Source: Pseudomonas mosselii
Lineage (GTDB): Bacteria > Pseudomonadota > Gammaproteobacteria > Pseudomonadales > Pseudomonadaceae
Reading direction: 5' to 3'
DNA: 64,000 nucleotides
NCBI RefSeq assembly: GCF_019823065.1
Contig: NZ_CP081966.1
Span: forward strand, 4,619,501 to 4,683,500
Made by a program: the position numbers and the translations under genes. Under the pieces are notes generated by a model. The model had not been told where the DNA came from, ran no database searches, and saw only the letters and a program-made list of their open reading frames with translations. Positions within the stretch are counted from its first letter, which is position 1. Every line of letters starts with the position of its first letter. Shown here piece by piece: positions 1-64,000 of this stretch.

Positions 1-17
1 AACGCCGGAGACCCCCC

Positions 18-917
18 GTGAGCCCCATCGCCCTTGCCCGCCTGCTGACCCTTGCCGCCGTCTGGGGCGCCAGTTTTCTGTTCATGCGCATCATCGCCCC
101 GGAGCTTGGCACCGTGCCGACCGCCTTCTTTCGCGTGTCGATCGCCTGCCTGGGGTTGATGGCCATACTCGCCGCCGCCCGCGTGCGCTGGAACTTCGAA
201 GGCAAGCTGGGCGCCTGCCTGGTGCTGGGCATGATCAATTCCGGTATTCCAGCGACGTTCTACTCGGTGGCGGCGCAGGTGCTGCCGGCCGGCTACTCGG
301 CGATCTTCAACGCCACCACGCCGCTGATGGGCGTGCTGATCGGCACCTTGTTCTTCCGCGAGGCGATGACCCTGCCCAAGCTCTGCGGGATCTTCCTCGG
401 CCTGTTCGGCGTCGGCATTCTCAGCGGCGCCGGACCGGTGGCGCTGGACATGGCCCTGGTGCAAGGCGCCCTGGCGTGCCTGGCGGCGACCACCTGCTAC
501 GGTTTCGCGGGATTCCTGGCACGACGCTGGGTGGGAACGCTGGACAGTCGCCTGTCAGCCCTGGGCAGCATGCTCGGCGCCACCCTGCTGTTGAGCCCGC
601 TGTTCGCCTGGAGCGCGCTGACCCAACCGCCGGCCAGTTGGGGCGGCTGGCAGGTGTGGCTGTCGCTGCTGGGCCTGGGGCTGCTGTGTACGGCGTTCGC
701 CTACATCCTGTACTTCCGCTTGCTGAACGAAATCGGGCCGGTCAAGGCCAGTACCGTGACCTTCCTGATCCCGGTGTTCGGCGTGCTGTGGGGGGCGTGG
801 CTGCTGGATGAGCCGCTGTCGATGGCGCACCTGTACGGCGGCCTGCTGATCGGCGCGGCACTCTGGCTGGTGCTGCGTCCTGTGGGAGCAGCCTTGCGTC
901 GCGAAGGGGCCGCATAG
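18..917 (+). CDS. EamA/DMT-family transporter
   Basis: Inner-membrane drug/metabolite transporter of 299 residues with about ten hydrophobic segments arranged as two EamA halves, the usual length for the family. Translation most likely starts at GTG 18, because a CGGAG ribosome-binding site lies at 6-10. Substrate cannot be told from sequence; relatives export amino acids or metabolites. The last ~13 codons (PVGAALRREGAA) are written by a REP palindrome element, so the C-terminus looks extended by repeat DNA. It converges on a second EamA gene 15 bases downstream. Confidence 0.9.
   Translation: MSPIALARLLTLAAVWGASFLFMRIIAPELGTVPTAFFRVSIACLGLMAILAAARVRWNFEGKLGACLVLGMINSGIPATFYSVAAQVLPAGYSAIFNATTPLMGVLIGTLFFREAMTLPKLCGIFLGLFGVGILSGAGPVALDMALVQGALACLAATTCYGFAGFLARRWVGTLDSRLSALGSMLGATLLLSPLFAWSALTQPPASWGGWQVWLSLLGLGLLCTAFAYILYFRLLNEIGPVKASTVTFLIPVFGVLWGAWLLDEPLSMAHLYGGLLIGAALWLVLRPVGAALRREGAA
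879..910. repeat. REP element inside the 3' end of the EamA gene
   Basis: Sequence of the type TGTGGGAGC-N-GCCTTGCGTCGCGAA, the same repeat seen at 39499, 42450 and 44016. Here it is translated as the carboxy-terminal tail of the transporter rather than lying between genes. Confidence 0.75.
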
Positions 918-932
918 CAGCCCCCCTTTGGC

Positions 933-1814
933 TCAGGCTTCAGCCGCACGCAACGCCGGCTTGCGGAACACGAACAGCAGCCCGATCACGATCAACCCCA
1001 TTCCCAGCAGGCTGAGCGGCGCCAGGCGGTTACCGAAGATGGCGAAATCCATCACCGCCGTCACCGCCGGCACCAGGTAGAACAGGCTGGTGACATTGAC
1101 CAGGTTGCCACGGGCGATCAGCCGGTACAGCAGCAGCGTGGCCAGCAGCGAAACCACCAGCCCCATCCACAGCAGCGCGCCGACGAAGTTGGCGTTCCAC
1201 TCGACATGCAACGGCTGGAACGGGGCAAACAGCGCGCACAGGGCAAATCCGGCCAGATACTGCAGCGGCAATGTGCCCATCGGGTTGTCGGTGATGCGCT
1301 TCTGCAGGATAGAGCCGAAGGTCATGCTGGCCAGCGCCAGCAAGGCGAACAGCATGCCCGCCAGGGACACCCCGCCAAGGTTGATGCCTTGGTAGACCAC
1401 CATCACCAGGCCGCCAAGCCCCAGGCCCAGGCCGAACAGCCGGCTCCAGGAACGCTGGTGCTCCATCAGCACCACGGTAAGGATCGGCTGCACGCCCATG
1501 ACCGTGGCCATGACGCCGGGGGTGACATGGGTATCAAGCGCCAGCAGGTAGAAGATCTGGTAGGCGCCCAGCAGCACGCAGCCAGTCCCCAGGGCGCGGA
1601 CAATGCCGCCCCGAGTACCTGGCCAGCGCAAGCCGAGTAAAGGACCGATCAGCAACAGACCAAAAAGCGCCAAGGCCGAACGCAGCAGCAGGAAGGCGAA
1701 AGGACTGGCCTGGGCCAGGCCGAGCTTGGAAACGATCGCCCCGCTGCTCCACAGCAGGACGAACAGGCTGGTAGTGGCCGCCGAGGCCACGGATGCTTTG
1801 TTGAAAACAGACAT
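933..1814 (-). CDS. EamA/DMT-family transporter
   Basis: A second drug/metabolite transporter, 293 residues from the start MSVFNKASV. An upstream in-frame ATG would add eight residues (MPVYRWQY) and is less likely. Ten predicted hydrophobic segments form two EamA repeats; the protein starts with a short polar segment then SLFVLLWSSGAI, typical of the family. It is convergent with the preceding EamA gene but is not a recent duplicate: the two proteins differ throughout. Substrate unknown. Confidence 0.9.
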   Translation of the reverse strand: MSVFNKASVASAATTSLFVLLWSSGAIVSKLGLAQASPFAFLLLRSALALFGLLLIGPLLGLRWPGTRGGIVRALGTGCVLLGAYQIFYLLALDTHVTPGVMATVMGVQPILTVVLMEHQRSWSRLFGLGLGLGGLVMVVYQGINLGGVSLAGMLFALLALASMTFGSILQKRITDNPMGTLPLQYLAGFALCALFAPFQPLHVEWNANFVGALLWMGLVVSLLATLLLYRLIARGNLVNVTSLFYLVPAVTAVMDFAIFGNRLAPLSLLGMGLIVIGLLFVFRKPALRAAEA

Positions 1815-2190
1815 GTATTGCCACCTGTATACGGGCAAATGAACCGTACGGAGGACCTATCGCGTCTTGCGGGGATAGCCGACCGTGTTCAGTAGGTTGC
1901 GAGTGCGGTGGGGAGCGGCCAGCGGCCGATCAGCCCAGCACCACGACTGCGCAAGGAGGCGGAGCTACGCCGCCTACGACGCCACTGACAGGTGGTGGGG
2001 AGTGACTGATCATGGCCGGCTGCTGGCTGCCACGCACGACCACGCCCGCGACAGGCGCGAGAACGTAAGCGATGGTGGCAGCAATGGCGGGCATGAACAG
2101 GTCTTCTGGGAAGAGAGTTTTTCGGAATATAGCGGGGGAATCATCACGGGGCAAGCCCGCTCCGTTGAGGAGCGAGCCTGCCCAGGCGAA
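1815..2190. other. intergenic region, no confident gene
   Basis: On the minus strand at 1930-2154 there is a 74-codon open frame ending in a Pro/Val/Gly-rich stretch (PPPVSGVVGGVAPPP) after a hydrophobic segment (MPAIAATIAYVLAPVAG). I see no convincing ribosome-binding site for it and do not recognise it. The only other structure is the hairpin at 2149-2183. Confidence 0.4.
2149..2183 (-). terminator. REP-like hairpin downstream of lpxO
   Basis: Inverted repeat GGGCAAGCCCGCTCC / GGAGCGAGCCTGCCC with a five-base loop, eight bases past the stop codon of the LpxO-like gene. It may act as a terminator, but has no clear T-tract and also fits the REP family. Confidence 0.5.
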
Positions 2191-3126
2191 TCAGAACAGC
2201 CAGCGGTAAAGCGCGTAGGCGACGACAACCGCCAGCACCGGCCGCAGCACGCGGTAGGCCTTGGGGTTGGCGCGCTTGAACTGCTTGACCCGGGTGCTGA
2301 TGACATTGCTGAAGCGCTTGCTCCAGGCGTAGGCCTGGTTGATCCCGCCGACGCGCTCGTCATCGGTGTTCTGCGGCGCGGTGGCGCGGCCGAGGAAGGC
2401 GCTGACCTTGCGGTTGATGCGGGTCATCAGCGGGCTGTTGAGCGGGCGCTCGACGTCGCAGAACAGGATCACCCGGGTGACGTCGGTCTCGTTCTTGACC
2501 CAGTGCACGAATGTTTCGTCGAACATAACGTCCTCGCCATCACGCCAGGCGTAGGGCTGGCCGTCGACGTAGATGCGGCAGTTGTCCGAGTTCGGCGTGG
2601 ACAGGCCCAGGTGATAGCGCAGGGAGCCGGCGAACGGGTCGCGGTGCGGGTTCAGGTGGCTGCCGCCGGGCAACAGGGCGAACATCGCGCCCTTGACGTT
2701 GGGGATGCCGCTGACCAGCTCGACGGTCTTCGGGCACAGCGCCTCGGCCGAAGGCAGCGGCTTGTCGTACCACTTCAGGTAGAAACGCTTCCAGCCCTTC
2801 TTGAAGAACGAACCGAAGCCGGCGTCGTTGTCCTTCTCGGCAGCACGGATGTAGCCCTCGTCGAACAGGCGCATGGCTTCTTCGCGGATCACCTCCCAAT
2901 TGTCCTTGAGCACATCCAGTTCGGGGAAGCGCTGGCGGTCCAGGTAGGGCTTGGAAGGCACGCCGGAGAACAGGTACATCAGGCTGTTGTAGGGGGCGAA
3001 CAGCGCCGAATGGTTGACGAACTGGCGCAGCACCGGCAGGCGCGCCTTGCCGCGCAGGTGCACGAACAGCACGCTGCCGAAAAACACCAGCAGGACACCT
3101 GCCTTGGCGACGAAGGAAAAGGTCAT
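2191..3126 (-). CDS. lpxO: LpxO-like lipid A / aspartyl-asparaginyl beta-hydroxylase
   Basis: Fe(II)/2-oxoglutarate dioxygenase of 311 residues. A membrane anchor at residues ~6-24 is followed by the Asp/Asn beta-hydroxylase domain, with the metal motif His161-Arg-Asp163 and the distal His208 (FDETFVHWV), and a second hydrophobic segment at the C-terminus (~293-310). Length and two-anchor layout match LpxO, which adds a 2-hydroxyl group to a secondary acyl chain of lipid A at the inner membrane. Monocistronic by context. A peptidyl hydroxylase role is the alternative. Confidence 0.85.
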   Translation of the reverse strand: MTFSFVAKAGVLLVFFGSVLFVHLRGKARLPVLRQFVNHSALFAPYNSLMYLFSGVPSKPYLDRQRFPELDVLKDNWEVIREEAMRLFDEGYIRAAEKDNDAGFGSFFKKGWKRFYLKWYDKPLPSAEALCPKTVELVSGIPNVKGAMFALLPGGSHLNPHRDPFAGSLRYHLGLSTPNSDNCRIYVDGQPYAWRDGEDVMFDETFVHWVKNETDVTRVILFCDVERPLNSPLMTRINRKVSAFLGRATAPQNTDDERVGGINQAYAWSKRFSNVISTRVKQFKRANPKAYRVLRPVLAVVVAYALYRWLF

Positions 3127-3310
3127 GCAACACTCCTTGGAGGGGAAATCAGGCCATCCCCAGATAGCCGGACATCATAAACCCATCCGGGCCGGGTAAA
3201 AACAACCGGTGCCGGATCGCAGTGTTAAGGATTGTGCAATAAACGAAAGCGGCCGACATTGCGCCGGATCAGCGGTGGTGCGGATATCCCGGGGCCGCTG
3301 CTCGCCCCAT

Positions 3311-3369
3311 CGCCGGCAAGCCGGCTCCCACAAGGCAACACAAGCGATGTGGGAGCCGGCTCGCCGGCG
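3311..3369. repeat. paired REP palindrome
   Basis: Two inverted arms, 3311-3331 and 3349-3369 (core GCCGGCAAGCCGGCTCCCAC and its near complement), sit 26 bases beyond the cysK stop. They can fold into a long hairpin and could protect the 3' end of the cysK transcript. Confidence 0.8.
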
Positions 3370-3394
3370 AAAGGCTTGCACAGCAGGCCCGGGT

Positions 3395-4369
<975 letters not shown>

Positions 4370-4500
4370 GGCAGGTGTCCTTGAACATGAAAAAGCAGGG
4401 AAAACCATGAGGGTAAGCCCGCAATGCAGGAGCGTAAAGCCCGTTCGAACTCGGCGAAGCGGCCTGCGGTCAACCGCAAAAGCCGGTGCGGAGAACCACG

Positions 4501-5574
4501 ATGAAAGCACGTTATCGCTGGCCATTGGTCGGCCTTGCCAGCCTGGTTGGGTTGCTTGTGGCCCTGCACCTGGCCCTGCCCTACCTGGTTCGCGATTACC
4601 TGAACGACAAGCTGGCCGACATGGGCGACTACCGTGGCCAGGTCACCGACGTCGATCTGGCCTGGTGGCGCGGCGCTTATCAGATCAATGGCCTGAAGAT
4701 CGCCAAGGTCAGCGGCAAGGTGCCGGTACCGCTGCTCGACGCACCGCTGATCGACCTGTCGGTGAGCTGGCATGCGCTCTGGTACGACCATGCAGTGGTT
4801 GGCGAAGTGACCTTCCTGCACCCCGAACTGAACTTCGTCGATGGCGGCACCAGGCAGAGCTCACAGACCGGCCAGGGTACTGACTGGCGCCAGCAACTGG
4901 AGAAACTGCTGCCCATCACGCTCAACGATGTGCGCATCGAACAGGGCACCCTGAGCTTTCGCAACTTCAACTCCCAACCGCCGGTCGACCTCAAGGCCAC
5001 ACAGCTCGACGCCAGCATTCGCAACCTGACCAACGTGCGCGATGAAAAGGGCCGGCGGGACGCCAGTTTCGAAGGGACGGCGTTGCTGACGGGCGACGCC
5101 AGGGTCGAGAGCAAGGCCACCTTCGACCCGTTCAGCGACTTTGACGACTTTCAGTTCCGCCTGCGCGCCAAGGGCATCGAACTGCGCCGACTCAACGACT
5201 TTGCCAGCGCCTATGGAAAGTTCGACTTCAATGCCGGACACGGCGACGTGGTGATCGAGGCCGAGGCCGCGAATGGCCGACTGCATGGCTACATCAAGCC
5301 ACTGCTGCGCGATGTCGACGTGTTCAACTGGCGGCAGGATGTGCAAGACAAGGACAAAGGTTTCCTGCGCTCAATCTGGGAGGCGCTGGTAGGCGCCACC
5401 GAGACCGTGCTGAAGAACCAGCCGAAGAACCAGTTCGCCACCCGCGTGGAACTGAGCGGCAGTGTGCACCAGCAGGATATCAGCGCATTCGAGGCGTTCC
5501 TGCAGATACTGCGCAACGGGTTCATCCAGGCATTCAACGCACGTTACGAACAACCCCCGCCCCAATCCGACTAA
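4501..5574 (+). CDS. DUF748 domain protein (AsmA-like, membrane anchored)
   Basis: A 357-residue protein with one N-terminal membrane segment (residues ~8-28, [20 protein letters not shown]) followed by a periplasm-facing, beta-rich DUF748 region containing typical stretches such as [19 protein letters not shown]748 proteins resemble the AsmA superfamily, often linked to outer-membrane lipid handling; the precise role here is unknown. An in-frame ATG 15 bases upstream is less likely than ATG 4501, from which the anchor begins in the usual way. Confidence 0.8.
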
Positions 5575-5719
5575 GCCGACAGTGACGGACCATTCAGGGA
5601 CTGAATACCCGGTCTGCGTTTGCAGGCGGCGGGTGCGGGGTTATAGTCGCTGGCACATCAATAAACATGCGTCGGCTGCCCCGCAATGAGGCGAGCCCAG
5701 CCACCCAGAGGATCGGTTC

Positions 5720-6565
5720 ATGAAGTTCGAAGGCACCCGCGACTACGTCGCCACAGACGACCTGAAGCTGGCGGTCAACGCGGCCATCACCCTGGAGCGC
5801 CCGCTGCTGGTCAAGGGCGAGCCGGGCACCGGCAAGACCATGCTCGCCGAACAGCTCGCCGCCTCCTTCGGCGCCCGCCTGATCACCTGGCACATCAAGT
5901 CCACCACCAAGGCCCACCAGGGCCTGTACGAGTACGACGCGGTCAGCCGCCTGCGCGACTCGCAGCTGGGCGTGGACAAGGTCCACGACGTGCGCAACTA
6001 CCTGAAGAAAGGCAAGCTGTGGGAGGCCTTCGAGGCCGACGAGCGGGTGATCCTGCTGATCGACGAGATCGACAAGGCCGACATCGAGTTCCCCAACGAC
6101 CTGCTGCAAGAGCTCGACAAGATGGAGTTCTACGTCTACGAGATCGACGAGACCATCAAGGCCAAGCAGCGCCCGATCATCATCATCACCTCCAACAACG
6201 AGAAGGAACTGCCCGACGCCTTCCTGCGCCGCTGCTTCTTCCACTACATCGCCTTCCCAGATCGCGCCACCCTGCAGCAGATCGTCGACGTGCACTACCC
6301 CAACATCAGCCAGTCGCTGGTCAGCGAGGCGCTGGATGTGTTCTTCGACGTGCGCAAGGTCCCGGGCCTGAAGAAGAAGCCCTCCACCTCCGAGCTGGTC
6401 GACTGGCTCAAGCTGCTGATGGCCGACAACATCGGCGAAGCCGTGCTGCGTGAACGCGACCCGACCAAAGCCATTCCGCCGCTGGCCGGGGCCCTGGTCA
6501 AGAACGAGCAGGATGTGCAACTGCTCGAGCGCCTGGCCTTCATGAGCCGGCGCGGCAACCGCTGA
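5720..6565 (+). CDS. MoxR-family AAA+ ATPase
   Basis: 281-residue AAA+ ATPase with Walker A GEPGTGKT at residues 33-40, Walker B VILLIDEIDKAD near 110-121, and a sensor region ITSNNEKELPDAFLRRC. MoxR ATPases act as chaperones, usually with a von Willebrand A partner, to mature or activate other proteins. The next gene, 13 bases downstream, encodes exactly such a partner, so the pair forms one transcript and probably one complex. The client protein cannot be read from the neighbourhood. Confidence 0.92.
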   Translation: MKFEGTRDYVATDDLKLAVNAAITLERPLLVKGEPGTGKTMLAEQLAASFGARLITWHIKSTTKAHQGLYEYDAVSRLRDSQLGVDKVHDVRNYLKKGKLWEAFEADERVILLIDEIDKADIEFPNDLLQELDKMEFYVYEIDETIKAKQRPIIIITSNNEKELPDAFLRRCFFHYIAFPDRATLQQIVDVHYPNISQSLVSEALDVFFDVRKVPGLKKKPSTSELVDWLKLLMADNIGEAVLRERDPTKAIPPLAGALVKNEQDVQLLERLAFMSRRGNR

Positions 6566-6578
6566 CAGGAGCCGGGCC

Positions 6579-7757
6579 ATGCTGCTCAACCTGTTCAATG
6601 AAATGCGCGCGGCCAAGGTACCGGTGTCGGTGCGCGAGCTGCTCGACCTGCATCACGCCCTGCAAAAGGGCGTGGTGTTCGCCGACATGGACGCGTTCTA
6701 CTACCTGGCCCGGGCCATCCTGGTGAAGGACGAGCGCCATTTCGACAAGTTCGACCGTGCGTTCGCCGCCTACTTCAAGGGCCTGGAAAACCTCGACCGG
6801 CATATCGAGGCGTTGATCCCCGACGACTGGCTGCGCAAGGAGTTCGAGCGTTCGCTGACCGACGAGGAACGGGCGCAGATCCAATCCCTGGGCGGCCTGG
6901 ACAAACTGATCGAAGAGTTCAAGAAGCGCCTGGAAGAACAGAAGGAGCGCCACGCCGGCGGCAACAAGTGGATCGGCACCGGCGGCACCAGCCCGTTCGG
7001 CTCCGGCGGCTTCAACCCCGAAGGCATCCGCGTCGGCGAGGCCGGCAAGCGCCAGGGCAAGGCGGTGAAGGTGTGGGACCAGCGCGAGTACAAGAACCTC
7101 GACGACCAGGTCGAGTTGGGCACGCGCAACATCAAGCTGGCCCTGCGCCGCTTGCGCAAGTTCGCCCGCGAAGGCGCCGCCGAGGAGCTGGACATCGACG
7201 GCACCATCGACCACACCGCCCGTGACGCAGGCCTCTTGAACATCCAGATGCGCCCCGAGCGGCGCAACACGGTCAAGCTGCTGTTGCTGTTCGACATCGG
7301 CGGCTCGATGGACGCCCACGTGAAGGTCTGCGAGGAATTGTTCTCGGCCTGCAAGACCGAGTTCAAGCACCTGGAGTACTACTACTTCCACAACTTCATC
7401 TACGAGTCGGTGTGGAAGAACAACCTGCGCCGCACCTCGGAGCGCTTTTCCACCTTCGACCTGTTGCACAAGTACGGCGACGACTACAAGGTGGTGTTCG
7501 TCGGCGACGCGGCCATGGCGCCCTACGAGATCACCCAGCCCGGCGGCAGCGTCGAGCACTGGAACGAAGAGGCCGGGTATGTGTGGATGCAACGCTTCAT
7601 GGAGAAGTTCAGGAAGATCATCTGGATCAACCCTTATCCGAAGCACGCCTGGGAGTACACCGCTTCGACCCATCTGGTGCGGGACCTGATCGAGGACAGG
7701 ATGTTTCCGCTGACCTTGCAGGGGTTGGAAGACGGGATGCGTTACCTGTCCAAGTAA
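6579..7757 (+). CDS. VWA-domain protein, CoxE-like partner of MoxR
   Basis: 392-residue protein with an N-terminal helical region, a basic linker (~100-150) and a C-terminal von Willebrand A domain. The metal-binding MIDAS motif reads FDIGGSMD, where the first Ser of classical DxSxS is Gly, a common variant in the CoxE/YeaD-type group. It follows the MoxR ATPase and the two are expected to work together in metal-dependent protein remodelling. No carbon-monoxide dehydrogenase genes are nearby, so a CoxE name would mislead. Confidence 0.9.
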   Translation: MLLNLFNEMRAAKVPVSVRELLDLHHALQKGVVFADMDAFYYLARAILVKDERHFDKFDRAFAAYFKGLENLDRHIEALIPDDWLRKEFERSLTDEERAQIQSLGGLDKLIEEFKKRLEEQKERHAGGNKWIGTGGTSPFGSGGFNPEGIRVGEAGKRQGKAVKVWDQREYKNLDDQVELGTRNIKLALRRLRKFAREGAAEELDIDGTIDHTARDAGLLNIQMRPERRNTVKLLLLFDIGGSMDAHVKVCEELFSACKTEFKHLEYYYFHNFIYESVWKNNLRRTSERFSTFDLLHKYGDDYKVVFVGDAAMAPYEITQPGGSVEHWNEEAGYVWMQRFMEKFRKIIWINPYPKHAWEYTASTHLVRDLIEDRMFPLTLQGLEDGMRYLSK

Positions 7758-7794
7758 TGTTTTCAGGGCCGGCCCTGTCGCGGGGCCGGCACCT

Positions 7795-8733
7795 TCATCC
7801 CCAACGGCTCATATAAGCCTGCTGCTCCCGCCACGCTTCGTCCTGCACCACCGCCCGAAACCGCACCGCGGTCCCCGGCATGCACTGCGCCAGCTGCGCC
7901 AGCGCCAACGGCGTCAACGCCCCCAGCCGCGGATATCCACCTATGGTCTGCCGGTCATTGAGCAACACGATCGGCTGCCCATCCGGCGGCACCTGCACGG
8001 CGCCGAGGGGAATCCCCTCGGAGATCATCGGCGCACCCTGGTAGACCAGTTGCGGCCCGAGCAGGCGAATGCCCATGCGGTCGGCACGGCTGTCCAGCGT
8101 CCAGTCACGGTTGAACGCCTCGAACAAGCTGGTGCCGCCAAAGTCACCGATCTGCGCGCCCATCACCAGATCCAATACCGGTTTCTCGGCATACTCCGGC
8201 CGCAGCGCTTCGGGCACGTCGGAGCGGCGGTTCGGCGCCCCGATTTGCCCCGCGATGGCCCCGGCAGCATGCAGTACCTCCCCTTTCAGCAGCGCCCGGC
8301 CTTGGCCGTCTACTCCACCCAGTTCTTCCCGTACCACGGTGGAACAACTCCCCAGCACCGACTCGCCCACGAACCCGCCCGGCACCGCCAGATAAGCACG
8401 TACCCCTTGGCGAGGCTGACGCAGCGTCAGGCGCTGGCCCTTGCCCAGGTTGAAACTGGTCCAGGGCGCCACGGCCTGTCCGTCGGCCTGCGCATCCAGG
8501 TCGGCCCCGGCTAGCGCCATCACGCAGTCCTGCTCGGCAACCACGCTGAAGCCGCCAAGCGCAATCTCCACCACGGCGCTGTCCAGGGCATTGCCCAGCA
8601 GCCAGTTGGCCCAGCGCATCGCCACCCAGTCCAGCGCGCCGCCCTGGGTCACGCCCAGGTGCCGCACACCGAAACGTCCGGCATCCTGCAACAGGCACAG
8701 CGCGGTGCTGGCCTCGATTCTCAATTGGCTCAT
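7795..8733 (-). CDS. pxpC: 5-oxoprolinase subunit PxpC
   Basis: Biotin-dependent-carboxylase-like subunit (AHS2/KipA family), 312 residues. Motifs include DAGRFGVRHLGVTQGGALD near the N-terminus and the conserved QTIGGYPRLG near the C-terminus. With PxpA and PxpB it hydrolyses 5-oxoproline to glutamate using ATP. Its start overlaps the pxpB stop by four bases, so pxpA-pxpB-pxpC are translationally coupled. Confidence 0.92.
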   Translation of the reverse strand: MSQLRIEASTALCLLQDAGRFGVRHLGVTQGGALDWVAMRWANWLLGNALDSAVVEIALGGFSVVAEQDCVMALAGADLDAQADGQAVAPWTSFNLGKGQRLTLRQPRQGVRAYLAVPGGFVGESVLGSCSTVVREELGGVDGQGRALLKGEVLHAAGAIAGQIGAPNRRSDVPEALRPEYAEKPVLDLVMGAQIGDFGGTSLFEAFNRDWTLDSRADRMGIRLLGPQLVYQGAPMISEGIPLGAVQVPPDGQPIVLLNDRQTIGGYPRLGALTPLALAQLAQCMPGTAVRFRAVVQDEAWREQQAYMSRWG

Positions 8734-9425
8734 GCCTGGGCCTCCAGCGGGCTGTCGTCACCGCCCAGGTTGATGAATTCGGCCCGTTCGACGGCCACGA
8801 AACGCACCCGATCACCAGGCTGCAGCAGGCTGTAGCCCTCGCGCTCGCGGTCGAACAAGCGCACCGGCGTGCGACCGATCAGGTTCCAGCCGCCCGGCGA
8901 CACGGCCGGATAGGCGGCAGTCTGGCGGTCGGCGATGCCGACGCTGCCCGCCGCCACGCGCTTGCGCGGGGTGCTCAGACGCGGCGTGGCCAGGCGTTCA
9001 TCGACCAGGCCCATGAAGCCGAAGCCCGGCGCGAACCCCAGGGCGAACACCGGGTAGTCGCGGCCACAATGCAGACGGATCACCTCGGCCTCGCTCATCC
9101 CGCCGCGCGCGGCCAGCACCGGCAGCTCGGGGCCGACGCTGGCGTGGTACCACACCGCGATTTCGTGCCGGCGCCCGGCCTGGCCGGCATCCGGCCGCAG
9201 GCCCTCCAGCGCCTGCAGGATGCGCTGGCGCGCCTCGCCCGGCGCCAAGTCGAACTGCACCATCAGCGTGGTATAGGACGGCACCAGGTCGATCAGCTGC
9301 TGGCCAAAAGCATCCCGCAAGCGCTGGCTGGCGGCGAGGATCCACGGCATGTTGCCTTCATCGATGGCATCGAACAGCCGCACCATCAGGCTGTCGATGG
9401 CCACCACCTCGATACGTGGCGTCAT
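8730..9425 (-). CDS. pxpB: 5-oxoprolinase subunit PxpB
   Basis: 231-residue AHS1/KipI-family subunit with the hallmark [11 protein letters not shown] and [15 protein letters not shown] motifs. It partners PxpC in ATP-dependent cleavage of 5-oxoproline. The open frame runs 26 codons further upstream, but [11 protein letters not shown] is the natural start because it overlaps the pxpA stop by four bases (ATGA), as expected in a coupled operon. Confidence 0.92.
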
Positions 9426-10174
9426 GCTTGCTCCAGTGCATCCAGGGCCTGGCGGATCTGGCGCACGGCGGCCACTGAGCCGTCGTTGTCGCCGTGCACG
9501 CACAGGGTGCTGGCGTTCAAGCGCACATCGCTGCCGTCGTCAGCCACCAGGGCCTCGCCCTTGGCCAGGCGCAAGGCCTGTTCGACCACCAGCGCCGGGT
9601 CGTGGTGCACAGCGTTCGGCAGGCGCCGCGACATCAGGTGCCCGCTGGCGGTGTAGCCACGGTCGGCGAAGGCCTCGAACCACAGTGGCACGCCGACTTC
9701 ATCGCCCAGGGCCTGGGCGGCGCTGTCGTCGGCGGTGGCCATGAGCATCAGCGGCAGGCCGCTGTCGAACGCCGCCACCGCTTCGAGCACGGTGCGCAGG
9801 ATGTCCGGGTTGGCCATCATGTCGTTGTACAGCGCGCCGTGGGGCTTGACGTAGGCCACCCGACCGCCGAGCACCTTGCAGATGCCGTCCAGGGCGCCGA
9901 TCTGGTAGTGCAGCAGGTCACGGATCTCGTCGCTGCTGCAGGCCATGGAACGGCGGCCGAAGCCCATCAGATCCGGATAGGCCGGGTGCGCGCCGATGGC
10001 CACCCGGTGTTCCAGGGCCAGGGCCACGGTGCGGCGCATGGTGCCCGGGTCGCCAGCGTGGTAGCCGCAGGCGATATTGGCGCAGTCGATGAATGGCATC
10101 ACCTTGGCGTCCTGGCCCATGCGCCAGTTGCCGAAGCTCTCGCCCATGTCGCAATTGAGTAGCAGGCGTTTCAC
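9422..10174 (-). CDS. pxpA: 5-oxoprolinase subunit PxpA (LamB/YcsF family)
   Basis: LamB/YcsF family protein, 250 residues, with [10 protein letters not shown] at the N-terminus, CGYHAGDP near residue 50, and the [10 protein letters not shown] segment. It forms the ATP-dependent 5-oxoprolinase with PxpBC. An ATG at 10201 would give nine extra residues, but a perfect GGAGGT ribosome-binding site (10182-10187) stands seven bases before GTG 10174, so I chose the GTG start. Confidence 0.9.
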
Positions 10175-10211
10175 CTGGCGGACCTCCGTATCAATGTTCA
10201 TGGTGCCTACC

Positions 10212-11498
10212 TTAGCGCGCCTGGAGCGCTTTGCCGCGGGTTTCCGGCAGGCTCAGGGCCGCCAGAATCACCACACCGTAGGACACCGCGGCGAAGGCGC
10301 CAATCCCCAGGCCCAACGGCACTTTCTCGCCAAGCAGGCCGATCAGCAACGGGAACATCGCCGCGACCACCTTGCCGATGTTGTAGCAGAAGCCCTGCCC
10401 CGATCCGCGTATCCGGGTCGGGAACAGTTCGGTGAGGAACGAACCCATGCCACTGAAGATGCCCGAGGCGAAGAAGCCCAGGGGGAAGCCCAGCCACAGC
10501 ATCACGCCGTCGCTGACCGGCATCTGCGTGTAGAGCAGGACGATGACGAACGAGCCCACGGCGAACAGGATGAAGTTCTTCCTGCGCCCCAGCAGGTCGC
10601 ACAGGTAGGCGCTGACCACGTAGCCGATGTAGGAGCCGACGATGACCATCGCCAGGTAGCCGCCGGTGCCCAGCACGCTCAGGCCGCGCTCGTTCTTGAG
10701 GAAGGTCGGCAGCCACGAGGTGATGGCGTAGTAGCCGCCCAGGGCGCCGGTGGTCAGCAGCGAAGCGCGGATCGTGGTCCAGAGCATGCCGGGGGCGAAG
10801 ATCTCGTAGAACTGCGCAGGCGCCTCGGCCTGTTCCACGGCCTTGGCCTGACGGTAGATCTCCGGGTCCTTGACCAGGCGCCGGACGAAAATCACGAAGA
10901 TCGCCGGCAGCAGGCCCAGCAGGAACAGCGCGCGCCAGGCCTGCTCGGCCGGCAGCCAGGAGAACAACAGGGCATAGAGGATCGCCGTCAGGCCCCAGCC
11001 GATGGCCCAGCCCGATTGCACCATGCCCACCGCCTTGCCGCGGTCCTGGGCACGGATCACCTCGCCGATCAACACCGCGCCGGCGGTCCATTCGCCGCCG
11101 AAGCCGAAGCCCATCAGGGTGCGGGCGATCAGCAGTTGTTCGTAGCTCTGGGCGAAGCCGCAGAGGAAGGTGAAAAAGGCGAACCACAATACCGTCAGTT
11201 GCAAGGTGCGCACCCGCCCGATGCGGTCGGACAGAATGCCGGCGATCCAGCCGCCCAGGGCCGAGGCGATCAAGGTGCTGGTGTGGATCAACCCGGCCTC
11301 GGCGGTGCTGATGCCCCACACCAAGATCAGGGTGGGGATGACGAAACTCAGCATCTGGGTGTCCATGCCGTCCAGGCCGTAGCCGATCTTGCAGCTCCAG
11401 AAGGTGCGTCGTTGCTGGGAGTCGATGTCGCGGTACCAGGCGAAGGGGCCGCTCGAGGTTCGGGCGGGGGCCTGCTGCTGCACGCCGGTCGGGTTCAT
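10212..11498 (-). CDS. MFS transporter, metabolite:proton symporter type
   Basis: 428-residue major facilitator with about twelve membrane segments and the family loop motif [10 protein letters not shown] between segments 2 and 3. It resembles the sialate/aromatic-acid:H+ symporter branch. It is first in the operon with pxpABC (gap under 40 bases), so 5-oxoproline or a related pyrrolidone carboxylate is a plausible substrate; this is inferred from context only. Start chosen at MNPTGVQQQ because a GAGG site precedes it; the upstream frame extension has none. Confidence 0.88.
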
Positions 11499-11627
11499 GG
11501 TTGCCTCGGCTTGTTGGTATTGTTCTATGGGCGACGTCGGGCGTCGCGGCCTGGGCTTCATGTTCAGAGGCCGCGCCGCCTGCGTCCAACGAGAAAAACC
11601 TCCGGTCTGGAACAAGAAAAACTGATC

Positions 11628-12539
11628 ATGAACCTCCGTTTCCTCGAAACCTTCGTCTGGGTCGCCCGGCTCAGGAGCTTCCGCCTCACCGCCGAGAAGC
11701 TGTTCACCACCCAGGCCTCGGTGTCCAGCCGCATCGCCGCGCTGGAGGCCGACCTGGGCGTGAAACTGCTGCTGCGCGACTCCCGCGGGGTCAGCCTGAC
11801 GCCGGAAGGCGCCAAGGTGCTGGAGTACGCCGAGCGCATGCTCGACACCGCCAAGGCCATGAAGCAGTCACTGGACAGCGACCGGGCCAAGACCGGACGC
11901 ATCCGCCTGGGGGTGATGGACACGGTCATCCACACCTGGATGAGCGCCCTGGTGGCGGAGCTGGGCGAGCGCTACCCGCAGGTGGAGATCGAGCTGGTGG
12001 CCGATACCGCGCTGAACCTGCGCGAGCAGCTGCAGAAGGGTTTTCTCGACGTGATCCTGCAGACCGACCTGCTGCGCGAGCAGTCGATCCGCAGCCACGA
12101 CCTGGCGCGCTACCCGATGGGCTGGATCGTCGCCGCAGGCTCCCCGCACCACCGCACCTACGCCTCGCTGGCGGAACTGGCCCGCGAGCGCATCGTCACC
12201 TTCTCGAAGAACTCGCGACCGCACCAGGAGGTGCTCGGCCTGTTGCAGGCCGCCGGGGCCGAGACGCCGCGCCTGAACTGCGTGAACTCGGTGGCGGCCA
12301 TCACCCGCCTGCTGCGCGACGGCTTCGGCATCGGCGCACTGCCGCCGGCGCTGGTGGATGGCGAACTGAGCCGCGGCGAGCTGGTGTTGCTGGAGGGCTT
12401 GCAGCCACCGCCGAGCCTGGAGCTGGTGGTGGCCTGGCAGACCGGCGTGGCGCTGGTGGACGAGGTGGTCGGCGTGTGCCGGCAGGTGCTGGAGCGCTAT
12501 GCGCGGGATGTGGGCGGGCAGCGGATCGTGCTGGTCTGA
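11628..12539 (+). CDS. LysR-family transcriptional regulator
   Basis: 303-residue LysR regulator: N-terminal winged helix-turn-helix (residues ~2-60, with FTTQASVSSRIAALEADLG) and a C-terminal periplasmic-binding-like effector domain. It is divergent from the MFS-pxpABC operon across a 129-base gap, the usual layout for a LysR protein controlling its neighbour, so it probably responds to 5-oxoproline or a derived metabolite. Effector identity is inference. Confidence 0.9.
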   Translation: MNLRFLETFVWVARLRSFRLTAEKLFTTQASVSSRIAALEADLGVKLLLRDSRGVSLTPEGAKVLEYAERMLDTAKAMKQSLDSDRAKTGRIRLGVMDTVIHTWMSALVAELGERYPQVEIELVADTALNLREQLQKGFLDVILQTDLLREQSIRSHDLARYPMGWIVAAGSPHHRTYASLAELARERIVTFSKNSRPHQEVLGLLQAAGAETPRLNCVNSVAAITRLLRDGFGIGALPPALVDGELSRGELVLLEGLQPPPSLELVVAWQTGVALVDEVVGVCRQVLERYARDVGGQRIVLV

Positions 12540-12560
12540 GCTGCCGCAGGGCCGGAAAAG

Positions 12561-13082
12561 CTAGCGCCAGCTTTCCTTCACCGCCTTGCGCCGTCCACCA
12601 AGAATCACCCAGCCAATCACCAACAACAGGCTCTCGACCACAAACGCCAGCACGAACCCGCTGCCGATCCCCCAGCCGATCGCCTCGGGCACCAGCAGGA
12701 TCTGATAGCTGTAGCCCTTGAGCGTCTCCTCGCGCAGTGCCGGCTCCGGCTGCACCAGCACATGCCAGGTGCGGCTCACCCACGAGCCCTGCAGGGCTTG
12801 CCATTCATGCTCGAGCAACTGGTTGCGGATCAGCAGGCTCTCGATGCTGTTGGCATCGCTGTTGAACACCGGATCGTCGCTGCCCCGGTAATGCCGCACC
12901 AGCGCCTGCAGGTCACCGTTGAAGAAGCGCTGCGCGGTCTGGCGGAAGCCGTCGAGCGCCTGGCGCGATTCGAGCAGGTGCGCCTCGACGCGCTGGCTGT
13001 AGTCCTTGACCAACCCCGGCACCTGGAGACCGGCCAGCAGGCCGAAGGTGAACAACAGCAAACGCAGGTAACTTCTGAACAT
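12561..13082 (-). CDS. DUF2937 membrane protein
   Basis: 173-residue protein with one hydrophobic segment at the N-terminus (~6-22), a polar helical middle probably in the periplasm, and a second membrane segment at ~135-160 followed by a basic tail (RRKAVKESW). This architecture is that of DUF2937. Function unknown. It ends 21 bases past the convergent LysR gene and lies directly downstream of the glutamine amidotransferase gene on the same strand. Confidence 0.75.
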   Translation of the reverse strand: MFRSYLRLLLFTFGLLAGLQVPGLVKDYSQRVEAHLLESRQALDGFRQTAQRFFNGDLQALVRHYRGSDDPVFNSDANSIESLLIRNQLLEHEWQALQGSWVSRTWHVLVQPEPALREETLKGYSYQILLVPEAIGWGIGSGFVLAFVVESLLLVIGWVILGGRRKAVKESWR

Positions 13083-13091
13083 GCAGCTTCC

Positions 13092-13865
13092 TTAACTCTG
13101 GCCGTGGGCAATGCACTCGCCATGCCGCCACAAGCCCCACTCACCCGGCCCGTAGCGGTTCCAGGTCTCATTCTCGGTCAGCGGCTCGGTGGCGATCACC
13201 GTGACCACGTCGTTGGGGGTGGTTTGCGTGTGGAAATCGACGATCAGGTCGACATCCTTCAGCCGCGCCGCGCCGAACGGTGCGCGGCGGGTGATGTGCA
13301 CCAGTTTGGTCGAGCAGAAGCAGAACAGCCAGTCGCCGTCGCTGAGCAGGCAGTTGAACACGCCTTGGCCACGGTACCCGGCGCAGGCTTCGACCAGCAC
13401 TGGCAGCAGTTGCTCGACCTCGACCGGCTCGGGGAAGGCTTCGCGCACGCGGTTGAGCAGGTCGCAGAAGGCCGCTTCGCTGTCGGTGTCGCCGATCGGC
13501 CGGTAGAACGTGCGCTGGCCGGTGAAATCGCCCAGCTGGCCGTTGTGCGCGAAGCACCAGTTGCGCCCCCACAGCTCACGCACGAATGGGTGGGTGTTGG
13601 ACAGGCAGACCTTGCCGACGTTGGCCTGGCGGATATGGCCGATGACCACTTCGCTCTTGATCGGGTAACGCTGCACCAGGTTGGCCACTTCCGACTCGCT
13701 GCTCGCCGCCGGATCCTGGAACAGGCGCAGGCCGCGCCCTTCATAGAAACCGATGCCCCAGCCATCGCGGTGCGGGCCGGTGCGCCCGCCGCGCTGCATC
13801 AGGCCGGTGAAGCTGAAGACGATGTCGGTGGGGACGTTGGCGCTCATGCCCAGCAGTTCGCACAT
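13092..13865 (-). CDS. class II glutamine amidotransferase (YafJ-like)
   Basis: 257-residue N-terminal-nucleophile amidohydrolase. It starts Met-Cys2-Glu-Leu-Leu, where Cys2 is the catalytic nucleophile exposed after Met removal, and carries the conserved [11 protein letters not shown] and [10 protein letters not shown] segments of type II glutaminases. No synthase domain is attached, as in YafJ, so the acceptor of the released ammonia is unknown. The gene lies between two small membrane-protein genes on the same strand. Confidence 0.88.
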
Positions 13866-13880
13866 GTTGCGGCTCCTGGC

Positions 13881-14390
13881 TTAAAGTCGGGGTTCGACGC
13901 GGCCCTGCCCGGGCCCGGAGCGGCGCACGGGGGCGGGGGGCGGATCGTCGCGGTAGCGGTCTTGACGGTTGGCGGCCAGGGACGCTTCGGCCACGACCTC
14001 GTCTTCTTCCTTGGCCTGGCGCTGGGCGGCGGCCTCACACTGGGCGCGGCGCTCGCGGGCACGCTTTTCCAGCGGCCAGCGGATCAGCACGAAGACGATG
14101 TACAGGGCAAAGGCGAGCATGCCGTACATGGCCAGGTCGGAGGCGGCGCGCCAGGCGTTGTTGCCGACCTTGAAGGCGACGTCCAGCGCGGTGATGGCAA
14201 TGGCCGGGGCGAAGCTTTCCTTGACCGGGTCGACGATGGTCGGCGAGAACAGCAATACGGCGATGATCACCCGCAGCGGCTCGCGCAACCAGCGCCACAT
14301 CCAGCCGGTCAGCTTGAAGCCCACCAGCAGGCAGCCCAGGGCGGCAACGGCGTACAGGCCCCAGGCGAGGGTATAGTCGTGTTCGGTCAT
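13881..14390 (-). CDS. hypothetical inner-membrane protein
   Basis: 169-residue protein with about three to four hydrophobic segments (~10-26, 38-55, 88-106) and a charged, Arg/Pro-rich C-terminal tail (~110-169) likely in the cytoplasm. I do not recognise a functional family. It is 15 bases upstream of the glutamine amidotransferase gene on the same strand, so they probably share a transcript. Confidence 0.75.
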   Translation of the reverse strand: MTEHDYTLAWGLYAVAALGCLLVGFKLTGWMWRWLREPLRVIIAVLLFSPTIVDPVKESFAPAIAITALDVAFKVGNNAWRAASDLAMYGMLAFALYIVFVLIRWPLEKRARERRAQCEAAAQRQAKEEDEVVAEASLAANRQDRYRDDPPPAPVRRSGPGQGRVEPRL

Positions 14391-14484
14391 GGTGTGGGTG
14401 CAAGCCAGGCAAAGAGATGCCTATGATAAACACTTTTCCCGGCGCAGGCTGCCCCCGCCCCGCAAGGGACCTGCAGCGGCCCTT

Positions 14485-14547
14485 CGCGGGGCAAGCCCGC
14501 TCCCACGTCCAGACCTCGATCAGGCGTGGGAGCGGGCTTGCCCCGCG
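14485..14547. repeat. paired REP palindrome
   Basis: Perfect 23-base inverted arms at 14485-14507 and 14525-14547 (core GGGGCAAGCCCGCTCCCAC) separated by 17 bases. It lies between the divergent membrane-protein gene and the oligopeptidase gene, within the leader of the latter. Confidence 0.9.
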
Positions 14548-14575
14548 ATGGGGTCCACAATCGATGAGATCACCC

Positions 14576-16618
14576 ATGCCCCTACCCCTTCCCGCCCCGA
14601 TCGCCCATCAAGCCGAAGGCCAAGACCCCTACGCCTGGCTGCAGCAGCGCGACACCCCCGAGGTCCTGGCCTACCTGGAAGCGGAAAACGCCTACCAGCA
14701 AGCCGTCCTCGCCGACCAGGCGCCGCTGCGTGAACAGCTGTTCGAAGAGATCAAGGGCCGCATCCTCGAGACCGACCTGTCGCTGCCCTCGCCCTGGGGC
14801 CCGTACCTCTACTACACCCGTACCACCGCGGGCGACGAATACCCGCGCCATTACCGCTGCCCGCGCCCGGCCGACGACAGCAACACCGTCGATGAAAACC
14901 GCGAGGAGCTGCTGCTCGATCCCAACGCCCTGGCCAATGGCGGCTTTCTTTCCCTCGGCGCCTTCAGCGTCAGCCCCGACCACCGCCTGCTGGCCTACAG
15001 CCTGGACACCAGCGGCGACGAGATCTACACCCTGTACGTCAAGGACCTGGCCAACGGCGCGCTGACCGCCCTGCCCTTCGACGACTGCGACGGCAGCATG
15101 ACCTGGGCCAACGACAGCCAGACGTTGTTCTTCGCCGAACTGGACGACACCCACCGCCCCTGGCGCCTGCGCCGCCACACCCTGGGCGAGACCGACGCCG
15201 CCACGGTCTTCGAGGAGCCCGACGGGCGCTTCTTCCTGCACTGCTACCGCGCCAGCTCCGAGCGCCAACTGGTGCTGCTGCTCAACAGCAAGACCACCAG
15301 CGAGGCCTGGGTGCTCGATGCCGCCACGCCACAGGCTGATTACACCTGCCTGACGCCGCGGGTCGAAGGCCATGAGTACTTCCCCGACCACGGCCAGCTC
15401 GACGGTCAGTGGCGCTGGTTCGTGCGCAGCAACCAGGACGGCATCAACTTCGCCCTGTTCCACGCGCCGGCCGACAGCGTGCCGACCCGCGCGCAGTGGC
15501 AGGTGCTGGTGCCGCACCGTGACGACGTCATGCTCGAAGGGCTCAGCCTCAATGCCACGGCGTTGTCCCTGAGCCTGCGCGAAGGCGGCCTGCCGATCAT
15601 CGAAGTGCACCCGCAAGGCCTGCCGGCTTACCGCGTCGAGCTGCCGGACGCCGCCTACAGCCTCTACGTGCAGGACAGCCTGGAATTCGCCAGCACACGC
15701 ATCCGCCTGCGCTATGAAGCCCTCAACCGCCCGGCCCAGGTGCGCCAGCTGGACCTGGCCACGGGCGCCCAGCAGGTGCTCAAGCAGACTCCGGTGCTCG
15801 GCGCCTTCGACGCCGACGACTACATCAGCCAGCGTCTGTGGACGGTGGCCAAGGACGGCACTCGGGTACCGATCAGCCTGGTGCGCCGTCGCGCTGACGA
15901 AGGCAAGACGGTGCCGCTCTATCTCTACGGCTACGGCGCCTACGGCGAGAGCCTCGACCCGTGGTTCTCCCATGCCCGCCTGAGCCTGCTGGAGCGCGGC
16001 GTGGCCTTCGCCATCGCCCATGTACGCGGCGGCGGCGAGCTGGGCGAGGCCTGGTACCGGGCCGGCAAGCAGGAGCACAAGCACAACAGCTTCGACGACT
16101 TCATCGCTTGCGCCGAGCACCTGATCGCCGAAGGCGTGACCACCCGCGAACGCCTGGCGATCAGCGGTGGCAGTGCCGGTGGTCTGCTCATGGGCGCGGT
16201 GCTCAACCTGCGCCCCGAGCTATTCCGTTGCGCCATCGCCGAAGTGCCGTTCGTCGATGTGCTCAACACCATGCTAGACCCCGAGCTGCCGCTGACCGTC
16301 ACCGAGTACGACGAATGGGGCAACCCCGAGGAGCCCGAGGTGTACGAGCGGATCAAGGCCTACGCGCCCTACGAGAACGTCAAGGCGCAGGCCTACCCGG
16401 CGCTGCTGGTGGTCGCCGGCTACAACGACAGCCGCGTGCAGTACTGGGAGGCGGCCAAGTGGGTGGCGCGCCTGCGCACGCGCAAGACCGACGACAACCT
16501 GCTGCTGCTCAAGACCGAGATGGGCGCGGGCCACGGCGGCATGAGCGGGCGCTACCAGGGGCTGCGCGATGTGGCGCTGGAGTATGCGTTCGTCTTCAAT
16601 GAACTGGGCGTGGCGTAA
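14576..16618 (+). CDS. oligopeptidase B-like S9 peptidase
   Basis: Prolyl-oligopeptidase-family serine peptidase of 680 residues: an N-terminal seven-bladed beta-propeller that restricts access to peptides, then an alpha/beta-hydrolase domain. Catalytic triad readable as Ser533 (SGGSAGG), Asp618 (YNDSRV) and His653 (GAGHGG), matching oligopeptidase B spacing. It likely cleaves short peptides after Arg/Lys in the cytoplasm. Start taken at MPLPLPAP; an ATG 12 bases upstream is also possible. The long open extension upstream lies in REP DNA. Confidence 0.9.
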   Translation: MPLPLPAPIAHQAEGQDPYAWLQQRDTPEVLAYLEAENAYQQAVLADQAPLREQLFEEIKGRILETDLSLPSPWGPYLYYTRTTAGDEYPRHYRCPRPADDSNTVDENREELLLDPNALANGGFLSLGAFSVSPDHRLLAYSLDTSGDEIYTLYVKDLANGALTALPFDDCDGSMTWANDSQTLFFAELDDTHRPWRLRRHTLGETDAATVFEEPDGRFFLHCYRASSERQLVLLLNSKTTSEAWVLDAATPQADYTCLTPRVEGHEYFPDHGQLDGQWRWFVRSNQDGINFALFHAPADSVPTRAQWQVLVPHRDDVMLEGLSLNATALSLSLREGGLPIIEVHPQGLPAYRVELPDAAYSLYVQDSLEFASTRIRLRYEALNRPAQVRQLDLATGAQQVLKQTPVLGAFDADDYISQRLWTVAKDGTRVPISLVRRRADEGKTVPLYLYGYGAYGESLDPWFSHARLSLLERGVAFAIAHVRGGGELGEAWYRAGKQEHKHNSFDDFIACAEHLIAEGVTTRERLAISGGSAGGLLMGAVLNLRPELFRCAIAEVPFVDVLNTMLDPELPLTVTEYDEWGNPEEPEVYERIKAYAPYENVKAQAYPALLVVAGYNDSRVQYWEAAKWVARLRTRKTDDNLLLLKTEMGAGHGGMSGRYQGLRDVALEYAFVFNELGVA

Positions 16619-16651
16619 AACGCGATTTTCGTTGTCATAGCGTCAAGCTGA

Positions 16652-16740
16652 CGTGGGAGCGGGCTTGCCCCGCGATGAGGACAGACCAGGCAGCGTCATC
16701 GCCTGGTCGAACCTGATCGCGGGTCAAGCCCGCTCCCACG
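16652..16740. repeat. paired REP palindrome
   Basis: Inverted arms at 16652-16674 and 16718-16740 (GTGGGAGCGGGCTTGCCCC and its near complement) with a 43-base spacer, located after the oligopeptidase gene. Confidence 0.85.
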
Positions 16741-16801
16741 ATGCCTCACTACTTACCCAGCAGTTTGTGGCGCTTTCCAGACATTCGAAGAAGAACAACA
16801 C

Positions 16802-17275
16802 ATGCCCGACACCCAGCACCTGAACGCCGAAATCCGCGACATGCTCATGGACTGCGGCCTGTTCGACACCCTGCAGCCCGGTGACTTCCTCGCCGCCGCC
16901 GGCTACTTCAGCCTCGCCGCCGTGGCCCAGGGCCAGACCCTGTTCAGCGAAGGCGACGCCGGCACCTTCATGTGCATCCTCCATCGCGGCGTGGTCTCGG
17001 TGCGCAAGACCGACGGCAACGGCGCCCAGGTGGAGATCGCCACCCTGCGCAAGGGCCGGGCCTTCGGCGAGATGGCCGTGCTCGACGGCGAACGCCGCTC
17101 GGCCACCTGCGTGGCCGCCAGCGACTGCCAGCTGCTGACCCTGGGCAAGGACGCGCTGGAAAAGATGCTCAACGAAGCGCCGCGCATCGCCGCACGGATC
17201 ATCCGCGCCCTCGCCGTGGCCTTGTCAAAACGCCTGCGCATGCAGGATGGCCAGCGCCTGGCGCAGCAAGTCTAG
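16802..17275 (+). CDS. cyclic nucleotide-binding domain protein (stand-alone)
   Basis: 157-residue protein consisting almost wholly of a cNMP-binding fold of the CRP/FNR type (LFSEGDAGTFMCILHRGVVSV, then GRAFGEMAVLDGERRSATCVA, the phosphate-binding cassette). There is no C-terminal helix-turn-helix, so it is not a DNA-binding CRP protein; it may sense a cyclic nucleotide and act through protein contacts. The final ~30 residues are helical. Its stop overlaps the stop of the convergent small gene by four bases. Confidence 0.85.
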   Translation: MPDTQHLNAEIRDMLMDCGLFDTLQPGDFLAAAGYFSLAAVAQGQTLFSEGDAGTFMCILHRGVVSVRKTDGNGAQVEIATLRKGRAFGEMAVLDGERRSATCVAASDCQLLTLGKDALEKMLNEAPRIAARIIRALAVALSKRLRMQDGQRLAQQV

Positions 17276-17547
17276 CGGCCCTTGTCAGGCGGTTTCGGCG
17301 GGTCCTGGCTCAGCCCGGGCAACGGCTGGTCCTTGGGTGGCCCCGGCAGCGGCATTGGCGGCAACAGCGGCGCGCCCGGCCGGTTGGCACCGGCCTTGGG
17401 CGGCGTGCTCGGGGTGATCTGCGGGTAAGGGGTCGGCGTCGCGGTCCCGGGCGCCCCGGGAACCGTCGTGAGCGGCCGTTGCTGGCCCGCGGCGTCGGCC
17501 GTGGATACAGCGCCAAGCAACAACGCGGCGAGGATCGCATGCAACAT
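17272..17547 (-). CDS. small secreted proline-rich protein
   Basis: 91-residue protein with a clear signal peptide (MLHAILAALLLGAVSTADA, cleavage near residue 20) and a mature part that is about one third proline (TPTPYPQITPSTPP, PLLPPMPLPGPP). The remaining open frame upstream is non-coding by codon character. No family recognised; a periplasmic or envelope location is likely. Convergent with the cNMP-domain gene. Confidence 0.6.
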   Translation of the reverse strand: MLHAILAALLLGAVSTADAAGQQRPLTTVPGAPGTATPTPYPQITPSTPPKAGANRPGAPLLPPMPLPGPPKDQPLPGLSQDPPKPPDKGR

Positions 17548-17679
17548 CGGCAGCCTCCTGTCAGAAACCTCCCTACAGGCTACGCCCAATGGCGCGATTT
17601 TGCCTGTCCGCCCGGCCCACAGGCGCGCTAGACTCAACGGCATAACCGTCATTGCCCTGATCAGAAAAAAGGTAACACC

Positions 17680-18045
17680 ATGAGCTCCACCTCCGACGCC
17701 ACCGCCCGTCTCGACCGCATCCTCGCCGACGCCAAGCGCGACAAGGAAATGGGCTACCGCGACAAGGCGCTGAAGATGTATCCCCACGTCTGCGGCCGTT
17801 GCACCCGCGAGTTCTCCGGCAAACGCCTGTCGGAACTGACCGTGCACCACCGCGACCATAACCACGACAACAACCCCCAGGACGGCTCCAACTGGGAGTT
17901 GCTGTGCCTGTACTGCCACGACAACGAGCACGCCCGCTACACCGACCAGCAGTATTTCAGCGAAGGTTCGCTGAGCACGCCGAAAGTCGCCGTGGCCACC
18001 CACAACCCGTTCGCCGGCCTGGCCGCGCTGATGAAGAAGGACTGA
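17680..18045 (+). CDS. HNH nuclease-family protein (YajD-like)
   Basis: 121-residue protein with the HNH fold: zinc-binding CGRCTREF, the catalytic LTVHHRDHNHDNN block, and LLCLYCHDNEH. Length and sequence are those of the YajD family, a widespread but poorly characterised HNH protein. It is expected to be a metal-dependent nuclease acting on DNA or RNA. Start at ATG 17680 is preceded by AAAAGGTAAC, a good ribosome-binding site. Confidence 0.88.
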   Translation: MSSTSDATARLDRILADAKRDKEMGYRDKALKMYPHVCGRCTREFSGKRLSELTVHHRDHNHDNNPQDGSNWELLCLYCHDNEHARYTDQQYFSEGSLSTPKVAVATHNPFAGLAALMKKD

Positions 18046-18081
18046 ACGTCGATTCGCGCCCCCGGCGTGCCGGCAAGCCCG

Positions 18082-18087
18082 TATAAT
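18082..18087 (+). promoter_or_regulatory. candidate -10 box for the RNA methyltransferase gene
   Basis: A perfect TATAAT lies 32 bases before GTG 18119. No good TTGACA-like -35 box stands 16-18 bases upstream, so the promoter call rests on the -10 hexamer and position only. Confidence 0.4.
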
Positions 18088-18118
18088 CGCGCTCTTTTTT
18101 TACGAAGGGCCCCGACAC

Positions 18119-18589
18119 GTGGCGAACAAACGGTACAGCTGCATCGGCCTGTTCAACCCCAAATCCGCGGAAAACGTAGGCTCGGTGATGCGCGCCGCGG
18201 GCTGCTATGGCGTCAACTCGGTGTTCTACACCGGCAAGCGTTATGAGCGCGCCCGCGACTTCGTCACCGATACCAAGCGCGTGCACTACGACATCCCGCT
18301 GATCGGCATCGACGACCTGCAGCGCATCATTCCCCTGGGCTGCACCCCGGTGGCCGTGGAGCTGGTGGAAGGCGCACGGCCATTGCCTGAGTACACCCAC
18401 CCGGACCGGGCGATCTACATCTTCGGGCCAGAGGATGGCTCGTTGAGCGAAGACGTGCGCGGCTGGTGCGAAGAGACGATCTACATCCCGACAGAAGGCT
18501 GCATGAACCTGGCGGCGACGGTGAATGTGGTGCTGTACGACCGCATGGCCAAAGGCTTGAACACCCGCTCGGGGCCGAAGTTCAAGTAG
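18119..18589 (+). CDS. SpoU/TrmH-family RNA 2'-O-methyltransferase
   Basis: 156-residue SPOUT methyltransferase with the three knot motifs: NVGSVMRAAGCYGV (motif 1), IYIFGPEDGSLSE (motif 2) and CMNLAATVNVVLYD (motif 3). It is the minimal catalytic form without an extra RNA-binding domain, like TrmL, but the exact tRNA or rRNA target cannot be assigned. Start codon is GTG; the preceding bases GAAGGGCCCC include a plausible ribosome-binding site. Confidence 0.88.
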   Translation: MANKRYSCIGLFNPKSAENVGSVMRAAGCYGVNSVFYTGKRYERARDFVTDTKRVHYDIPLIGIDDLQRIIPLGCTPVAVELVEGARPLPEYTHPDRAIYIFGPEDGSLSEDVRGWCEETIYIPTEGCMNLAATVNVVLYDRMAKGLNTRSGPKFK

Positions 18590-18925
18590 CCCTCACGCCT
18601 TGCGCCCCCCCAATCCGGCTCCCGTGCAAGCCTGGCGTCTACGCGGCGAAATAAACGCTACCGTAGGCCGTTGCTGTTGTGCTTTTGCTTCTGAGCGCGC
18701 GGTAGATCAGCCACGGCAGCCAAACCATGTCACGACTGAATACGCTGATCAAAAGTTTCATTACAACCAACATGCTCGCCAACGGCACCCACACCCAAGT
18801 GTTATAAACCCACCTTGCTCAGGATAGCCTCGAAGTTGGGCGGGGCAGCCACGCGGCAAATTACACTGAACGCTTGCACGCTGGTCAAAGTCTGCTGGAT
18901 ATCACCAACCTGAGGAGACCAGGCG
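18590..18925. other. intergenic, nothing recognised
   Basis: 336 bases with a somewhat higher AT content in 18660-18800. I see no gene with a supported start, no strong hairpin and no repeat element here. Confidence 0.5.
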
Positions 18926-19249
18926 ATGCACGATATCCATTGGACAACGGACGCACCGAAACATAATGTCCACGGCCTGGAGCGCGTCAGCTCCCTGGCT
19001 GGGGGCGCGTTGATGATCAGCAAGGGGCTGCGCCACGGTGGCCTGCTGGGGATGTTGCAGGTTGCCGTAGGCGGCTTGGCGCTGGCCCGTGGCGTGAGCG
19101 GGCATTGCTCGACCAAGGCATGGTGGTTGCGGCATCGCGCCGAGTACCTGCGCCTGCATCGCGACATAGAACGAGGCGCTGCCGAGCTCAAGGCGCTGAA
19201 GGCCAGCGCCGAGGCGGCAACCCGTACCGCGACGGTGACTGGCGGTTGA
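18926..19249 (+). CDS. DUF2892-like small membrane protein
   Basis: 107-residue protein with a polar N-terminus, two closely spaced hydrophobic segments (SLAGGALMISKGLRHGGLLG and LQVAVGGLALARGV), then a basic/helical tail. This resembles the YgaP-type/DUF2892 inner-membrane domain. Preceded by GAGGAG 10 bases before ATG, an unusually good ribosome-binding site. Function unknown. Confidence 0.7.
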   Translation: MHDIHWTTDAPKHNVHGLERVSSLAGGALMISKGLRHGGLLGMLQVAVGGLALARGVSGHCSTKAWWLRHRAEYLRLHRDIERGAAELKALKASAEAATRTATVTGG

Positions 19250-19253
19250 AAGC

Positions 19254-19328
19254 ATCGCGGGCAAGCCCGCTTCCACGAGCCCGCGTTCAAAATGATGTCC
19301 GGGGCCGTGGGAACGGGCTTGCCGCGAT
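19254..19328. repeat. paired REP palindrome
   Basis: Inverted arms 19254-19277 and 19306-19328 (ATCGCGGGCAAGCCCGCTTC and a near complement), between the convergent small membrane-protein gene and the M61-like gene. Confidence 0.85.
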
Positions 19329-19339
19329 AGATCCTGCGC

Positions 19340-20548
19340 TTAGCGCAATACCTTGCTTTGCAATACTTCGGACTGCCGCCCCAGCACGTTCTCGCTGATC
19401 TGCACGAACTCCTCGGTGCTGACGCTCGACAGGCGCATCAGCGCACGGGCGACGTCGTCCAGCGAGCGCTTGTCGTGGTGGTGCAGGCGGATCTCGCGAT
19501 CCAGCGCCTGCAGCAGCAGCACGCCACGGGCCACCTGCGCGGCATCGGCCTTGGCGCCCTTGAGGTGGTTCACCTTGGCAGCCAGCTTGTGCTGACGGGC
19601 CTGCAGCGCCTCGTAGCGATCATCGCTCATGCCACCAGCGCGGCGCAGCAGCTCGGTGGCGTAATAGTCGGCCAGGCTCTCGCCCAGCCAGTCGCTGCCG
19701 TCGCGGTCGTTGATCTGGGCGAACAGCTGCACCAATTCACGCAGCACCGGGCTGGTGCCGTTCTCGCTGACCAGCGGGCGCGTGCTGTGCAGATAGAGCG
19801 AGTTGTTGCCGGCCAGCACGCCGCGCCACATCTCGTCACGGGCACCGACCAGCAGCAGCTTCGGAGGGTTGCGCGGGAACACCGCCTGCAACTGCGGCCA
19901 GATAAAGGTCAGCAGGGTCAGCGTGTCCATGCGCCGCATGCCCTGGCCTTGCGGCGCGGCCACGGTCACCTCTGTGACGCCCAGGCGCGCCCGACGACTG
20001 CCCAGGTTGCCGGCGAGCATCCAGCCGGTGGGCCGGTCGAACAGCCGCGACACATCGTCGATGCGAAATTTCTGCCGGCCGATACGTGGCCAGGCGGTTT
20101 CGACGCTTTTCCAGCCCGTCGGCAGGTCGAAGGTCAGGCGCGAGACCAGCTCGGTGCCATCCTGCTGGTCGAGGCGCGCCGGCGGCACCAGCTGGTCACC
20201 ACGGAACAGCGCCCAGTGCGGCGTGATGCGCGCCTCATGGGCGCCGCCACGGGGTTGCTGGTCGAGCAGCACGCGGTAGCTGAGGCTGGTCTTGCCCGCC
20301 GCCGGGTGCCAGACGCCACGTCCGTTCTGCACCTGCCACTGGCCATCGGCGAGAAAGTCGCTGTAGGCACCAGGCTTGCCCAAGTCGAAGTCCAGGCTGC
20401 GCACCGCACTGCCGTCGGCCAGGGTCAGGCGCACCTCGGCCTGGCCGCTCTGCGGCAGCAGGCGCACCTGGTAATCGAGGTCGACCTTCTTCGCCAGGAC
20501 CTGCGAACTGGCCAGCAGGCCGACAACCAGCAACAACAGGCGACGCAT
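19340..20548 (-). CDS. secreted M61-like protein lacking the zinc motif
   Basis: 402-residue protein with a signal peptide (MRRLLLLVVGLLASSQVLA, cleavage near 19-20), then a beta-rich N-terminal half and a helical C-terminal half. The arrangement resembles PDZ-less M61/M1 gluzincins: a segment VLRELVQLFAQI sits where HExxH would be, and about 20 residues later WLGESLADYY resembles the WLxEGxAxYY glutamate motif. Both metal-binding histidines are absent, so it is probably a non-peptidase binding or scaffold protein. Remote assignment; start chosen at the signal peptide. Confidence 0.6.
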   Translation of the reverse strand: MRRLLLLVVGLLASSQVLAKKVDLDYQVRLLPQSGQAEVRLTLADGSAVRSLDFDLGKPGAYSDFLADGQWQVQNGRGVWHPAAGKTSLSYRVLLDQQPRGGAHEARITPHWALFRGDQLVPPARLDQQDGTELVSRLTFDLPTGWKSVETAWPRIGRQKFRIDDVSRLFDRPTGWMLAGNLGSRRARLGVTEVTVAAPQGQGMRRMDTLTLLTFIWPQLQAVFPRNPPKLLLVGARDEMWRGVLAGNNSLYLHSTRPLVSENGTSPVLRELVQLFAQINDRDGSDWLGESLADYYATELLRRAGGMSDDRYEALQARQHKLAAKVNHLKGAKADAAQVARGVLLLQALDREIRLHHHDKRSLDDVARALMRLSSVSTEEFVQISENVLGRQSEVLQSKVLR

Positions 20549-20572
20549 AAAAACTCCTTGTTTCCCGGACAC

Positions 20573-21022
20573 TCAACCTGCGCGGAAGATCAGATGGTCT
20601 TCCCAGTCGTCTTCATCCACGTCGTTCTCGCTGAGCATGCGCCCCGACCGGGAAATGCGCTGCTCGTGCACCTGCTGGCGATCACCGCTGACCAGGTGGT
20701 GCCAGGCCGGCAGGTCCTGTCCCTCGCTGACCAGGCGGTAACCGCAGGTGGGCGGCAGCCACTTGAACTGGTCGGCCTTGCCGGGGGTCAGCTGGATGCA
20801 GTCGGGGACGTGCTCGAAGCGATTGGGGTAGTCGCTGCACTGGCACGTCTGCAGGTCCAGCAGCTTGCAGGCGATACTCGTGTAATAGACGCTGTTGTCT
20901 TCCTCGTCCTCGAGTTTCTGCAGACAGCACAGGCCGCAGCCGTCGCAGAGCGACTCCCATTCCTGGTCATCGAGCTGGTCGAGGGTCTTGCGCCGCCAGA
21001 AGGGCGCGGTATCGGCGATCAT
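20573..21022 (-). CDS. YcgN/UPF0260 cysteine-cluster protein
   Basis: 149-residue protein with a dense cysteine cluster CDGCGLCC followed by [14 protein letters not shown] and VPDCIQL, the signature of the UPF0260/YkgJ-related family, probably binding zinc or an iron-sulfur centre. Start MIADTAPFW is chosen over an in-frame ATG 27 bases upstream because it matches the family start. It lies 24 bases upstream of the secreted M61-like gene on the same strand. Confidence 0.88.
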
Positions 21023-21167
21023 CACACGGTTTCCTGCAGTCAACGTCAAGCCGCGGCGCGCGGCGGCGCCAGTCTAGAGGCAGTCCGGCGGCAACGCCAG
21101 ACCGCTTGTCAGTGCTCACCGGACGCAGTAGCGTGCGGTATTTTCCCCCGCCCTTGCAGGAGCACCC

Positions 21168-21761
21168 ATGAGCGCCACCCCACGCATCGCCGACTATGCC
21201 ATCAACGAGCAGTTCATCAATCGCTGGTCGCCCCGCGCCTTCACCGCCGAGCCGATCAGCCAGGAAACCTTGCTGAGCTTCCTCGAGGCCGCGCGCTGGG
21301 CTCCGTCGGCCTACAACTCGCAGCCGTGGCGCTTCCTCTACGCCCGCCGCGACACGCCGAGCTGGGAACGCTACCTGGGCATCCTCAACGAGTTCAACCG
21401 CAGCTGGGCGCAGCACGCTTCGGCGCTGGTGCTGATCATCTCCAAGACCACCTTCGCAGCGCCCGGCTCCGATGAAGAAAAGCCTGCGCTGTGGCACACC
21501 TTCGACACCGGCTCAGCCTGGGGCCATCTGGCGCTGCAGGCGAGCATCAGCGGCTGGCACAGCCATGGCATGGCCGGCTTCGACCAGGACCTGGCGCGCA
21601 GCGAGCTGAAGATCCCCGAGGGCTACGCGCTGCATGCGATGGTGGCGATCGGCAAGCTGGGCGACAAGGCGACCCTGGCCGAAGGCCTGCAGGCCCGCGA
21701 AGTGCCGAGCCCGCGCCGACCGCTGAGCGAGCTGGCGGCCGAAGGTGAGTTCAGCCTCTAA
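21168..21761 (+). CDS. nitroreductase-family protein
   Basis: 197-residue FMN-dependent nitroreductase-fold protein. The FMN-binding motif ARWAPSAYNSQPWRF (residues ~40-55) and HLALQASISGWHSHGMAGFD are visible. Such enzymes reduce nitro-compounds, quinones or flavins with NAD(P)H, but the physiological substrate is unknown. Preceded by GCAGGAGCACCC, a good ribosome-binding site. Monocistronic by context. Confidence 0.9.
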   Translation: MSATPRIADYAINEQFINRWSPRAFTAEPISQETLLSFLEAARWAPSAYNSQPWRFLYARRDTPSWERYLGILNEFNRSWAQHASALVLIISKTTFAAPGSDEEKPALWHTFDTGSAWGHLALQASISGWHSHGMAGFDQDLARSELKIPEGYALHAMVAIGKLGDKATLAEGLQAREVPSPRRPLSELAAEGEFSL

Positions 21762-21789
21762 GGTTGTGATCGCCTTATCGCGAGGCAGG

Positions 21790-21822
21790 TGCCCGTGGAA
21801 ACGGGCTTGCCCCGCGATGAGG
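21790..21822. repeat. single REP element
   Basis: One REP unit (GTGGAAACGGGCTTGCCCC then GCGATGAGG) between the convergent nitroreductase and hydroxyacid dehydrogenase genes. The opposite arm is degenerate. Confidence 0.65.
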
Positions 21823-21842
21823 TCGCATCAGGCAAACCTCTT

Positions 21843-22775
21843 TCAGTAACCCCTCGCGAAATCCACCTCGCCCCGCAGGGCCTGCTCCACCGCATAGGCC
21901 CGCGCATTCTCCACGAACAACCGCACCATCGCCGCCGGCGAGGTCGGCGCCGAGCTGTGCCCGGTCAGCAGCAGTCCCCAGGCGGTCCAGAACGGATGGC
22001 GCTGGGGCAATGGTTCCTGGCGGCAGACATCGATCACCGCGCCAGCCAGATGGCCCTGCTTGAGCGCTTCGACCAGATCGGCATCGACTACCGCCACGCC
22101 ACGCCCGGCATTGATGAACAAGGCACTGGGCCGGAAGCACTTGAACAGCGCCGCATCGTACAGGTCATGGGTGGCCGGGGTATCGGGCAGCAGGTTGAGC
22201 ACGTAGTCGGCCTGGCCGACCAGGCGCGGCAGCTGGTCGAGGCCCGCCACTTCGACGAAGGGCGCCTGCTTGCGGGCGCTGCTGGCCACACCGTGCAGGA
22301 TGACACCGAACGGCACGAGGAACTCGGCCACCCGCTGGCCGATATCGCCGGTACCGACGATCAGCACCCGCCGCCCTTCCAGGGTCCGCCCCGGGCGGTC
22401 ATCCCAGCGCCGCTCGACCTGGCTGACCAGTCGCGACAGCACATCGCGCTCATGGCCGAGCATGTAGGTGAGCATGTACTCGGCCATCACCTGGCCGAAG
22501 ATGCCCACCGCCCGGGTCAGGCGGTAGTCGCGTGGCAGGCCGTCGGCCAGCAACGGGGTGATCCCGGCCCAGGTCGACTGCATCCAGCGAGGCTTGTGGC
22601 CCTGGCGCAACAGACTGGCCAGCAGGTCCGGCTGGCCCAGCCACACCGGGCAATCGGGGGCCAGGCGTGCCAGTTCGGCGGAGTCGCCGCTGGTCAGGAC
22701 TTCCAGGTCCGGTGCCGCTTCGCCCAGCAGGCGAGCATAGTTGGCATGATCCTGTTCAGCGATCAGAACGCGCAT
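21843..22775 (-). CDS. D-2-hydroxyacid dehydrogenase (glyoxylate/hydroxypyruvate reductase type)
   Basis: 310-residue NAD(P)-dependent dehydrogenase. The Rossmann motif GRRVLIVGTGDIGQRV is near residue 135-150, followed by LLPDTPATHDLYDAALFK and INAGRGVAVVDADLVEAL with the catalytic Arg/Glu regions, and GHSSAPTS in place of the usual His-containing GHIS/PHIA motif. It is closest to GhrA-like enzymes. Start at MRVLIAEQD, with an eight-residue in-frame extension rejected. Confidence 0.85.
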   Translation of the reverse strand: MRVLIAEQDHANYARLLGEAAPDLEVLTSGDSAELARLAPDCPVWLGQPDLLASLLRQGHKPRWMQSTWAGITPLLADGLPRDYRLTRAVGIFGQVMAEYMLTYMLGHERDVLSRLVSQVERRWDDRPGRTLEGRRVLIVGTGDIGQRVAEFLVPFGVILHGVASSARKQAPFVEVAGLDQLPRLVGQADYVLNLLPDTPATHDLYDAALFKCFRPSALFINAGRGVAVVDADLVEALKQGHLAGAVIDVCRQEPLPQRHPFWTAWGLLLTGHSSAPTSPAAMVRLFVENARAYAVEQALRGEVDFARGY

Positions 22776-22804
22776 GTGACACACAACCTTGGCAAACAAC
22801 GGAA

Positions 22805-22825
22805 GCGGCCCGCCAGGCGGGCCGC
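22805..22825 (-). terminator. hairpin after ycgL
   Basis: Inverted repeat GCGGCCCGCC / GGCGGGCCGC with almost no loop, 26 bases past the YcgL stop. Reading on the minus strand the hairpin is followed by TTCCGTTGTTTG, a weak T-rich tail. Confidence 0.5.
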
Positions 22826-22850
22826 AGGTAAAAAGGGAACCGCGCCTGGG

Positions 22851-23144
22851 TCAGGCCGGGTCGTTGCGACGCAGCAGCTCTTCGGGCAAGTGCTCGATGT
22901 AGTCGTCTTCCGGCGGTGGCATCTGCAGGTGGTAGCCCTGCTTGTCGAGGTTCTCCAGCACCTTGGCGATGTCCTCGCGGGCCAGTGTGCGCTCAGGCGT
23001 CAGCACCAGGTCGAAAGCATGCACCGGCTTGCCGAAGAATGGCAGCAGCGCCTCCGGCACACGCTCCAGGCCCTCGGCCTTGAGCACGTAGAGGTACATT
23101 TCATTCTTGCGTGGGCTCTTGTAGATCGAGCAGATACGTTTCAT
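22851..23144 (-). CDS. YcgL-family protein
   Basis: 97-residue protein beginning [20 protein letters not shown], the typical YcgL start, with [16 protein letters not shown] central region. YcgL is a small conserved gammaproteobacterial protein of unknown biochemical role. Its start overlaps the stop of rnd by four bases (ATGA), so it is coupled to RNase D as in related genomes. Confidence 0.9.
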
Positions 23145-24274
23145 CGGGAATCTCCGGCGCCCGCCAGGTCGTCCAGCAGGGCCTGGCCCATGCGTTCGCG
23201 ACGCCAGCCGCGCAGCGAATCGGGCAGTTGATAGGGACCGTCGGGGTAGCCGCTCTTGAGCAGGGCTTCGAGGGCTTTCTTGCGCAGCATCAGTTCCGGG
23301 GCGATGCCCAGCCGCTCACCCTCGGCCTGGCCGATGGCGCGCAGGCGCTTGAGGATGCCGGCGGCTTCGATCGGCAGCGGCTCGGGCAGCGGCTCTGGCC
23401 ATTGCTCCTGCGGCTGGCTGGCGGCACGCTTGATCAGCTGGATCAGCTGCTCACCGTCCTGGCGGATGGTGCGCGGGTGCATCTCTTCGATTTTCGCCAG
23501 TGCCGACGGGCTGTCAGGCTGGCTCCTGGCCATGGGCCACAGCGAGTGTTCCTTGAGGATGCGGTTACGCGGCACATCGCGGCTGCGGGCCTCACGTTCG
23601 CGCCAGGCGCACAGTTCACGGAGCACCGCCAGTTGCTGGCGACCGAGCTTCCAGGCCAGCTTGACGTCGCGGTACAGGGTTTCGGGCTCGACTTCACGGC
23701 GCAGCGCGGCGACCAGTTCGGCGCCGTCTTCCAGCACCCAGGCGTACTTGTCATCCGACAGGCGCGGGCGCAGGGCATCGAACAGCTCGGCCAGGTGCAC
23801 GGCGTCCTCGGCGGCGTAGCTCACCTGAGTGTCGGACAGCGGGCGCTGCAGCCAGTCGGAGCGGGTCTCGCCCTTGGGCAGCTCGAGCCCCAGCACCTCT
23901 TGCACCAGGCGCGAATAGCCCATGGAGAAACCGATGTTCAGGTAGCCGGCGGCCAGCTGGGTGTCGAACAACGGCTGGGGTAGCTTGCCGGTCAGGCGTA
24001 GCAGCACTTCCAGGTCTTCGCTGCAGGCATGCAGCACCTTGACCACGCCGCTGTCCTCGAGCAGCCCGGCCAGCGGCTGCCAGTCGCGGATCAGCAGGGG
24101 GTCGATGAGGTAGGCGCACTGGCCGACACCGATCTGGATCAGGCCGGCCTTTGGGTAGAAGGTGTCGACCCGCATGAATTCGGTGTCGAGGGCCACGAAG
24201 GGCTGTTCGCGCCAGCTTCGGCAGTGTTCGGCCAGGTTCTGGTCGTCACGGATCCAGTGTATTTCGATGGCCAC
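23141..24274 (-). CDS. rnd: ribonuclease D
   Basis: 377-residue 3'-5' exoribonuclease acting on tRNA and other stable-RNA 3' ends. The DEDDy domain is N-terminal: Exo [17 protein letters not shown] (Asp/Glu near 30), Exo [20 protein letters not shown], and Exo III region [13 protein letters not shown] with Tyr/Asp. An HRDC RNA-binding domain follows (~210-290), then a second helical region. Normal length for RNase D. Coupled to ycgL. Confidence 0.95.
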
Positions 24275-24367
24275 GAGGCTCTCCCACTAACATTGGCGCG
24301 CAGTATATACGGCGCGGCCCCTGGGGGTGAAACCTCGCGCCATCCATGGTGCCGGGCGGTCGACCGC

Positions 24368-26005
24368 TCAGCGTTTGGCCGCCAGCCACGGCCGGCAGCT
24401 GGCGAACATGTCCAGCGATCGCTGGTAGACCTCGGTGCGCACCTGCAACAGCCCGAGCATCGAGTGGAACAGGTTGTCCTGGGACAGCGGCGCATCACGC
24501 AGCTTGCCCAGGCATTCGGTGTCCAGGCCGAAATCCTGGCGGTAGCTGTCGGAGAACCAGGCCAGCAGCGGCACGTGCTTTTGCTGGTCCGGCGCGATCA
24601 TGTAGGGCGTGCCGTGCAGGAACAGGTTGTACTCGCCCAGCGATTCGCCATGGTCTGAAAGATAGATCATCGCGGTGTCGACCTTGTCCTGTCGACTGCG
24701 CAAGGTGTCGATCAGGGTGGCCAGCACCTTGTCGGTGTAGGCCACGGTGTTGTCGTAGCCGTTGACGATCGCCTGCTGGCTGCACTGGTTCAGGGCGTTG
24801 CTGCGGCACACCGGGGTGAAGGCTTCGTTGCCCGCGGGGTAGCGCTTGAAGTACTCGGGGCCATGGCTGCCCATCTGGTGCAGCACCAGCACGGTGTCCT
24901 GGTCGAGGTTGTCCAGCAGCTCGGCCAAGCCCTGCAGCAGGATCTCGTCATGGCACTCGCCACTGGCGCACAGCGCCGGGTCCTTGAGGTTGCTCACATC
25001 GATAAATTGCACCCGGTCGCAGGTGCCCTTGCAGCCGGACTGGTTATCACGCCACTGCACCGCCAACCCTGCGCGCTGGAGGATGTCGAGCAACCCTTCA
25101 CGGTTCTTGGCCACGCGTGCGTCGTAGTCCTTGCGCGGCATGCCGGAGAACATGCAGGGCACCGACACGGCGGTCTCGGTGCCGCAGGAATGGACATCGG
25201 TGAAGCTCAGCAGGCCCTGCTCCTTGGCCAGCCGTGGCGTGGTGTCGCGGGCATAGCCGAGCAGGCCGAAGTTATCCGCCCGGGCACTTTCACCGACCAC
25301 CAGCACGGTCAGTGACTTGCGTGCGTGCTGCTGCCAGGCGCTGTCGCGACGGGCATCTTCGCCATATGGCTGGAACGGCCGGGTGGCGCTGCCCACTTGC
25401 TCGCTGACATAGCCGATGGAAGCCCCGACGATATTGCTCGGCGTGAGCATCAGGCGCAGTTCATGGTGATTGCGAAACAGCGACGCCAACCCCTGATAGT
25501 TGACCAGCGCTACCGAACCCAAGGCTGCGACGCAGGCACCGCTGACCACCAGCTTGCCCAGCAGCTCGCGGTGCCAGGGGCGATAGTCGATCCTGGCCTT
25601 CCATACCAGCAGCGACGGCAGCACACCCAGCAGCAGGATATAAACGGCAAACTTCAGCGAGAGCAGGTCGCGCACTTCCGCGACATTGGTTTCAGCGACA
25701 TTGCGGAACATGCCGGCATCAATAAGCACACCATATTGATTCATGAAGTAAGCGACACTTGCGCCACTGATGAACAACACGATCAATACCGGCTTCAGTA
25801 CATAACGAAACGCCAGCAAGGTGAGTATGAGATTGAAGGCGAACAGCATCAGCACGGCGAATGCCAGGCTCAGCCACAACCCCACCATGCCCGGCGGCAC
25901 GATGGACTCCAGGTGTTGCCAAAGCAAGGTGTTGAAGCCGATCAACAGGTACAGGCTGGCCAGCAGCGTGACCCATTCGGTCCGCAGGGATTTGAGTTTC
26001 AGCAT
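24368..26005 (-). CDS. phosphoethanolamine transferase (EptA-like)
   Basis: 545-residue inner-membrane enzyme with about five N-terminal membrane segments (to ~180) and a C-terminal periplasmic sulfatase-fold domain. Readable motifs: VVGESARADNFGLLGY, the nucleophile threonine in CGTETAVSVPCMFSG, HQMGSHGP, and YLSDHGESLGE for zinc binding. It transfers phosphoethanolamine from phosphatidylethanolamine to lipid A or another envelope glycan; addition to lipid A would lower polymyxin binding. No two-component regulator is adjacent. Confidence 0.88.
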   Translation of the reverse strand: MLKLKSLRTEWVTLLASLYLLIGFNTLLWQHLESIVPPGMVGLWLSLAFAVLMLFAFNLILTLLAFRYVLKPVLIVLFISGASVAYFMNQYGVLIDAGMFRNVAETNVAEVRDLLSLKFAVYILLLGVLPSLLVWKARIDYRPWHRELLGKLVVSGACVAALGSVALVNYQGLASLFRNHHELRLMLTPSNIVGASIGYVSEQVGSATRPFQPYGEDARRDSAWQQHARKSLTVLVVGESARADNFGLLGYARDTTPRLAKEQGLLSFTDVHSCGTETAVSVPCMFSGMPRKDYDARVAKNREGLLDILQRAGLAVQWRDNQSGCKGTCDRVQFIDVSNLKDPALCASGECHDEILLQGLAELLDNLDQDTVLVLHQMGSHGPEYFKRYPAGNEAFTPVCRSNALNQCSQQAIVNGYDNTVAYTDKVLATLIDTLRSRQDKVDTAMIYLSDHGESLGEYNLFLHGTPYMIAPDQQKHVPLLAWFSDSYRQDFGLDTECLGKLRDAPLSQDNLFHSMLGLLQVRTEVYQRSLDMFASCRPWLAAKR

Positions 26006-26169
26006 GGCGTTCGCAATAAGAGTTCATCAGCGGCCAACGCGCCCGGACGGGCAGGTTGGAAAGTTGGCCGAACTCTAGAAAGCCTAGCATCAATTTTTTG
26101 TGAAAAAGACGCCAACAATTAGTCTGTCGACATCTTTCATCGGTTAAACAACTTTCATTCAGCTGCCAT

Positions 26170-26535
26170 TCAGCCAGGCAGGCGAAGCTTGGCGTACGGC
26201 TCGCGATCGATGTCCAGGACCTCCACGCACAGCTGGATGTCCAGACCGGGCTGGCCGGGGATCGCTTCGCGCAGTACCTCGAGCAGGCTGTTGGACAACT
26301 GCTGTTTCACTTGCGGCGTGCGTCCGCTGAGGATCGCCAGGCGCACATGGGCGAAGGCCCGCTCGCTCGGCGCGGTACCGATCCGATACTGGGCGAAGGC
26401 CTGGGCACGGCTCTTGATGTCCAGCTCTTCGGCGAACTGGCCGCTGCCGACCAGGGCGTGATTCAGTCGCAGCAGCAGCACGTCGACGTTGAGTTCGCGC
26501 AGGTTGTCGCTGTATTCCAGGTTCAGGTGAGGCAT
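26170..26535 (-). CDS. 5-carboxymethyl-2-hydroxymuconate isomerase-family tautomerase
   Basis: 121-residue protein starting Met-Pro2-His, with Pro2 the expected catalytic base of the tautomerase superfamily, and conserved CHMI features (LEYSDN, SRAQAFAQYRIG, GRTPQVKQQLS). CHMI works in homoprotocatechuate degradation, but no such pathway genes are nearby, so the true substrate is open. Stand-alone gene. Confidence 0.85.
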   Translation of the reverse strand: MPHLNLEYSDNLRELNVDVLLLRLNHALVGSGQFAEELDIKSRAQAFAQYRIGTAPSERAFAHVRLAILSGRTPQVKQQLSNSLLEVLREAIPGQPGLDIQLCVEVLDIDREPYAKLRLPG

Positions 26536-26651
26536 GGCGCAGGTTCCGGTTACGCAGGGATGGGCGACAGCCTAACCCAGTCCCGCAATGCGGCAAAGGC
26601 GACTATCCTCTTGGTTCAGGCTCGTTTACCAACCCTGAGAGAGGTGAAGAA

Positions 26652-26888
26652 ATGCCAGTTCCGCATGATTTGCTCGCAGACCTGCACGTGACCGCCGACC
26701 AGTTCCAGGCCCTCATCGACAAGAACCAGGACCTGCACAAGCTGCACAAGGAATACAACGCCAAGGACAAGGAAGTGGTGGCCGCCGAAGGCAACGCCAC
26801 CAACGACGACACCGTCAACCTGCTGCGCAGGGAACGCCTGCTGCTCAAGGACAAGATCGAACGGATCGTCCATCCGCCCAAATCCTGA
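26652..26888 (+). CDS. DUF465 / YdcH-family protein
   Basis: 78-residue, almost entirely helical, highly charged protein (QALIDKNQDLHKLHKEYNAK, LLRRERLLLKDKIERIV), the YdcH pattern of a short helical hairpin. Function unknown. GAGAGAGGTG stands seven bases upstream of ATG as a ribosome-binding site. Next comes a short palindrome that may end transcription. Confidence 0.88.
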   Translation: MPVPHDLLADLHVTADQFQALIDKNQDLHKLHKEYNAKDKEVVAAEGNATNDDTVNLLRRERLLLKDKIERIVHPPKS

Positions 26889-26906
26889 TTCCCCTCACTG
26901 ACGCCA

Positions 26907-26927
26907 TCGCGGGGCAAACCCGCGATA
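26907..26927. terminator. short palindrome between convergent genes
   Basis: ATCGCGGG / CCCGCGAT inverted repeat with a five-base loop, 19 bases after the YdcH stop and 14 before the trans-sulfuration stop. It could serve as a bidirectional terminator; it also looks like half of a REP element. Confidence 0.5.
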
Positions 26928-26940
26928 GCGTCGGCGGTCG

Positions 26941-28104
26941 TTACGCGGACGCCTTCAACGCCGCATCCAGGTCCTCGATCAGATCCCGGTAGTCCTCGAT
27001 CCCGATCGACAACCGCACCAGGTTCTCGCTGATCCCCATCACGCCCTTCTGCTCCGGGCTCAGGGAGTTGTGCGACATGCTCCAGGAGTGGTTGATCATG
27101 CTCTCCACCCCGCCCAGCGAATCGGCCAGGACAAAGATCGACAGCGCCTCGACCAGGCGGTTGACCGCGGCCCGATCTCCCTTGATGCGCAACGCCACCA
27201 CCGCACCGCCGGTGCGCATCTGACGCTTGCTCAGTTCATGCTGCGGATGGCTTTCCAGCCCCGGGTAGTAGACCTGCTCGACCTGCGGATGCTGTTCGAG
27301 GAACTGCGCCACGCGCAGGGCATTGGCGCTCTGGCGCTCCATGCGTACATCGAGGGTCTTCAGCCCGCGCAGCGCCAGGTAGCAGTCGAACGGCCCCTGG
27401 ATCGCGCCGACCGCCATGCTGATCTTGCGCAAACGGCCCAGCAGCTCGTGATTGGCCGCCACCACCACGCCGCCGGTCAGGTCGGAGTGGCCGCCGATGT
27501 ACTTGCTCGCCGAATGCATCACCAGGTCCACGCCCTGGGTGATCGGCTGCTGGTTCCAGGGCGAGCAGAAGGTGTTGTCGATGCAGGTCATCACCCCACG
27601 GGCGCGGGCCAGGTCGCAGACCGCCTTGATGTCCACCAGGTGCAGCAGCGGGTTGGTCGGCGACTCGATCCAGATCAGTTGCGTGTCCGGGCGGATCGCC
27701 GCGGCCACGGCCTCGACGTCGTTGAGGTCGACATAGGTGGTGGTCAGGCCCGAGGTGCGTCCACGGTAGTCTTCCAGCAGGCGGAAGGTGCCGCCATAGA
27801 CACCGTTCATCACCACCACATGGGCGTCCTTGGACAGCAGTTCGAGCACCGTGGCGGTGGCGCTGACGCCCGAGGCGCAGGCGACCGCGCCGACGCCCTC
27901 CTCCAGTGCGGCCACGCAGGTCTCGTAGGCATGCCGGGTCGGGTTGCTGACCCGGCTGTAGGCGTATTCGGGGTTGTCGTCCAGGCCGCGCTTGATGAAC
28001 GAGCTGGAAGTGACGATGGCCGGGAAGATGGCGTTGTCGGCGACGCTGGACTGCTCGCCGGCGTGGATGGTGCGGGTGGCAAAATTGCGCGGTTTGTCGG
28101 ACAT
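26941..28104 (-). CDS. PLP-dependent trans-sulfuration enzyme (cystathionine gamma-synthase/lyase or methionine gamma-lyase type)
   Basis: 387-residue Cys/Met-metabolism PLP enzyme: YSRVSNPTRHAYETCVAALE near the N-terminus, ESPTNPLLHLVDI, the PLP lysine 201 in SASKYIGGHSD, and C-terminal GVESMINHS. The gene is divergent from an Lrp/AsnC regulator (163 bases apart), the usual layout for amino-acid-responsive control. Whether it builds cystathionine or degrades methionine/cysteine cannot be settled by eye. The 22-codon upstream extension is rejected because MSDKPRNFATRTIHAGE is the family start. Confidence 0.85.
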   Translation of the reverse strand: MSDKPRNFATRTIHAGEQSSVADNAIFPAIVTSSSFIKRGLDDNPEYAYSRVSNPTRHAYETCVAALEEGVGAVACASGVSATATVLELLSKDAHVVVMNGVYGGTFRLLEDYRGRTSGLTTTYVDLNDVEAVAAAIRPDTQLIWIESPTNPLLHLVDIKAVCDLARARGVMTCIDNTFCSPWNQQPITQGVDLVMHSASKYIGGHSDLTGGVVVAANHELLGRLRKISMAVGAIQGPFDCYLALRGLKTLDVRMERQSANALRVAQFLEQHPQVEQVYYPGLESHPQHELSKRQMRTGGAVVALRIKGDRAAVNRLVEALSIFVLADSLGGVESMINHSWSMSHNSLSPEQKGVMGISENLVRLSIGIEDYRDLIEDLDAALKASA

Positions 28105-28267
28105 GGTCGGGTCCATTGACTGAGGATGGAAAACCGCCACTATCTCATATCCGCCGGGCCCCGGCGCCAACGGAACGTTGCTGTCGACGAAGCGCCTGAA
28201 AGGGTTTCAACGTTCTCAGCATGCGGCTAACCTTGGAAAACTTTCCTCCACCCCACCTGACGACATC

Positions 28268-28726
28268 ATGGACAGTTTCGACCAGCATATCCTCACCCTG
28301 CTCCAGCGCGACGCGTCGCTGTCACTCAAGGACCTGGCCGAGTCGGTCAACCTGTCCACCACGCCGTGCTGGAAGCGGGTCAAGCGATTGGAAGAGGAAG
28401 GCTACATCCGCGGCCGCGTCGCCCTGCTCGACCCCGAGCGCCTGGGCCTGGGCCTGACGGTGTTCGTCCAGCTCAAGACGCAGCGCCACGACAGCGCCTG
28501 GCTGGCGCAGTTCGCCGCCACGGTGACGGCGTTCGAGGAGGTGATGGAGGTCTACCGCATGTCTGGCGACTGGGACTACATGCTGCGGGTGGTGGTGGGC
28601 GACATTGCCGCCTACGACCGCTTCTACAAGAAGTTGATCACCAGCACCGACGGGCTGTCGAACATCACCTCGAGCTTTGCCATGGAGCAGATGAAGTACA
28701 CCACGGCGTATCCGGTGGGGCGCTAG
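28268..28726 (+). CDS. Lrp/AsnC-family transcriptional regulator
   Basis: 152-residue regulator: N-terminal helix-turn-helix (LSLKDLAESVNLSTTPCWKRVKRLEEEGYI) and a C-terminal RAM/Lrp ligand domain (GDWDYMLRVVVGDIAAYDRF). It is divergent from the trans-sulfuration gene and probably controls it in response to a sulfur amino acid; that link is inferred from position. Start MDSFDQHIL chosen; the frame is open 30 codons upstream. Confidence 0.92.
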   Translation: MDSFDQHILTLLQRDASLSLKDLAESVNLSTTPCWKRVKRLEEEGYIRGRVALLDPERLGLGLTVFVQLKTQRHDSAWLAQFAATVTAFEEVMEVYRMSGDWDYMLRVVVGDIAAYDRFYKKLITSTDGLSNITSSFAMEQMKYTTAYPVGR

Positions 28727-28769
28727 GAGCGGGCGGAGGCGCCGCTCCCACGCCATCGCCCACGCCCTG

Positions 28770-31100
28770 TCAGTCGGGGGTGATCGTCGCCTCGATCCGG
28801 TTACCAGGCTTGGCCTTCTCCAGCTTGATCGCCACGAACTTCGAGGTCGGCGTGTAGGTCCCCTCGCCATAGCTCTCCAGCGGCACCAGCGGGTTGGTCT
28901 CTGGATAGTAGGCCGCCGCCTGGCCTTGCGGCACGTCATAGGCCACCAGGCGGAACCCCGAGACCCGCCGCTCGCGACCATCCTCCCAGAGCGACACCAG
29001 GTCCACCTCCTCGCCCGGTTCGAAGCCCAGTCGACGGATATCCGCCTCATTGACGAACACCACCTCGCGCAGGCCGAACACGCCACGGTAGCGGTCATCC
29101 AGCCCGTACAGCGTGGTGTTGTATTGGTCGTGGGAACGCAGGGTCTGCAGGATCAGGTCGGGCTTGTCACCACGGGCCAGCACCTGGGCGTTGACCAGCT
29201 GCTCCGGCAGCGGGCTGGGGGTGAAGCGCGCCTTGCCGGTGGCCGTGCGGAAGTTGCGCTCGGCGGCGTTGTTGCCCAGGTGGAAGCCACCGGGATGCTG
29301 CAGGCGCGCGTTGAATTCGCTGAAGCCCGGGATGACATCGGCGATCATGCCGCGGATGCGGCCGTAGTCGGCAATCGCGTAGTCCCAGTCGATCGGTTTG
29401 TTGCCCAGGGTGGCCTTGGCCATCCCGGCGACGATGGCCGGTTCCGAGCGCAGCAGCGGCGAGCGCGGCTTCAGCTGGCCATGGGAGATGTGCACCATGC
29501 TGAAGGTGTCTTCCACGGTGACGCCCTGCGGCCCTTCGGCCTGGATGTCGATCTCGGTGCGGCCCAGGCACGGCAGGATCAACGCATCGCGCCCGGTGAC
29601 CAGGTGCGAGCGGTTGAGCTTGGTGGAAATCTGCACGGTCAGTTCGCAGTTGCGCAGCGCCGCGTGGGTACGCGGGGTGTCCGGAGTCGCCTGGGCGAAG
29701 TTGCCGCCCAGGGCGACGAACACCTTGGCCCGCCCCTCTTCCATGGCCTGGATCGCCAGCACGGCGTTATGGCCGTGCTCGCGGGGCACCTTGAACTGGA
29801 AGCGTTTCTCGATGGCGTCGAGCAGCGCCGCCTTGGGCTTCTCGTCGATGCCCATGGTGCGGTCGCCCTGCACGTTGCTGTGTCCGCGCACCGGCGACAG
29901 GCCGGCGCCGGGCTTGCCGACGTTGCCGCGCAGCAACTGCAGGTTGACGATCTCCTGCACGGTCGGCACCGAGTGGCGGTGCTGGGTCACGCCCATGGCC
30001 CAGCACATGATCACCCGCTCGGCCTTGCGGTACATGCGCGCGGCCAGCTCGATCTCGGCCTTGCTCAAGCCCGACTGCTCGACGATATGCTCCCAGGGCG
30101 TGGCGTCCACCACGGCCAGGTAGGCCTCGACGCCACTGGTGTGCTCGGCGATGAAGGCATGGTCGAACACCGGCGGCTCATCATTGAGCTGCGCCTCGCG
30201 CTCCCACTGCAGGAGGAACTTGGCGATCCCGCGCATGGCCGCCATGTCGCCGCCCAGCGCCGGGCGGAAATAGGCAGTGTTGGTCGGTTCGGAGCCGTTG
30301 CTGAGCATCTCGAACGGGTGCTGCGGATGCTGGAATCGCTCCAGGCCCCGCTCCTTGAGCGGATTGAAGCAAACCACCTGGGCGCCGCGCTTGACCGCCT
30401 CGCGCAGCGGTTCGAGCATGCGCGGGTGGTTGGTGCCGGGGTTCTGGCCGATGACAAAGATCGCATCGGCCAGCTCCAGGTCATGGAACACCACGGTGCC
30501 CTTGCCCACGCCGAGGGTTTCGGCCATGCCCACGCCACTGGCCTCGTGGCACATGTTCGAGCAGTCGGGGAAGTTGTTGGTGCCATAGGCGCGCACGAAC
30601 AGCTGGTAGAGGAACGCCGCCTCGTTGCTGGCCCGGCCCGAGGTGTAGAACTCGGCCTGGTCCGGCGATTCGAGGCCGTTGAGGTGCCGGGCGATCAGGG
30701 CGAACGCCTCGTCCCAGCTGGTTTCGACGTAATGGTCGGTGGCCGCGTCATAGCGCATCGGGTGAGTGATGCGGCCTTGGTATTCGAGCCAGTAGTCGGT
30801 CTGCTCGAGCAGGGCGCTGACGCTGTAGCGGGCGAAGAACGCCGGATCCACCGAGCGGCCGGTGGCCTCCCAGTTGACCGCCTTGGCGCCGTTCTCGCAG
30901 AACTTGACCATGTCGCTTTCCGGCGACTCGCCCCAGGCACAACCCGGGCAGTCGAAACCGCCGTTCTGGTTGGTCTTGAGCATGGCCCGCAGGTTCTTGA
31001 AGGCGTTCTCGCTGCCCAGCCAGCTCTTGGTCACGCTCTTGAGCGCGCCCCAGCCGGCGGCCGGCCCCTTGTAGTCCCTGATGTGTTCGTCCTGGCTCAT
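28770..31100 (-). CDS. FdhF/YdeP-family molybdopterin oxidoreductase
   Basis: 776-residue molybdenum enzyme of the YdeP branch, related to formate dehydrogenase alpha. It has an N-terminal CPGC pair (residues ~54-57), FYTSGRASNEAAFLYQLFVRAYGTNNFPDCSNMCHEASG-like cofactor region around 155-195, and a C-terminal molybdopterin dinucleotide domain (LRSHDQYNTTLYGLDDRYRG). Absence of a full four-cysteine 4Fe-4S motif fits YdeP. Reaction unproven; formate oxidation or acid stress roles have been discussed for relatives. The cofactor gene moaA is divergent beside it. Confidence 0.85.
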   Translation of the reverse strand: MSQDEHIRDYKGPAAGWGALKSVTKSWLGSENAFKNLRAMLKTNQNGGFDCPGCAWGESPESDMVKFCENGAKAVNWEATGRSVDPAFFARYSVSALLEQTDYWLEYQGRITHPMRYDAATDHYVETSWDEAFALIARHLNGLESPDQAEFYTSGRASNEAAFLYQLFVRAYGTNNFPDCSNMCHEASGVGMAETLGVGKGTVVFHDLELADAIFVIGQNPGTNHPRMLEPLREAVKRGAQVVCFNPLKERGLERFQHPQHPFEMLSNGSEPTNTAYFRPALGGDMAAMRGIAKFLLQWEREAQLNDEPPVFDHAFIAEHTSGVEAYLAVVDATPWEHIVEQSGLSKAEIELAARMYRKAERVIMCWAMGVTQHRHSVPTVQEIVNLQLLRGNVGKPGAGLSPVRGHSNVQGDRTMGIDEKPKAALLDAIEKRFQFKVPREHGHNAVLAIQAMEEGRAKVFVALGGNFAQATPDTPRTHAALRNCELTVQISTKLNRSHLVTGRDALILPCLGRTEIDIQAEGPQGVTVEDTFSMVHISHGQLKPRSPLLRSEPAIVAGMAKATLGNKPIDWDYAIADYGRIRGMIADVIPGFSEFNARLQHPGGFHLGNNAAERNFRTATGKARFTPSPLPEQLVNAQVLARGDKPDLILQTLRSHDQYNTTLYGLDDRYRGVFGLREVVFVNEADIRRLGFEPGEEVDLVSLWEDGRERRVSGFRLVAYDVPQGQAAAYYPETNPLVPLESYGEGTYTPTSKFVAIKLEKAKPGNRIEATITPD

Positions 31101-31349
31101 GCTGCGCTTCTCCGCACGGTGTTTTTTCCAGCCTAAGAAGCCGCTCCCAGTGCGTCCAATCGAAATAAACGACAGCGTGATAAACCGTCTCGATCACCCG
31201 GCAGAGCCCTTGTGCTGCGTGGCCTGCGGTGGTGATAGAGGAGACTTATCGAGCGGTCGGGGAAAGCAATTTGACGTCACTGGGCGCAGGTTATAGCTTG
31301 AACCTTGTCTGCGGCCTTTCGCCGCCCCCAGCCACTGCACAGGTCGAGC

Positions 31350-32360
31350 GTGAACGTGGAAAAGAACCCCCAGGCCCTGATCGACGGTTTCAACCGCAAA
31401 GTCGATTACCTGCGGATGTCGGTCACCGACCGCTGCGATTTTCGCTGCGTCTATTGCATGGCCGAAGACATGCAGTTCCTGCCGCGCCAGCAGATTCTCA
31501 GCCTCGAGGAGCTGTACCTGGTCGCCGAGCGCTTTGTCGCCCTGGGCACCCGCAAGATCCGCCTGACCGGTGGCGAGCCCCTGGTGCGCCAGGGCATCGT
31601 CGGGCTGTGCGCGCGCATCGCCGCCCTGCCCGGCCTGCGCGAACTGTGCCTGACCAGCAATGGCTCGCAGCTCGGCCGCCTGGCCCAGCCGCTGTTCGAT
31701 GCCGGCGTCTCGCGCCTGAACATCAGCCTCGACAGCCTTGACCCCGAGCGCTTCCGCGCCCTGACCCGTACCGGCGACCTCACGCAGGTGATCGCGGGCA
31801 TCGACGCCGCGCGCGCCGCGGGCTTTCGCCGCACCAAGCTCAACGCGGTGGTGCTCAAGGGCCGCAACGACCACGAAATCGTCGACCTGGTGCGCTTCGC
31901 CATCGACCGCGAGCTGGACATCTCGTTCATCGAAGAAATGCCCCTGGGCGTCATCAGCGAGCACGAGCGCGGCGAGTCCTTCTGCTCCAGCGACGACGTG
32001 CGCGCCCGCCTGGCCGAGCACTTCACCCTGGTCGAGTCGGCCGAGTCCTCCCAGGGCCCGGCGCGCTACTGGCGCCTGGCCGAAGCGCCCGACACCCGGG
32101 TCGGCTTCATCTCGCCGCACAGCCACAACTTCTGCGCCACCTGCAACCGCGTGCGCCTGACCGTCGAAGGCCGCCTGCTGCTGTGCCTGGGTAACGAGCA
32201 CTCGGTGGACCTCAAGCAGGTCCTGCGCCAGCACCCCGGCGACAGCGCCCGCCTGGAAAAGACCCTGCGCGACGCCATGCAGCTCAAGCCCTACCGCCAC
32301 CACTTCGAAGTGGGCGGCGAGGTGCAGATCCTGCGCTTCATGAACATGACCGGCGGCTGA
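31350..32360 (+). CDS. moaA: GTP 3',8-cyclase MoaA
   Basis: Radical-SAM enzyme (336 residues) for the first step of molybdenum cofactor synthesis. The [4Fe-4S]/SAM motif is CDFRCVYC, the C-terminal cluster motif is [19 protein letters not shown], and the chain ends in the functional Gly-Gly. Start is GTG 31350 or GTG 31356 (MNVEKN or MEKN); the longer open frame upstream is not family sequence. Adjacent to a molybdoenzyme gene and two genes from moaB, forming a Mo-cofactor neighbourhood. Confidence 0.92.
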
Positions 32361-32381
32361 TCGCCCGCCTCTGGAACCGTC

Positions 32382-33281
32382 TTGATCGTCCACTCACGCC
32401 CCGACATGCTGCGCGTGCTGTTCACCCTCAAGGGCTCGATCGTCCAGCGCATCGCCTTGCGCTGCCTGGCGGTGACCTTGCTGGCGGCACTGATCGTGCT
32501 GATCGAGCGGCACTACCCGGCGCTGTTCTACCCGGTCAGCGCCACGCCCTTCACCCTGCTGGGGCTGTCGCTGTCGATCTTCATGAGTTTTCGCAACAAC
32601 GCCTGCTACGACCGCTGGTGGGAGGGCCGCAAGGCCTGGGGACGGATGATCATCGAGGTGCGCTCGTTCGTGCGTGAAAGCGTGGCGATCGAGGATCAGC
32701 AGCTGCGCGCGCAGATGCTGCGTGGCCTGTGCGGCTTCGCCCATGCCCTCAATGCCCGGCTGCGCAATGAAGACGAGCTGCCCCTGGCGCGCACCTGGCT
32801 GGCCGAGGGCGCGCCGATCACCGCGCACAACGTGTGCGACGGCATCCTGCGCGATATCGGTGCCCAGTGCTCACGCTTGGCGAAGGACGGCGCGATCAGC
32901 GAGTTCCGCTACACGCTCCTGGAGCAGCGCCTGGCCGGCCTGTCAGACGTGCAGGCCACCTGCGAACGGATCAAGGGCACGCCGCTGCCGTTCCCCTACA
33001 CCCTGCTGCTGCACCGCACCATCTACATCTTCTGCCTGCTGCTGCCGTTTGCCCTGGCAGAACCGCTGGGCTGGCTGGCACCGCTGTTCACCACCATCGT
33101 CAGCTACACCTTCTTCGGCCTGGATGCGATCGGCAACGAGCTGGAGGACCCGTTCGGCCGGGACGAGAACGATCTGCCGACCGATGCGCTGGTGCGCACC
33201 ATAGAACGCGATGTGCTGTCGGCGCTGGGGCATGAGCCGCTGCCACCGGCGTTGGTGCCGGTGGATCATGTGCTGAGCTGA
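32382..33281 (+). CDS. bestrophin-family membrane protein (YneE-like)
   Basis: 299-residue bestrophin/UPF0187 protein with membrane segments near 25-45, 48-65 and 205-245. Typical segments are FMSFRNNACYDRWWEGRKAWG and the C-terminal LDAIGNELEDPFGRDENDLP. It likely forms a chloride or other anion channel in the inner membrane. The start is TTG 32382: MIVHSRPDMLRVLF matches the family N-terminus (MIVRP...), while ATG 32406 would remove it. Confidence 0.88.
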   Translation: MIVHSRPDMLRVLFTLKGSIVQRIALRCLAVTLLAALIVLIERHYPALFYPVSATPFTLLGLSLSIFMSFRNNACYDRWWEGRKAWGRMIIEVRSFVRESVAIEDQQLRAQMLRGLCGFAHALNARLRNEDELPLARTWLAEGAPITAHNVCDGILRDIGAQCSRLAKDGAISEFRYTLLEQRLAGLSDVQATCERIKGTPLPFPYTLLLHRTIYIFCLLLPFALAEPLGWLAPLFTTIVSYTFFGLDAIGNELEDPFGRDENDLPTDALVRTIERDVLSALGHEPLPPALVPVDHVLS

Positions 33282-33301
33282 ACAGTCGGTACAGGAAAGC
33301 A

Positions 33302-33841
33302 CTAGCCTCGGCTTTCGCAGGCCCCGTTTGGTTTGAGGTGCGCGACGAAATTGCACGGCCGGTGCCGCGCATCCAGTTGCTCGGCCAGGATGCCTTCCCA
33401 GGCCGTGCGGCAGGCGCCGGTCGAACCCGGCAGGCAACACACCAGGGTGCCGTTGGCCAGGCCGGCCAGGGCCCGGCTCTGCACGGTCGAGGTGCCGATA
33501 TCAAGGATCGACAGGGCGCGGAACAGCTCGCCAAACCCGTCGATGCGCTTGTCCAGCAGGCAGTCCACCGCCTCCGGCGTGCTGTCGCGCCCGGTGAAGC
33601 CGGTGCCACCAGTGATCAGCACCACCTGCACCTGGTCGTCGGCGATCCAGGTGGCGACCTGGGCGCGGATCTTGTACAGGTCGTCCTTGAGCAGCTCCCG
33701 CGCCACCAGGCGGTGGCCCACGCCGACGGCGCGGCTGGCCAGCAGCTCGCCGGAGGTGTCGGTGTCGTAGGTGCGGGTGTCGCTGACGGTCAGCACCGCG
33801 ATGTTCAGCGGTACGAACACCGCGTCCGGTTTCACGCTCAT
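33302..33841 (-). CDS. moaB: molybdenum cofactor biosynthesis protein MoaB/MogA type
   Basis: 179-residue molybdopterin adenylyltransferase-family protein with LTVSDTRTYDTDTSG near residue 18-32, VLITGGTGFTGRDSTPEA (the MPT-binding motif) and LPGSTGACRTAWEGIL. MoaB/MogA-type proteins adenylylate molybdopterin before Mo insertion. Convergent with the bestrophin gene, 20 bases between stops, and close to moaA. Confidence 0.92.
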   Translation of the reverse strand: MSVKPDAVFVPLNIAVLTVSDTRTYDTDTSGELLASRAVGVGHRLVARELLKDDLYKIRAQVATWIADDQVQVVLITGGTGFTGRDSTPEAVDCLLDKRIDGFGELFRALSILDIGTSTVQSRALAGLANGTLVCCLPGSTGACRTAWEGILAEQLDARHRPCNFVAHLKPNGACESRG

Positions 33842-34030
33842 GGCCTTTGCTCCAGGATTGGCTTAGCGGCCACGTTAGAGACAAGCCCCGGCAGCGTCCA
33901 ATCTATAGGGCGTACCGGATGATCGACGCTTTCTATCGTTGCTGCAGGACCGGCTGACTGTTCATCAAGGATTAGCCAGGTGCTTCACTCTTGGTTAAGG
34001 TCTACCCACCCCGCAACCCCAGGCCGCACC

Positions 34031-34918
34031 ATGGACATCAAACAACTCAAGTTTCTCATCGCCCTCGACCAGACCCGCCACTTCGGCCAGGCCGCGGCGC
34101 TGTGCCACATCACCCAGCCGACCCTGTCCATGCGCCTGCGCAACCTCGAGGACGAACTGGACCTGGTGCTGGTCAAGCGCGGCCAGCGCTTCGAAGGGTT
34201 CACCGAAGCCGGCGAACGCATCCTGGCCTGGGCCCGCACCCTGCTCGCCGCCCATGACGGCCTGCAGGCCGAGGCCGCCAGCTGCCGCGGCCAGGTGGTC
34301 GGCAGCCTGCGCCTGGGCACCGTGCCGCTGGCCAGCTTCAACCCCATGCAACTGCTGATGCCACTGCGTGAGAAGTACCCCGAGCTGCACTTCCAGCTGT
34401 CGTCATTGAGCTCCGAGCAGGTGATCGATGGCCTGAGCCGCAACCAGCTCGACCTGGGCATCTGCTACCTCGACCAGGTCAACACCAGCTTCTTCGAAGT
34501 GATCGAGCTGAGCACCACCACCATGGGCCTGCTGCATGACACCCGGCACTTCCAGTTCGAGGCCGACAGCCTGCGCTGGGAAGACCTCGGCGAGCTGCCG
34601 CTGGGCCTGCTTAGCAAGGGCATGCACTACCGCCAGTCCCTCGACCTGAGCTTGCGCAGCCGGGGCCTTGCGCCCAATGCCGTGCTCGAGAGCGACTCGA
34701 CCTTCCAGCTGATCCAGGCGATCAGCACCGGCGTGTGCTGCGCGATCATGCCACTGGACTGCGGCCTGGAAGACCTCAGCCAGCACATGCGTATCATCCC
34801 GGTGCAGGAAGCCAGCATCCACAGCCCGGTCGGCCTGCTGCTGCGCCGCAGCGAGCCGCGCTCGGCCATCGCCGAGCAGTGTTTCGACGAGGCCCGCGCC
34901 CTGTTTCAACCCTCCTGA
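34031..34918 (+). CDS. LysR-family transcriptional regulator
   Basis: 295-residue LysR regulator with N-terminal helix-turn-helix (GQAAALCHITQPTLSMRLRNLEDELD) and effector domain. It is divergent from moaB across 189 bases and its 3' end overlaps the convergent AraC-type gene by 13 bases. Position suggests control of the molybdenum-cofactor/YdeP group rather than of hydroxyproline genes, but this is not shown by the sequence. Start MDIKQLKFL is the family start. Confidence 0.9.
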   Translation: MDIKQLKFLIALDQTRHFGQAAALCHITQPTLSMRLRNLEDELDLVLVKRGQRFEGFTEAGERILAWARTLLAAHDGLQAEAASCRGQVVGSLRLGTVPLASFNPMQLLMPLREKYPELHFQLSSLSSEQVIDGLSRNQLDLGICYLDQVNTSFFEVIELSTTTMGLLHDTRHFQFEADSLRWEDLGELPLGLLSKGMHYRQSLDLSLRSRGLAPNAVLESDSTFQLIQAISTGVCCAIMPLDCGLEDLSQHMRIIPVQEASIHSPVGLLLRRSEPRSAIAEQCFDEARALFQPS

Positions 34919-35685
34919 GCCGTCGCCTGGCGGTACTGTCGCGGGGTGAAACCGGTCAGCTGCCTGAACTGCCGGCTGAAGGCGCTGTGGTCGGTGTAGC
35001 CACAGCGCAGGGCCACCTCGATGATCGGCAGGTCGCTGTGCAGCAGTTGATGTGCATGCTCCAGGCGGGCCTTGTGAATCATCTGCCGGGGCGTGAGGTG
35101 GAACACCCGTTTGCAGTAACGCTCCAGCTGCGCCACCGAAATCCCGGCGATGCGGGTCAGCTCGCCCATGCTGATCGGCTGGTGGAAATGCGCGCGGATA
35201 TGCGCATCCACCGCCGCCAGACGCTGGTAGGCGGGGTGGGTGTCGGCGGCTGACTGCAGGTCGACCGAAATGCCCACCAGGCCGATGATTCTCCCCGCCG
35301 GCTCGTACAACGGACGCTTGTGGGTCAGGCACCAGCCCGGTTCGCGGCTGCCGTACAGGTGCAGCTCCAGCTGGTCTTCCAGCACCAGGCCCTGCTCCAG
35401 CACCCGGCGGTCCTGCTCGGTATAGCCGGGGCCCAGGCGCGCCGGGAACACCTCGGCGCTGGTCTTGCCCAGCAAGGGTGCCAGGTGCTTCAGGCCACAG
35501 CGCTGGACCAGTGTGCGGTTGGCCAGGACATAGCGAGCCTGGTCGTCCTTGATGAAGATCGCCGCGTTGGCAAGGACGTCGAGCATCGGCAGCAGCCAGA
35601 CCACGCCGGCCAGCAAGGCTTCGAGGGATTCAGGGCGATGCTGGTCAAGGTGCTGGTACAGCGCAGTCAATGGTTGCTCGGGCAT
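34906..35685 (-). CDS. AraC-family regulator with PAS domain
   Basis: 259-residue regulator: a PAS-type sensor at ~30-140 (IKDDQARYVLANRTLVQRCG, YEPAGRIIGLVGISVDL) and a C-terminal AraC/XylS double helix-turn-helix (MGELTRIAGISVAQLERYCKRVF, LRCGYTDHSAFSRQFRQLTGFTPRQYR). It is divergent from the hydroxyproline transporter and catabolic genes (245-base gap), so it is the best candidate for their activator. Confidence 0.9.
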   Translation of the reverse strand: MPEQPLTALYQHLDQHRPESLEALLAGVVWLLPMLDVLANAAIFIKDDQARYVLANRTLVQRCGLKHLAPLLGKTSAEVFPARLGPGYTEQDRRVLEQGLVLEDQLELHLYGSREPGWCLTHKRPLYEPAGRIIGLVGISVDLQSAADTHPAYQRLAAVDAHIRAHFHQPISMGELTRIAGISVAQLERYCKRVFHLTPRQMIHKARLEHAHQLLHSDLPIIEVALRCGYTDHSAFSRQFRQLTGFTPRQYRQATAQEG

Positions 35686-35930
35686 GCGGTTATCCCTCGT
35701 GGCTCTCGCGGCCCTGCAAGCCTAGTCAGCAGCCCCCGCCGGGCGCCAGCACTCGCGCCCGACTATGCCGATTTCGTCACCCACCTTGCAGAAAACCATC
35801 AAGAACGCCGGCCTCGATCGGTCCACTCTATGCCCCACGCAAGCCGCCCCACGACCTACAAGAGCGCGGCCGACCAAGCCGCATCGTGACATCAGACCTG
35901 CCTATCCAAAACCTACAAAAAGGCGCAACC

Positions 35931-37547
35931 ATGTCAGGCAAATTCAAGAAACAGCTGTCCCTGCTGGACCTCACCTTCATCGGCCTGGGCGCCATCTTCG
36001 GCTCCGGCTGGCTATTCGCCGCCAGCCACGTCTCGGCCATCGCCGGCCCGGCCGGCATCCTCTCCTGGTTCCTCGGCGGCTTCGCCGTGCTGCTGCTGGG
36101 CATCGTCTACTGCGAGCTCGGCGCCGCCCTGCCGCGGGCCGGTGGCGTGGTGCGCTACCCGGTGTACTCCCATGGCCCGCTGCTGGGCTACCTGATGGGC
36201 TTCATCACCCTGATCGCCTTCTCCAGCCTGATCGCCATCGAGGTGGTTGCCTCGCGCCAGTATGCCGCGGCCTGGTTTCCGGCCTTGACCAAGACCGGCT
36301 CCAGCGACCCGACGGTGCTCGGCTGGCTGGTGCAGTTCGCCCTGCTCGGGCTGTTCTTCCTGCTCAACTACCGCAGCGTGAAGACCTTCGCCAAGGCCAA
36401 CAACCTGGTCAGCGTGTTCAAGTTCATCGTGCCGCTGCTGGTGATCGGCGTGCTGTTCACCTTCTTCAAGCCGGAGAACTTCGAGGTCCAGGGCTTCGCG
36501 CCGTTCGGCCTGTCCGGCGTGGAAATGGCGGTGTCGGCCGGCGGCATCATCTTCGCCTACCTGGGGCTCACGCCGATCATCTCGGTGGCCAGCGAGGTGA
36601 AGAACCCGCAGCGCACCATCCCCATCGCGCTGATTCTCTCGGTGCTGCTGTCCACCGCGATCTACGCCCTGCTGCAACTGGCGTTCCTCGGCAGCGTGCC
36701 GACCGAGATGATTGCCAACGGCTGGGCCGGAGTGACCAAGGAGCTGGCCCTGCCCTACCGTGACATCGCCCTGGCCCTGGGCGTCGGCTGGCTGGCCTAC
36801 CTGGTGGTGGCCGACGCGGTGATCTCGCCCAGCGGCTGCGGCAACATCTACATGAATGCCACCCCACGAGTGATTTATGGCTGGGCGCAGACCGGCACCT
36901 TCTTCAAGTACTTCACCCGCATCGACGAGCAATCCGGCATCCCGCGCCCGGCGCTGTGGCTGACCTTCGGCCTGGCGGTGTTCTGGACCCTGCCGTTCCC
37001 GTCCTGGGAAGCGCTCATCAACGTGGTCTCTGCCGCCCTGGTGCTCAGCTACGCGGTGGCCCCGGTTTCGGTCGCCGCCCTGCGCCGCAGCGCCCCCGAC
37101 ATGGCCCGGCCGTTCCGGGTCAAAGGCATGGGCGTGCTCGGCCCGCTGTCGTTCATCATCGCCGCGCTGATCGTCTACTGGTCGGGCTGGAACACCGTGT
37201 CCTGGCTGCTGGCGCTGCAGATCGTGATGTTCGTGCTGTACCTGCTGTGCCGCCGCTTCGTGCCCACCGAACACCTGTCGCTGGGCCAGCAGGTGCGCTC
37301 GTCGGCCTGGCTGATCGGCTTCTACGCCGTGACCATTTTCCTTTCCTGGCTGGGCAGCTTCGGCGGTCTGGGCGTGATCGGCCATCCGCTGGACACCCTG
37401 ATCGTCGCCGCCACTGCCCTGGGCATCTACTACTGGGGCGCGGCCACTGGCGTGCCGGCCCGGCTGGTGCGGCTCGATGGCGACGATGAAAGCGAAGCCG
37501 GCAGCGAACCCCATGCCGGCCAGCACCCCGCCGCCGTCGCCTCCTGA
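35931..37547 (+). CDS. APC-family amino acid permease (probable hydroxyproline uptake)
   Basis: 538-residue permease with about twelve membrane segments; N-terminal [19 protein letters not shown] is the APC-superfamily unwound-helix motif. It heads the operon for hydroxyproline epimerase, deaminase, semialdehyde dehydrogenase and D-hydroxyproline dehydrogenase, so uptake of trans-4-hydroxy-L-proline is the most likely role (inference from context). The 87-codon open frame upstream has non-coding character; ATG 35931 precedes the membrane domain directly. Confidence 0.85.
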
Positions 37548-37570
37548 CCCACTACCGAATGGACACGCTG

Positions 37571-38497
37571 ATGAAACAGGTTCATGTAATCGACTCCCAT
37601 ACCGGCGGCGAACCGACCCGCTTGGTGATGAAGGGCTTCCCGCCCCTGCACGGCCGCAGCATGGCCGAGCAGCGCGACGAACTGCGCGAGCTGCACGACC
37701 ACTGGCGCCGCGCCTGCCTGCTGGAGCCACGTGGCAACGATGTGCTGGTGGGCGCGCTGTACTGCCCGCCGGTCTCTGCCGATGCCACCTGCGGGGTGAT
37801 CTTCTTCAACAACGCCGGCTACCTGAACATGTGCGGCCACGGCACCATCGGCCTGATTGCCTCGCTACGCCACCTGGGCCTGATCGAGCCGGGCGTGCAC
37901 AAGATCGATACACCGGTCGGCCAGGTCAGCGCCACCCTGCATGACGATGGATCCGTCACCGTCGGCAACGTGCCGTCCTACCGCTACCGCCGGCAGGTTG
38001 CCGTGGACGTGCCGGGGCACGGCCTGGTGCGCGGCGACATCGCCTGGGGCGGCAACTGGTTCTTCCTGGTTTCCGACCACGGCCAGCGCATCGCGCTGGA
38101 CAACCGCGAAACCCTCACCGACTACGCCTGGACCCTGCTCAAGACCCTCGAGGCCCAAGGCATAACCGGCGAACACGGCGCCCCGATCGACCATGTCGAA
38201 CTGTTCGCCGACGACGCCAACGCCGACAGCCGCAACTTCGTCATGTGCCCCGGCAAGGCCTACGACCGCTCGCCCTGCGGCACCGGCACCAGCGCCAAGC
38301 TGGCGTGCCTGGCCGCCGACGGCAAGCTCGCCGAAGGCCAGACCTGGGTCCAGGCCAGCATCACCGGCAGCCAGTTCCATGGCCGCTACGAGCGCGACGG
38401 CGAACGCATTCGCCCGTTCATCACCGGCCGTGCCCACATGACCGCCGACAGCACCCTGCTGATCGACGAGCAGGACCCGTTCGCCTGGGGCATCTGA
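37571..38497 (+). CDS. 4-hydroxyproline 2-epimerase
   Basis: 308-residue proline-racemase-family enzyme with both catalytic cysteines: Cys88 in MCGHGT and Cys236 in [10 protein letters not shown]. It converts trans-4-hydroxy-L-proline to cis-4-hydroxy-D-proline. The D-hydroxyproline dehydrogenase gene downstream supports epimerase rather than proline racemase. Start at ATG 37571 ([17 protein letters not shown]) is preferred; ATG 37559 would add four residues without a good ribosome-binding site. Confidence 0.92.
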
Positions 38498-38538
38498 CCC
38501 CGTTCATTTCCCACTGAATACCGCCAGGAGTGACAACC

Positions 38539-39486
38539 ATGACCGACAACATCTTCACCGGCACCATGCCCGCCCTGATGACCCCCTGCACCGCCGAGCG
38601 CAAACCGGACTTCGACGCCCTGGTGCGCAAGGGCCGCGAACTGATCGACGCCGGCATGAGCGCCGTGGTGTACTGCGGCTCGATGGGCGACTGGCCGCTG
38701 CTGAACGAGGCCGAACGCCAGGAGGGCGTGGCGCGCCTGGTCGCCGCCGGCATCCCGACCATCGTCGGCACCGGTGCGGTGAACACCCGCGAGGCTGTGT
38801 CCCACGCATCCCACGCCGCCAAGGTCGGCGCCGCCGGCCTGATGGTCATCCCCCGGGTGCTGTCCCGTGGCGCATCGCTGACCGCCCAGCAACACCACTT
38901 CTCGGCGATCCTCGCCGCCGCGCCGAAGCTGCCAGCGGTGATCTACAACAGCCCCTACTACGGTTTCGCCACCCGCGCCGACCTGTTCTTCGCCCTGCGT
39001 CGCGAGTACCCCAACCTGATCGGCTTCAAGGAGTTCGGCGGCGCCGCCGACCTGCGCTACGCCGCCGAGCACATCACCTCCCAGGACGATGATGTGACCC
39101 TGATGGTCGGCGTCGACACCCAAGTGGTGCACGGTTTCGTCAACTGCAACGCCACCGGCGCCATCACCGGCATCGGCAACGCGCTGCCCCGTGAAGTGCT
39201 GCAACTGGTCAGCTTGAGCAAGCGCGCCGCCAAGGGCGATGCCAAGGCCCGGCGCCAGGCTCGGGAGCTGGAGTCGGCGCTGGCGGTGTTGTCGTCGCTC
39301 GATGAAGGCTGCGACCTGGTGCTGTACTACAAGCACCTGATGGTGCTCAACGGCGACAGCGAGTACCGCCTGCATTTCAACGAAACCGACGCCCTCACCG
39401 ACGCCCAGCGGCACTACGCCGAACAGCAGTACGCGCTGTTCCGCACCTGGTACGCCAGCTGGTCGGCCGAGCAGAACATCGCCTGA
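38539..39486 (+). CDS. dihydrodipicolinate synthase-family 1-pyrroline-4-hydroxy-2-carboxylate deaminase
   Basis: 315-residue class I aldolase-fold protein with Schiff-base Lys164 (LIGFKEFGGAA) and Tyr140 (YNSPYYGF). In hydroxyproline operons this member deaminates 1-pyrroline-4-hydroxy-2-carboxylate to 2-oxoglutarate semialdehyde. Start ATG 38539 follows AGGAGT at the right distance; an in-frame GTG nine bases upstream overlaps that site. Confidence 0.9.
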   Translation: MTDNIFTGTMPALMTPCTAERKPDFDALVRKGRELIDAGMSAVVYCGSMGDWPLLNEAERQEGVARLVAAGIPTIVGTGAVNTREAVSHASHAAKVGAAGLMVIPRVLSRGASLTAQQHHFSAILAAAPKLPAVIYNSPYYGFATRADLFFALRREYPNLIGFKEFGGAADLRYAAEHITSQDDDVTLMVGVDTQVVHGFVNCNATGAITGIGNALPREVLQLVSLSKRAAKGDAKARRQARELESALAVLSSLDEGCDLVLYYKHLMVLNGDSEYRLHFNETDALTDAQRHYAEQQYALFRTWYASWSAEQNIA

Positions 39487-39498
39487 TCACCGCAACTC

Positions 39499-39529
39499 CT
39501 GTGGGAGCGGCCTTGTGTCGCGAAAGGGG
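39499..39529. repeat. single REP element in the hydroxyproline operon
   Basis: CTGTGGGAGCGGCCTTGTGTC-type REP between the deaminase and dehydrogenase genes. A hairpin here could tune relative transcript stability. Confidence 0.75.
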
Positions 39530-39582
39530 CGCATGGCGCCCCCAACAGGTCCAGACCTTATCCAGATTCTCCAGGACGCCCC

Positions 39583-41160
39583 ATGACCCTCACCGGCAAT
39601 CTACTGATCGGCCAGCGCGCCGTCACAGGCACCCAGGCCGCGATCCATGCCATCGACCCGGCCACCGACACCCCGCTCGCCCCACCCTACGCCGGCGCCA
39701 GCGCCGAACAGCTAACCCAGGCCTGCGACCTGGCCTGGGCGGCATTCGATGCCTACCGCGAAACCACCTCCGAACAACGCGCCCACTTTCTCGAAACCAT
39801 CGCCGAGCAGATCGAAGCCCTGGGCGATGCCCTGATCGACCGCGCCAACGCCGAGACCGGCCTGCCCAAGGCGCGTCTGCTGGGCGAGCGCGGCCGCACC
39901 TGCGCGCAACTGCGCACCTTCGCTCGCGTGGTGCGGGCCGGTGAATGGCTGGATGTACGGGTGGACAACGCCCTGCCCGAGCGCCAGCCACTGCCACGTC
40001 CCGACCTGCGCCAACGACAGGTTGCCCTGGGCCCGGTGGCGGTGTTCGGCGCCAGCAATTTCCCGCTGGCCTTCTCGGTGGCCGGCGGCGACACCGCCTC
40101 GGCACTGGCCGCCGGTTGCCCGGTGGTGGTCAAGGCCCATGGCGCCCACCCCGGCACCAGCGAGCTGGTCGGCCAGGCCGTGGCCCGGGCAGTCGCGAAG
40201 TGCGAGCTGCCCGAAGGCGTGTTCTCGCTGCTGTACGGCGCCGGCCGCGAGGTCGGTATCGGTCTGGTCAGCGACCCGCGCATCAAGGCCGTCGGCTTCA
40301 CCGGCTCGCGCAGTGGCGGCCTCGCGCTGTGCCAGGCCGCCCAGGCACGTCCCGAGCCAATCCCCGTCTATGCCGAAATGAGCTCGATCAACCCGGTGTT
40401 CCTCTTCGACGCCGCCCTGCAGGACCGAGCGGAATCTCTGGCCCAAACCTTCGTCGCTTCGCTGACCCAGGGTGCCGGCCAGTTCTGTACCAACCCCGGG
40501 CTGTTGATCGCCCGCCAGGGTCCAGCACTCGAACGTTTCATCAGCACCGCCGCCGAGCATGTCCGGCAAGCCGCGGCACAGACCATGCTCACCCCGGGCA
40601 TTGCCAGCGCCTATGCCAATGGCGTCGCCGCGCTGGGTGAGAACGGCAATGCCCGCCAGATCGCCAGCGGCCAGCCCCATCACGGCCCGAACCAGTGCCA
40701 AGCGCACCTGTTCGTCACCTCGGCCCAGGCGTTTCTCGCCGATCCGGCGCTGAAGGCCGAAGTGTTCGGCGCCACCTCGCTGGTGGTCGCCTGCGACAGC
40801 GACGAGCAAGTCCGTCAGGTTGCCGAGCATCTGGAAGGGCAACTGACCGCCACCCTGCACCTGGACGCCGCCGACCTCGACTGCGCCCGCCAACTGCTGC
40901 CCACCCTCGAACGCAAGGCCGGGCGGATCCTGATCAACGGTTGGCCGACCGGCGTCGAGGTGTGCGACGCGATGGTCCACGGCGGCCCGTTCCCGGCCAC
41001 CTCCGACACCCGCGGCACCTCGGTGGGCACCGCGGCGATCCTGCGTTTCCTGCGCCCGGTGTGCTACCAGGACTTCCCCGATGCTCTGCTGCCCACTGCG
41101 CTGCAACAGGGCAACCCGCTGCACCTGCGCCGCTTGCTCGATGGCCGGCGGGAAGGCTGA
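39583..41160 (+). CDS. 2-oxoglutarate semialdehyde dehydrogenase (NADP+)
   Basis: 525-residue aldehyde dehydrogenase with catalytic Cys302 ([11 protein letters not shown]), nucleotide-binding GFTGSRSGG and glutamate in [10 protein letters not shown]. In this operon it oxidises 2-oxoglutarate semialdehyde to 2-oxoglutarate, the last step of hydroxyproline breakdown. Close to the 2,5-dioxovalerate dehydrogenase group. It is followed by the oxidoreductase gene after three bases. Confidence 0.92.
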
Positions 41161-41163
41161 ACC

Positions 41164-42402
41164 ATGACCGCCACTGACACGGACATCGCCGTGGTCGGCG
41201 CCGGCATTGTCGGCGTCGCCTGCGCCCTGCAGCTGGCCCGCCAGGGCCACCGGGTGCTGCTGATCGATCGCCAGGCACCGGGCCACGGTGCGTCTTTTGG
41301 CAATGCCGGGCACCTGGCCACCGAGCAGGTGTTTCCCATCGCCGACCTGTCGATTCTCAAGCGCCTGCCGGCCATGCTGCTGGACCCGATGGGCCCGCTG
41401 CGCCTGGACTGGAAGTACCTGCCACGGGCCCTTCCCTGGTTCACCCGCCTGCTGCTCAACCTGCGACCGGCGCCGTTCCAGCGCAGCGTCGCGGGCCTTC
41501 GTGCGCTGAACGAAAGCAGCCTCGGCGCTTGGCAACGGCTGCTCGCCTCCATCGAGCGCAGCCACCTGCTCAAGGAGGACGGTTCACTGCTGGTGTTCGA
41601 ACGCCACGCATCGCGCCAGGCGCTCGCGGCGTTGCGCGCCCGCCTGCAGGCACAGGCCGTGCCCGTGGACCTGTGGTCGGCTGAGGCGGTAAGCGAAGCG
41701 GCACCGCAGTTGAGTCCGTCGATCCTGGGTGGCCTGTTCTTCCCGCGCACCGGTCACTTCCTCGACCCCTACCAGGTGGTCTGCGAACTGTTCAGCGCCG
41801 CCAGGGCCAGTGGCGTACGCTTCCTGCGCGCCGAGGTCGATGGCGGCCAGGTGCATGGCCAGGGCATCAGCCTCGCCAGCGACCAGGGCACCCTCGAGGC
41901 CCGCCAGGTGTTGATCAGTGCCGGGGCACATTCGGCGAGACTCACGGCCGCCCTGACCGGTCGGCGGGTACCGCTGGATACCGAGCGCGGCTACCACCTG
42001 ATGCTGCCGGCGGAGCACCAGCGCCTGCCGTTCGCCGTCACCTCGCTGGAGCGCAAGTTCATCATGACGCCCATGGCCGACGGCCTGCGCCTGGCCGGCA
42101 CGGTGGAATTCGCCGGACTCGAGGCGCCGCCGAGCATGCAGCGGGCGTGGCAACTGCATCGGTTGAGCAAGGGCTTGTTCCGGCGCGAGCTGGATGCCGA
42201 GGGGGCTACGCCGTGGATGGGGTTCCGGCCTTCGTTGCCGGATTCGCTGCCGGTGATCGACCGAGTGGCCGATGGCAAGGTGCTGCTAGCGTTCGGGCAT
42301 CAGCACCTGGGGTTGACCCAGGCGGCGGTGACGGCGGAGTGGGTGGGGCGGTTGGCTGCGGGGGCCGAAGTGGAACAAGCATACCAGTTGGATCGGTTCT
42401 GA
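41164..42402 (+). CDS. FAD-dependent D-hydroxyproline dehydrogenase (DadA-like)
   Basis: 412-residue DAO-family flavoprotein with the FAD motif VVGAGIVGVACALQLARQG near the N-terminus and GASFGNAGHLATEQ, and the C-terminal GHQHLGLTQAAVTAEW segment. It oxidises cis-4-hydroxy-D-proline to 1-pyrroline-4-hydroxy-2-carboxylate, feeding electrons to the respiratory chain. Single-chain form. Last gene of the operon and three bases from the preceding stop. Confidence 0.9.
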   Translation: MTATDTDIAVVGAGIVGVACALQLARQGHRVLLIDRQAPGHGASFGNAGHLATEQVFPIADLSILKRLPAMLLDPMGPLRLDWKYLPRALPWFTRLLLNLRPAPFQRSVAGLRALNESSLGAWQRLLASIERSHLLKEDGSLLVFERHASRQALAALRARLQAQAVPVDLWSAEAVSEAAPQLSPSILGGLFFPRTGHFLDPYQVVCELFSAARASGVRFLRAEVDGGQVHGQGISLASDQGTLEARQVLISAGAHSARLTAALTGRRVPLDTERGYHLMLPAEHQRLPFAVTSLERKFIMTPMADGLRLAGTVEFAGLEAPPSMQRAWQLHRLSKGLFRRELDAEGATPWMGFRPSLPDSLPVIDRVADGKVLLAFGHQHLGLTQAAVTAEWVGRLAAGAEVEQAYQLDRF

Positions 42403-42417
42403 GATTGCCGGGGCCTT

Positions 42418-42484
42418 GCGCCTCTTTCGCGGTGCAAGGCCTGCGCGTTCCCTGTGGGAGCGGCCTTGGGTCGCGAAAGGGCCG
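42418..42484. repeat. imperfect paired REP element
   Basis: CCTCTTTCGCGGTGCAAGGC and, inverted, GCGGCCTTGGGTCGCGAAAG (42461-42480), between the convergent dehydrogenase and reductase genes. Confidence 0.65.
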
Positions 42485-42504
42485 CAAAGCGGCCCCAGCC
42501 TCAC

Positions 42505-43596
42505 TCAGCGATACCGCTCAAGCCAATGCGCATAAGGCGCCGGCAGCGTCCACGCCGCCTTGTCCACGCCCAGGGCCTTGGCGGCGGCATACGGCCAGTG
42601 CGGATCAGCCAGGTGCGCACGCCCCACCGACACCAGGTCGAGCTGATTGGCCTGCAACGCGCCCTCGGCCAGCTCCGGCGTGCCAAAGCCCCAGGCCGAG
42701 GTCACCGGCAGCTTCGCCTCGCGGCGCACCCGCTCGGCGATCGGCCCCAGGAATGCCGGGCCCCACGGGATGTTGGTCTGGGGAATGGTGAAGCCGACGC
42801 TGACGCTCAGCAGATCGAGGCCGCCAGCCTTGAAGCGACGGGCCAGTTCAATGGACTCCAGCAGGGTCTGCTCGTCACGCCCATCGTACTCCACCACGCC
42901 AAAGCGAGCGGTCAGCGGCAGGTGCTCCGGCCACACCTCACGTACCGCGGCCAGGGTTTCCAGGAGGAAGCGCGTGCGGTTGTCGAAGCTGCCGCCATAG
43001 GCGTCGGTACGCTGGTTGGAGTGCTCGGAGAAGAAGCTCTGGCCCAGGTAGCCGTGGGCGAAGTGCAGCTCGATCCACTCGAAGCCGGCATCGCGGGCAC
43101 GGCGCGCGGCATCGACGAAGTCCTGCTTGACCCGGGCGATATCGTCCAGGGTCATGGCCTTGGGCACTTTCGGCAGGTGGCCGCCAAAGGCGATGGCAGA
43201 CGGGGCAATGGTGTCCCAACCACGGGCATCGTCGGCGGCGATATGGTCATCACCTTCCCAGGGGCGGTTGGCACTGGCCTTGCGACCGGCGTGGGCGATC
43301 TGGATGCCCGGCACGGAACCGGCGGCCTTGATCGCCTTGACCACAGGCACGAAGGCCTGGGCCTGGGCGTCGTTCCAGATGCCGGCGCAGCCGGGGGTGA
43401 TGCGCCCTTCCGGCGACACCGCAGTGGCCTCGACCACCACCAGGCCGGCGCCGCCACGGGCCAGGCCCGCGTAATGCACCTGGTGCCAGTCATTGATCAG
43501 GCCATCCTCGGCCATGTACTGGCACATCGGCGGAATGGCAATGCGGTTGCGCAGGGTGACGTCTTTGAGGGTGTAGGGTTCGAACAAGGCGGCCAT
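42505..43596 (-). CDS. old yellow enzyme / NADH:flavin oxidoreductase (XenA-like)
   Basis: 363-residue FMN TIM-barrel ene-reductase. [11 protein letters not shown] near residue 22-32 contains the Cys/Tyr pair typical of the thermophilic-like XenA/YqjM group; the substrate-binding His and Tyr region is [27 protein letters not shown]. It reduces activated alkenes or xenobiotic nitro-compounds with NAD(P)H. Divergent from an ArsR-type regulator 80 bases away that likely represses it. Confidence 0.9.
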
Positions 43597-43630
43597 GAGG
43601 TCACTCCAGGGACGGGGGTTGGATACGATT

Positions 43631-43648
43631 GTTCGATCATATTCGAAC
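43631..43648. promoter_or_regulatory. candidate ArsR operator palindrome
   Basis: GTTCGA-TCATAT-TCGAAC, a perfect 6-base inverted repeat, lies in the 80-base gap between the reductase and the divergent ArsR gene. Size and position suit binding by the dimeric ArsR repressor to control both genes. Confidence 0.55.
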
Positions 43649-43676
43649 TATGGCAATTTGTGAAACCCCCGTTATC

Positions 43677-43985
43677 ATGTCGTCCATGCGAGCCTATACC
43701 CACCCCAATCCCGAAGACCTGACACTGGAGCGCCTGCTCTACGCCCTGAGCGACCCTGTGCGCATGGAAATCGTCCGCCATCTGGCCGGTGTTGCCGAAG
43801 CCAGCTGCGGTGAGCTGGACGGCGGCCGGCCCAAGTCGAGCATGTCCCATCACTTTCGCGTCTTGCGCGATTCAGGGCTGGTGCACACTCGCAACGTTGG
43901 TACCACGCACATGAATTCGCTGCGCAGCGAAGAACTCGAAAGCCGCTTTCCGGGGTTGCTGGGCAGTATCCTCGAGCAGCGTTGA
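43677..43985 (+). CDS. ArsR-family transcriptional regulator
   Basis: 102-residue winged-helix repressor (LERLLYALSDPVRMEIVRHL, then PKSSMSHHFRVLRDSGLVHTRNVGTTHMNSLR). No cysteine pair for metal binding is present in the recognition helix, so it is not an obvious arsenic sensor and may respond to an electrophile handled by the divergent reductase. Start MSSMRAYTHP chosen over a 16-codon upstream extension that runs through the likely operator region. Confidence 0.88.
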   Translation: MSSMRAYTHPNPEDLTLERLLYALSDPVRMEIVRHLAGVAEASCGELDGGRPKSSMSHHFRVLRDSGLVHTRNVGTTHMNSLRSEELESRFPGLLGSILEQR

Positions 43986-44015
43986 GCTTCTAGGCAACGC
44001 GGCGGCTTAGCTTGG

Positions 44016-44136
44016 CCCTGTGGGAGCGGCCTTGCGTCGCGAAAGGGCTGCGCAGCAGCCCCAGCAATTTCGATTGTCGCTCGGAACCTGGGGCCGCTGC
44101 GCGCCCCTTTCGCGACGCAAGGCCGCTCCCACAGGG
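44016..44136. repeat. perfect 32-base paired REP palindrome
   Basis: Arms at 44016-44047 and 44105-44136 are exact inverted copies (CCCTGTGGGAGCGGCC...TTGCGTCGCGAAAGGG) with a 57-base spacer that itself contains a small stem. It lies after the ArsR gene and before mqo's terminator. Confidence 0.9.
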
Positions 44137-44217
44137 GCATGCTTCCCTGCATGAATGCGCAGCCCGAAGGGCTGGGCGGCCTCCTACCGGCCCCTGGCTC
44201 GGGCAAAACTCAGGCAC

Positions 44218-44253
44218 AAAAAACCACGAGGCCGCCAGGGGCGATCCTCGTGG
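44218..44253 (-). terminator. rho-independent terminator of mqo
   Basis: On the minus strand CCACGAGG ... CCTCGTGG is followed immediately by TTTTTT, 36 bases past the mqo stop: stem plus T-tract, a textbook intrinsic terminator. Confidence 0.85.
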
Positions 44254-44288
44254 TGGGTGTTGCCGGGCAAGCCCGGCAAGCAGGGGCC

Positions 44289-45926
44289 TTACAGCGCCAT
44301 GTCGTTCGCAGGCTTGCTCTCGACCGGTGCGGCTGGCGCCACGCTGGTCTTGACGCTCTGGTCGATCACCGGCGGCTTATCCAGCTGCAGGACTTCGGCG
44401 GTGTAGTCCCACTCTTTCTGGGTGGCGGCGGCCGAATCGTTCAGCTTGGTACCGTAGCTCGGGACGATCTCCTTGATCTTGGCCTGCCACTCAGGGGTAG
44501 CGACCTTCTCCTTGAACACGGTTTCCAGCACGTTGAGCATGATCGGCGCGGCGGTCGAGGCACCTGGCGAGGCGCCCAGCAGGCCGGCGATGGTGCGGTC
44601 TTCGGAAGCCACGACCTCGGTGCCCAGCTTCAGCACGCCGCCCTTGTCGGCATCACGCTTGATGATCTGCACGCGCTGACCGGCCTGCCACAGTTTCCAG
44701 TCTTCCTTCTTGGCGTTCGGGAAGTAGGTCTGCAGGGCGGCGAAACGGTCGTCGTCGGACTGCATCAGCTGGCCGGCGAGGTACTCGACCAGCGGGTACT
44801 GATCGATGCCGACGCGGGCCATCGGCCAGACGTTGTGGGTGGTGGTGCTGCTCAGCAGGTCCAGGTACGAGCCGTTCTTCAGGAACTTGGTCGAGAAGGT
44901 GGCGAATGGCCCGAACAGGATCACGCGCTTGCCGTCCAGCACGCGGGTGTCCAGGTGCGGAACCGACATGGGTGGCGCGCCGGTCGAGGCGATGCCGTAG
45001 GCCTTGGCCATGTGCTGCATGGCAACGGTCGGGTTCTCGGTCACCAGGAACGAGCCGCCCACCGGGAAGCCTGCGTACTCCTTGGCTTCCGGGATGCCCG
45101 ACTTCTGCAGCAGCTTCAGCGCGCCGCCGCCAGCACCGATGAACAGGAACTTGGCGTCGGTGGCGTGCTCGGTGCCATCCTTCAGGTTCTTGTACTCGAC
45201 GTGCCAGGAGCCGTCTTCGTTGCGGGTGATGTCCTGCACTTCGCTGGACAGCTTCAGGTCGAAGTTTTCCTTGGTCTTCAGGTGACCGACGAACTGACGG
45301 GTGATCTCACCGAAGTTGACGTCGGTGCCGATCGGCGTCCAGGTCACGGCCAGCTTCTGGTTCGGGTCACGGCCTTCCATCATCAGCGGGACCCACTTGG
45401 CGATCTGCGCGTGGTCTTCCGAGTACTGCATCGGACGGAACAGCGGGCTGGCCTGCAGGGCGTCGTAGCGCTTCTTCAGGAACTTGATGTTGTCATCGCC
45501 CCAGACGAAGCTCATGTGCGGGGTGGTGTTGATGAACGAGTGCGGGTTCTTCAGCACTCCCTGGCGTACCTGCCAGGCCCAGAACTGACGGGAGATCTGG
45601 AACGACTCGTTGATCTCGATGGCCTTGGTGATGTTGACCTTGCCGTCTTTGTCTTCCGGGGTGTAATTCAGCTCGGCCAGCGCGGAGTGGCCAGTACCGG
45701 CGTTGTTCCAGCCGTTGGAGCTTTCTTCGGCGACGCCGTCCAGGCGCTCGACCATTTCCATCGACCAGCTCGGCTCCAGCTCGTTGAGCCAGACCGCCAG
45801 GGTGGAACTCATGATGCCGCCGCCAACCAGCAGCACGTCGACTTTCTTGGTGTCTTCGGCGTGCGCTTGCATGAAGCTCGCCGCGACTGCCAGACCCAGC
45901 AAGGTCTTGCCAGCTTTCTTGAACAT
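44289..45926 (-). CDS. mqo: malate:quinone oxidoreductase
   Basis: 545-residue membrane-associated FAD enzyme that oxidises malate to oxaloacetate with electron transfer to quinone in the TCA cycle. The N-terminus resembles a signal-like segment ([16 protein letters not shown]), then [24 protein letters not shown] for [25 protein letters not shown] and the GASPGASTA region. Normal Pseudomonas length. It sits at the border of the accessory region, with its own terminator. Confidence 0.95.
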
Positions 45927-46118
45927 TGATCGATTCCAGTCAGTAGAACGGAGGGTGGGCCTGTGGCTGGCCCAGGTATTCCATGTTCTTCAGCGCAGGC
46001 TTGTTGTGATCATTGTTCAGCAGCCAGAGAGACATTGGACGCGCCAGCCTTTGGTCGGATTGACCGACAAGGCTGAAACGATTTACGGATTGTAACCGAA
46101 TTGCCAGCACAAACAAAC

Positions 46119-46163
46119 GCGGCCCACCCTGTCAATGCGGCACTTCGCATCAGGGTGGGCCGC
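46119..46163 (-). terminator. terminator of the accessory operon
   Basis: 13-base perfect stem GCGGCCCACCCTG / CAGGGTGGGCCGC around a 19-base loop, followed on the minus strand by GTTTGTTTGTG. It lies 16 bases after the stop of the last gene of the five-gene operon. Confidence 0.8.
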
Positions 46164-46179
46164 GCCGCTTTGTACTACC

Positions 46180-47868
46180 TCAGGCCTCCGGGAACACACC
46201 GTCCTCGAACGGCTCCTCGGTGCCGCCCTCGGTTTCCTCGGCAGTGTCGTTGACCTCTTCGGACAGCTCGGTCGCCTCGGCCTGCACCTCCACGGCCTCC
46301 TTCACCTGCTCCGCGAGTTCTTCACTCACCGCGTTGCCCATGTCTTCGACGATTTGCGGCAGTTGCTCATTGACCGTGGTGACGTTGGTGTTGGCCCCCG
46401 AGATATCACCGGCCTCGAGCTGGCCCTTGGCCTCGAGCAGGTTGTCGTTAGCCTCTTCCAACTGATCAGTCACCTCGATCTGGGCCAGGTCACTCACCTG
46501 TTCGGCGGCACTGTCGATCGCCCCGCCGGTATTGTCGCTGGCCACCGACTTGTACGCCGAACTGCCGCTGGCGCGCACTTCGGACACCGAGGAAGAGAAG
46601 TCCGCCTCGCTCGGCACCTCGGCCTGCACGTCGCCCGAAGCGTTGTCGAGCTGCGCCTGGTTGTCGGCACGGGCCTGGTCGCCAACCTGCTGGCCGTCGT
46701 TCTGCGCCTCCTGCACCTGCTCGGAAGTCGGGTCCTTGCCATCGTTCTCGTTGGCCTTGTCCTCGGCCAGCTTGTCATTCTTGGCAGTCAGTTTCTGCTT
46801 GAGGAAGTCCAGCGCCATCCACAATCCCATGGCTTCCATGAAGTACTTGAACACGGTGCCGAAGGTCAGGTTCGACCAGAACTTGTCCCAGCCAGACTCC
46901 GGCGCCAGCGGGATGGCGATCACCGACTTGCCCAGCATCGTGCCGGCCAGCAGGGTCAGGGCCGTGGTGTCCGAATCCTTGCCAGTGAAAGTGCCCTTGT
47001 AGCCAAAGGTGCAGTTCAGGGTAATGGCACCGCCGCTGCTGTCGATCAGCTGACCATTGGAGAACTGCAGCGTCTTGCTGCTGCCCTGGGACGTAAGGGT
47101 GATGGTATAGGCGCTCTGGCGGTCGCTGGGGTCGGCCGGCGACGGCGCGTTGGGTTTGCGGGTAAAGGTGATGGTGCCCTCGGAAGTCGCACCCTTGGCA
47201 TTCTGCCCGGTGGCTGCCGAGTACACATAGAAGGTCGCGCCCGGCTTGCCCTGGTCGTTCATTCCCCACAGATAGGCGAAGCCGCGCATCCAGGTGCTGA
47301 CCGCGACATAGCTGGGGAAGTCCAGGCCGGCAAATGTCGGATACTGGTTGAAGAACGCCGCCATCTTGGCATTGCCATCGGCGACCGAACCGCTGCTGAA
47401 GGCATCTTTCATGGCCGACTGGAAGTTGGCCGACATCTGCGACGAAGGCGAGGTCATGATGTTCTGGCAGAACGTCAGGGCGGTCTGCATATTCTTCGCC
47501 GCCGCTGCGGTGATATTGATGTCGGGGTAGGTCTCGGTGTTGAAGTCGAGTTGCTCGCCCACGGTCATCACCGGAAACAACGAGTCGGTCCTGGACACCA
47601 GCAGGTTGTAGAGATGCGAAACGGCGGTCTGATGCTGGCTGTTGACGTAGGTGTCATGCAGCGTGGCGGTGGTGCTGGCACCGTTTTTCAGCACGTTGCC
47701 GCTGGCCATCGACAGGAACTTGAGGTCCTGCAGATAGCCCTGTTCGCTGGTGCCGCTGGCGGCATGGGCATCGAGCACCACGACATCGACACCGGACTGG
47801 TTGCTCAGCTTCACGGTCTCGTTGATTTGCGTGGCGGTGCTCAGTTTGGCGGTATTGGCAGTGTTCAC
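46180..47868 (-). CDS. large protein of unknown function, acidic helical tail (operon gene 5)
   Basis: 562 residues, not recognised. Residues ~15-330 look beta-rich and contain segments paralogous to operon gene 1: VKLSNQSGVDVVVLDAHA, NLLVSRTDSLFPVMTVGE, KMAAFFNQYPTFAGLDFPSY, KTLQFSNGQLIDSS and a hydrophobic helix FKYFMEAMGLWMALDFL. The C-terminal ~215 residues are very acidic and helical (EELAEQVKEAVEVQAEATEL), probably coiled coil. No signal peptide. Start is GTG 47868 with AAGGAG upstream; the 50-codon upstream extension overlaps the previous gene and is rejected. Last gene before the terminator. Confidence 0.8.
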   Translation of the reverse strand: MNTANTAKLSTATQINETVKLSNQSGVDVVVLDAHAASGTSEQGYLQDLKFLSMASGNVLKNGASTTATLHDTYVNSQHQTAVSHLYNLLVSRTDSLFPVMTVGEQLDFNTETYPDINITAAAAKNMQTALTFCQNIMTSPSSQMSANFQSAMKDAFSSGSVADGNAKMAAFFNQYPTFAGLDFPSYVAVSTWMRGFAYLWGMNDQGKPGATFYVYSAATGQNAKGATSEGTITFTRKPNAPSPADPSDRQSAYTITLTSQGSSKTLQFSNGQLIDSSGGAITLNCTFGYKGTFTGKDSDTTALTLLAGTMLGKSVIAIPLAPESGWDKFWSNLTFGTVFKYFMEAMGLWMALDFLKQKLTAKNDKLAEDKANENDGKDPTSEQVQEAQNDGQQVGDQARADNQAQLDNASGDVQAEVPSEADFSSSVSEVRASGSSAYKSVASDNTGGAIDSAAEQVSDLAQIEVTDQLEEANDNLLEAKGQLEAGDISGANTNVTTVNEQLPQIVEDMGNAVSEELAEQVKEAVEVQAEATELSEEVNDTAEETEGGTEEPFEDGVFPEA

Positions 47869-47902
47869 GTTGCTCTCCTTGCTGGTTGCGGTGAATGACA
47901 CA

Positions 47903-49069
47903 TCAATACGCAATGCACGCCGTGGTGCTGCGCACCCCGGCCTGGTAGTGGGTGGACAGGATGCTGCCGCCGACCGGCAGGCCACGGCTGTCGAACTGCG
48001 CCCCGGCATAGTCCACATCGGTCACACGGATCACCCGCTGGCCGTCGCGGGCATACAGGGTCACCAGGGTGCGGCGAGGCGTGCCGCTGCTGCCCGGCTG
48101 GGTGAACCAGTCTTCGCGCCGCTGCAACAGGCTGCCGTCCTGGCGCCGCTGCACACTGCAGCGATCAGCGGCACGGTTGGGTGTCCAGGGGGCGCAGGAG
48201 CAGAGCAACGGCGCAGGCCTGACCCGCGTCATGACGCCTTCCAAATCCAACCGCTGCCGGCCCACCAGTTGCCCCTGGCGATAGCGCAGGGCCGTGGCGC
48301 TACGGGGTTTGCCGCAGGCGGCATAGGTGCGTACCACCAGTTCGCCGCCATGGACCTGGCGGCGGGCGTCGAACAGCACGCCGCCGTAGTCGGAGTTGAT
48401 GTGCTCCAGCACGGCATTGCCGCCTTCGATGTAGCGTGTGCCGATCACCTGGTAAGGCACCCCAGTGGAACCCAAGTAGGACTTGGCGCTGTAGGTCCGT
48501 GTGCCTCGGCCATCGGAATGACTTACGGCAAGCATGCCCCCGGTCAGTCGGGTCCCGGCCATCTGCGCCTGTCCATAGGACACGCAGGTGCGCCCCAACA
48601 GACGGCCATCGGCATCGAACTGTCGGGTGCTGTAGCTGGCATAGCACTCCTCGTCATAGGCCATCTGCGCCTGGTGGACGAGACGCCCCTGGCCATCGTT
48701 TACCGACAGCGTGGCCAGGCCGTGGGATGGCGTGCCGGCGGCAGTGAGGTGCAGGGCATCGTACTGGCCGAACACCGAGCGCCGCACCTGGCCCTGGTCA
48801 TCGAGCAGACGGGTGATCGAGGAACGCGCCCGCCCCTGGGCATCAATCAGCAGATGGCTGTCAGCATGGGGGACGCCCCCGCCGTCCACCGAGCGGTAGC
48901 GCACCTCCAGGCCGCCATCGGCCTGGCCGTGGTATTCGGCCCGGCCCCGGGTGGCGACGTTCACCCCGTCCGGGCCGTAGTGCACCAGCGACACCGCCTT
49001 GGGCGGCCGGGTGGCGTAGCCGGGATCGACCAGACCATCGAGCAGGCCCTGCAAGGCTTGGTTGTTCAT
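47903..49069 (-). CDS. YD-like repeat protein of unknown function (operon gene 4)
   Basis: 388 residues, no confident family. Throughout there are short beta-hairpin-like units such as LLIDAQGRARSSITRLLDDQGQVRRSVFGQ, TRQFDADGRLLGRTCVSY, RYIEGGNAVLEHINSDYGGVLFDARRQV and TLYARDGQRVIRVTDVDYAGAQFDSRG (cited in part), recalling YD/RHS or MORN-like repeats but too divergent to assign. Several cysteines cluster at ~290-310. No signal peptide. Its ATG overlaps the stop of the dioxygenase gene by four bases, so the two are translationally coupled. Confidence 0.75.
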   Translation of the reverse strand: MNNQALQGLLDGLVDPGYATRPPKAVSLVHYGPDGVNVATRGRAEYHGQADGGLEVRYRSVDGGGVPHADSHLLIDAQGRARSSITRLLDDQGQVRRSVFGQYDALHLTAAGTPSHGLATLSVNDGQGRLVHQAQMAYDEECYASYSTRQFDADGRLLGRTCVSYGQAQMAGTRLTGGMLAVSHSDGRGTRTYSAKSYLGSTGVPYQVIGTRYIEGGNAVLEHINSDYGGVLFDARRQVHGGELVVRTYAACGKPRSATALRYRQGQLVGRQRLDLEGVMTRVRPAPLLCSCAPWTPNRAADRCSVQRRQDGSLLQRREDWFTQPGSSGTPRRTLVTLYARDGQRVIRVTDVDYAGAQFDSRGLPVGGSILSTHYQAGVRSTTACIAY

Positions 49070-49809
49070 GTCGGTACTCCTTCACTGACACTGTCAGGCG
49101 CGAGGATCCCGGCCAGGTGGTCGAGCAAGGCGACCCCTTCGGCGCGGGTGGTGGCTTTCTTGTAGGAGAAGCGCATGTCCAGGCTCACCCGGGTACGCTC
49201 GCTGTCGTTGCGCATCGAGCCATGCCCCAGGTAGCCGCCATCGAAGATCAACACCTGGCCGTAGCGCAGGCTGACCGGGCTGTAGTCGGCACTGCCATAG
49301 TCGCTTTCCAGCCACAGGGCGGCGCCTGCCTCGACATCGGTGAACGGCATCCAGAAGTTGACCTGGTCGATGCGCTCGGTAACACAGATATCGTGGTGGA
49401 ACGAACTCACGCTTGGCGTGCCGGCCAGGTGCACGCGCAGCTTCGGATGGCTGGTATAGGAAATGCCACGCCCCACCAATGGCGCCAGCACCTGGAGCAT
49501 GAAGGCATGGTAGAGGGTCCAGAAATCGGCCGTGGCAGGCTGACGCTCCATCATGTCGCTGAGCAGCAGGTTGTCCCTTGGGCGCAGCCGCGCCGGGCGG
49601 CCACGCTCGAGGTAGTGCTGGCGCAGATACAGGTGCAGCCGGTCCAGGCGCTGCACCTTGTACACGTCCCGTGTCAGCGCCGCGGCGAAGGGAAAGCGCC
49701 GGGTGTCGTAATCCAGGACCAGACGGTTGCGCCGTGGCCGGGCACCGGCCTCGGCCATCAGCCAGGCACGATCCACCCCGGCCAGCAACGGCTGCACGCG
49801 CATGTTCAT
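49066..49809 (-). CDS. phytanoyl-CoA hydroxylase-like Fe(II)/2OG dioxygenase (operon gene 3)
   Basis: 247 residues. A PhyH-type facial triad is readable: His138-x-Asp140 (SSFHHDICV), distal His196 (YLGHGSMR) and a likely 2-oxoglutarate arginine at 207 (ERTRVSLDMRF). QVNFWMPFTD and GAALWLESDYGSADYSPVSL are typical of PhyH/StrG-like small-molecule hydroxylases. In this operon it would be a tailoring enzyme, possibly hydroxylating the peptide or side chains. ATG 49809 overlaps the methyltransferase stop (ATGA); an internal ATG two codons later is also possible. Confidence 0.82.
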   Translation of the reverse strand: MNMRVQPLLAGVDRAWLMAEAGARPRRNRLVLDYDTRRFPFAAALTRDVYKVQRLDRLHLYLRQHYLERGRPARLRPRDNLLLSDMMERQPATADFWTLYHAFMLQVLAPLVGRGISYTSHPKLRVHLAGTPSVSSFHHDICVTERIDQVNFWMPFTDVEAGAALWLESDYGSADYSPVSLRYGQVLIFDGGYLGHGSMRNDSERTRVSLDMRFSYKKATTRAEGVALLDHLAGILAPDSVSEGVPT

Positions 49810-52226
49810 CCGGCATCCTCCATTTCATCCTGGCGCAACCGCGCCAGCGCCTCGCGCAACAGGCGCAGGTTGCCGCGCGCGCGGTCATAGCCATGCCAGA
49901 GGAAGATCCCGCCCTTGTCGCTGGCCGCCACCATCACCGCCACCAGGTGCCGCCAGGCCCATTCGGGCAAGCCCAGCCGTGGCTGCTCGAGCAGTTGGTC
50001 TATCCACAGTGGCTCGATCAGGGCCATGCCGCGCAGTTGCACCTTGTTGCCCGCGGCGCTGCGACCCTGGCCATGCAACAGCGGCTTGAGCGTGATCGGG
50101 TCGAGGGTCACGTCCAACTGGCCGGACTCCACGGCCGGCGGGCCCCCCTGCCACTGGATGCGTCCCTCGCGAAATTCGGCGGTTACCGGCTTGCCGGCGA
50201 TCTCCAGCCCGTAGGGTCCCAGGCGCAACGCCAGCAACTCAGCCAGGCGACCATGCACCAGGCGCAGGCGGTAAGCGCCCTGGGCCCACTGCGCCAGGTC
50301 CTCGAAACGACGCGTCGACAATGCCAGGCGTCGATCACCGATGCGTGTGTCACGTCCGTTGAACAGTACTTCGCCGGGCAATGCCACGCCCTCGCGCAAC
50401 ACATCCACCCCTTGGCTCGCCGAGGCCGATGGCACGATGCGCAGCGCCTCCCCGGCGACTCGATAATCCCCTACCGCCAGGCAGGCCGGACGCGCCAGCG
50501 ATTGCCCGCGCAAGGCCACCTTGTAACCGCTCCCGGCCTGCTCCCCGGCGGGCCACACCAGCCCGATCCAGCTACGCCCGCCCTGCACCGAGAGATCCGA
50601 TTGCAGGTAACCGGAACTGCCATTGCCGGCCTCGGCGCTCCAGGTCAGCACGCCCGACTGGTAGCGCACGCCCACCAGCGGTTGGCCATCGAGGTCGACA
50701 CGCAGACCGGCGTTCTTCATGCGGCTGAACAACGAGAGGCTCATGCGCCGACTGCTGTCGAGATAGAAGCCGCTCCAGGGCGCCAGGCTCGACTGCAGCA
50801 GCGCATTGAGCTCGGCATTCATGCCCGGCCAGTCGATGCTCAGGCCAGCCTTGCGCGACCAGGCCGCGGCGGCAGCGCGCAGTTCGCCCGGCGCGGCGGC
50901 GCTGAGCGCCCGGTGCAAGGCGCTGCTGGCCGAGGTATAGGTCAACAGGTGCTCGACCCCTTCCCGATTGCCCGGATGACGCTGGGCATCGGCGCCCTTG
51001 GCCGCCAGTTGCACCGCGCCCGGGTCGCGTTGCCCCAGCAGATGCCGTTCGCGGGCATCCAGCCCGCCCCAGGCCTGCACCGCGGCCTGGGGGTCGTCGC
51101 GGTACTGCCGGCGCAACTCGGCATCGTCGGATAAAGCAAGAATGAAGCGCCCGGCACCGGTGTCGGCCTGCCACTGGTAGCTGGCCGGCACATCGAAGCG
51201 GGCGAAATCGCTGAAGGCACGACGTTCACGCTTGTCGTAGCGGTCGATCACCCGCAACGGATCACTGGCGGCGCGCACCGGTTGGCCGGGGCGGATCAAT
51301 CCCAGCCGCTCGAGCATCTGCGGATCAGACTGCCCGGCGGTGCGCGGCGGCAGGTAGAAGGTGGAGATACCAGTCACCCATGATTGCGCCAGCGGATCGC
51401 GCAGGCTGGCCAGGGTCTGCCGGTCGATCAGCGGATCGATCCCCGGGTAGCGCGAACCGACATAGTTGATCACCGGATGCTCCGGGCCGTAGAGATCCTC
51501 CAGGTAGTCGAGCAGCACGGCAAAGTTGCTGTTCAGGTATCCCTGGCGTCGGTAGCCCAGTTCACCGATCAGGCCGACCTGCCAGAGCACCAGGTGCAGC
51601 CCCGGGTCCGGCTGGCGGCGACGGATCAGCATGTCGGTGGCTTCGTACATCTGCATGCCGGGTTGGCTGGGGTCCACGCCCAGGTCGGCACACAGGGTGT
51701 CGAGGGCGCTGACTGCCGCGCGCATGCTGGCGTGGTGCCCTTCACGGCGGGCGATGGTCACGGCGCGATGGGTCGACAGCACGAAGACGCCGGGGTGGCC
51801 ATAAAAGATCGCCACTACATGCTCGCCGTTGCGTACGTGATGCAGCATGGCCTCGGTCATCTGCATGTAGGTCAGGTAACGCGGCTTGCTGTCGTCGTAG
51901 AGCACATACAGGTCATAGGCGTCCGGACGCTGCGAGAGGATCCAGATCTTGGTGGCCGGGTCGGCGACGCAATAGAACACATGGTCGGCGACGAGGATCC
52001 GTGCCTCGTCGCTGCGGCTGAAGTCCGAAGCCTCGATGCCCGAGCCGAGGATCTCGAGGGTGCCGGGGCGCTGCGGCGCAACCAGCAGCGCCGGGTCGTC
52101 GCTGATACTCGCGGCCCTGGCCGCGATGGCCTGGGCCAGCCGCCGCCAGCGACGACGGTGCTCCTCGGCACTCGGGTAATGGGTAGCTTGCGCGTGTTCG
52201 CGGTTGTTGCGGGTCGTCATGCTCAT
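49806..52226 (-). CDS. borosin-type peptide alpha-N-methyltransferase with clasp domain and unknown C-terminal region (operon gene 2)
   Basis: 806 residues in three parts. (1) ~55-295: a tetrapyrrole-methylase fold strikingly like OphMA: GTLEILGSGIEAS, VFYCVADPAT, DLYVLYDDSKPRYLTYMQM (Tyr110, Arg116, Tyr120 align with OphMA's catalytic Tyr-Arg-Tyr, from memory), AIFYGHPGVFVLSTHRAVTIA, YEATDMLIR, GPEHPVINYV and GISTFYLPP. (2) ~335-412: helical segment FILALSDDAELRRQYRDDPQ...LDARERHLLG aligning with the borosin-binding/clasp domain. (3) ~413-806: beta-rich region I cannot assign, with two loosely similar units near 520-610 and 665-730. SAM-dependent methylation of peptide backbone amides is the family reaction. 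A GAGGAG site precedes ATG 52226. Confidence 0.85.
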   Translation of the reverse strand: MSMTTRNNREHAQATHYPSAEEHRRRWRRLAQAIAARAASISDDPALLVAPQRPGTLEILGSGIEASDFSRSDEARILVADHVFYCVADPATKIWILSQRPDAYDLYVLYDDSKPRYLTYMQMTEAMLHHVRNGEHVVAIFYGHPGVFVLSTHRAVTIARREGHHASMRAAVSALDTLCADLGVDPSQPGMQMYEATDMLIRRRQPDPGLHLVLWQVGLIGELGYRRQGYLNSNFAVLLDYLEDLYGPEHPVINYVGSRYPGIDPLIDRQTLASLRDPLAQSWVTGISTFYLPPRTAGQSDPQMLERLGLIRPGQPVRAASDPLRVIDRYDKRERRAFSDFARFDVPASYQWQADTGAGRFILALSDDAELRRQYRDDPQAAVQAWGGLDARERHLLGQRDPGAVQLAAKGADAQRHPGNREGVEHLLTYTSASSALHRALSAAAPGELRAAAAAWSRKAGLSIDWPGMNAELNALLQSSLAPWSGFYLDSSRRMSLSLFSRMKNAGLRVDLDGQPLVGVRYQSGVLTWSAEAGNGSSGYLQSDLSVQGGRSWIGLVWPAGEQAGSGYKVALRGQSLARPACLAVGDYRVAGEALRIVPSASASQGVDVLREGVALPGEVLFNGRDTRIGDRRLALSTRRFEDLAQWAQGAYRLRLVHGRLAELLALRLGPYGLEIAGKPVTAEFREGRIQWQGGPPAVESGQLDVTLDPITLKPLLHGQGRSAAGNKVQLRGMALIEPLWIDQLLEQPRLGLPEWAWRHLVAVMVAASDKGGIFLWHGYDRARGNLRLLREALARLRQDEMEDAG

Positions 52227-52238
52227 GCGGTTCGCTCC

Positions 52239-54056
52239 TCAGGCGCCTTGCGCGGCCAGGTACTTCATCGCAACACTCGCCCCCACCTTCACCGGCAGTG
52301 GCTTGCCCTGGTAGGTAGCGTTGCCGAGTATCACGAAGGCCTTGCAGGCCTGGTCACCGGTGTAGGGCGCCATGCTGGCCACCACCTGGTTCTCGTCGTC
52401 ACTGGACCAGCGCCAGTTGGCCGCATCGTTGTCGGCCTTGGTGTTGCCGGTCTGCAACAGCGTGGAAATCGTCACCCCGACGGTCTTCGGATCACCCTGC
52501 ACTTCGGCCACGTACTGGCTGAAGGTCTGCCAGCGAGCCGCCACCGGCTTGTCGTCCTGCAGCATGTAGTTGACCAGCACGCCCACCCCGGTGCTCTGGC
52601 GTGGTTGCAGGTTCTCGATGTCCTTCTCGTCCTGGTTCTTCCAGGCCTGGAAGATCGCGCCCACGCTCTGGAAGGCGACGTAGATCACCGCCCCTTCGAT
52701 CAGGGTCGGCAAGGCCTTGGTCATGATCCAGTTGCCGACGCCGTTGACCACCTTCATCAGCGCGCCGGGCTCGACGTTCACATCGGTGTCGATGTCCACG
52801 TCGACGTCGATGTCGATATCCGTCTCGGTGTCGGTCACCACATCGATGTCCACGTCGATGTCCACATCCACGTCCACATCGACCACGGCGATGAAATCGA
52901 CGTCCACATCGATGTCGATATCCACGTCGACGTCCACATCGATGTCGATGTCGATATCCACGTCCACATCGACGTCGATATCCACGTCGATGTCCACGTC
53001 GACGTTGACAGGATCCGCCGCGTCGCCCACGCCACTCCCGGCGCCGGCGGTGTCACCGGTGCTGTTGAGGCTGTCCTGGATGCGGCTGATCAGCTTGCCG
53101 GTGTTCTGCGCCAGCCACTGCATGCCGTTGGCCACGGTGCCCAGCAGGTTGATCGCGGCGTCGAGGGTCATCGCCAGCTGCACGGTGAACAGCGCGCCAT
53201 AGGCCATGTCGTAGGCCACCGCGTACCAGGGTAGTTGCGGACTCTGGTAGGACTGGGCGATGAACTGCTGGCCGTCATAGGTACCGACGAAGGCCCAGGT
53301 GATCACGTCGGGTTTGCCCTCCCACGTGAGGTCGCGGATGAACCCGGTGGTGTTGAAGCCGTGCTTGTCGTCGGCGCCAGGGCTGGTCAACTGGCCGTAC
53401 TGGAACTGCAGCGCAGTGCTGCCGCCCGTGCTGGGGCTGTAGTTGGCCTTGCCGCCGGCGATGGTCAGCGTGCCCACAGAGGTGGTGGGCAGGATGAAAC
53501 CCATGGAGTTGCCGCTGGGCGGCTCGTAGCAGTAGTAGGTACCCGGATAGGCGTACAGCTGGTTGTTGGCCCAGTAGCCCAAGGCCGAGAACAGCGCGAA
53601 ACTCACCCCGGGGTAGCCATTGGCGGCGAAGAAAGAGGCAGCCTTGTCGTTGAGGGCGTTGGCCGGGGTTTCACTGACCAGCTCGGAGAATTCCAGGGCG
53701 GTGGGGGTGAAGGGCTGGCTGATGAACGACTGGTAGAACGCCCAACCGGAGTTGGCCGTGGTCACATCCTGATTGCCGACCTGAACCTGCTCCGAATCCG
53801 GCAGCAAGGCATTGGCCACCTGCACCAGCAAGGGAAACTGGTCGCTCTGGCGCACGATCACCAGTCGCGCCAGGCTCTCGGTAAGTGGCAGCGTGGTGCT
53901 CTGGTTGGCGCCCACCGAGCCTTGCAGGGTATACACGGCGGTATAGTCCGCCGGATTGGTGGAAGGCGGATCGGTCGCTGGGTTCTTGTTGAGGGTGGTG
54001 TAGATGTCCAGCGCCAGGTTGGTGTTGTTGGTGATCTGGACGGGGTAGGTGGCCAT
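52239..54056 (-). CDS. large protein with Asp-Val/Asp-Ile repeat (operon gene 1)
   Basis: 605 residues, not recognised. Residues ~1-320 are a beta-rich region shared at low similarity with operon gene 5 (VQITNNTNLALDIYTTLNKN, ARLVIVRQSDQFPLLVQV, GYPGVSFALFSALGYW, ALQFQYGQLTSPG), then hydrophobic helices (~290-330). Residues ~349-427 are a nearly pure alternation of Asp with Val or Ile, briefly interrupted by FIAVV and VVTDTET. After this come a hydrophobic segment (LPTLIEGAVIYVAFQSVGAIF) and a C-terminal globular part. No signal peptide. Start MATYPVQITN follows GGGAG; an upstream 46-codon extension is Arg/Cys-rich and non-coding in character. Confidence 0.8.
   Translation of the reverse strand: MATYPVQITNNTNLALDIYTTLNKNPATDPPSTNPADYTAVYTLQGSVGANQSTTLPLTESLARLVIVRQSDQFPLLVQVANALLPDSEQVQVGNQDVTTANSGWAFYQSFISQPFTPTALEFSELVSETPANALNDKAASFFAANGYPGVSFALFSALGYWANNQLYAYPGTYYCYEPPSGNSMGFILPTTSVGTLTIAGGKANYSPSTGGSTALQFQYGQLTSPGADDKHGFNTTGFIRDLTWEGKPDVITWAFVGTYDGQQFIAQSYQSPQLPWYAVAYDMAYGALFTVQLAMTLDAAINLLGTVANGMQWLAQNTGKLISRIQDSLNSTGDTAGAGSGVGDAADPVNVDVDIDVDIDVDVDVDIDIDIDVDVDVDIDIDVDVDFIAVVDVDVDVDIDVDIDVVTDTETDIDIDVDVDIDTDVNVEPGALMKVVNGVGNWIMTKALPTLIEGAVIYVAFQSVGAIFQAWKNQDEKDIENLQPRQSTGVGVLVNYMLQDDKPVAARWQTFSQYVAEVQGDPKTVGVTISTLLQTGNTKADNDAANWRWSSDDENQVVASMAPYTGDQACKAFVILGNATYQGKPLPVKVGASVAMKYLAAQGA
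52780..53008. repeat. degenerate hexanucleotide tandem repeat encoding (Asp-Val/Ile)n
   Basis: About 229 bases made mainly of the units GTCGAT, GTCCAC, ATCGAC and GTCGAC in changing order. Frame and amino-acid pattern are kept while third positions vary, so the dipeptide pattern, not the DNA, appears to be under selection; slippage could change its length. Confidence 0.9.
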
Positions 54057-54242
54057 CTCGATGCATCTCCCTTGCCTTCGAACAGCGCCAGGGCGCCGGG
54101 TTGAGACTCGACGGGCCAAGGAAGAGGAAAGGAGCGCGAGCGCGCAGGCGTGCAGACGGCATACGCAGTGGGATGCGAGCCGTATGCCGTCCATGGTCGG
54201 GGATCCAGACTCGTCCTGAGGCTGTCAGTCAGGGTGTCATGC

Positions 54243-54269
54243 ACTATAGCGAGCGGCCGAGTACGGCAA
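54243..54269 (-). promoter_or_regulatory. weak candidate promoter of the accessory operon
   Basis: On the minus strand TTGCCG (54264-54269) and TATAGT (54243-54248) are 15 bases apart, about 190 bases before operon gene 1. The spacing is short of the optimal 17, so the call is tentative. Confidence 0.3.
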
Positions 54270-54360
54270 TGGAACAGTTGGCGATATGCCAGCAGCGTTC
54301 AATTGCCAATGCGTACCCAGGGCGGAATTGTCAGGAAAGGCGGCCCAGACAAACAAAAAC

Positions 54361-54390
54361 CCCCGGCCACATCCATGGTCGGGGGTTTTG
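54361..54390 (-). terminator. intrinsic terminator of the DUF4223 gene
   Basis: Minus-strand stem CCCCCGACC ... GGCCGGGGG followed by TTTTTG, about 40 bases after the lipoprotein stop. The plus strand also has a T-run (GGGGGTTTTGG), so it may work in both directions. Confidence 0.85.
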
Positions 54391-54429
54391 GATCAGGCTG
54401 TGAACAACCCGATCAGGGTATTTCCAAGA

Positions 54430-54621
54430 TTACTGCTGCTGAGGCAGTTTATCGATCGGGCCGCAGCCGCCGATGATCTTGGAGATGGAAACCGATGGGT
54501 GGAACAGGTAGTCGTACGAGCAGTTCTTAGGCTGGTTGTAGACTTGGCCAGTGCAACCGGACAGCAGGGCAACGCCCGAAACGACAGCAACAGCGACAGT
54601 AGCTTTGATCAGCTTTTTCAT
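54430..54621 (-). CDS. DUF4223-family small lipoprotein
   Basis: 63-residue protein with a lipoprotein signal (basic MKKLIKA, hydrophobic stretch, lipobox LLSGC with Cys22) and a short mature part containing CSYDYLFHPSVSISKIIGGCGPID, the DUF4223 pattern. Probably an outer- or inner-membrane-anchored lipoprotein of unknown role. It is divergent from the downstream RNA/pseudogene block and followed by an intrinsic terminator. Confidence 0.88.
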   Translation of the reverse strand: MKKLIKATVAVAVVSGVALLSGCTGQVYNQPKNCSYDYLFHPSVSISKIIGGCGPIDKLPQQQ

Positions 54622-54668
54622 AAAAATCCTTTAAGTCCATGATCCACCATCAAACGGATGGCGCGCGG

Positions 54669-54674
54669 ATCATA
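54669..54674 (-). promoter_or_regulatory. candidate -10 box of the DUF4223 gene
   Basis: TATGAT on the minus strand, 48 bases before the ATG. The hexamer 17 bases upstream (TTCATT) is a poor -35 match, so the call is moderate. Confidence 0.35.
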
Positions 54675-54717
54675 CGGGAAAGGGCGGTGAGAATGAAAGG
54701 CGTTAGAACAGGTGCAC

Positions 54718-54737
54718 TAGTTGACGGGGGTCAACTA
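54718..54737. promoter_or_regulatory. perfect palindrome TAGTTGAC-GGGG-GTCAACTA
   Basis: Eight-base perfect inverted repeat with a four-base loop upstream of the lipoprotein gene. Could be an operator or a small hairpin; no regulator is encoded beside it. Confidence 0.4.
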
Positions 54738-54988
54738 ACAAGTTGTTGGTACGGAAGCTAGCGGGTTGAACTACTTGCTAAAACGTTACAGGCTGGTAGT
54801 TCCTTTCAGCTTCCTACAGATTTTCATCTGACATTCCTGATTCCATGTAGTCCATTTTCCAAGCACACTTTTTCCCCATTCAAGCCATTTCAGCTGCTCG
54901 ATGCGAGGCCTAGTCTCGACCGGTCGTTGCCAACTCAATGGCCGGCTTTGGCAGGCCGAATCTTACTCCGAGCACGTGCGCCCCTTAT

Positions 54989-55076
54989 GGCGGCAGTACG
55001 TGGGGCACCTTGTGTGCGCCGGGTCTCGGAGTCCTCGGTCTGTCAACCCACGTACCGCTGCCCCCTTGTTTGACAG
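54989..55076 (+). ncRNA. candidate structured RNA / leader upstream of the frameshifted gene
   Basis: GGCGGCAGTACGTGGGG (54989-55005) is nearly complementary to CCCACGTACCGCTGCCCCC (55047-55065) across a 41-base loop. A second perfect pairing, CTGTCAA (55040-55046) with TTGACAG (55070-55076), would enclose the second arm, so the two folds compete or make a pseudoknot. No open frame covers it convincingly. Strand given as that of the following gene; family unknown. Confidence 0.4.
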
Positions 55077-55113
55077 CAAGCTTGTTGCAGCACCACCGAC
55101 TCCGCAGATGCAT

Positions 55114-55441
55114 ATGTGCAAGATGGTTCCAGATCCGCCAAACAGCTTTGACGACGCTCCACATCAGATTGAAGATTTACTCGTTCATATCGCCGAGTAC
55201 CTCGTCTGTGCCCTCACCGCCGCCCAGCACGCCGCCATGATCCACACCAAGCCGCCGGGCCAGGTCATGGGCCTGAGCCGTGTACAGGCAAGGCATTGAT
55301 CGCGCCCTGAGCGATATCGCGCTGACTCAGGACCTGAAGAACGCACCTACTTTCTTAGCCGCCGCCCACTATCTCACCGGCATGGCCAAAGCACTGTCGC
55401 AAGATGTCTCTCACGCAGTGACGAACTGCCCCGCTGGTTGA
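55114..55441 (+). pseudogene. frameshifted small Pseudomonas-type protein gene
   Basis: Begins MCKMVPDPPNSFDD, a start seen in small hypothetical Pseudomonas proteins (DUF3077/DUF6124-like), and reads helically for ~58 codons (EDLLVHIAEYLVCALTAAQH). It then stops in this frame, while the +1-shifted frame from 55292 continues with matching character (GIDRALSDIALTQDLKNAPT) to a stop at 55441. A single indel near 55260-55292 explains both halves. The terminator right after supports one original gene of ~108 codons. A sequencing error is the alternative. Confidence 0.6.
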
Positions 55442-55447
55442 TGCAAA

Positions 55448-55476
55448 AAGCCCCGTAGCGCGAACTACGGGGCTTT
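55448..55476. terminator. bidirectional intrinsic terminator
   Basis: GCCCCGTAG / CTACGGGGC stem around a short loop, flanked by AAAAA on the left and TTTC on the right. It lies between the frameshifted gene and the convergent small membrane-protein gene. Confidence 0.8.
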
Positions 55477-55508
55477 CAGCAAAGATATCGGTAGAGACCT
55501 TTATCGCA

Positions 55509-55751
55509 TCAACCAAGCTGTTCGAATCGCCGCCGCCTGACGAACAGGCCCACGCCCAACCCCGTGGCAAGGACCGACAGCAATCCCAGGTCCAACCCGA
55601 ACAAACGGGCTTGGCTAACAATGATGCAACCGACGACACCAATCACCACCAGCGCCACCCCCAGCCACTTGCGCAACGGGTAAGGCCTGAGGAACCGATC
55701 CAGCAGGCCATAAAGCAACAGGCCGATGACCGCATAGGTAATTTCGGACAC
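55509..55751 (-). CDS. small inner-membrane protein
   Basis: 80-residue protein with three hydrophobic stretches (~4-17, 29-46, 52-70) and a basic end (RRRRFEQLG). No family recognised. It starts 11 bases after the stop of the next upstream gene on the same strand, so the two form a small operon. Confidence 0.7.
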   Translation of the reverse strand: MSEITYAVIGLLLYGLLDRFLRPYPLRKWLGVALVVIGVVGCIIVSQARLFGLDLGLLSVLATGLGVGLFVRRRRFEQLG

Positions 55752-55762
55752 AGGCGCCTCCC

Positions 55763-56242
55763 TCAGGTCTTGATGATCAGGGTCGAAGTGGAGTGCTGCG
55801 GACCGATGCCGCCATTGACCTGCGCCTCGATGCTGACCAGCACATCGCCAGCATGGTAGGTAGGCAAGACGTCATTGGCATAGGCACGCACCCCCGCGCC
55901 CACCGGCACGCCAACGTAAGGAGAGGCTACAGAGCTGGCAGCGGCGGCGAACGCCGAGGCGGCAAGGTTGGCAACCTTGGTGCGCTGGGCATTGAGGGTA
56001 TCGCCCTGCTGGCGGGTCAACGGCTTGGAGATACCGATCTTCATCACGCACGGCAGCCCTTTGGCCAGCATCCTGTCGTACGTCTCGACGACCTTGCTGT
56101 TGACCTCGTAGTGGGCACTCTTCGCTTCGCCAAAATGCAGCTCGCGCAAACGCCCGCGCTCGCTGTCGGTCAGGGTGATCTGCGAGACGTTGAAGACGAT
56201 CCCGTGATTACCCATGTATTGAAAAGTACCCTCGAACTTCAT
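55763..56242 (-). CDS. hypothetical protein
   Basis: 159 residues, unrecognised. The N-terminal half is mixed beta (MKFEGTFQYMGNHGIVFNVSQITL), the middle has KVVETYDRMLAKGLPCVMKIGISKPLT, then an Ala/Ser-rich stretch and a Gly/Val-rich segment (SPYVGVPVGAGVRAYANDV) and a strand-like end (VSIEAQVNGGIGPQHSTSTLIIKT, partly quoted). AAGGA precedes ATG 56242; the 54-codon upstream frame is non-coding. First gene of the pair with the small membrane protein. Confidence 0.65.
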   Translation of the reverse strand: MKFEGTFQYMGNHGIVFNVSQITLTDSERGRLRELHFGEAKSAHYEVNSKVVETYDRMLAKGLPCVMKIGISKPLTRQQGDTLNAQRTKVANLAASAFAAAASSVASPYVGVPVGAGVRAYANDVLPTYHAGDVLVSIEAQVNGGIGPQHSTSTLIIKT

Positions 56243-56434
56243 TGCACGCGTCCTTACGAAACAAAGGTCGCGATTCTCTACGAGAGCAGCGCCGCTGCAA
56301 ATCGTGGCAGGTTGCCAGCAAGCGCCGAAGGCCCGCGGTTTTCCTGCTGCCGGTATTCCTTTTTTCAGGACCGCGGACCCGATGCTGACGCACGCTATCA
56401 GCAAGTTGCCATAAAAAACACGGGCAATGAAAAA

Positions 56435-56464
56435 AGCCCCGAGACATTAATCTCGGGGCTTTTC
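56435..56464 (-). terminator. intrinsic terminator after tRNA-Ser
   Basis: Minus-strand AGCCCCGAGA ... TCTCGGGGCT stem, six-base loop, followed by TTTTTT, seven bases beyond the encoded CCA of tRNA-Ser. Confidence 0.9.
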
Positions 56465-56470
56465 CATGTA

Positions 56471-56560
56471 TGGCGGAGAGATAGGGATTTGAACCCTAGG
56501 TACTGTTGCCAGTACAACGGATTTCGAATCCGTCCCGTTCGACCACTCCGGCATCTCTCC
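56471..56560 (-). tRNA. tRNA-Ser(CGA)
   Basis: 90-base gene including an encoded CCA: acceptor GGAGAGA / TCTCTCC, anticodon loop TTCGAAA giving anticodon CGA (reads UCG), a long variable arm typical of serine tRNAs (TTGTACTGGCAACAGTACC) and T-loop GGGTTCAAATCCC. It lies downstream of purC on the same strand, with its 3' end facing the accessory region. Confidence 0.95.
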
Positions 56561-56651
56561 AATGGCGCGCATCATACCAGCGATTTCGTTTCTGGCAAAC
56601 CTTTTTTGAAAAAAATTCGCGTGGTATCAGGCGCTTGCGTGAACGCGCCGC

Positions 56652-57362
56652 TTACAGCGGCACGCCCAGGCGTTTGGCAACTTCTTCGTAGGCTTCGATC
56701 ACGTCGCCCAGGCCCTGACGGAAGCGGTCCTTGTCCATCTTCTTGCGGGTCTCTTTGTCCCACAGGCGGCAGCCGTCCGGGCTGAATTCGTCGCCCAGGA
56801 CGATCTGGCCGTGGAACACGCCAAACTCCAGCTTGAAGTCGACCAGCAGCAGGCCTGCGTCGTCGAACAGCTTGCTCAGCACTTCGTTGACCTTCAGCGA
56901 CAGCTTCTTCATCTCGGCCAGCTGCTCGGCGGTGCCCCAGCCGAAAGCGACAACGTGGGATTCGTTGATGAAGGGGTCGCCCTTTTCGTCGTTCTTCAGG
57001 AACAGCTCGAAGGTGGACGGCTCCAGCTTGATGCCCTCCTCCACGCCCAGGCGCTTGACCAGGCTGCCGGCGGCGTAGTTGCGCACCACGCACTCGACCG
57101 GGATCATGTCGAGCTTCTTCACCAGGCACTCGTTGTCGCCCAGCAGCTTGTCGAACTGGGTCGGCACGCCGGCTTCTTCGAGCTTCTGCATGATGAAGGC
57201 ATTGAACTTGTTGTTCACCATGCCCTTACGATCCAGTTGTTCGATGCGCTTGCCGTCGAACGCCGAGGTGTCGTTACGGAACAGCAGGATCAAGCGGTCG
57301 GCGTCGTCGGTCTTGTAAACCGATTTGGCCTTGCCGCGGTAGAGTTCGTCGCGTTTTTCCAT
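56652..57362 (-). CDS. purC: phosphoribosylaminoimidazole-succinocarboxamide synthase
   Basis: 236-residue SAICAR synthetase for the seventh step of de novo purine synthesis (aspartate + CAIR + ATP). Motifs: [32 protein letters not shown] at the N-terminus (quoted only in outline: start [14 protein letters not shown]), [19 protein letters not shown] and [15 protein letters not shown]. Length is that of the bacterial enzyme. Last protein gene of the dapA-bamC-MBL-purC series. Confidence 0.96.
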
Positions 57363-57391
57363 GATGGGCTCCGCTTGCTTGAGTGGGTGGG

Positions 57392-58150
57392 CTAGGCGAT
57401 TTGACGCCAGTCGAGCCCATGATCCTGATTCGCCACCTGGAGCCAGTCCGGGTCGCACCCGAGGGCGTCGACGAAGCACTGACGGGCCAGATGTGGCAGG
57501 TTGTTCTTGCTGCTGAGGTGGGCCAGCACCAGGTGCTGCAGGTTCTGCCAGCCCAACTCGGCCACCAGGCTCGCGGCCTGGTGGTTGTTCAAATGTCCCT
57601 GGCTGCCGCCGACCCGCAGCTTGAGAAAGTGCGGGTAGTGCCCACGGGCCAGCAGGTCGCGGCAGTGGTTGGCCTCGATCAGCAGGGCATCGAGCCCCTG
57701 ATAGCGCTCCAACAGCCGCGCGTCGTAACTACCCAGGTCGGTGAGCATGCCAAAGCGCCGACGACCATCGCTGATCACGTACTGCAGCGGCTCGTAGGCA
57801 TCATGCTCGACCCGTGCCGCGCTGACCTGCAGATCGCCGATCTGCAGCACATCGCCACAACCGAGAAAACCGGAGACCTCGACCGGCTTGCGCATGCCGC
57901 GCAATGTGCCCTGGCTGAGGTAGACCGGTACATTGTAGCGGCGCGAGAGCAACCCCACCCCATGCACGTGGTCGGCATGTTCGTGGGTCACCAGCACCGC
58001 GCTCAACTGCGTGGCCGCCACCCCGAGCAGCGCCAGGCGCCGCTCGGTCTCGCGAAGGGAAAAGCCGCAATCGACCAGGATGAAGGTATCACCACTGGCG
58101 ACGAGCGTGCCGTTTCCCTGGCTACCGCTTCCTAGAACCGCGAAGCGCAC
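57392..58150 (-). CDS. MBL-fold metallo-hydrolase (YycJ-like)
   Basis: 252-residue metallo-beta-lactamase-fold hydrolase with the metal motif [12 protein letters not shown] (residues ~54-65), [20 protein letters not shown] and [10 protein letters not shown]. It resembles the WalJ/YycJ group and beta-CASP-less nucleases or phosphoesterases; substrate unknown. Its start lies directly at the bamC stop. Confidence 0.88.
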
Positions 58151-59266
58151 TTAGCCCAGGTGGTCCTGGATCGCGCTCAGCACGCGGCGGGCGACATCGG
58201 CCGGGGCCACGGTGTTGATGTTCTTCTCGACGGTCACCTGGACGTTTTCGCCGACCTTGCTCAGGCGCACCTGGTAGCGCTCGGCACGGGCTTCACGCTC
58301 TTCCTTGCTCGGCTCGCTGCCGAACAGGCGGCTGAAGAAGCCAGGCTCCTTCTGCTTGTCGTCGGGCTTCTCGGACAGGTTGATGTAGTACAGGCCCAGG
58401 CTGCGGTTGATGTCCTCGACACGCCACTCGCCCTGCTCCAGGGCGCGGCCGACGCCAGACCAGGCGCGGTCCAGGTCGGAACCCAGGAACAGCACCGGGT
58501 TGCCGCTGCCGTCCTCGCTCAGGCTGACCTGGCTCGGGGCATCGAAGTCGCGCGCGGCCAGCAGCGAGACCGAACCGCCCTTCTCGGCGCTGCGGTTCAT
58601 GCTGGCGAGCATTTCGTCGACCAGCAGCGCGTCGGTGCCGGTGTTACTGGAGGCGGACGGAAAATCAGGCTCGGCAGTGCTGCCGGCCGGACGCTCGACG
58701 CTGACCACATACACCTCGGAGGTGTTGCGCTGCACGCCGGGCTCCATGCGCACCCGCACGCGGACTTCGCTGTCCGGGCTGCTGGAGGTACTGGCCAAGC
58801 GCTGGCCGAGGGAGGCCGACAGCTCGTCGAAGCGCTGCCAGGTGGTGTTGAATTCACCGGTCTGCGGGCGCTCTTCAGCGATGCGGAAACCGTTGTCCTC
58901 GAAGAACTGGCGGGTCACCGGCCAGACTTCGGCGGGCGAGCGCTGGGCCAGCACCCAACGGCTGTTGCCGCTGCGCTGCAGGCTGAAATCGCTGATGTCG
59001 GCGGTGGCCGACAGCGGCTGTGGACGGGGTACCTCGAACTCGCCGGTGGCGCGATCGTCGGCCACGTTGCGCGGGATCGGCAGCAGCGGATCCAGGCGCT
59101 TGACGTTGCTGGCGTCCGGCGGCAGCTGCATCGGCGCGGTCGGTTGCGCCTGCAGGTAGTCGCTGCCACGGTCGCGGAAATAGCCATCCTCGCCCCACAG
59201 CCAGCCGCACCCGCTGGTGCTGGAGATGATCAGGGCGAGAGCGGAAAGACCAGCCAGTCGCTTCAT
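58151..59266 (-). CDS. bamC: outer-membrane assembly lipoprotein BamC
   Basis: 371-residue lipoprotein of the BAM complex that inserts outer-membrane beta-barrels. Signal peptide and lipobox are visible (MKRLAGLSALALIISSTSGC, lipid Cys20), followed by an unstructured segment and two helix-grip domains (first ~100-230, WPVTRQFFEDNGFRI; second ~255-370, WSGVGRALEQGEWRVEDIN). Co-transcribed with dapA, 17 bases upstream, as in other gammaproteobacteria. Confidence 0.95.
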   Translation of the reverse strand: MKRLAGLSALALIISSTSGCGWLWGEDGYFRDRGSDYLQAQPTAPMQLPPDASNVKRLDPLLPIPRNVADDRATGEFEVPRPQPLSATADISDFSLQRSGNSRWVLAQRSPAEVWPVTRQFFEDNGFRIAEERPQTGEFNTTWQRFDELSASLGQRLASTSSSPDSEVRVRVRMEPGVQRNTSEVYVVSVERPAGSTAEPDFPSASSNTGTDALLVDEMLASMNRSAEKGGSVSLLAARDFDAPSQVSLSEDGSGNPVLFLGSDLDRAWSGVGRALEQGEWRVEDINRSLGLYYINLSEKPDDKQKEPGFFSRLFGSEPSKEEREARAERYQVRLSKVGENVQVTVEKNINTVAPADVARRVLSAIQDHLG

Positions 59267-59283
59267 GCGGTGTACTTCCTCGA

Positions 59284-60171
59284 TTAAACCAGTACGCCGG
59301 ACTGGCGCAAGGCAGTACGGACTTTTTCGTGACAGCCTTCGCTCAGCCAGGTCAGTGGCAGGCGGATGCCCTGCTGCATCAGGCCCATTTCCACCAGCGC
59401 CCATTTCACCGGAATCGGGTTGGCTTCGCAGAACAGGTCTTTGTGCAACGGCATGAGTTTTTCGTTGATCGCGCGGGCCTTCTCGGCATTGCCCTCAAGG
59501 GCGGCCTCGCACAGATCGGCCATTTCGCGCGGGGCGACGTTGGCGGTGACGGAGATGTTGCCCTTGCCGCCCATCAGGATCAGCTCGACGGCGGTCGGAT
59601 CGTCGCCGGACAGGACGATGAAGTCCTTGTCGACGCCGTCCAGGATGGCCTTGGCACGGACCAGGTCGCCGGTGGCTTCCTTGATGCCGATGATGTTCTT
59701 GACCTTCGACAGGCGGATCACGGTGTCGGCCTGCATGTCGCAGGAGGTGCGACCGGGGACGTTGTAGAGGATCTGCGGGATGTCGACGGCTTCGGCGATG
59801 TGCTTGAAGTGCTGGTACAGGCCTTCCTGGGTCGGCTTGTTGTAGTACGGGACCACCAGCAGGCAGGCGTCGGCGCCGGCATTCTTGGCGTTCTTGGTCA
59901 GGTGCACGGCTTCGGCAGTGGAGTTGGCACCGGTACCGGCGATTACCGGGATCCGCTTGTTGCTGTGCTTGACCCGCTCGACCACGTGCTTGATGACCAG
60001 GATGTGCTCTTCGACATCCAGCGTGGCGGACTCGCCGGTGGTGCCGACAGCTACGATCGCGTGGGTGCCGTTTTCCAGGTGGAAGTCTACAAGCTTGTCG
60101 AGGCTGTCCCAGTCCAGACGCCCTTGTGCATCCATGGGAGTGACCAATGCCACCATACTGCCCGCAATCAT
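59284..60171 (-). CDS. dapA: 4-hydroxy-tetrahydrodipicolinate synthase
   Basis: 295-residue class I aldolase-fold enzyme that condenses pyruvate with aspartate semialdehyde in lysine/diaminopimelate synthesis. Schiff-base Lys164 ([10 protein letters not shown]), Tyr136 (YNVPGRT) and pyruvate-binding [10 protein letters not shown] are present. Start [14 protein letters not shown] is the family start; the long open frame upstream is rejected. Divergent from gcvR. Confidence 0.96.
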
Positions 60172-60431
60172 GTAACTGCTCCTGCCGGAAAAAGAGAGCG
60201 GTAATGGTACTGGCGCCATCGGCCTTGCACAAGCGAAGCAGGCGGGCGGAGCATTCCCCTTCGCGCCGCTTTTCGCTACCCTTGATCCTTTGATCGGTGC
60301 AGCACGGCCCGCCGGGCCGTCGACAGTGCTACCGGCCTGCGTCCACAGCCGCCAAAACCGGCCCGGGCCCTGCTGATGCAGGAGGCTTGCCCCCGTCCTG
60401 CACCGACCGCTCATCGCTTTAGGAATGCTGC

Positions 60432-60992
60432 ATGTCCACCCCCACCGTTCGCGAACAATTTCTCGTCATCAGCGCCTTGGGCCCCAACCCCATGGAGCTG
60501 GCCAACGTTCTCAGCCGCGCGGCCTTCGACAACCGCTGCGCGGTAGTCACCTCGCGTCTGTCGCGCCACGGCGAGACCAGCGCCCTGGTGCTGCAGGTCG
60601 GCGGCAGCTGGGATGCCCTGGCCCGCCTCGAAGCCACCCTGCCGGGCCTGGGCAAGAAGCACGGCCTGACCCTGGACGTGGTGCGCAGCGCCGACCAGGA
60701 AGTACGCCCGCAGGCCCTGCCTTATGTGGCCTACGTCAGCGCCGCCTATCGCCCGGACATCATCAACGAGCTGTGCCAGTTCTTCCTCGACCACCGCGTC
60801 GAGCTCGAAGCGATGACCTGCGACACCTACCTCGCGCCGCAGACCGGCAGCAGCATGCTCAACGCCCAGTTCACCGTAATCCTGCCGGCCGGCACCCAGA
60901 TCAGCTGGCTGCGCGATCAGTTCCTCGACTTCGCCGACGCCCTGAACCTGGACGCGCTGATCGAACCGTGGCGCCCACAGAACCCCATGTAA
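60432..60992 (+). CDS. gcvR: glycine cleavage system transcriptional repressor GcvR
   Basis: 186-residue two-ACT-domain protein ([24 protein letters not shown]; second ACT ~95-170, [21 protein letters not shown]). GcvR-type proteins bind glycine and restrain the regulator GcvA without binding DNA themselves. Conserved divergent position next to dapA supports the assignment. Confidence 0.9.
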
Positions 60993-61002
60993 GGAAGCTC
61001 CC

Positions 61003-61476
61003 ATGGCCGTAGCACTCGACCAACCCGTCGCCGATTTCCAGGTCCAGGCCACCAGCGGCCAGACCGTCAGCCTTGCCGACCTGAAGGGCCAGCAGGTGGT
61101 GTTGTACTTCTATCCCAAGGACAGCACCCCGGGCTGCACCACCGAAGGCCAGGGCTTCCGCGACCAATACGCGGCGTTCCAGGCGGCCAACACCGTGGTG
61201 TTCGGCGTGTCGCGCGATGGCATCAAGTCGCACGAGAACTTCAAGGCCAAGCAGGCGTTTCCCTTCGAGCTGATCAGCGACAAGGACGAAGCACTGTGCC
61301 AGCTGTTCGACGTGATCAAGCTGAAGAAGCTGTACGGCAAGGAGTATCTGGGCGTGGACCGCAGCACCTTCCTGATCGACAAGGACGGTGTGCTGCGCCA
61401 GGAATGGCGCGCAGTGAAGGTGCCGGGGCATGTGGATGCCGTATTGGTGGCGGCGCAGAACCTCAACAAGGCTTGA
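61003..61476 (+). CDS. bcp: thioredoxin-dependent peroxiredoxin Bcp
   Basis: 157-residue peroxiredoxin of the BCP/PrxQ group that reduces peroxides with thioredoxin. Peroxidatic Cys45 lies in DSTPGCTTEG; the +5 position, often the resolving Cys, is Gln here, so this looks like a 1-Cys-type variant (another Cys is near residue 99). Ten bases after gcvR; likely co-transcribed. Confidence 0.93.
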   Translation: MAVALDQPVADFQVQATSGQTVSLADLKGQQVVLYFYPKDSTPGCTTEGQGFRDQYAAFQAANTVVFGVSRDGIKSHENFKAKQAFPFELISDKDEALCQLFDVIKLKKLYGKEYLGVDRSTFLIDKDGVLRQEWRAVKVPGHVDAVLVAAQNLNKA

Positions 61477-61482
61477 GATCGT

Positions 61483-61502
61483 TGGGGCTGCAAAGCAGCC
61501 CC
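61483..61502. terminator. hairpin between convergent bcp and AI-2E transporter genes
   Basis: GGGGCTGC-AAA-GCAGCCCC stem with a three-base loop, seven bases past the bcp stop. No strong T-tract; probably bidirectional. Confidence 0.6.
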
Positions 61503-61506
61503 AGAC

Positions 61507-62577
61507 CTACAGCATCGGCGCCACAGACCTGTCCTGCCGCGGCCAGGCATCCAGCACCGCCTTGAACAGCGTCGCCAGCGGGATCGCGAAGAAGATCCCC
61601 CAGAACCCCCACAGCCCGCCGAACAGCAGCACCGCGCAGATGATCGCCACCGGGTGCAGGCTCACTGCCTCGGAGAACAGCAGCGGCACCAGCACGTTGC
61701 CATCGAGTGCCTGGATGATCGCGTACACCGCCATCAGGTAGATGAACTGATCGCCCCAACCCCACTGGAACAGCGCGATCAGCGTCACCGGCACCGTTAC
61801 CACCACCGCGCCGACATACGGCACCACCACCGACAGGCCCACCAGCAGCGCCAGCAAGGCGGCATAGTTGAGGCCAAGGCTGATGAAGGCGATATAGGTG
61901 GCAATCCCGCAGATCAGGATCTCGATGCCCTTGCCGCGAATGTAGTTGGCGATCTGCCGGTTCATCTCGTCGCCCACCCGGTTTAGCAGCGTACGCTCGC
62001 GCGGCAGGTAGCCGCTGACCCAGCGCCCGATCAGCTCGCGGTCCTTGAGGAAGAAGAACACCAGGATCGGCACCAGCACCAGGTAGATCATCGCATTGAC
62101 TAGCAACGGCAGGCTCGACAGCGAGAAGGTCAGCGCCCACTGGCCGAACTTGCCGATCTCGCCGCGCACCGATTCGATGGCACGCAGCACCTGCTCATCC
62201 GACACCAGGTGCGGATAGCGCTCGGGCAACAGCAGCAACAACGACTGCCACTTGCCGAGCATCCCCGGCAACTCGTTGAACAAGGTGATCAGCTGATGCC
62301 AGAGCAGCGGCACCAGCACCAGCATGAACACTGCCAGCGCACCCATGAACAGGGCGAACACCAGCCAGACCGCCAGCCTGGACGGCACCTTCAAGCGCTC
62401 CAGGGCATTGACCAGGCCCTGCATGAGAAACGCCAGGACCATGCCCGCCAGCACCGGCGCGAGCATGCCGCCCAGGGTCAGCACCACGGTGAAGGCCAGG
62501 AACAGCAGGACCGCCAGCACCACAGCCTCCTCGTCGGAGAAGTAGCGCTGCATCCAGTCGCGAAGCACTTTGAACAT
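61507..62577 (-). CDS. AI-2E family transporter (PerM-like)
   Basis: 356-residue inner-membrane protein with about eight hydrophobic segments and the family segment VPYVGAVVVTVPV and LDGNVLVPLLFSEAVSLHPVAII (quoted in part). The UPF0118/AI-2E group includes possible autoinducer or Na+/H+ exporters; substrate not assignable here. Downstream of the TusA-like gene on the same strand. Confidence 0.9.
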   Translation of the reverse strand: MFKVLRDWMQRYFSDEEAVVLAVLLFLAFTVVLTLGGMLAPVLAGMVLAFLMQGLVNALERLKVPSRLAVWLVFALFMGALAVFMLVLVPLLWHQLITLFNELPGMLGKWQSLLLLLPERYPHLVSDEQVLRAIESVRGEIGKFGQWALTFSLSSLPLLVNAMIYLVLVPILVFFFLKDRELIGRWVSGYLPRERTLLNRVGDEMNRQIANYIRGKGIEILICGIATYIAFISLGLNYAALLALLVGLSVVVPYVGAVVVTVPVTLIALFQWGWGDQFIYLMAVYAIIQALDGNVLVPLLFSEAVSLHPVAIICAVLLFGGLWGFWGIFFAIPLATLFKAVLDAWPRQDRSVAPML

Positions 62578-62597
62578 TGACGATCCTTGGAAAAGAC

Positions 62598-62837
62598 TCA
62601 GGCCTTGCGCAGCCAGTAGGTGTAAACGCCGGCCTCGGCCGTTTCATGCAGCAGCGTATGGCCGGCCAGTTGGGCGAAAGTGCGGAAGTCGCGCTGGGAG
62701 CCGCCGTCGGTGGCGATCACCTTGAGCACCGCGCCACTGGCCAGGCGATTGAGTTCCATCTTGGCCTTGAGCAGCGGCAACGGGCAGTTCAGCCCGCTGG
62801 CGTCAAGCTCGGCGTCGCTGGTCGGGGTATCACTCAT
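62598..62837 (-). CDS. TusA-family sulfur-carrier protein
   Basis: 79-residue SirA/TusA-like protein with the sulfur-carrying Cys in LDASGLNCPLPLLKAK near residue 18. It relays persulfide sulfur for tRNA thiolation or cofactor synthesis in relatives. Start MSDTPTSDAELD chosen; upstream 20 codons overlap the promoter region of the divergent protease gene. Confidence 0.9.
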   Translation of the reverse strand: MSDTPTSDAELDASGLNCPLPLLKAKMELNRLASGAVLKVIATDGGSQRDFRTFAQLAGHTLLHETAEAGVYTYWLRKA

Positions 62838-62944
62838 CGGGCGCGTCTCCGGGGTATGGACAGAAAGGTCCGGTAGGATACCGCCACTGGTCGGCATCGC
62901 GCGACCCGGCTACAGTAAGGCTTTTGACCGACGCGAGCTTCTGC

Positions 62945-64000
62945 ATGAATCTACTGCGCCCCACCCTGTTGACGCTGGCCTGCCTGATGGCCCTTCCCGG
63001 CCACGCCGACGACCTGCCGTCACTGGGCGACGCCAGCTCCGCGATCGTCTCGCCGCAACAGGAACACCAGCTCGGCCGCGCCTGGCTGAGCCTGTTGCGC
63101 GGCCAGGTCAACCAGCTGAACGACCCGCAGCTCAAGGACTACGTCGAGACCACCGTGTACAAGCTGGCCGAGACCAGCCAGCTGCAGGACAGGCGCCTGG
63201 AGTTCATCCTCATCGACAGCAAGGAGCTCAACGCCTTCGCTGCCCCGGGCGGTATCGTCGGCGTCAACGGCGGATTGTTCCTCAATGCGCAATCGGAGGG
63301 TGAGTACGCCTCGGTACTGGCTCACGAACTGGCGCACTTGTCGCAACGCCACTTCGCCCGCGGCGTCGAGGCCCAGCAGCGCATGCAGTTGCCGATGATG
63401 GCGGCCCTGCTGGCCGGTATCGTCCTGGCCGCGGGTGGTGGTGGCGATGCCGGCATCGGCGTGATCGCTGGCACCCAGGCCGCCGCGATCCAGGAGCAGC
63501 GGCGCTTCTCACGGCAAAACGAGCAGGAGGCCGACCGCATCGGCATCCTCAACCTGGAGAAGGCCGGCTACGATCCGCGCAACATGCCCAGCATGTTCGA
63601 ACGCCTGGCCCGCCAGTACCGCTACGATGCCAAGCCGCCGGAGTTCCTGCTGACTCACCCGGTCACCGAATCACGTATTGCCGACACCCGCAACCGCGCC
63701 GAGCAGGCGCCCAAAGGTGGCGTCGAGGATAGCCTGCGCTACCAGCTGATCCGTGCGCGGGTACAGCTCACCTACGAAGGCACCCCGGGCCTGGCCGCCA
63801 AGCGCTTCCGCGCCCAGCTCGACGAGAATCCACAGATGGACGCCGCGCGCTATGGCCTGGCGCTGGCGCAGATCAAGGGTGGCCAGCTCAACGAAGCGCG
63901 GGAGAACCTCAAGCCGCTGCTGGCCAAGGCGCCCAACGACATTACCTACAACCTCGCGCAGATCGACCTGGACATCACCAACAACCGCCTGGCCGATGCC
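62945..64000 (+). CDS. bepA: BepA-like M48 metallopeptidase, cut by the window end
   Basis: 352 codons without a stop. Signal peptide (MNLLRPTLLTLACLMALPGHA), M48 peptidase domain with zinc motif HELAH at 127-131 and a downstream glutamate in QNEQEADRIGIL, then a TPR-like helical region that continues past the window (LAPNDI-type repeats). BepA is a periplasmic protease/chaperone in LPS-transport and BAM-linked outer-membrane quality control. Right boundary is the window edge. Confidence 0.9.
   Translation, partial: MNLLRPTLLTLACLMALPGHADDLPSLGDASSAIVSPQQEHQLGRAWLSLLRGQVNQLNDPQLKDYVETTVYKLAETSQLQDRRLEFILIDSKELNAFAAPGGIVGVNGGLFLNAQSEGEYASVLAHELAHLSQRHFARGVEAQQRMQLPMMAALLAGIVLAAGGGGDAGIGVIAGTQAAAIQEQRRFSRQNEQEADRIGILNLEKAGYDPRNMPSMFERLARQYRYDAKPPEFLLTHPVTESRIADTRNRAEQAPKGGVEDSLRYQLIRARVQLTYEGTPGLAAKRFRAQLDENPQMDAARYGLALAQIKGGQLNEARENLKPLLAKAPNDITYNLAQIDLDITNNRLADA

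Follow-up and report, generated by a model that had tools for sequence, protein, structure and literature searches.

The window, a 64,000-nucleotide stretch of Pseudomonas mosselii DNA, encodes what we regard, with a probability of roughly 0.85, as a split borosin operon, in which the methyltransferase and its clasp lie in one protein and an alternating (V/I/T)-D tract in the protein of the upstream gene is predicted to be methylated in trans. We infer that this tract is the core of the system. The focus thereby shifts from the long tail of the enzyme to the likely substrate next door; the initial annotation read the enzyme correctly in part and missed the neighbouring gene as its probable substrate. 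Within a split layout of a known type, the points of interest are the odd substrate pattern and the conserved partner genes.

The enzyme gene occupies 49806..52226 on the minus strand and encodes an 806-residue borosin-type alpha-N-methyltransferase with a clasp, or borosin-binding domain (BBD), and a C-terminal beta-barrel region, the open reading frame being present as first annotated. A phmmer search against PDB sequences aligned OphMA to enzyme residues 53–422 (E 2.5e-73) and also matched dbOphMA, MroMA and SonM (SonM at E ~2e-36), while a 73-row profile of the enzyme family matched OphMA at E 3.2e-110. The borosin likeness originally proposed for this gene is confirmed. The Pfam TP_methylase score was borderline, with 27.3 bits falling marginally below the cut-off of 27.8 and 28.9 bits, obtained in a six-frame genome search, marginally above it. 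The methyltransferase domain comprises residues 53–310 (51297..52070, minus strand), assigned from the OphMA match and the residue spacing shared with KchMA. In KchMA, the catalytic, SAM-binding and substrate-binding residues are Y70, Y73, R79, Y83, Y105, S136 and Q179 (PMC11395268); their counterparts in the enzyme are Y107, Y110, R116, Y120, Y142, S173 and Q216, with identical spacings. Across the 73-row alignment, Y110, R116, Y120, Y142 and Q216 are invariant and Y107 is at least 90% conserved, whereas S173, unlike the other six, lies outside the 90%-conserved columns.

The clasp, residues 331–412 (50991..51236, minus strand), falls inside the OphMA alignment and is helical in the predicted model, in agreement with its earlier placement at about residues 335–412. 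The binding domain of SonA gave a weak profile match to residues 354–399 (E about 0.6). Superposition of the enzyme monomer model on OphMA yielded an r.m.s.d. of 17–19.5 Å, which we take to reflect a differently placed clasp in the monomer model. Judged by sequence match and predicted fold, the enzyme is a member of the OphMA family and, by analogy, is predicted to N-methylate the backbone of a core iteratively.

Beyond residue 412, the chain continues for 394 residues, the long tail that had drawn attention to this gene (residues 413–806 with the stop codon, 49806..50990, minus strand). The model predicts, with high confidence as far as about residue 800, a folded region of helices, beta barrels (one at ~640–737) and a long, conserved terminal helix, and the 73-row alignment contains invariant Trp and Gly positions here. 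A whole-enzyme search returned 283 relatives among 7,994 scored candidates, and the best 120 of the 283 were examined for tail and length. Nearly all of these (113 of 120) are 730–830 residues long, and most cover more than 90% of the query. The enzyme might in principle methylate itself on a cryptic core within its own 390-residue C-terminal region, as fused borosins do, among them the bacterial enzyme KchMA, which is methylated within residues 742–796 (PMC11395268). Against this, the tail is predicted to be folded and carries the invariant Trp and Gly positions, and a run of at least five X-acidic units is absent from all of the best 120 of 283 relatives. The enzyme's own chain likewise holds no alternating acidic run, so that such a core was not found C-terminal to the clasp in the same chain, the arrangement of fused borosins (types I–III); the search addressed alternating acidic runs specifically. 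From sequence and model, the tail is predicted to be a folded domain rather than a core, and self-methylation appears very unlikely.

The likely precursor lies directly upstream at 52239..54056 (minus strand), its stop at 52239 adjoining the enzyme start at 52226. Read from the ATG at 54056 it has 605 residues, the same extent as the database protein P0121; the mechanical open reading frame begins at 54194. Its outstanding feature is a 78-residue tract (52776..53009, minus strand), the likely core, of almost strict V/I/T-D alternation, interrupted once, at its centre, by the motif FIAVV (52881..52895, minus strand), for which relatives carry FLAVV, VFAVI, ALVVV, IVFV and other variants. Val and Asp codons are mixed, and Ile is encoded by ATC throughout. 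The longest run comprises 18 X-D units; shuffling the whole protein 20,000 times never gave more than 8, and shuffling just the tract 20,000 times never more than 10. To our knowledge, a 78-residue (V/I/T)-Asp tract would be an unusually long methylation target.

The pattern is conserved among homologues. When 42 of the 55 precursor hits were aligned, most D columns were more than 90% D, and the X columns held almost solely V, I and T. In runs from 52 hits, X was V 802, I 444 and T 293 times out of 1,573, and its partner was D 1,546 and E 27 times, the search pattern admitting D or E alone. The central break recurs in 49 of the 55 hits of the precursor search and in 6 of the 7 of the fused-protein search described below (P0175 being common to both lists). 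The precursor hits that lack it are P0122, P0141, P0152, P0170, P0172 and P0174, the last of which is named a kinase and is probably unrelated to the precursor. In the predicted model the tract has a pLDDT below 50 and is flanked by helices and by a helical region, some 178 residues in length (52239..52775, minus strand). Most of the 55 hits have 173–195 residues after the core, with longer and truncated exceptions, and the region contains invariant positions. Pfam found no LigA or BBD match in the precursor, BBDs being widely divergent, and a profile comparison of enzyme and precursor detected no shared domain to account for docking (probability 0.8%). A small beta barrel that pairs with the solved chains 6czg_A and 1jmx_A occurs in the enzyme model (640–737) as well as in the precursor model (166–270); the two barrels have no detectable sequence similarity, and the Z value of the precursor is within the common range.

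We compared 25 loci encoding relatives of the enzyme. At 19 of them a tract gene lies directly upstream, ending no more than 310 bases from the start of the enzyme match. To judge by their titles, these 19 represent gamma-, beta- and alphaproteobacteria, Nannocystis, Paenibacillus and cyanobacteria, which places the tract gene beside the enzyme in four phyla (Proteobacteria, Myxococcota, Bacillota and Cyanobacteria). Among the other six, the contigs of L016 and L019 end just before the enzyme, and L026, L027, L029 and L032, which have full flanks, contain no tract gene in the flanking DNA examined; their enzymes are longer, at 960–965 residues. These four loci suggest that some members of the family act on a different substrate or on one whose gene lies elsewhere. 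An oxygenase gene co-occurs at 23 of the 25 loci, a paralogue of the precursor, here called PAR, at 18, and a 388-residue protein at 7; the position of PAR varies, on either side of the cluster. Beyond these genes, no further family recurred in more than three of the 25 loci, counting open reading frames of at least 90 residues in flanks that extended to at most 10 kb and were shorter at some loci, several of which are cut by contig ends.

The case for the tract as substrate rests most strongly on proteins in which it is fused to the enzyme. When a search was seeded with P0175, a protein without the methyltransferase end, the 20 hits returned included P0176–P0180. These five proteins (1,173–1,219 residues) combine the methyltransferase, the binding domain, the barrel region, a hydrophobic stretch, transmembrane-like by eye, and the tract in a single chain, which ties tract to enzyme. 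They share 37–44% identity with the window enzyme over 543–766 aligned positions, and a Pfam analysis of three of them identified a PF00590 domain. Their tract lies near the C-terminus, with the break reading FIAVV, FIAIV or VLFV. A more remote hit, P0181, does not have the central motif. The existence of chains with a C-terminal tract might seem to favour self-methylation; in these proteins, however, the tract follows the C-terminal barrel region instead of lying within it, as a cryptic core in the window enzyme would have to. The fused relatives offer single-chain test proteins.

Downstream of the enzyme, the gene order suggests one operon, as 4-base overlaps join the enzyme and oxygenase genes and likewise the oxygenase and the following gene; a promoter and terminator scan of the window added nothing to this reading. 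The oxygenase (49066..49809, minus strand, 247 residues) is PhyH-like, of the Fe(II)/2-oxoglutarate type, and scores under the Pfam and NCBIfam cut-offs. We take H138-x-D140 and H196 to be its metal-binding H-x-D...H triad and R207 the distal arginine. When the window protein was aligned with the best-matching piece of 23 loci, one per locus, H138 and D140 were present in all 24 rows and H196 and R207 in 23; the one exception is consistent with L013, where the aligned piece stops at residue 186. The next gene (47903..49069, minus strand) encodes the 388-residue protein, to which no function was assigned; repeats were judged by eye, and neither Pfam nor NCBIfam gave a match.

PAR (46180..47868, minus strand) begins with a region resembling the N-terminal part of the precursor and continues with a hydrophobic segment and a long charged tail. 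We infer a GTG start at 47868; the mechanical open reading frame runs from 48018. An hhalign comparison matched PAR to the precursor over 311 columns with 99.5% probability (E 3.4e-23). This homology, together with its presence at 18 of 25 loci, could make PAR the substrate in place of the tract protein, or a second one. Its charged tail carries no tract in any of 14 aligned rows, however, and it is the tract that the fused proteins retain; a substrate role for PAR in place of or beside the tract protein appears very unlikely.

In the split borosin reading, the enzyme is expected to work as a dimer, its clasp assisting in placing the peptide in the active site of the partner subunit, by analogy with OphMA and SonM, for which such placement has been described (PMC8429565). 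The peptide would be supplied in trans by the second protein, the tract protein, and the enzyme's C-terminal barrels may dock this precursor. Mainly the Val, Ile and Thr amides of the tract would be methylated, since KchMA favours nonpolar residues and methylates Asp to some extent. The oxygenase may then hydroxylate the tract.

The initial annotation was right about the enzyme, the clasp and the long tail; its suggestion of an undescribed architecture did not hold, the published Class 2 layout covering it. Borosins have been divided into types 0–X and a new type XI, grouped in four classes, and according to the legend of Figure 1 of that source, Class 2 joins the enzyme and its binding domain in a single protein and has the core in another (PMC11395268). 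This is the arrangement observed here, with enzyme and BBD together and an upstream tract gene at 19 of 25 loci, taking the tract as the core, and Class 2 split borosins and type VIII have been reported (Imani et al., 2022; Cho et al., 2022; both cited in PMC11395268). In the wording of PMC11395268, type VIII has about 160 residues after the core, a description that the roughly 178 residues after the tract here fit. The same source assigns RceM, AinM, PruM and PmoM collectively to types V, VII and VIII; going by word order, PmoM, the last of the four names, would be type VIII, and its name suggests that it may be a P. mosselii gene or an orthologue of the window enzyme. If this is right, the locus or an orthologue has already been published. 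Among our 25 loci, L009, also from Pseudomonas mosselii, is the closest, at 98–99% identity. What the present analysis adds is the assignment of the substrate, the pairing of precursor and PAR as paralogues, and the fused relatives, some of which may already be in print.

The fungal fused enzymes OphMA, dbOphMA and MroMA share methyltransferase and clasp with the window enzyme, alignable over enzyme residues 53–422, but carry the core C-terminally in the same chain (PMC8429565), where the window enzyme has helices and beta barrels. KchMA, fused and of type III, shares the catalytic residues with their spacings, a long chain and an alternating acidic core, type III bacterial cores having acidic residues that alternate with others; its core ends its own chain, whereas the likely core here lies in a separate protein (PMC11395268). 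The type IV split pair SonM/SonA also has its core in a separate protein, and its methyltransferase domain is alignable (E about 2e-36), but SonA itself carries the binding domain (PMC8429565), which here resides on the enzyme.

If methylated, the tract may be excised by a protease encoded elsewhere and set free as a peptide, as in ordinary RiPP maturation, an outcome compatible with a split borosin and one that we judge evenly balanced. The borosin products known to us are released peptides. On the other hand, no recurring gene to cut or export a peptide was found among the 25 loci, several of them cut by contig ends, the tract is internal, the roughly 178 residues behind it include invariant positions, and two homologues extend into carbohydrate-binding domains above cut-off: F5/8 type C in P0142 and a mannose-binding lectin (B_lectin) in P0159. 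Taken together, these features suggest that the tract may stay inside a large protein, and the lectin-type extensions suggest that the protein as a whole acts at a surface or binds a target. In the same analysis, P0167 and P0168 gave BNR-like matches below cut-off, and three other proteins gave none. Tentatively, and with the odds rather against it, methylation might yield a stable, non-aggregating pair of amphipathic Val/Ile-Asp strands hinged at FIAVV and kept in a large two-component complex of precursor and PAR, probably acting at a membrane or surface, with no small peptide formed. If true, ribosomal backbone N-methylation would here be a modification with a function in a working protein. 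It raises the question of whether backbone methylation serves solely the release of small peptides or also tunes a segment of a large protein.

Four relatives differ from the pattern described above. In Pseudoalteromonas, L026 and L027 (10001–16963) encode a 965-residue enzyme with extra repeats, an oxygenase and then radical SAM and DUF364 proteins, the last two assigned by Pfam on L026 only; they possibly represent a different borosin branch with another substrate. In Paenibacillus, L029 (9968–12847) and L032 (9866–12751) encode relatives of 960–962 residues with neither precursor nor oxygenase in the flanking DNA examined, and their neighbours resemble ABC-transporter genes by eye. Within its own genus, the enzyme gene is present in 3 of 398 genomes, counting that of the window, a rarity that contrasts with the spread of the enzyme family over several phyla.
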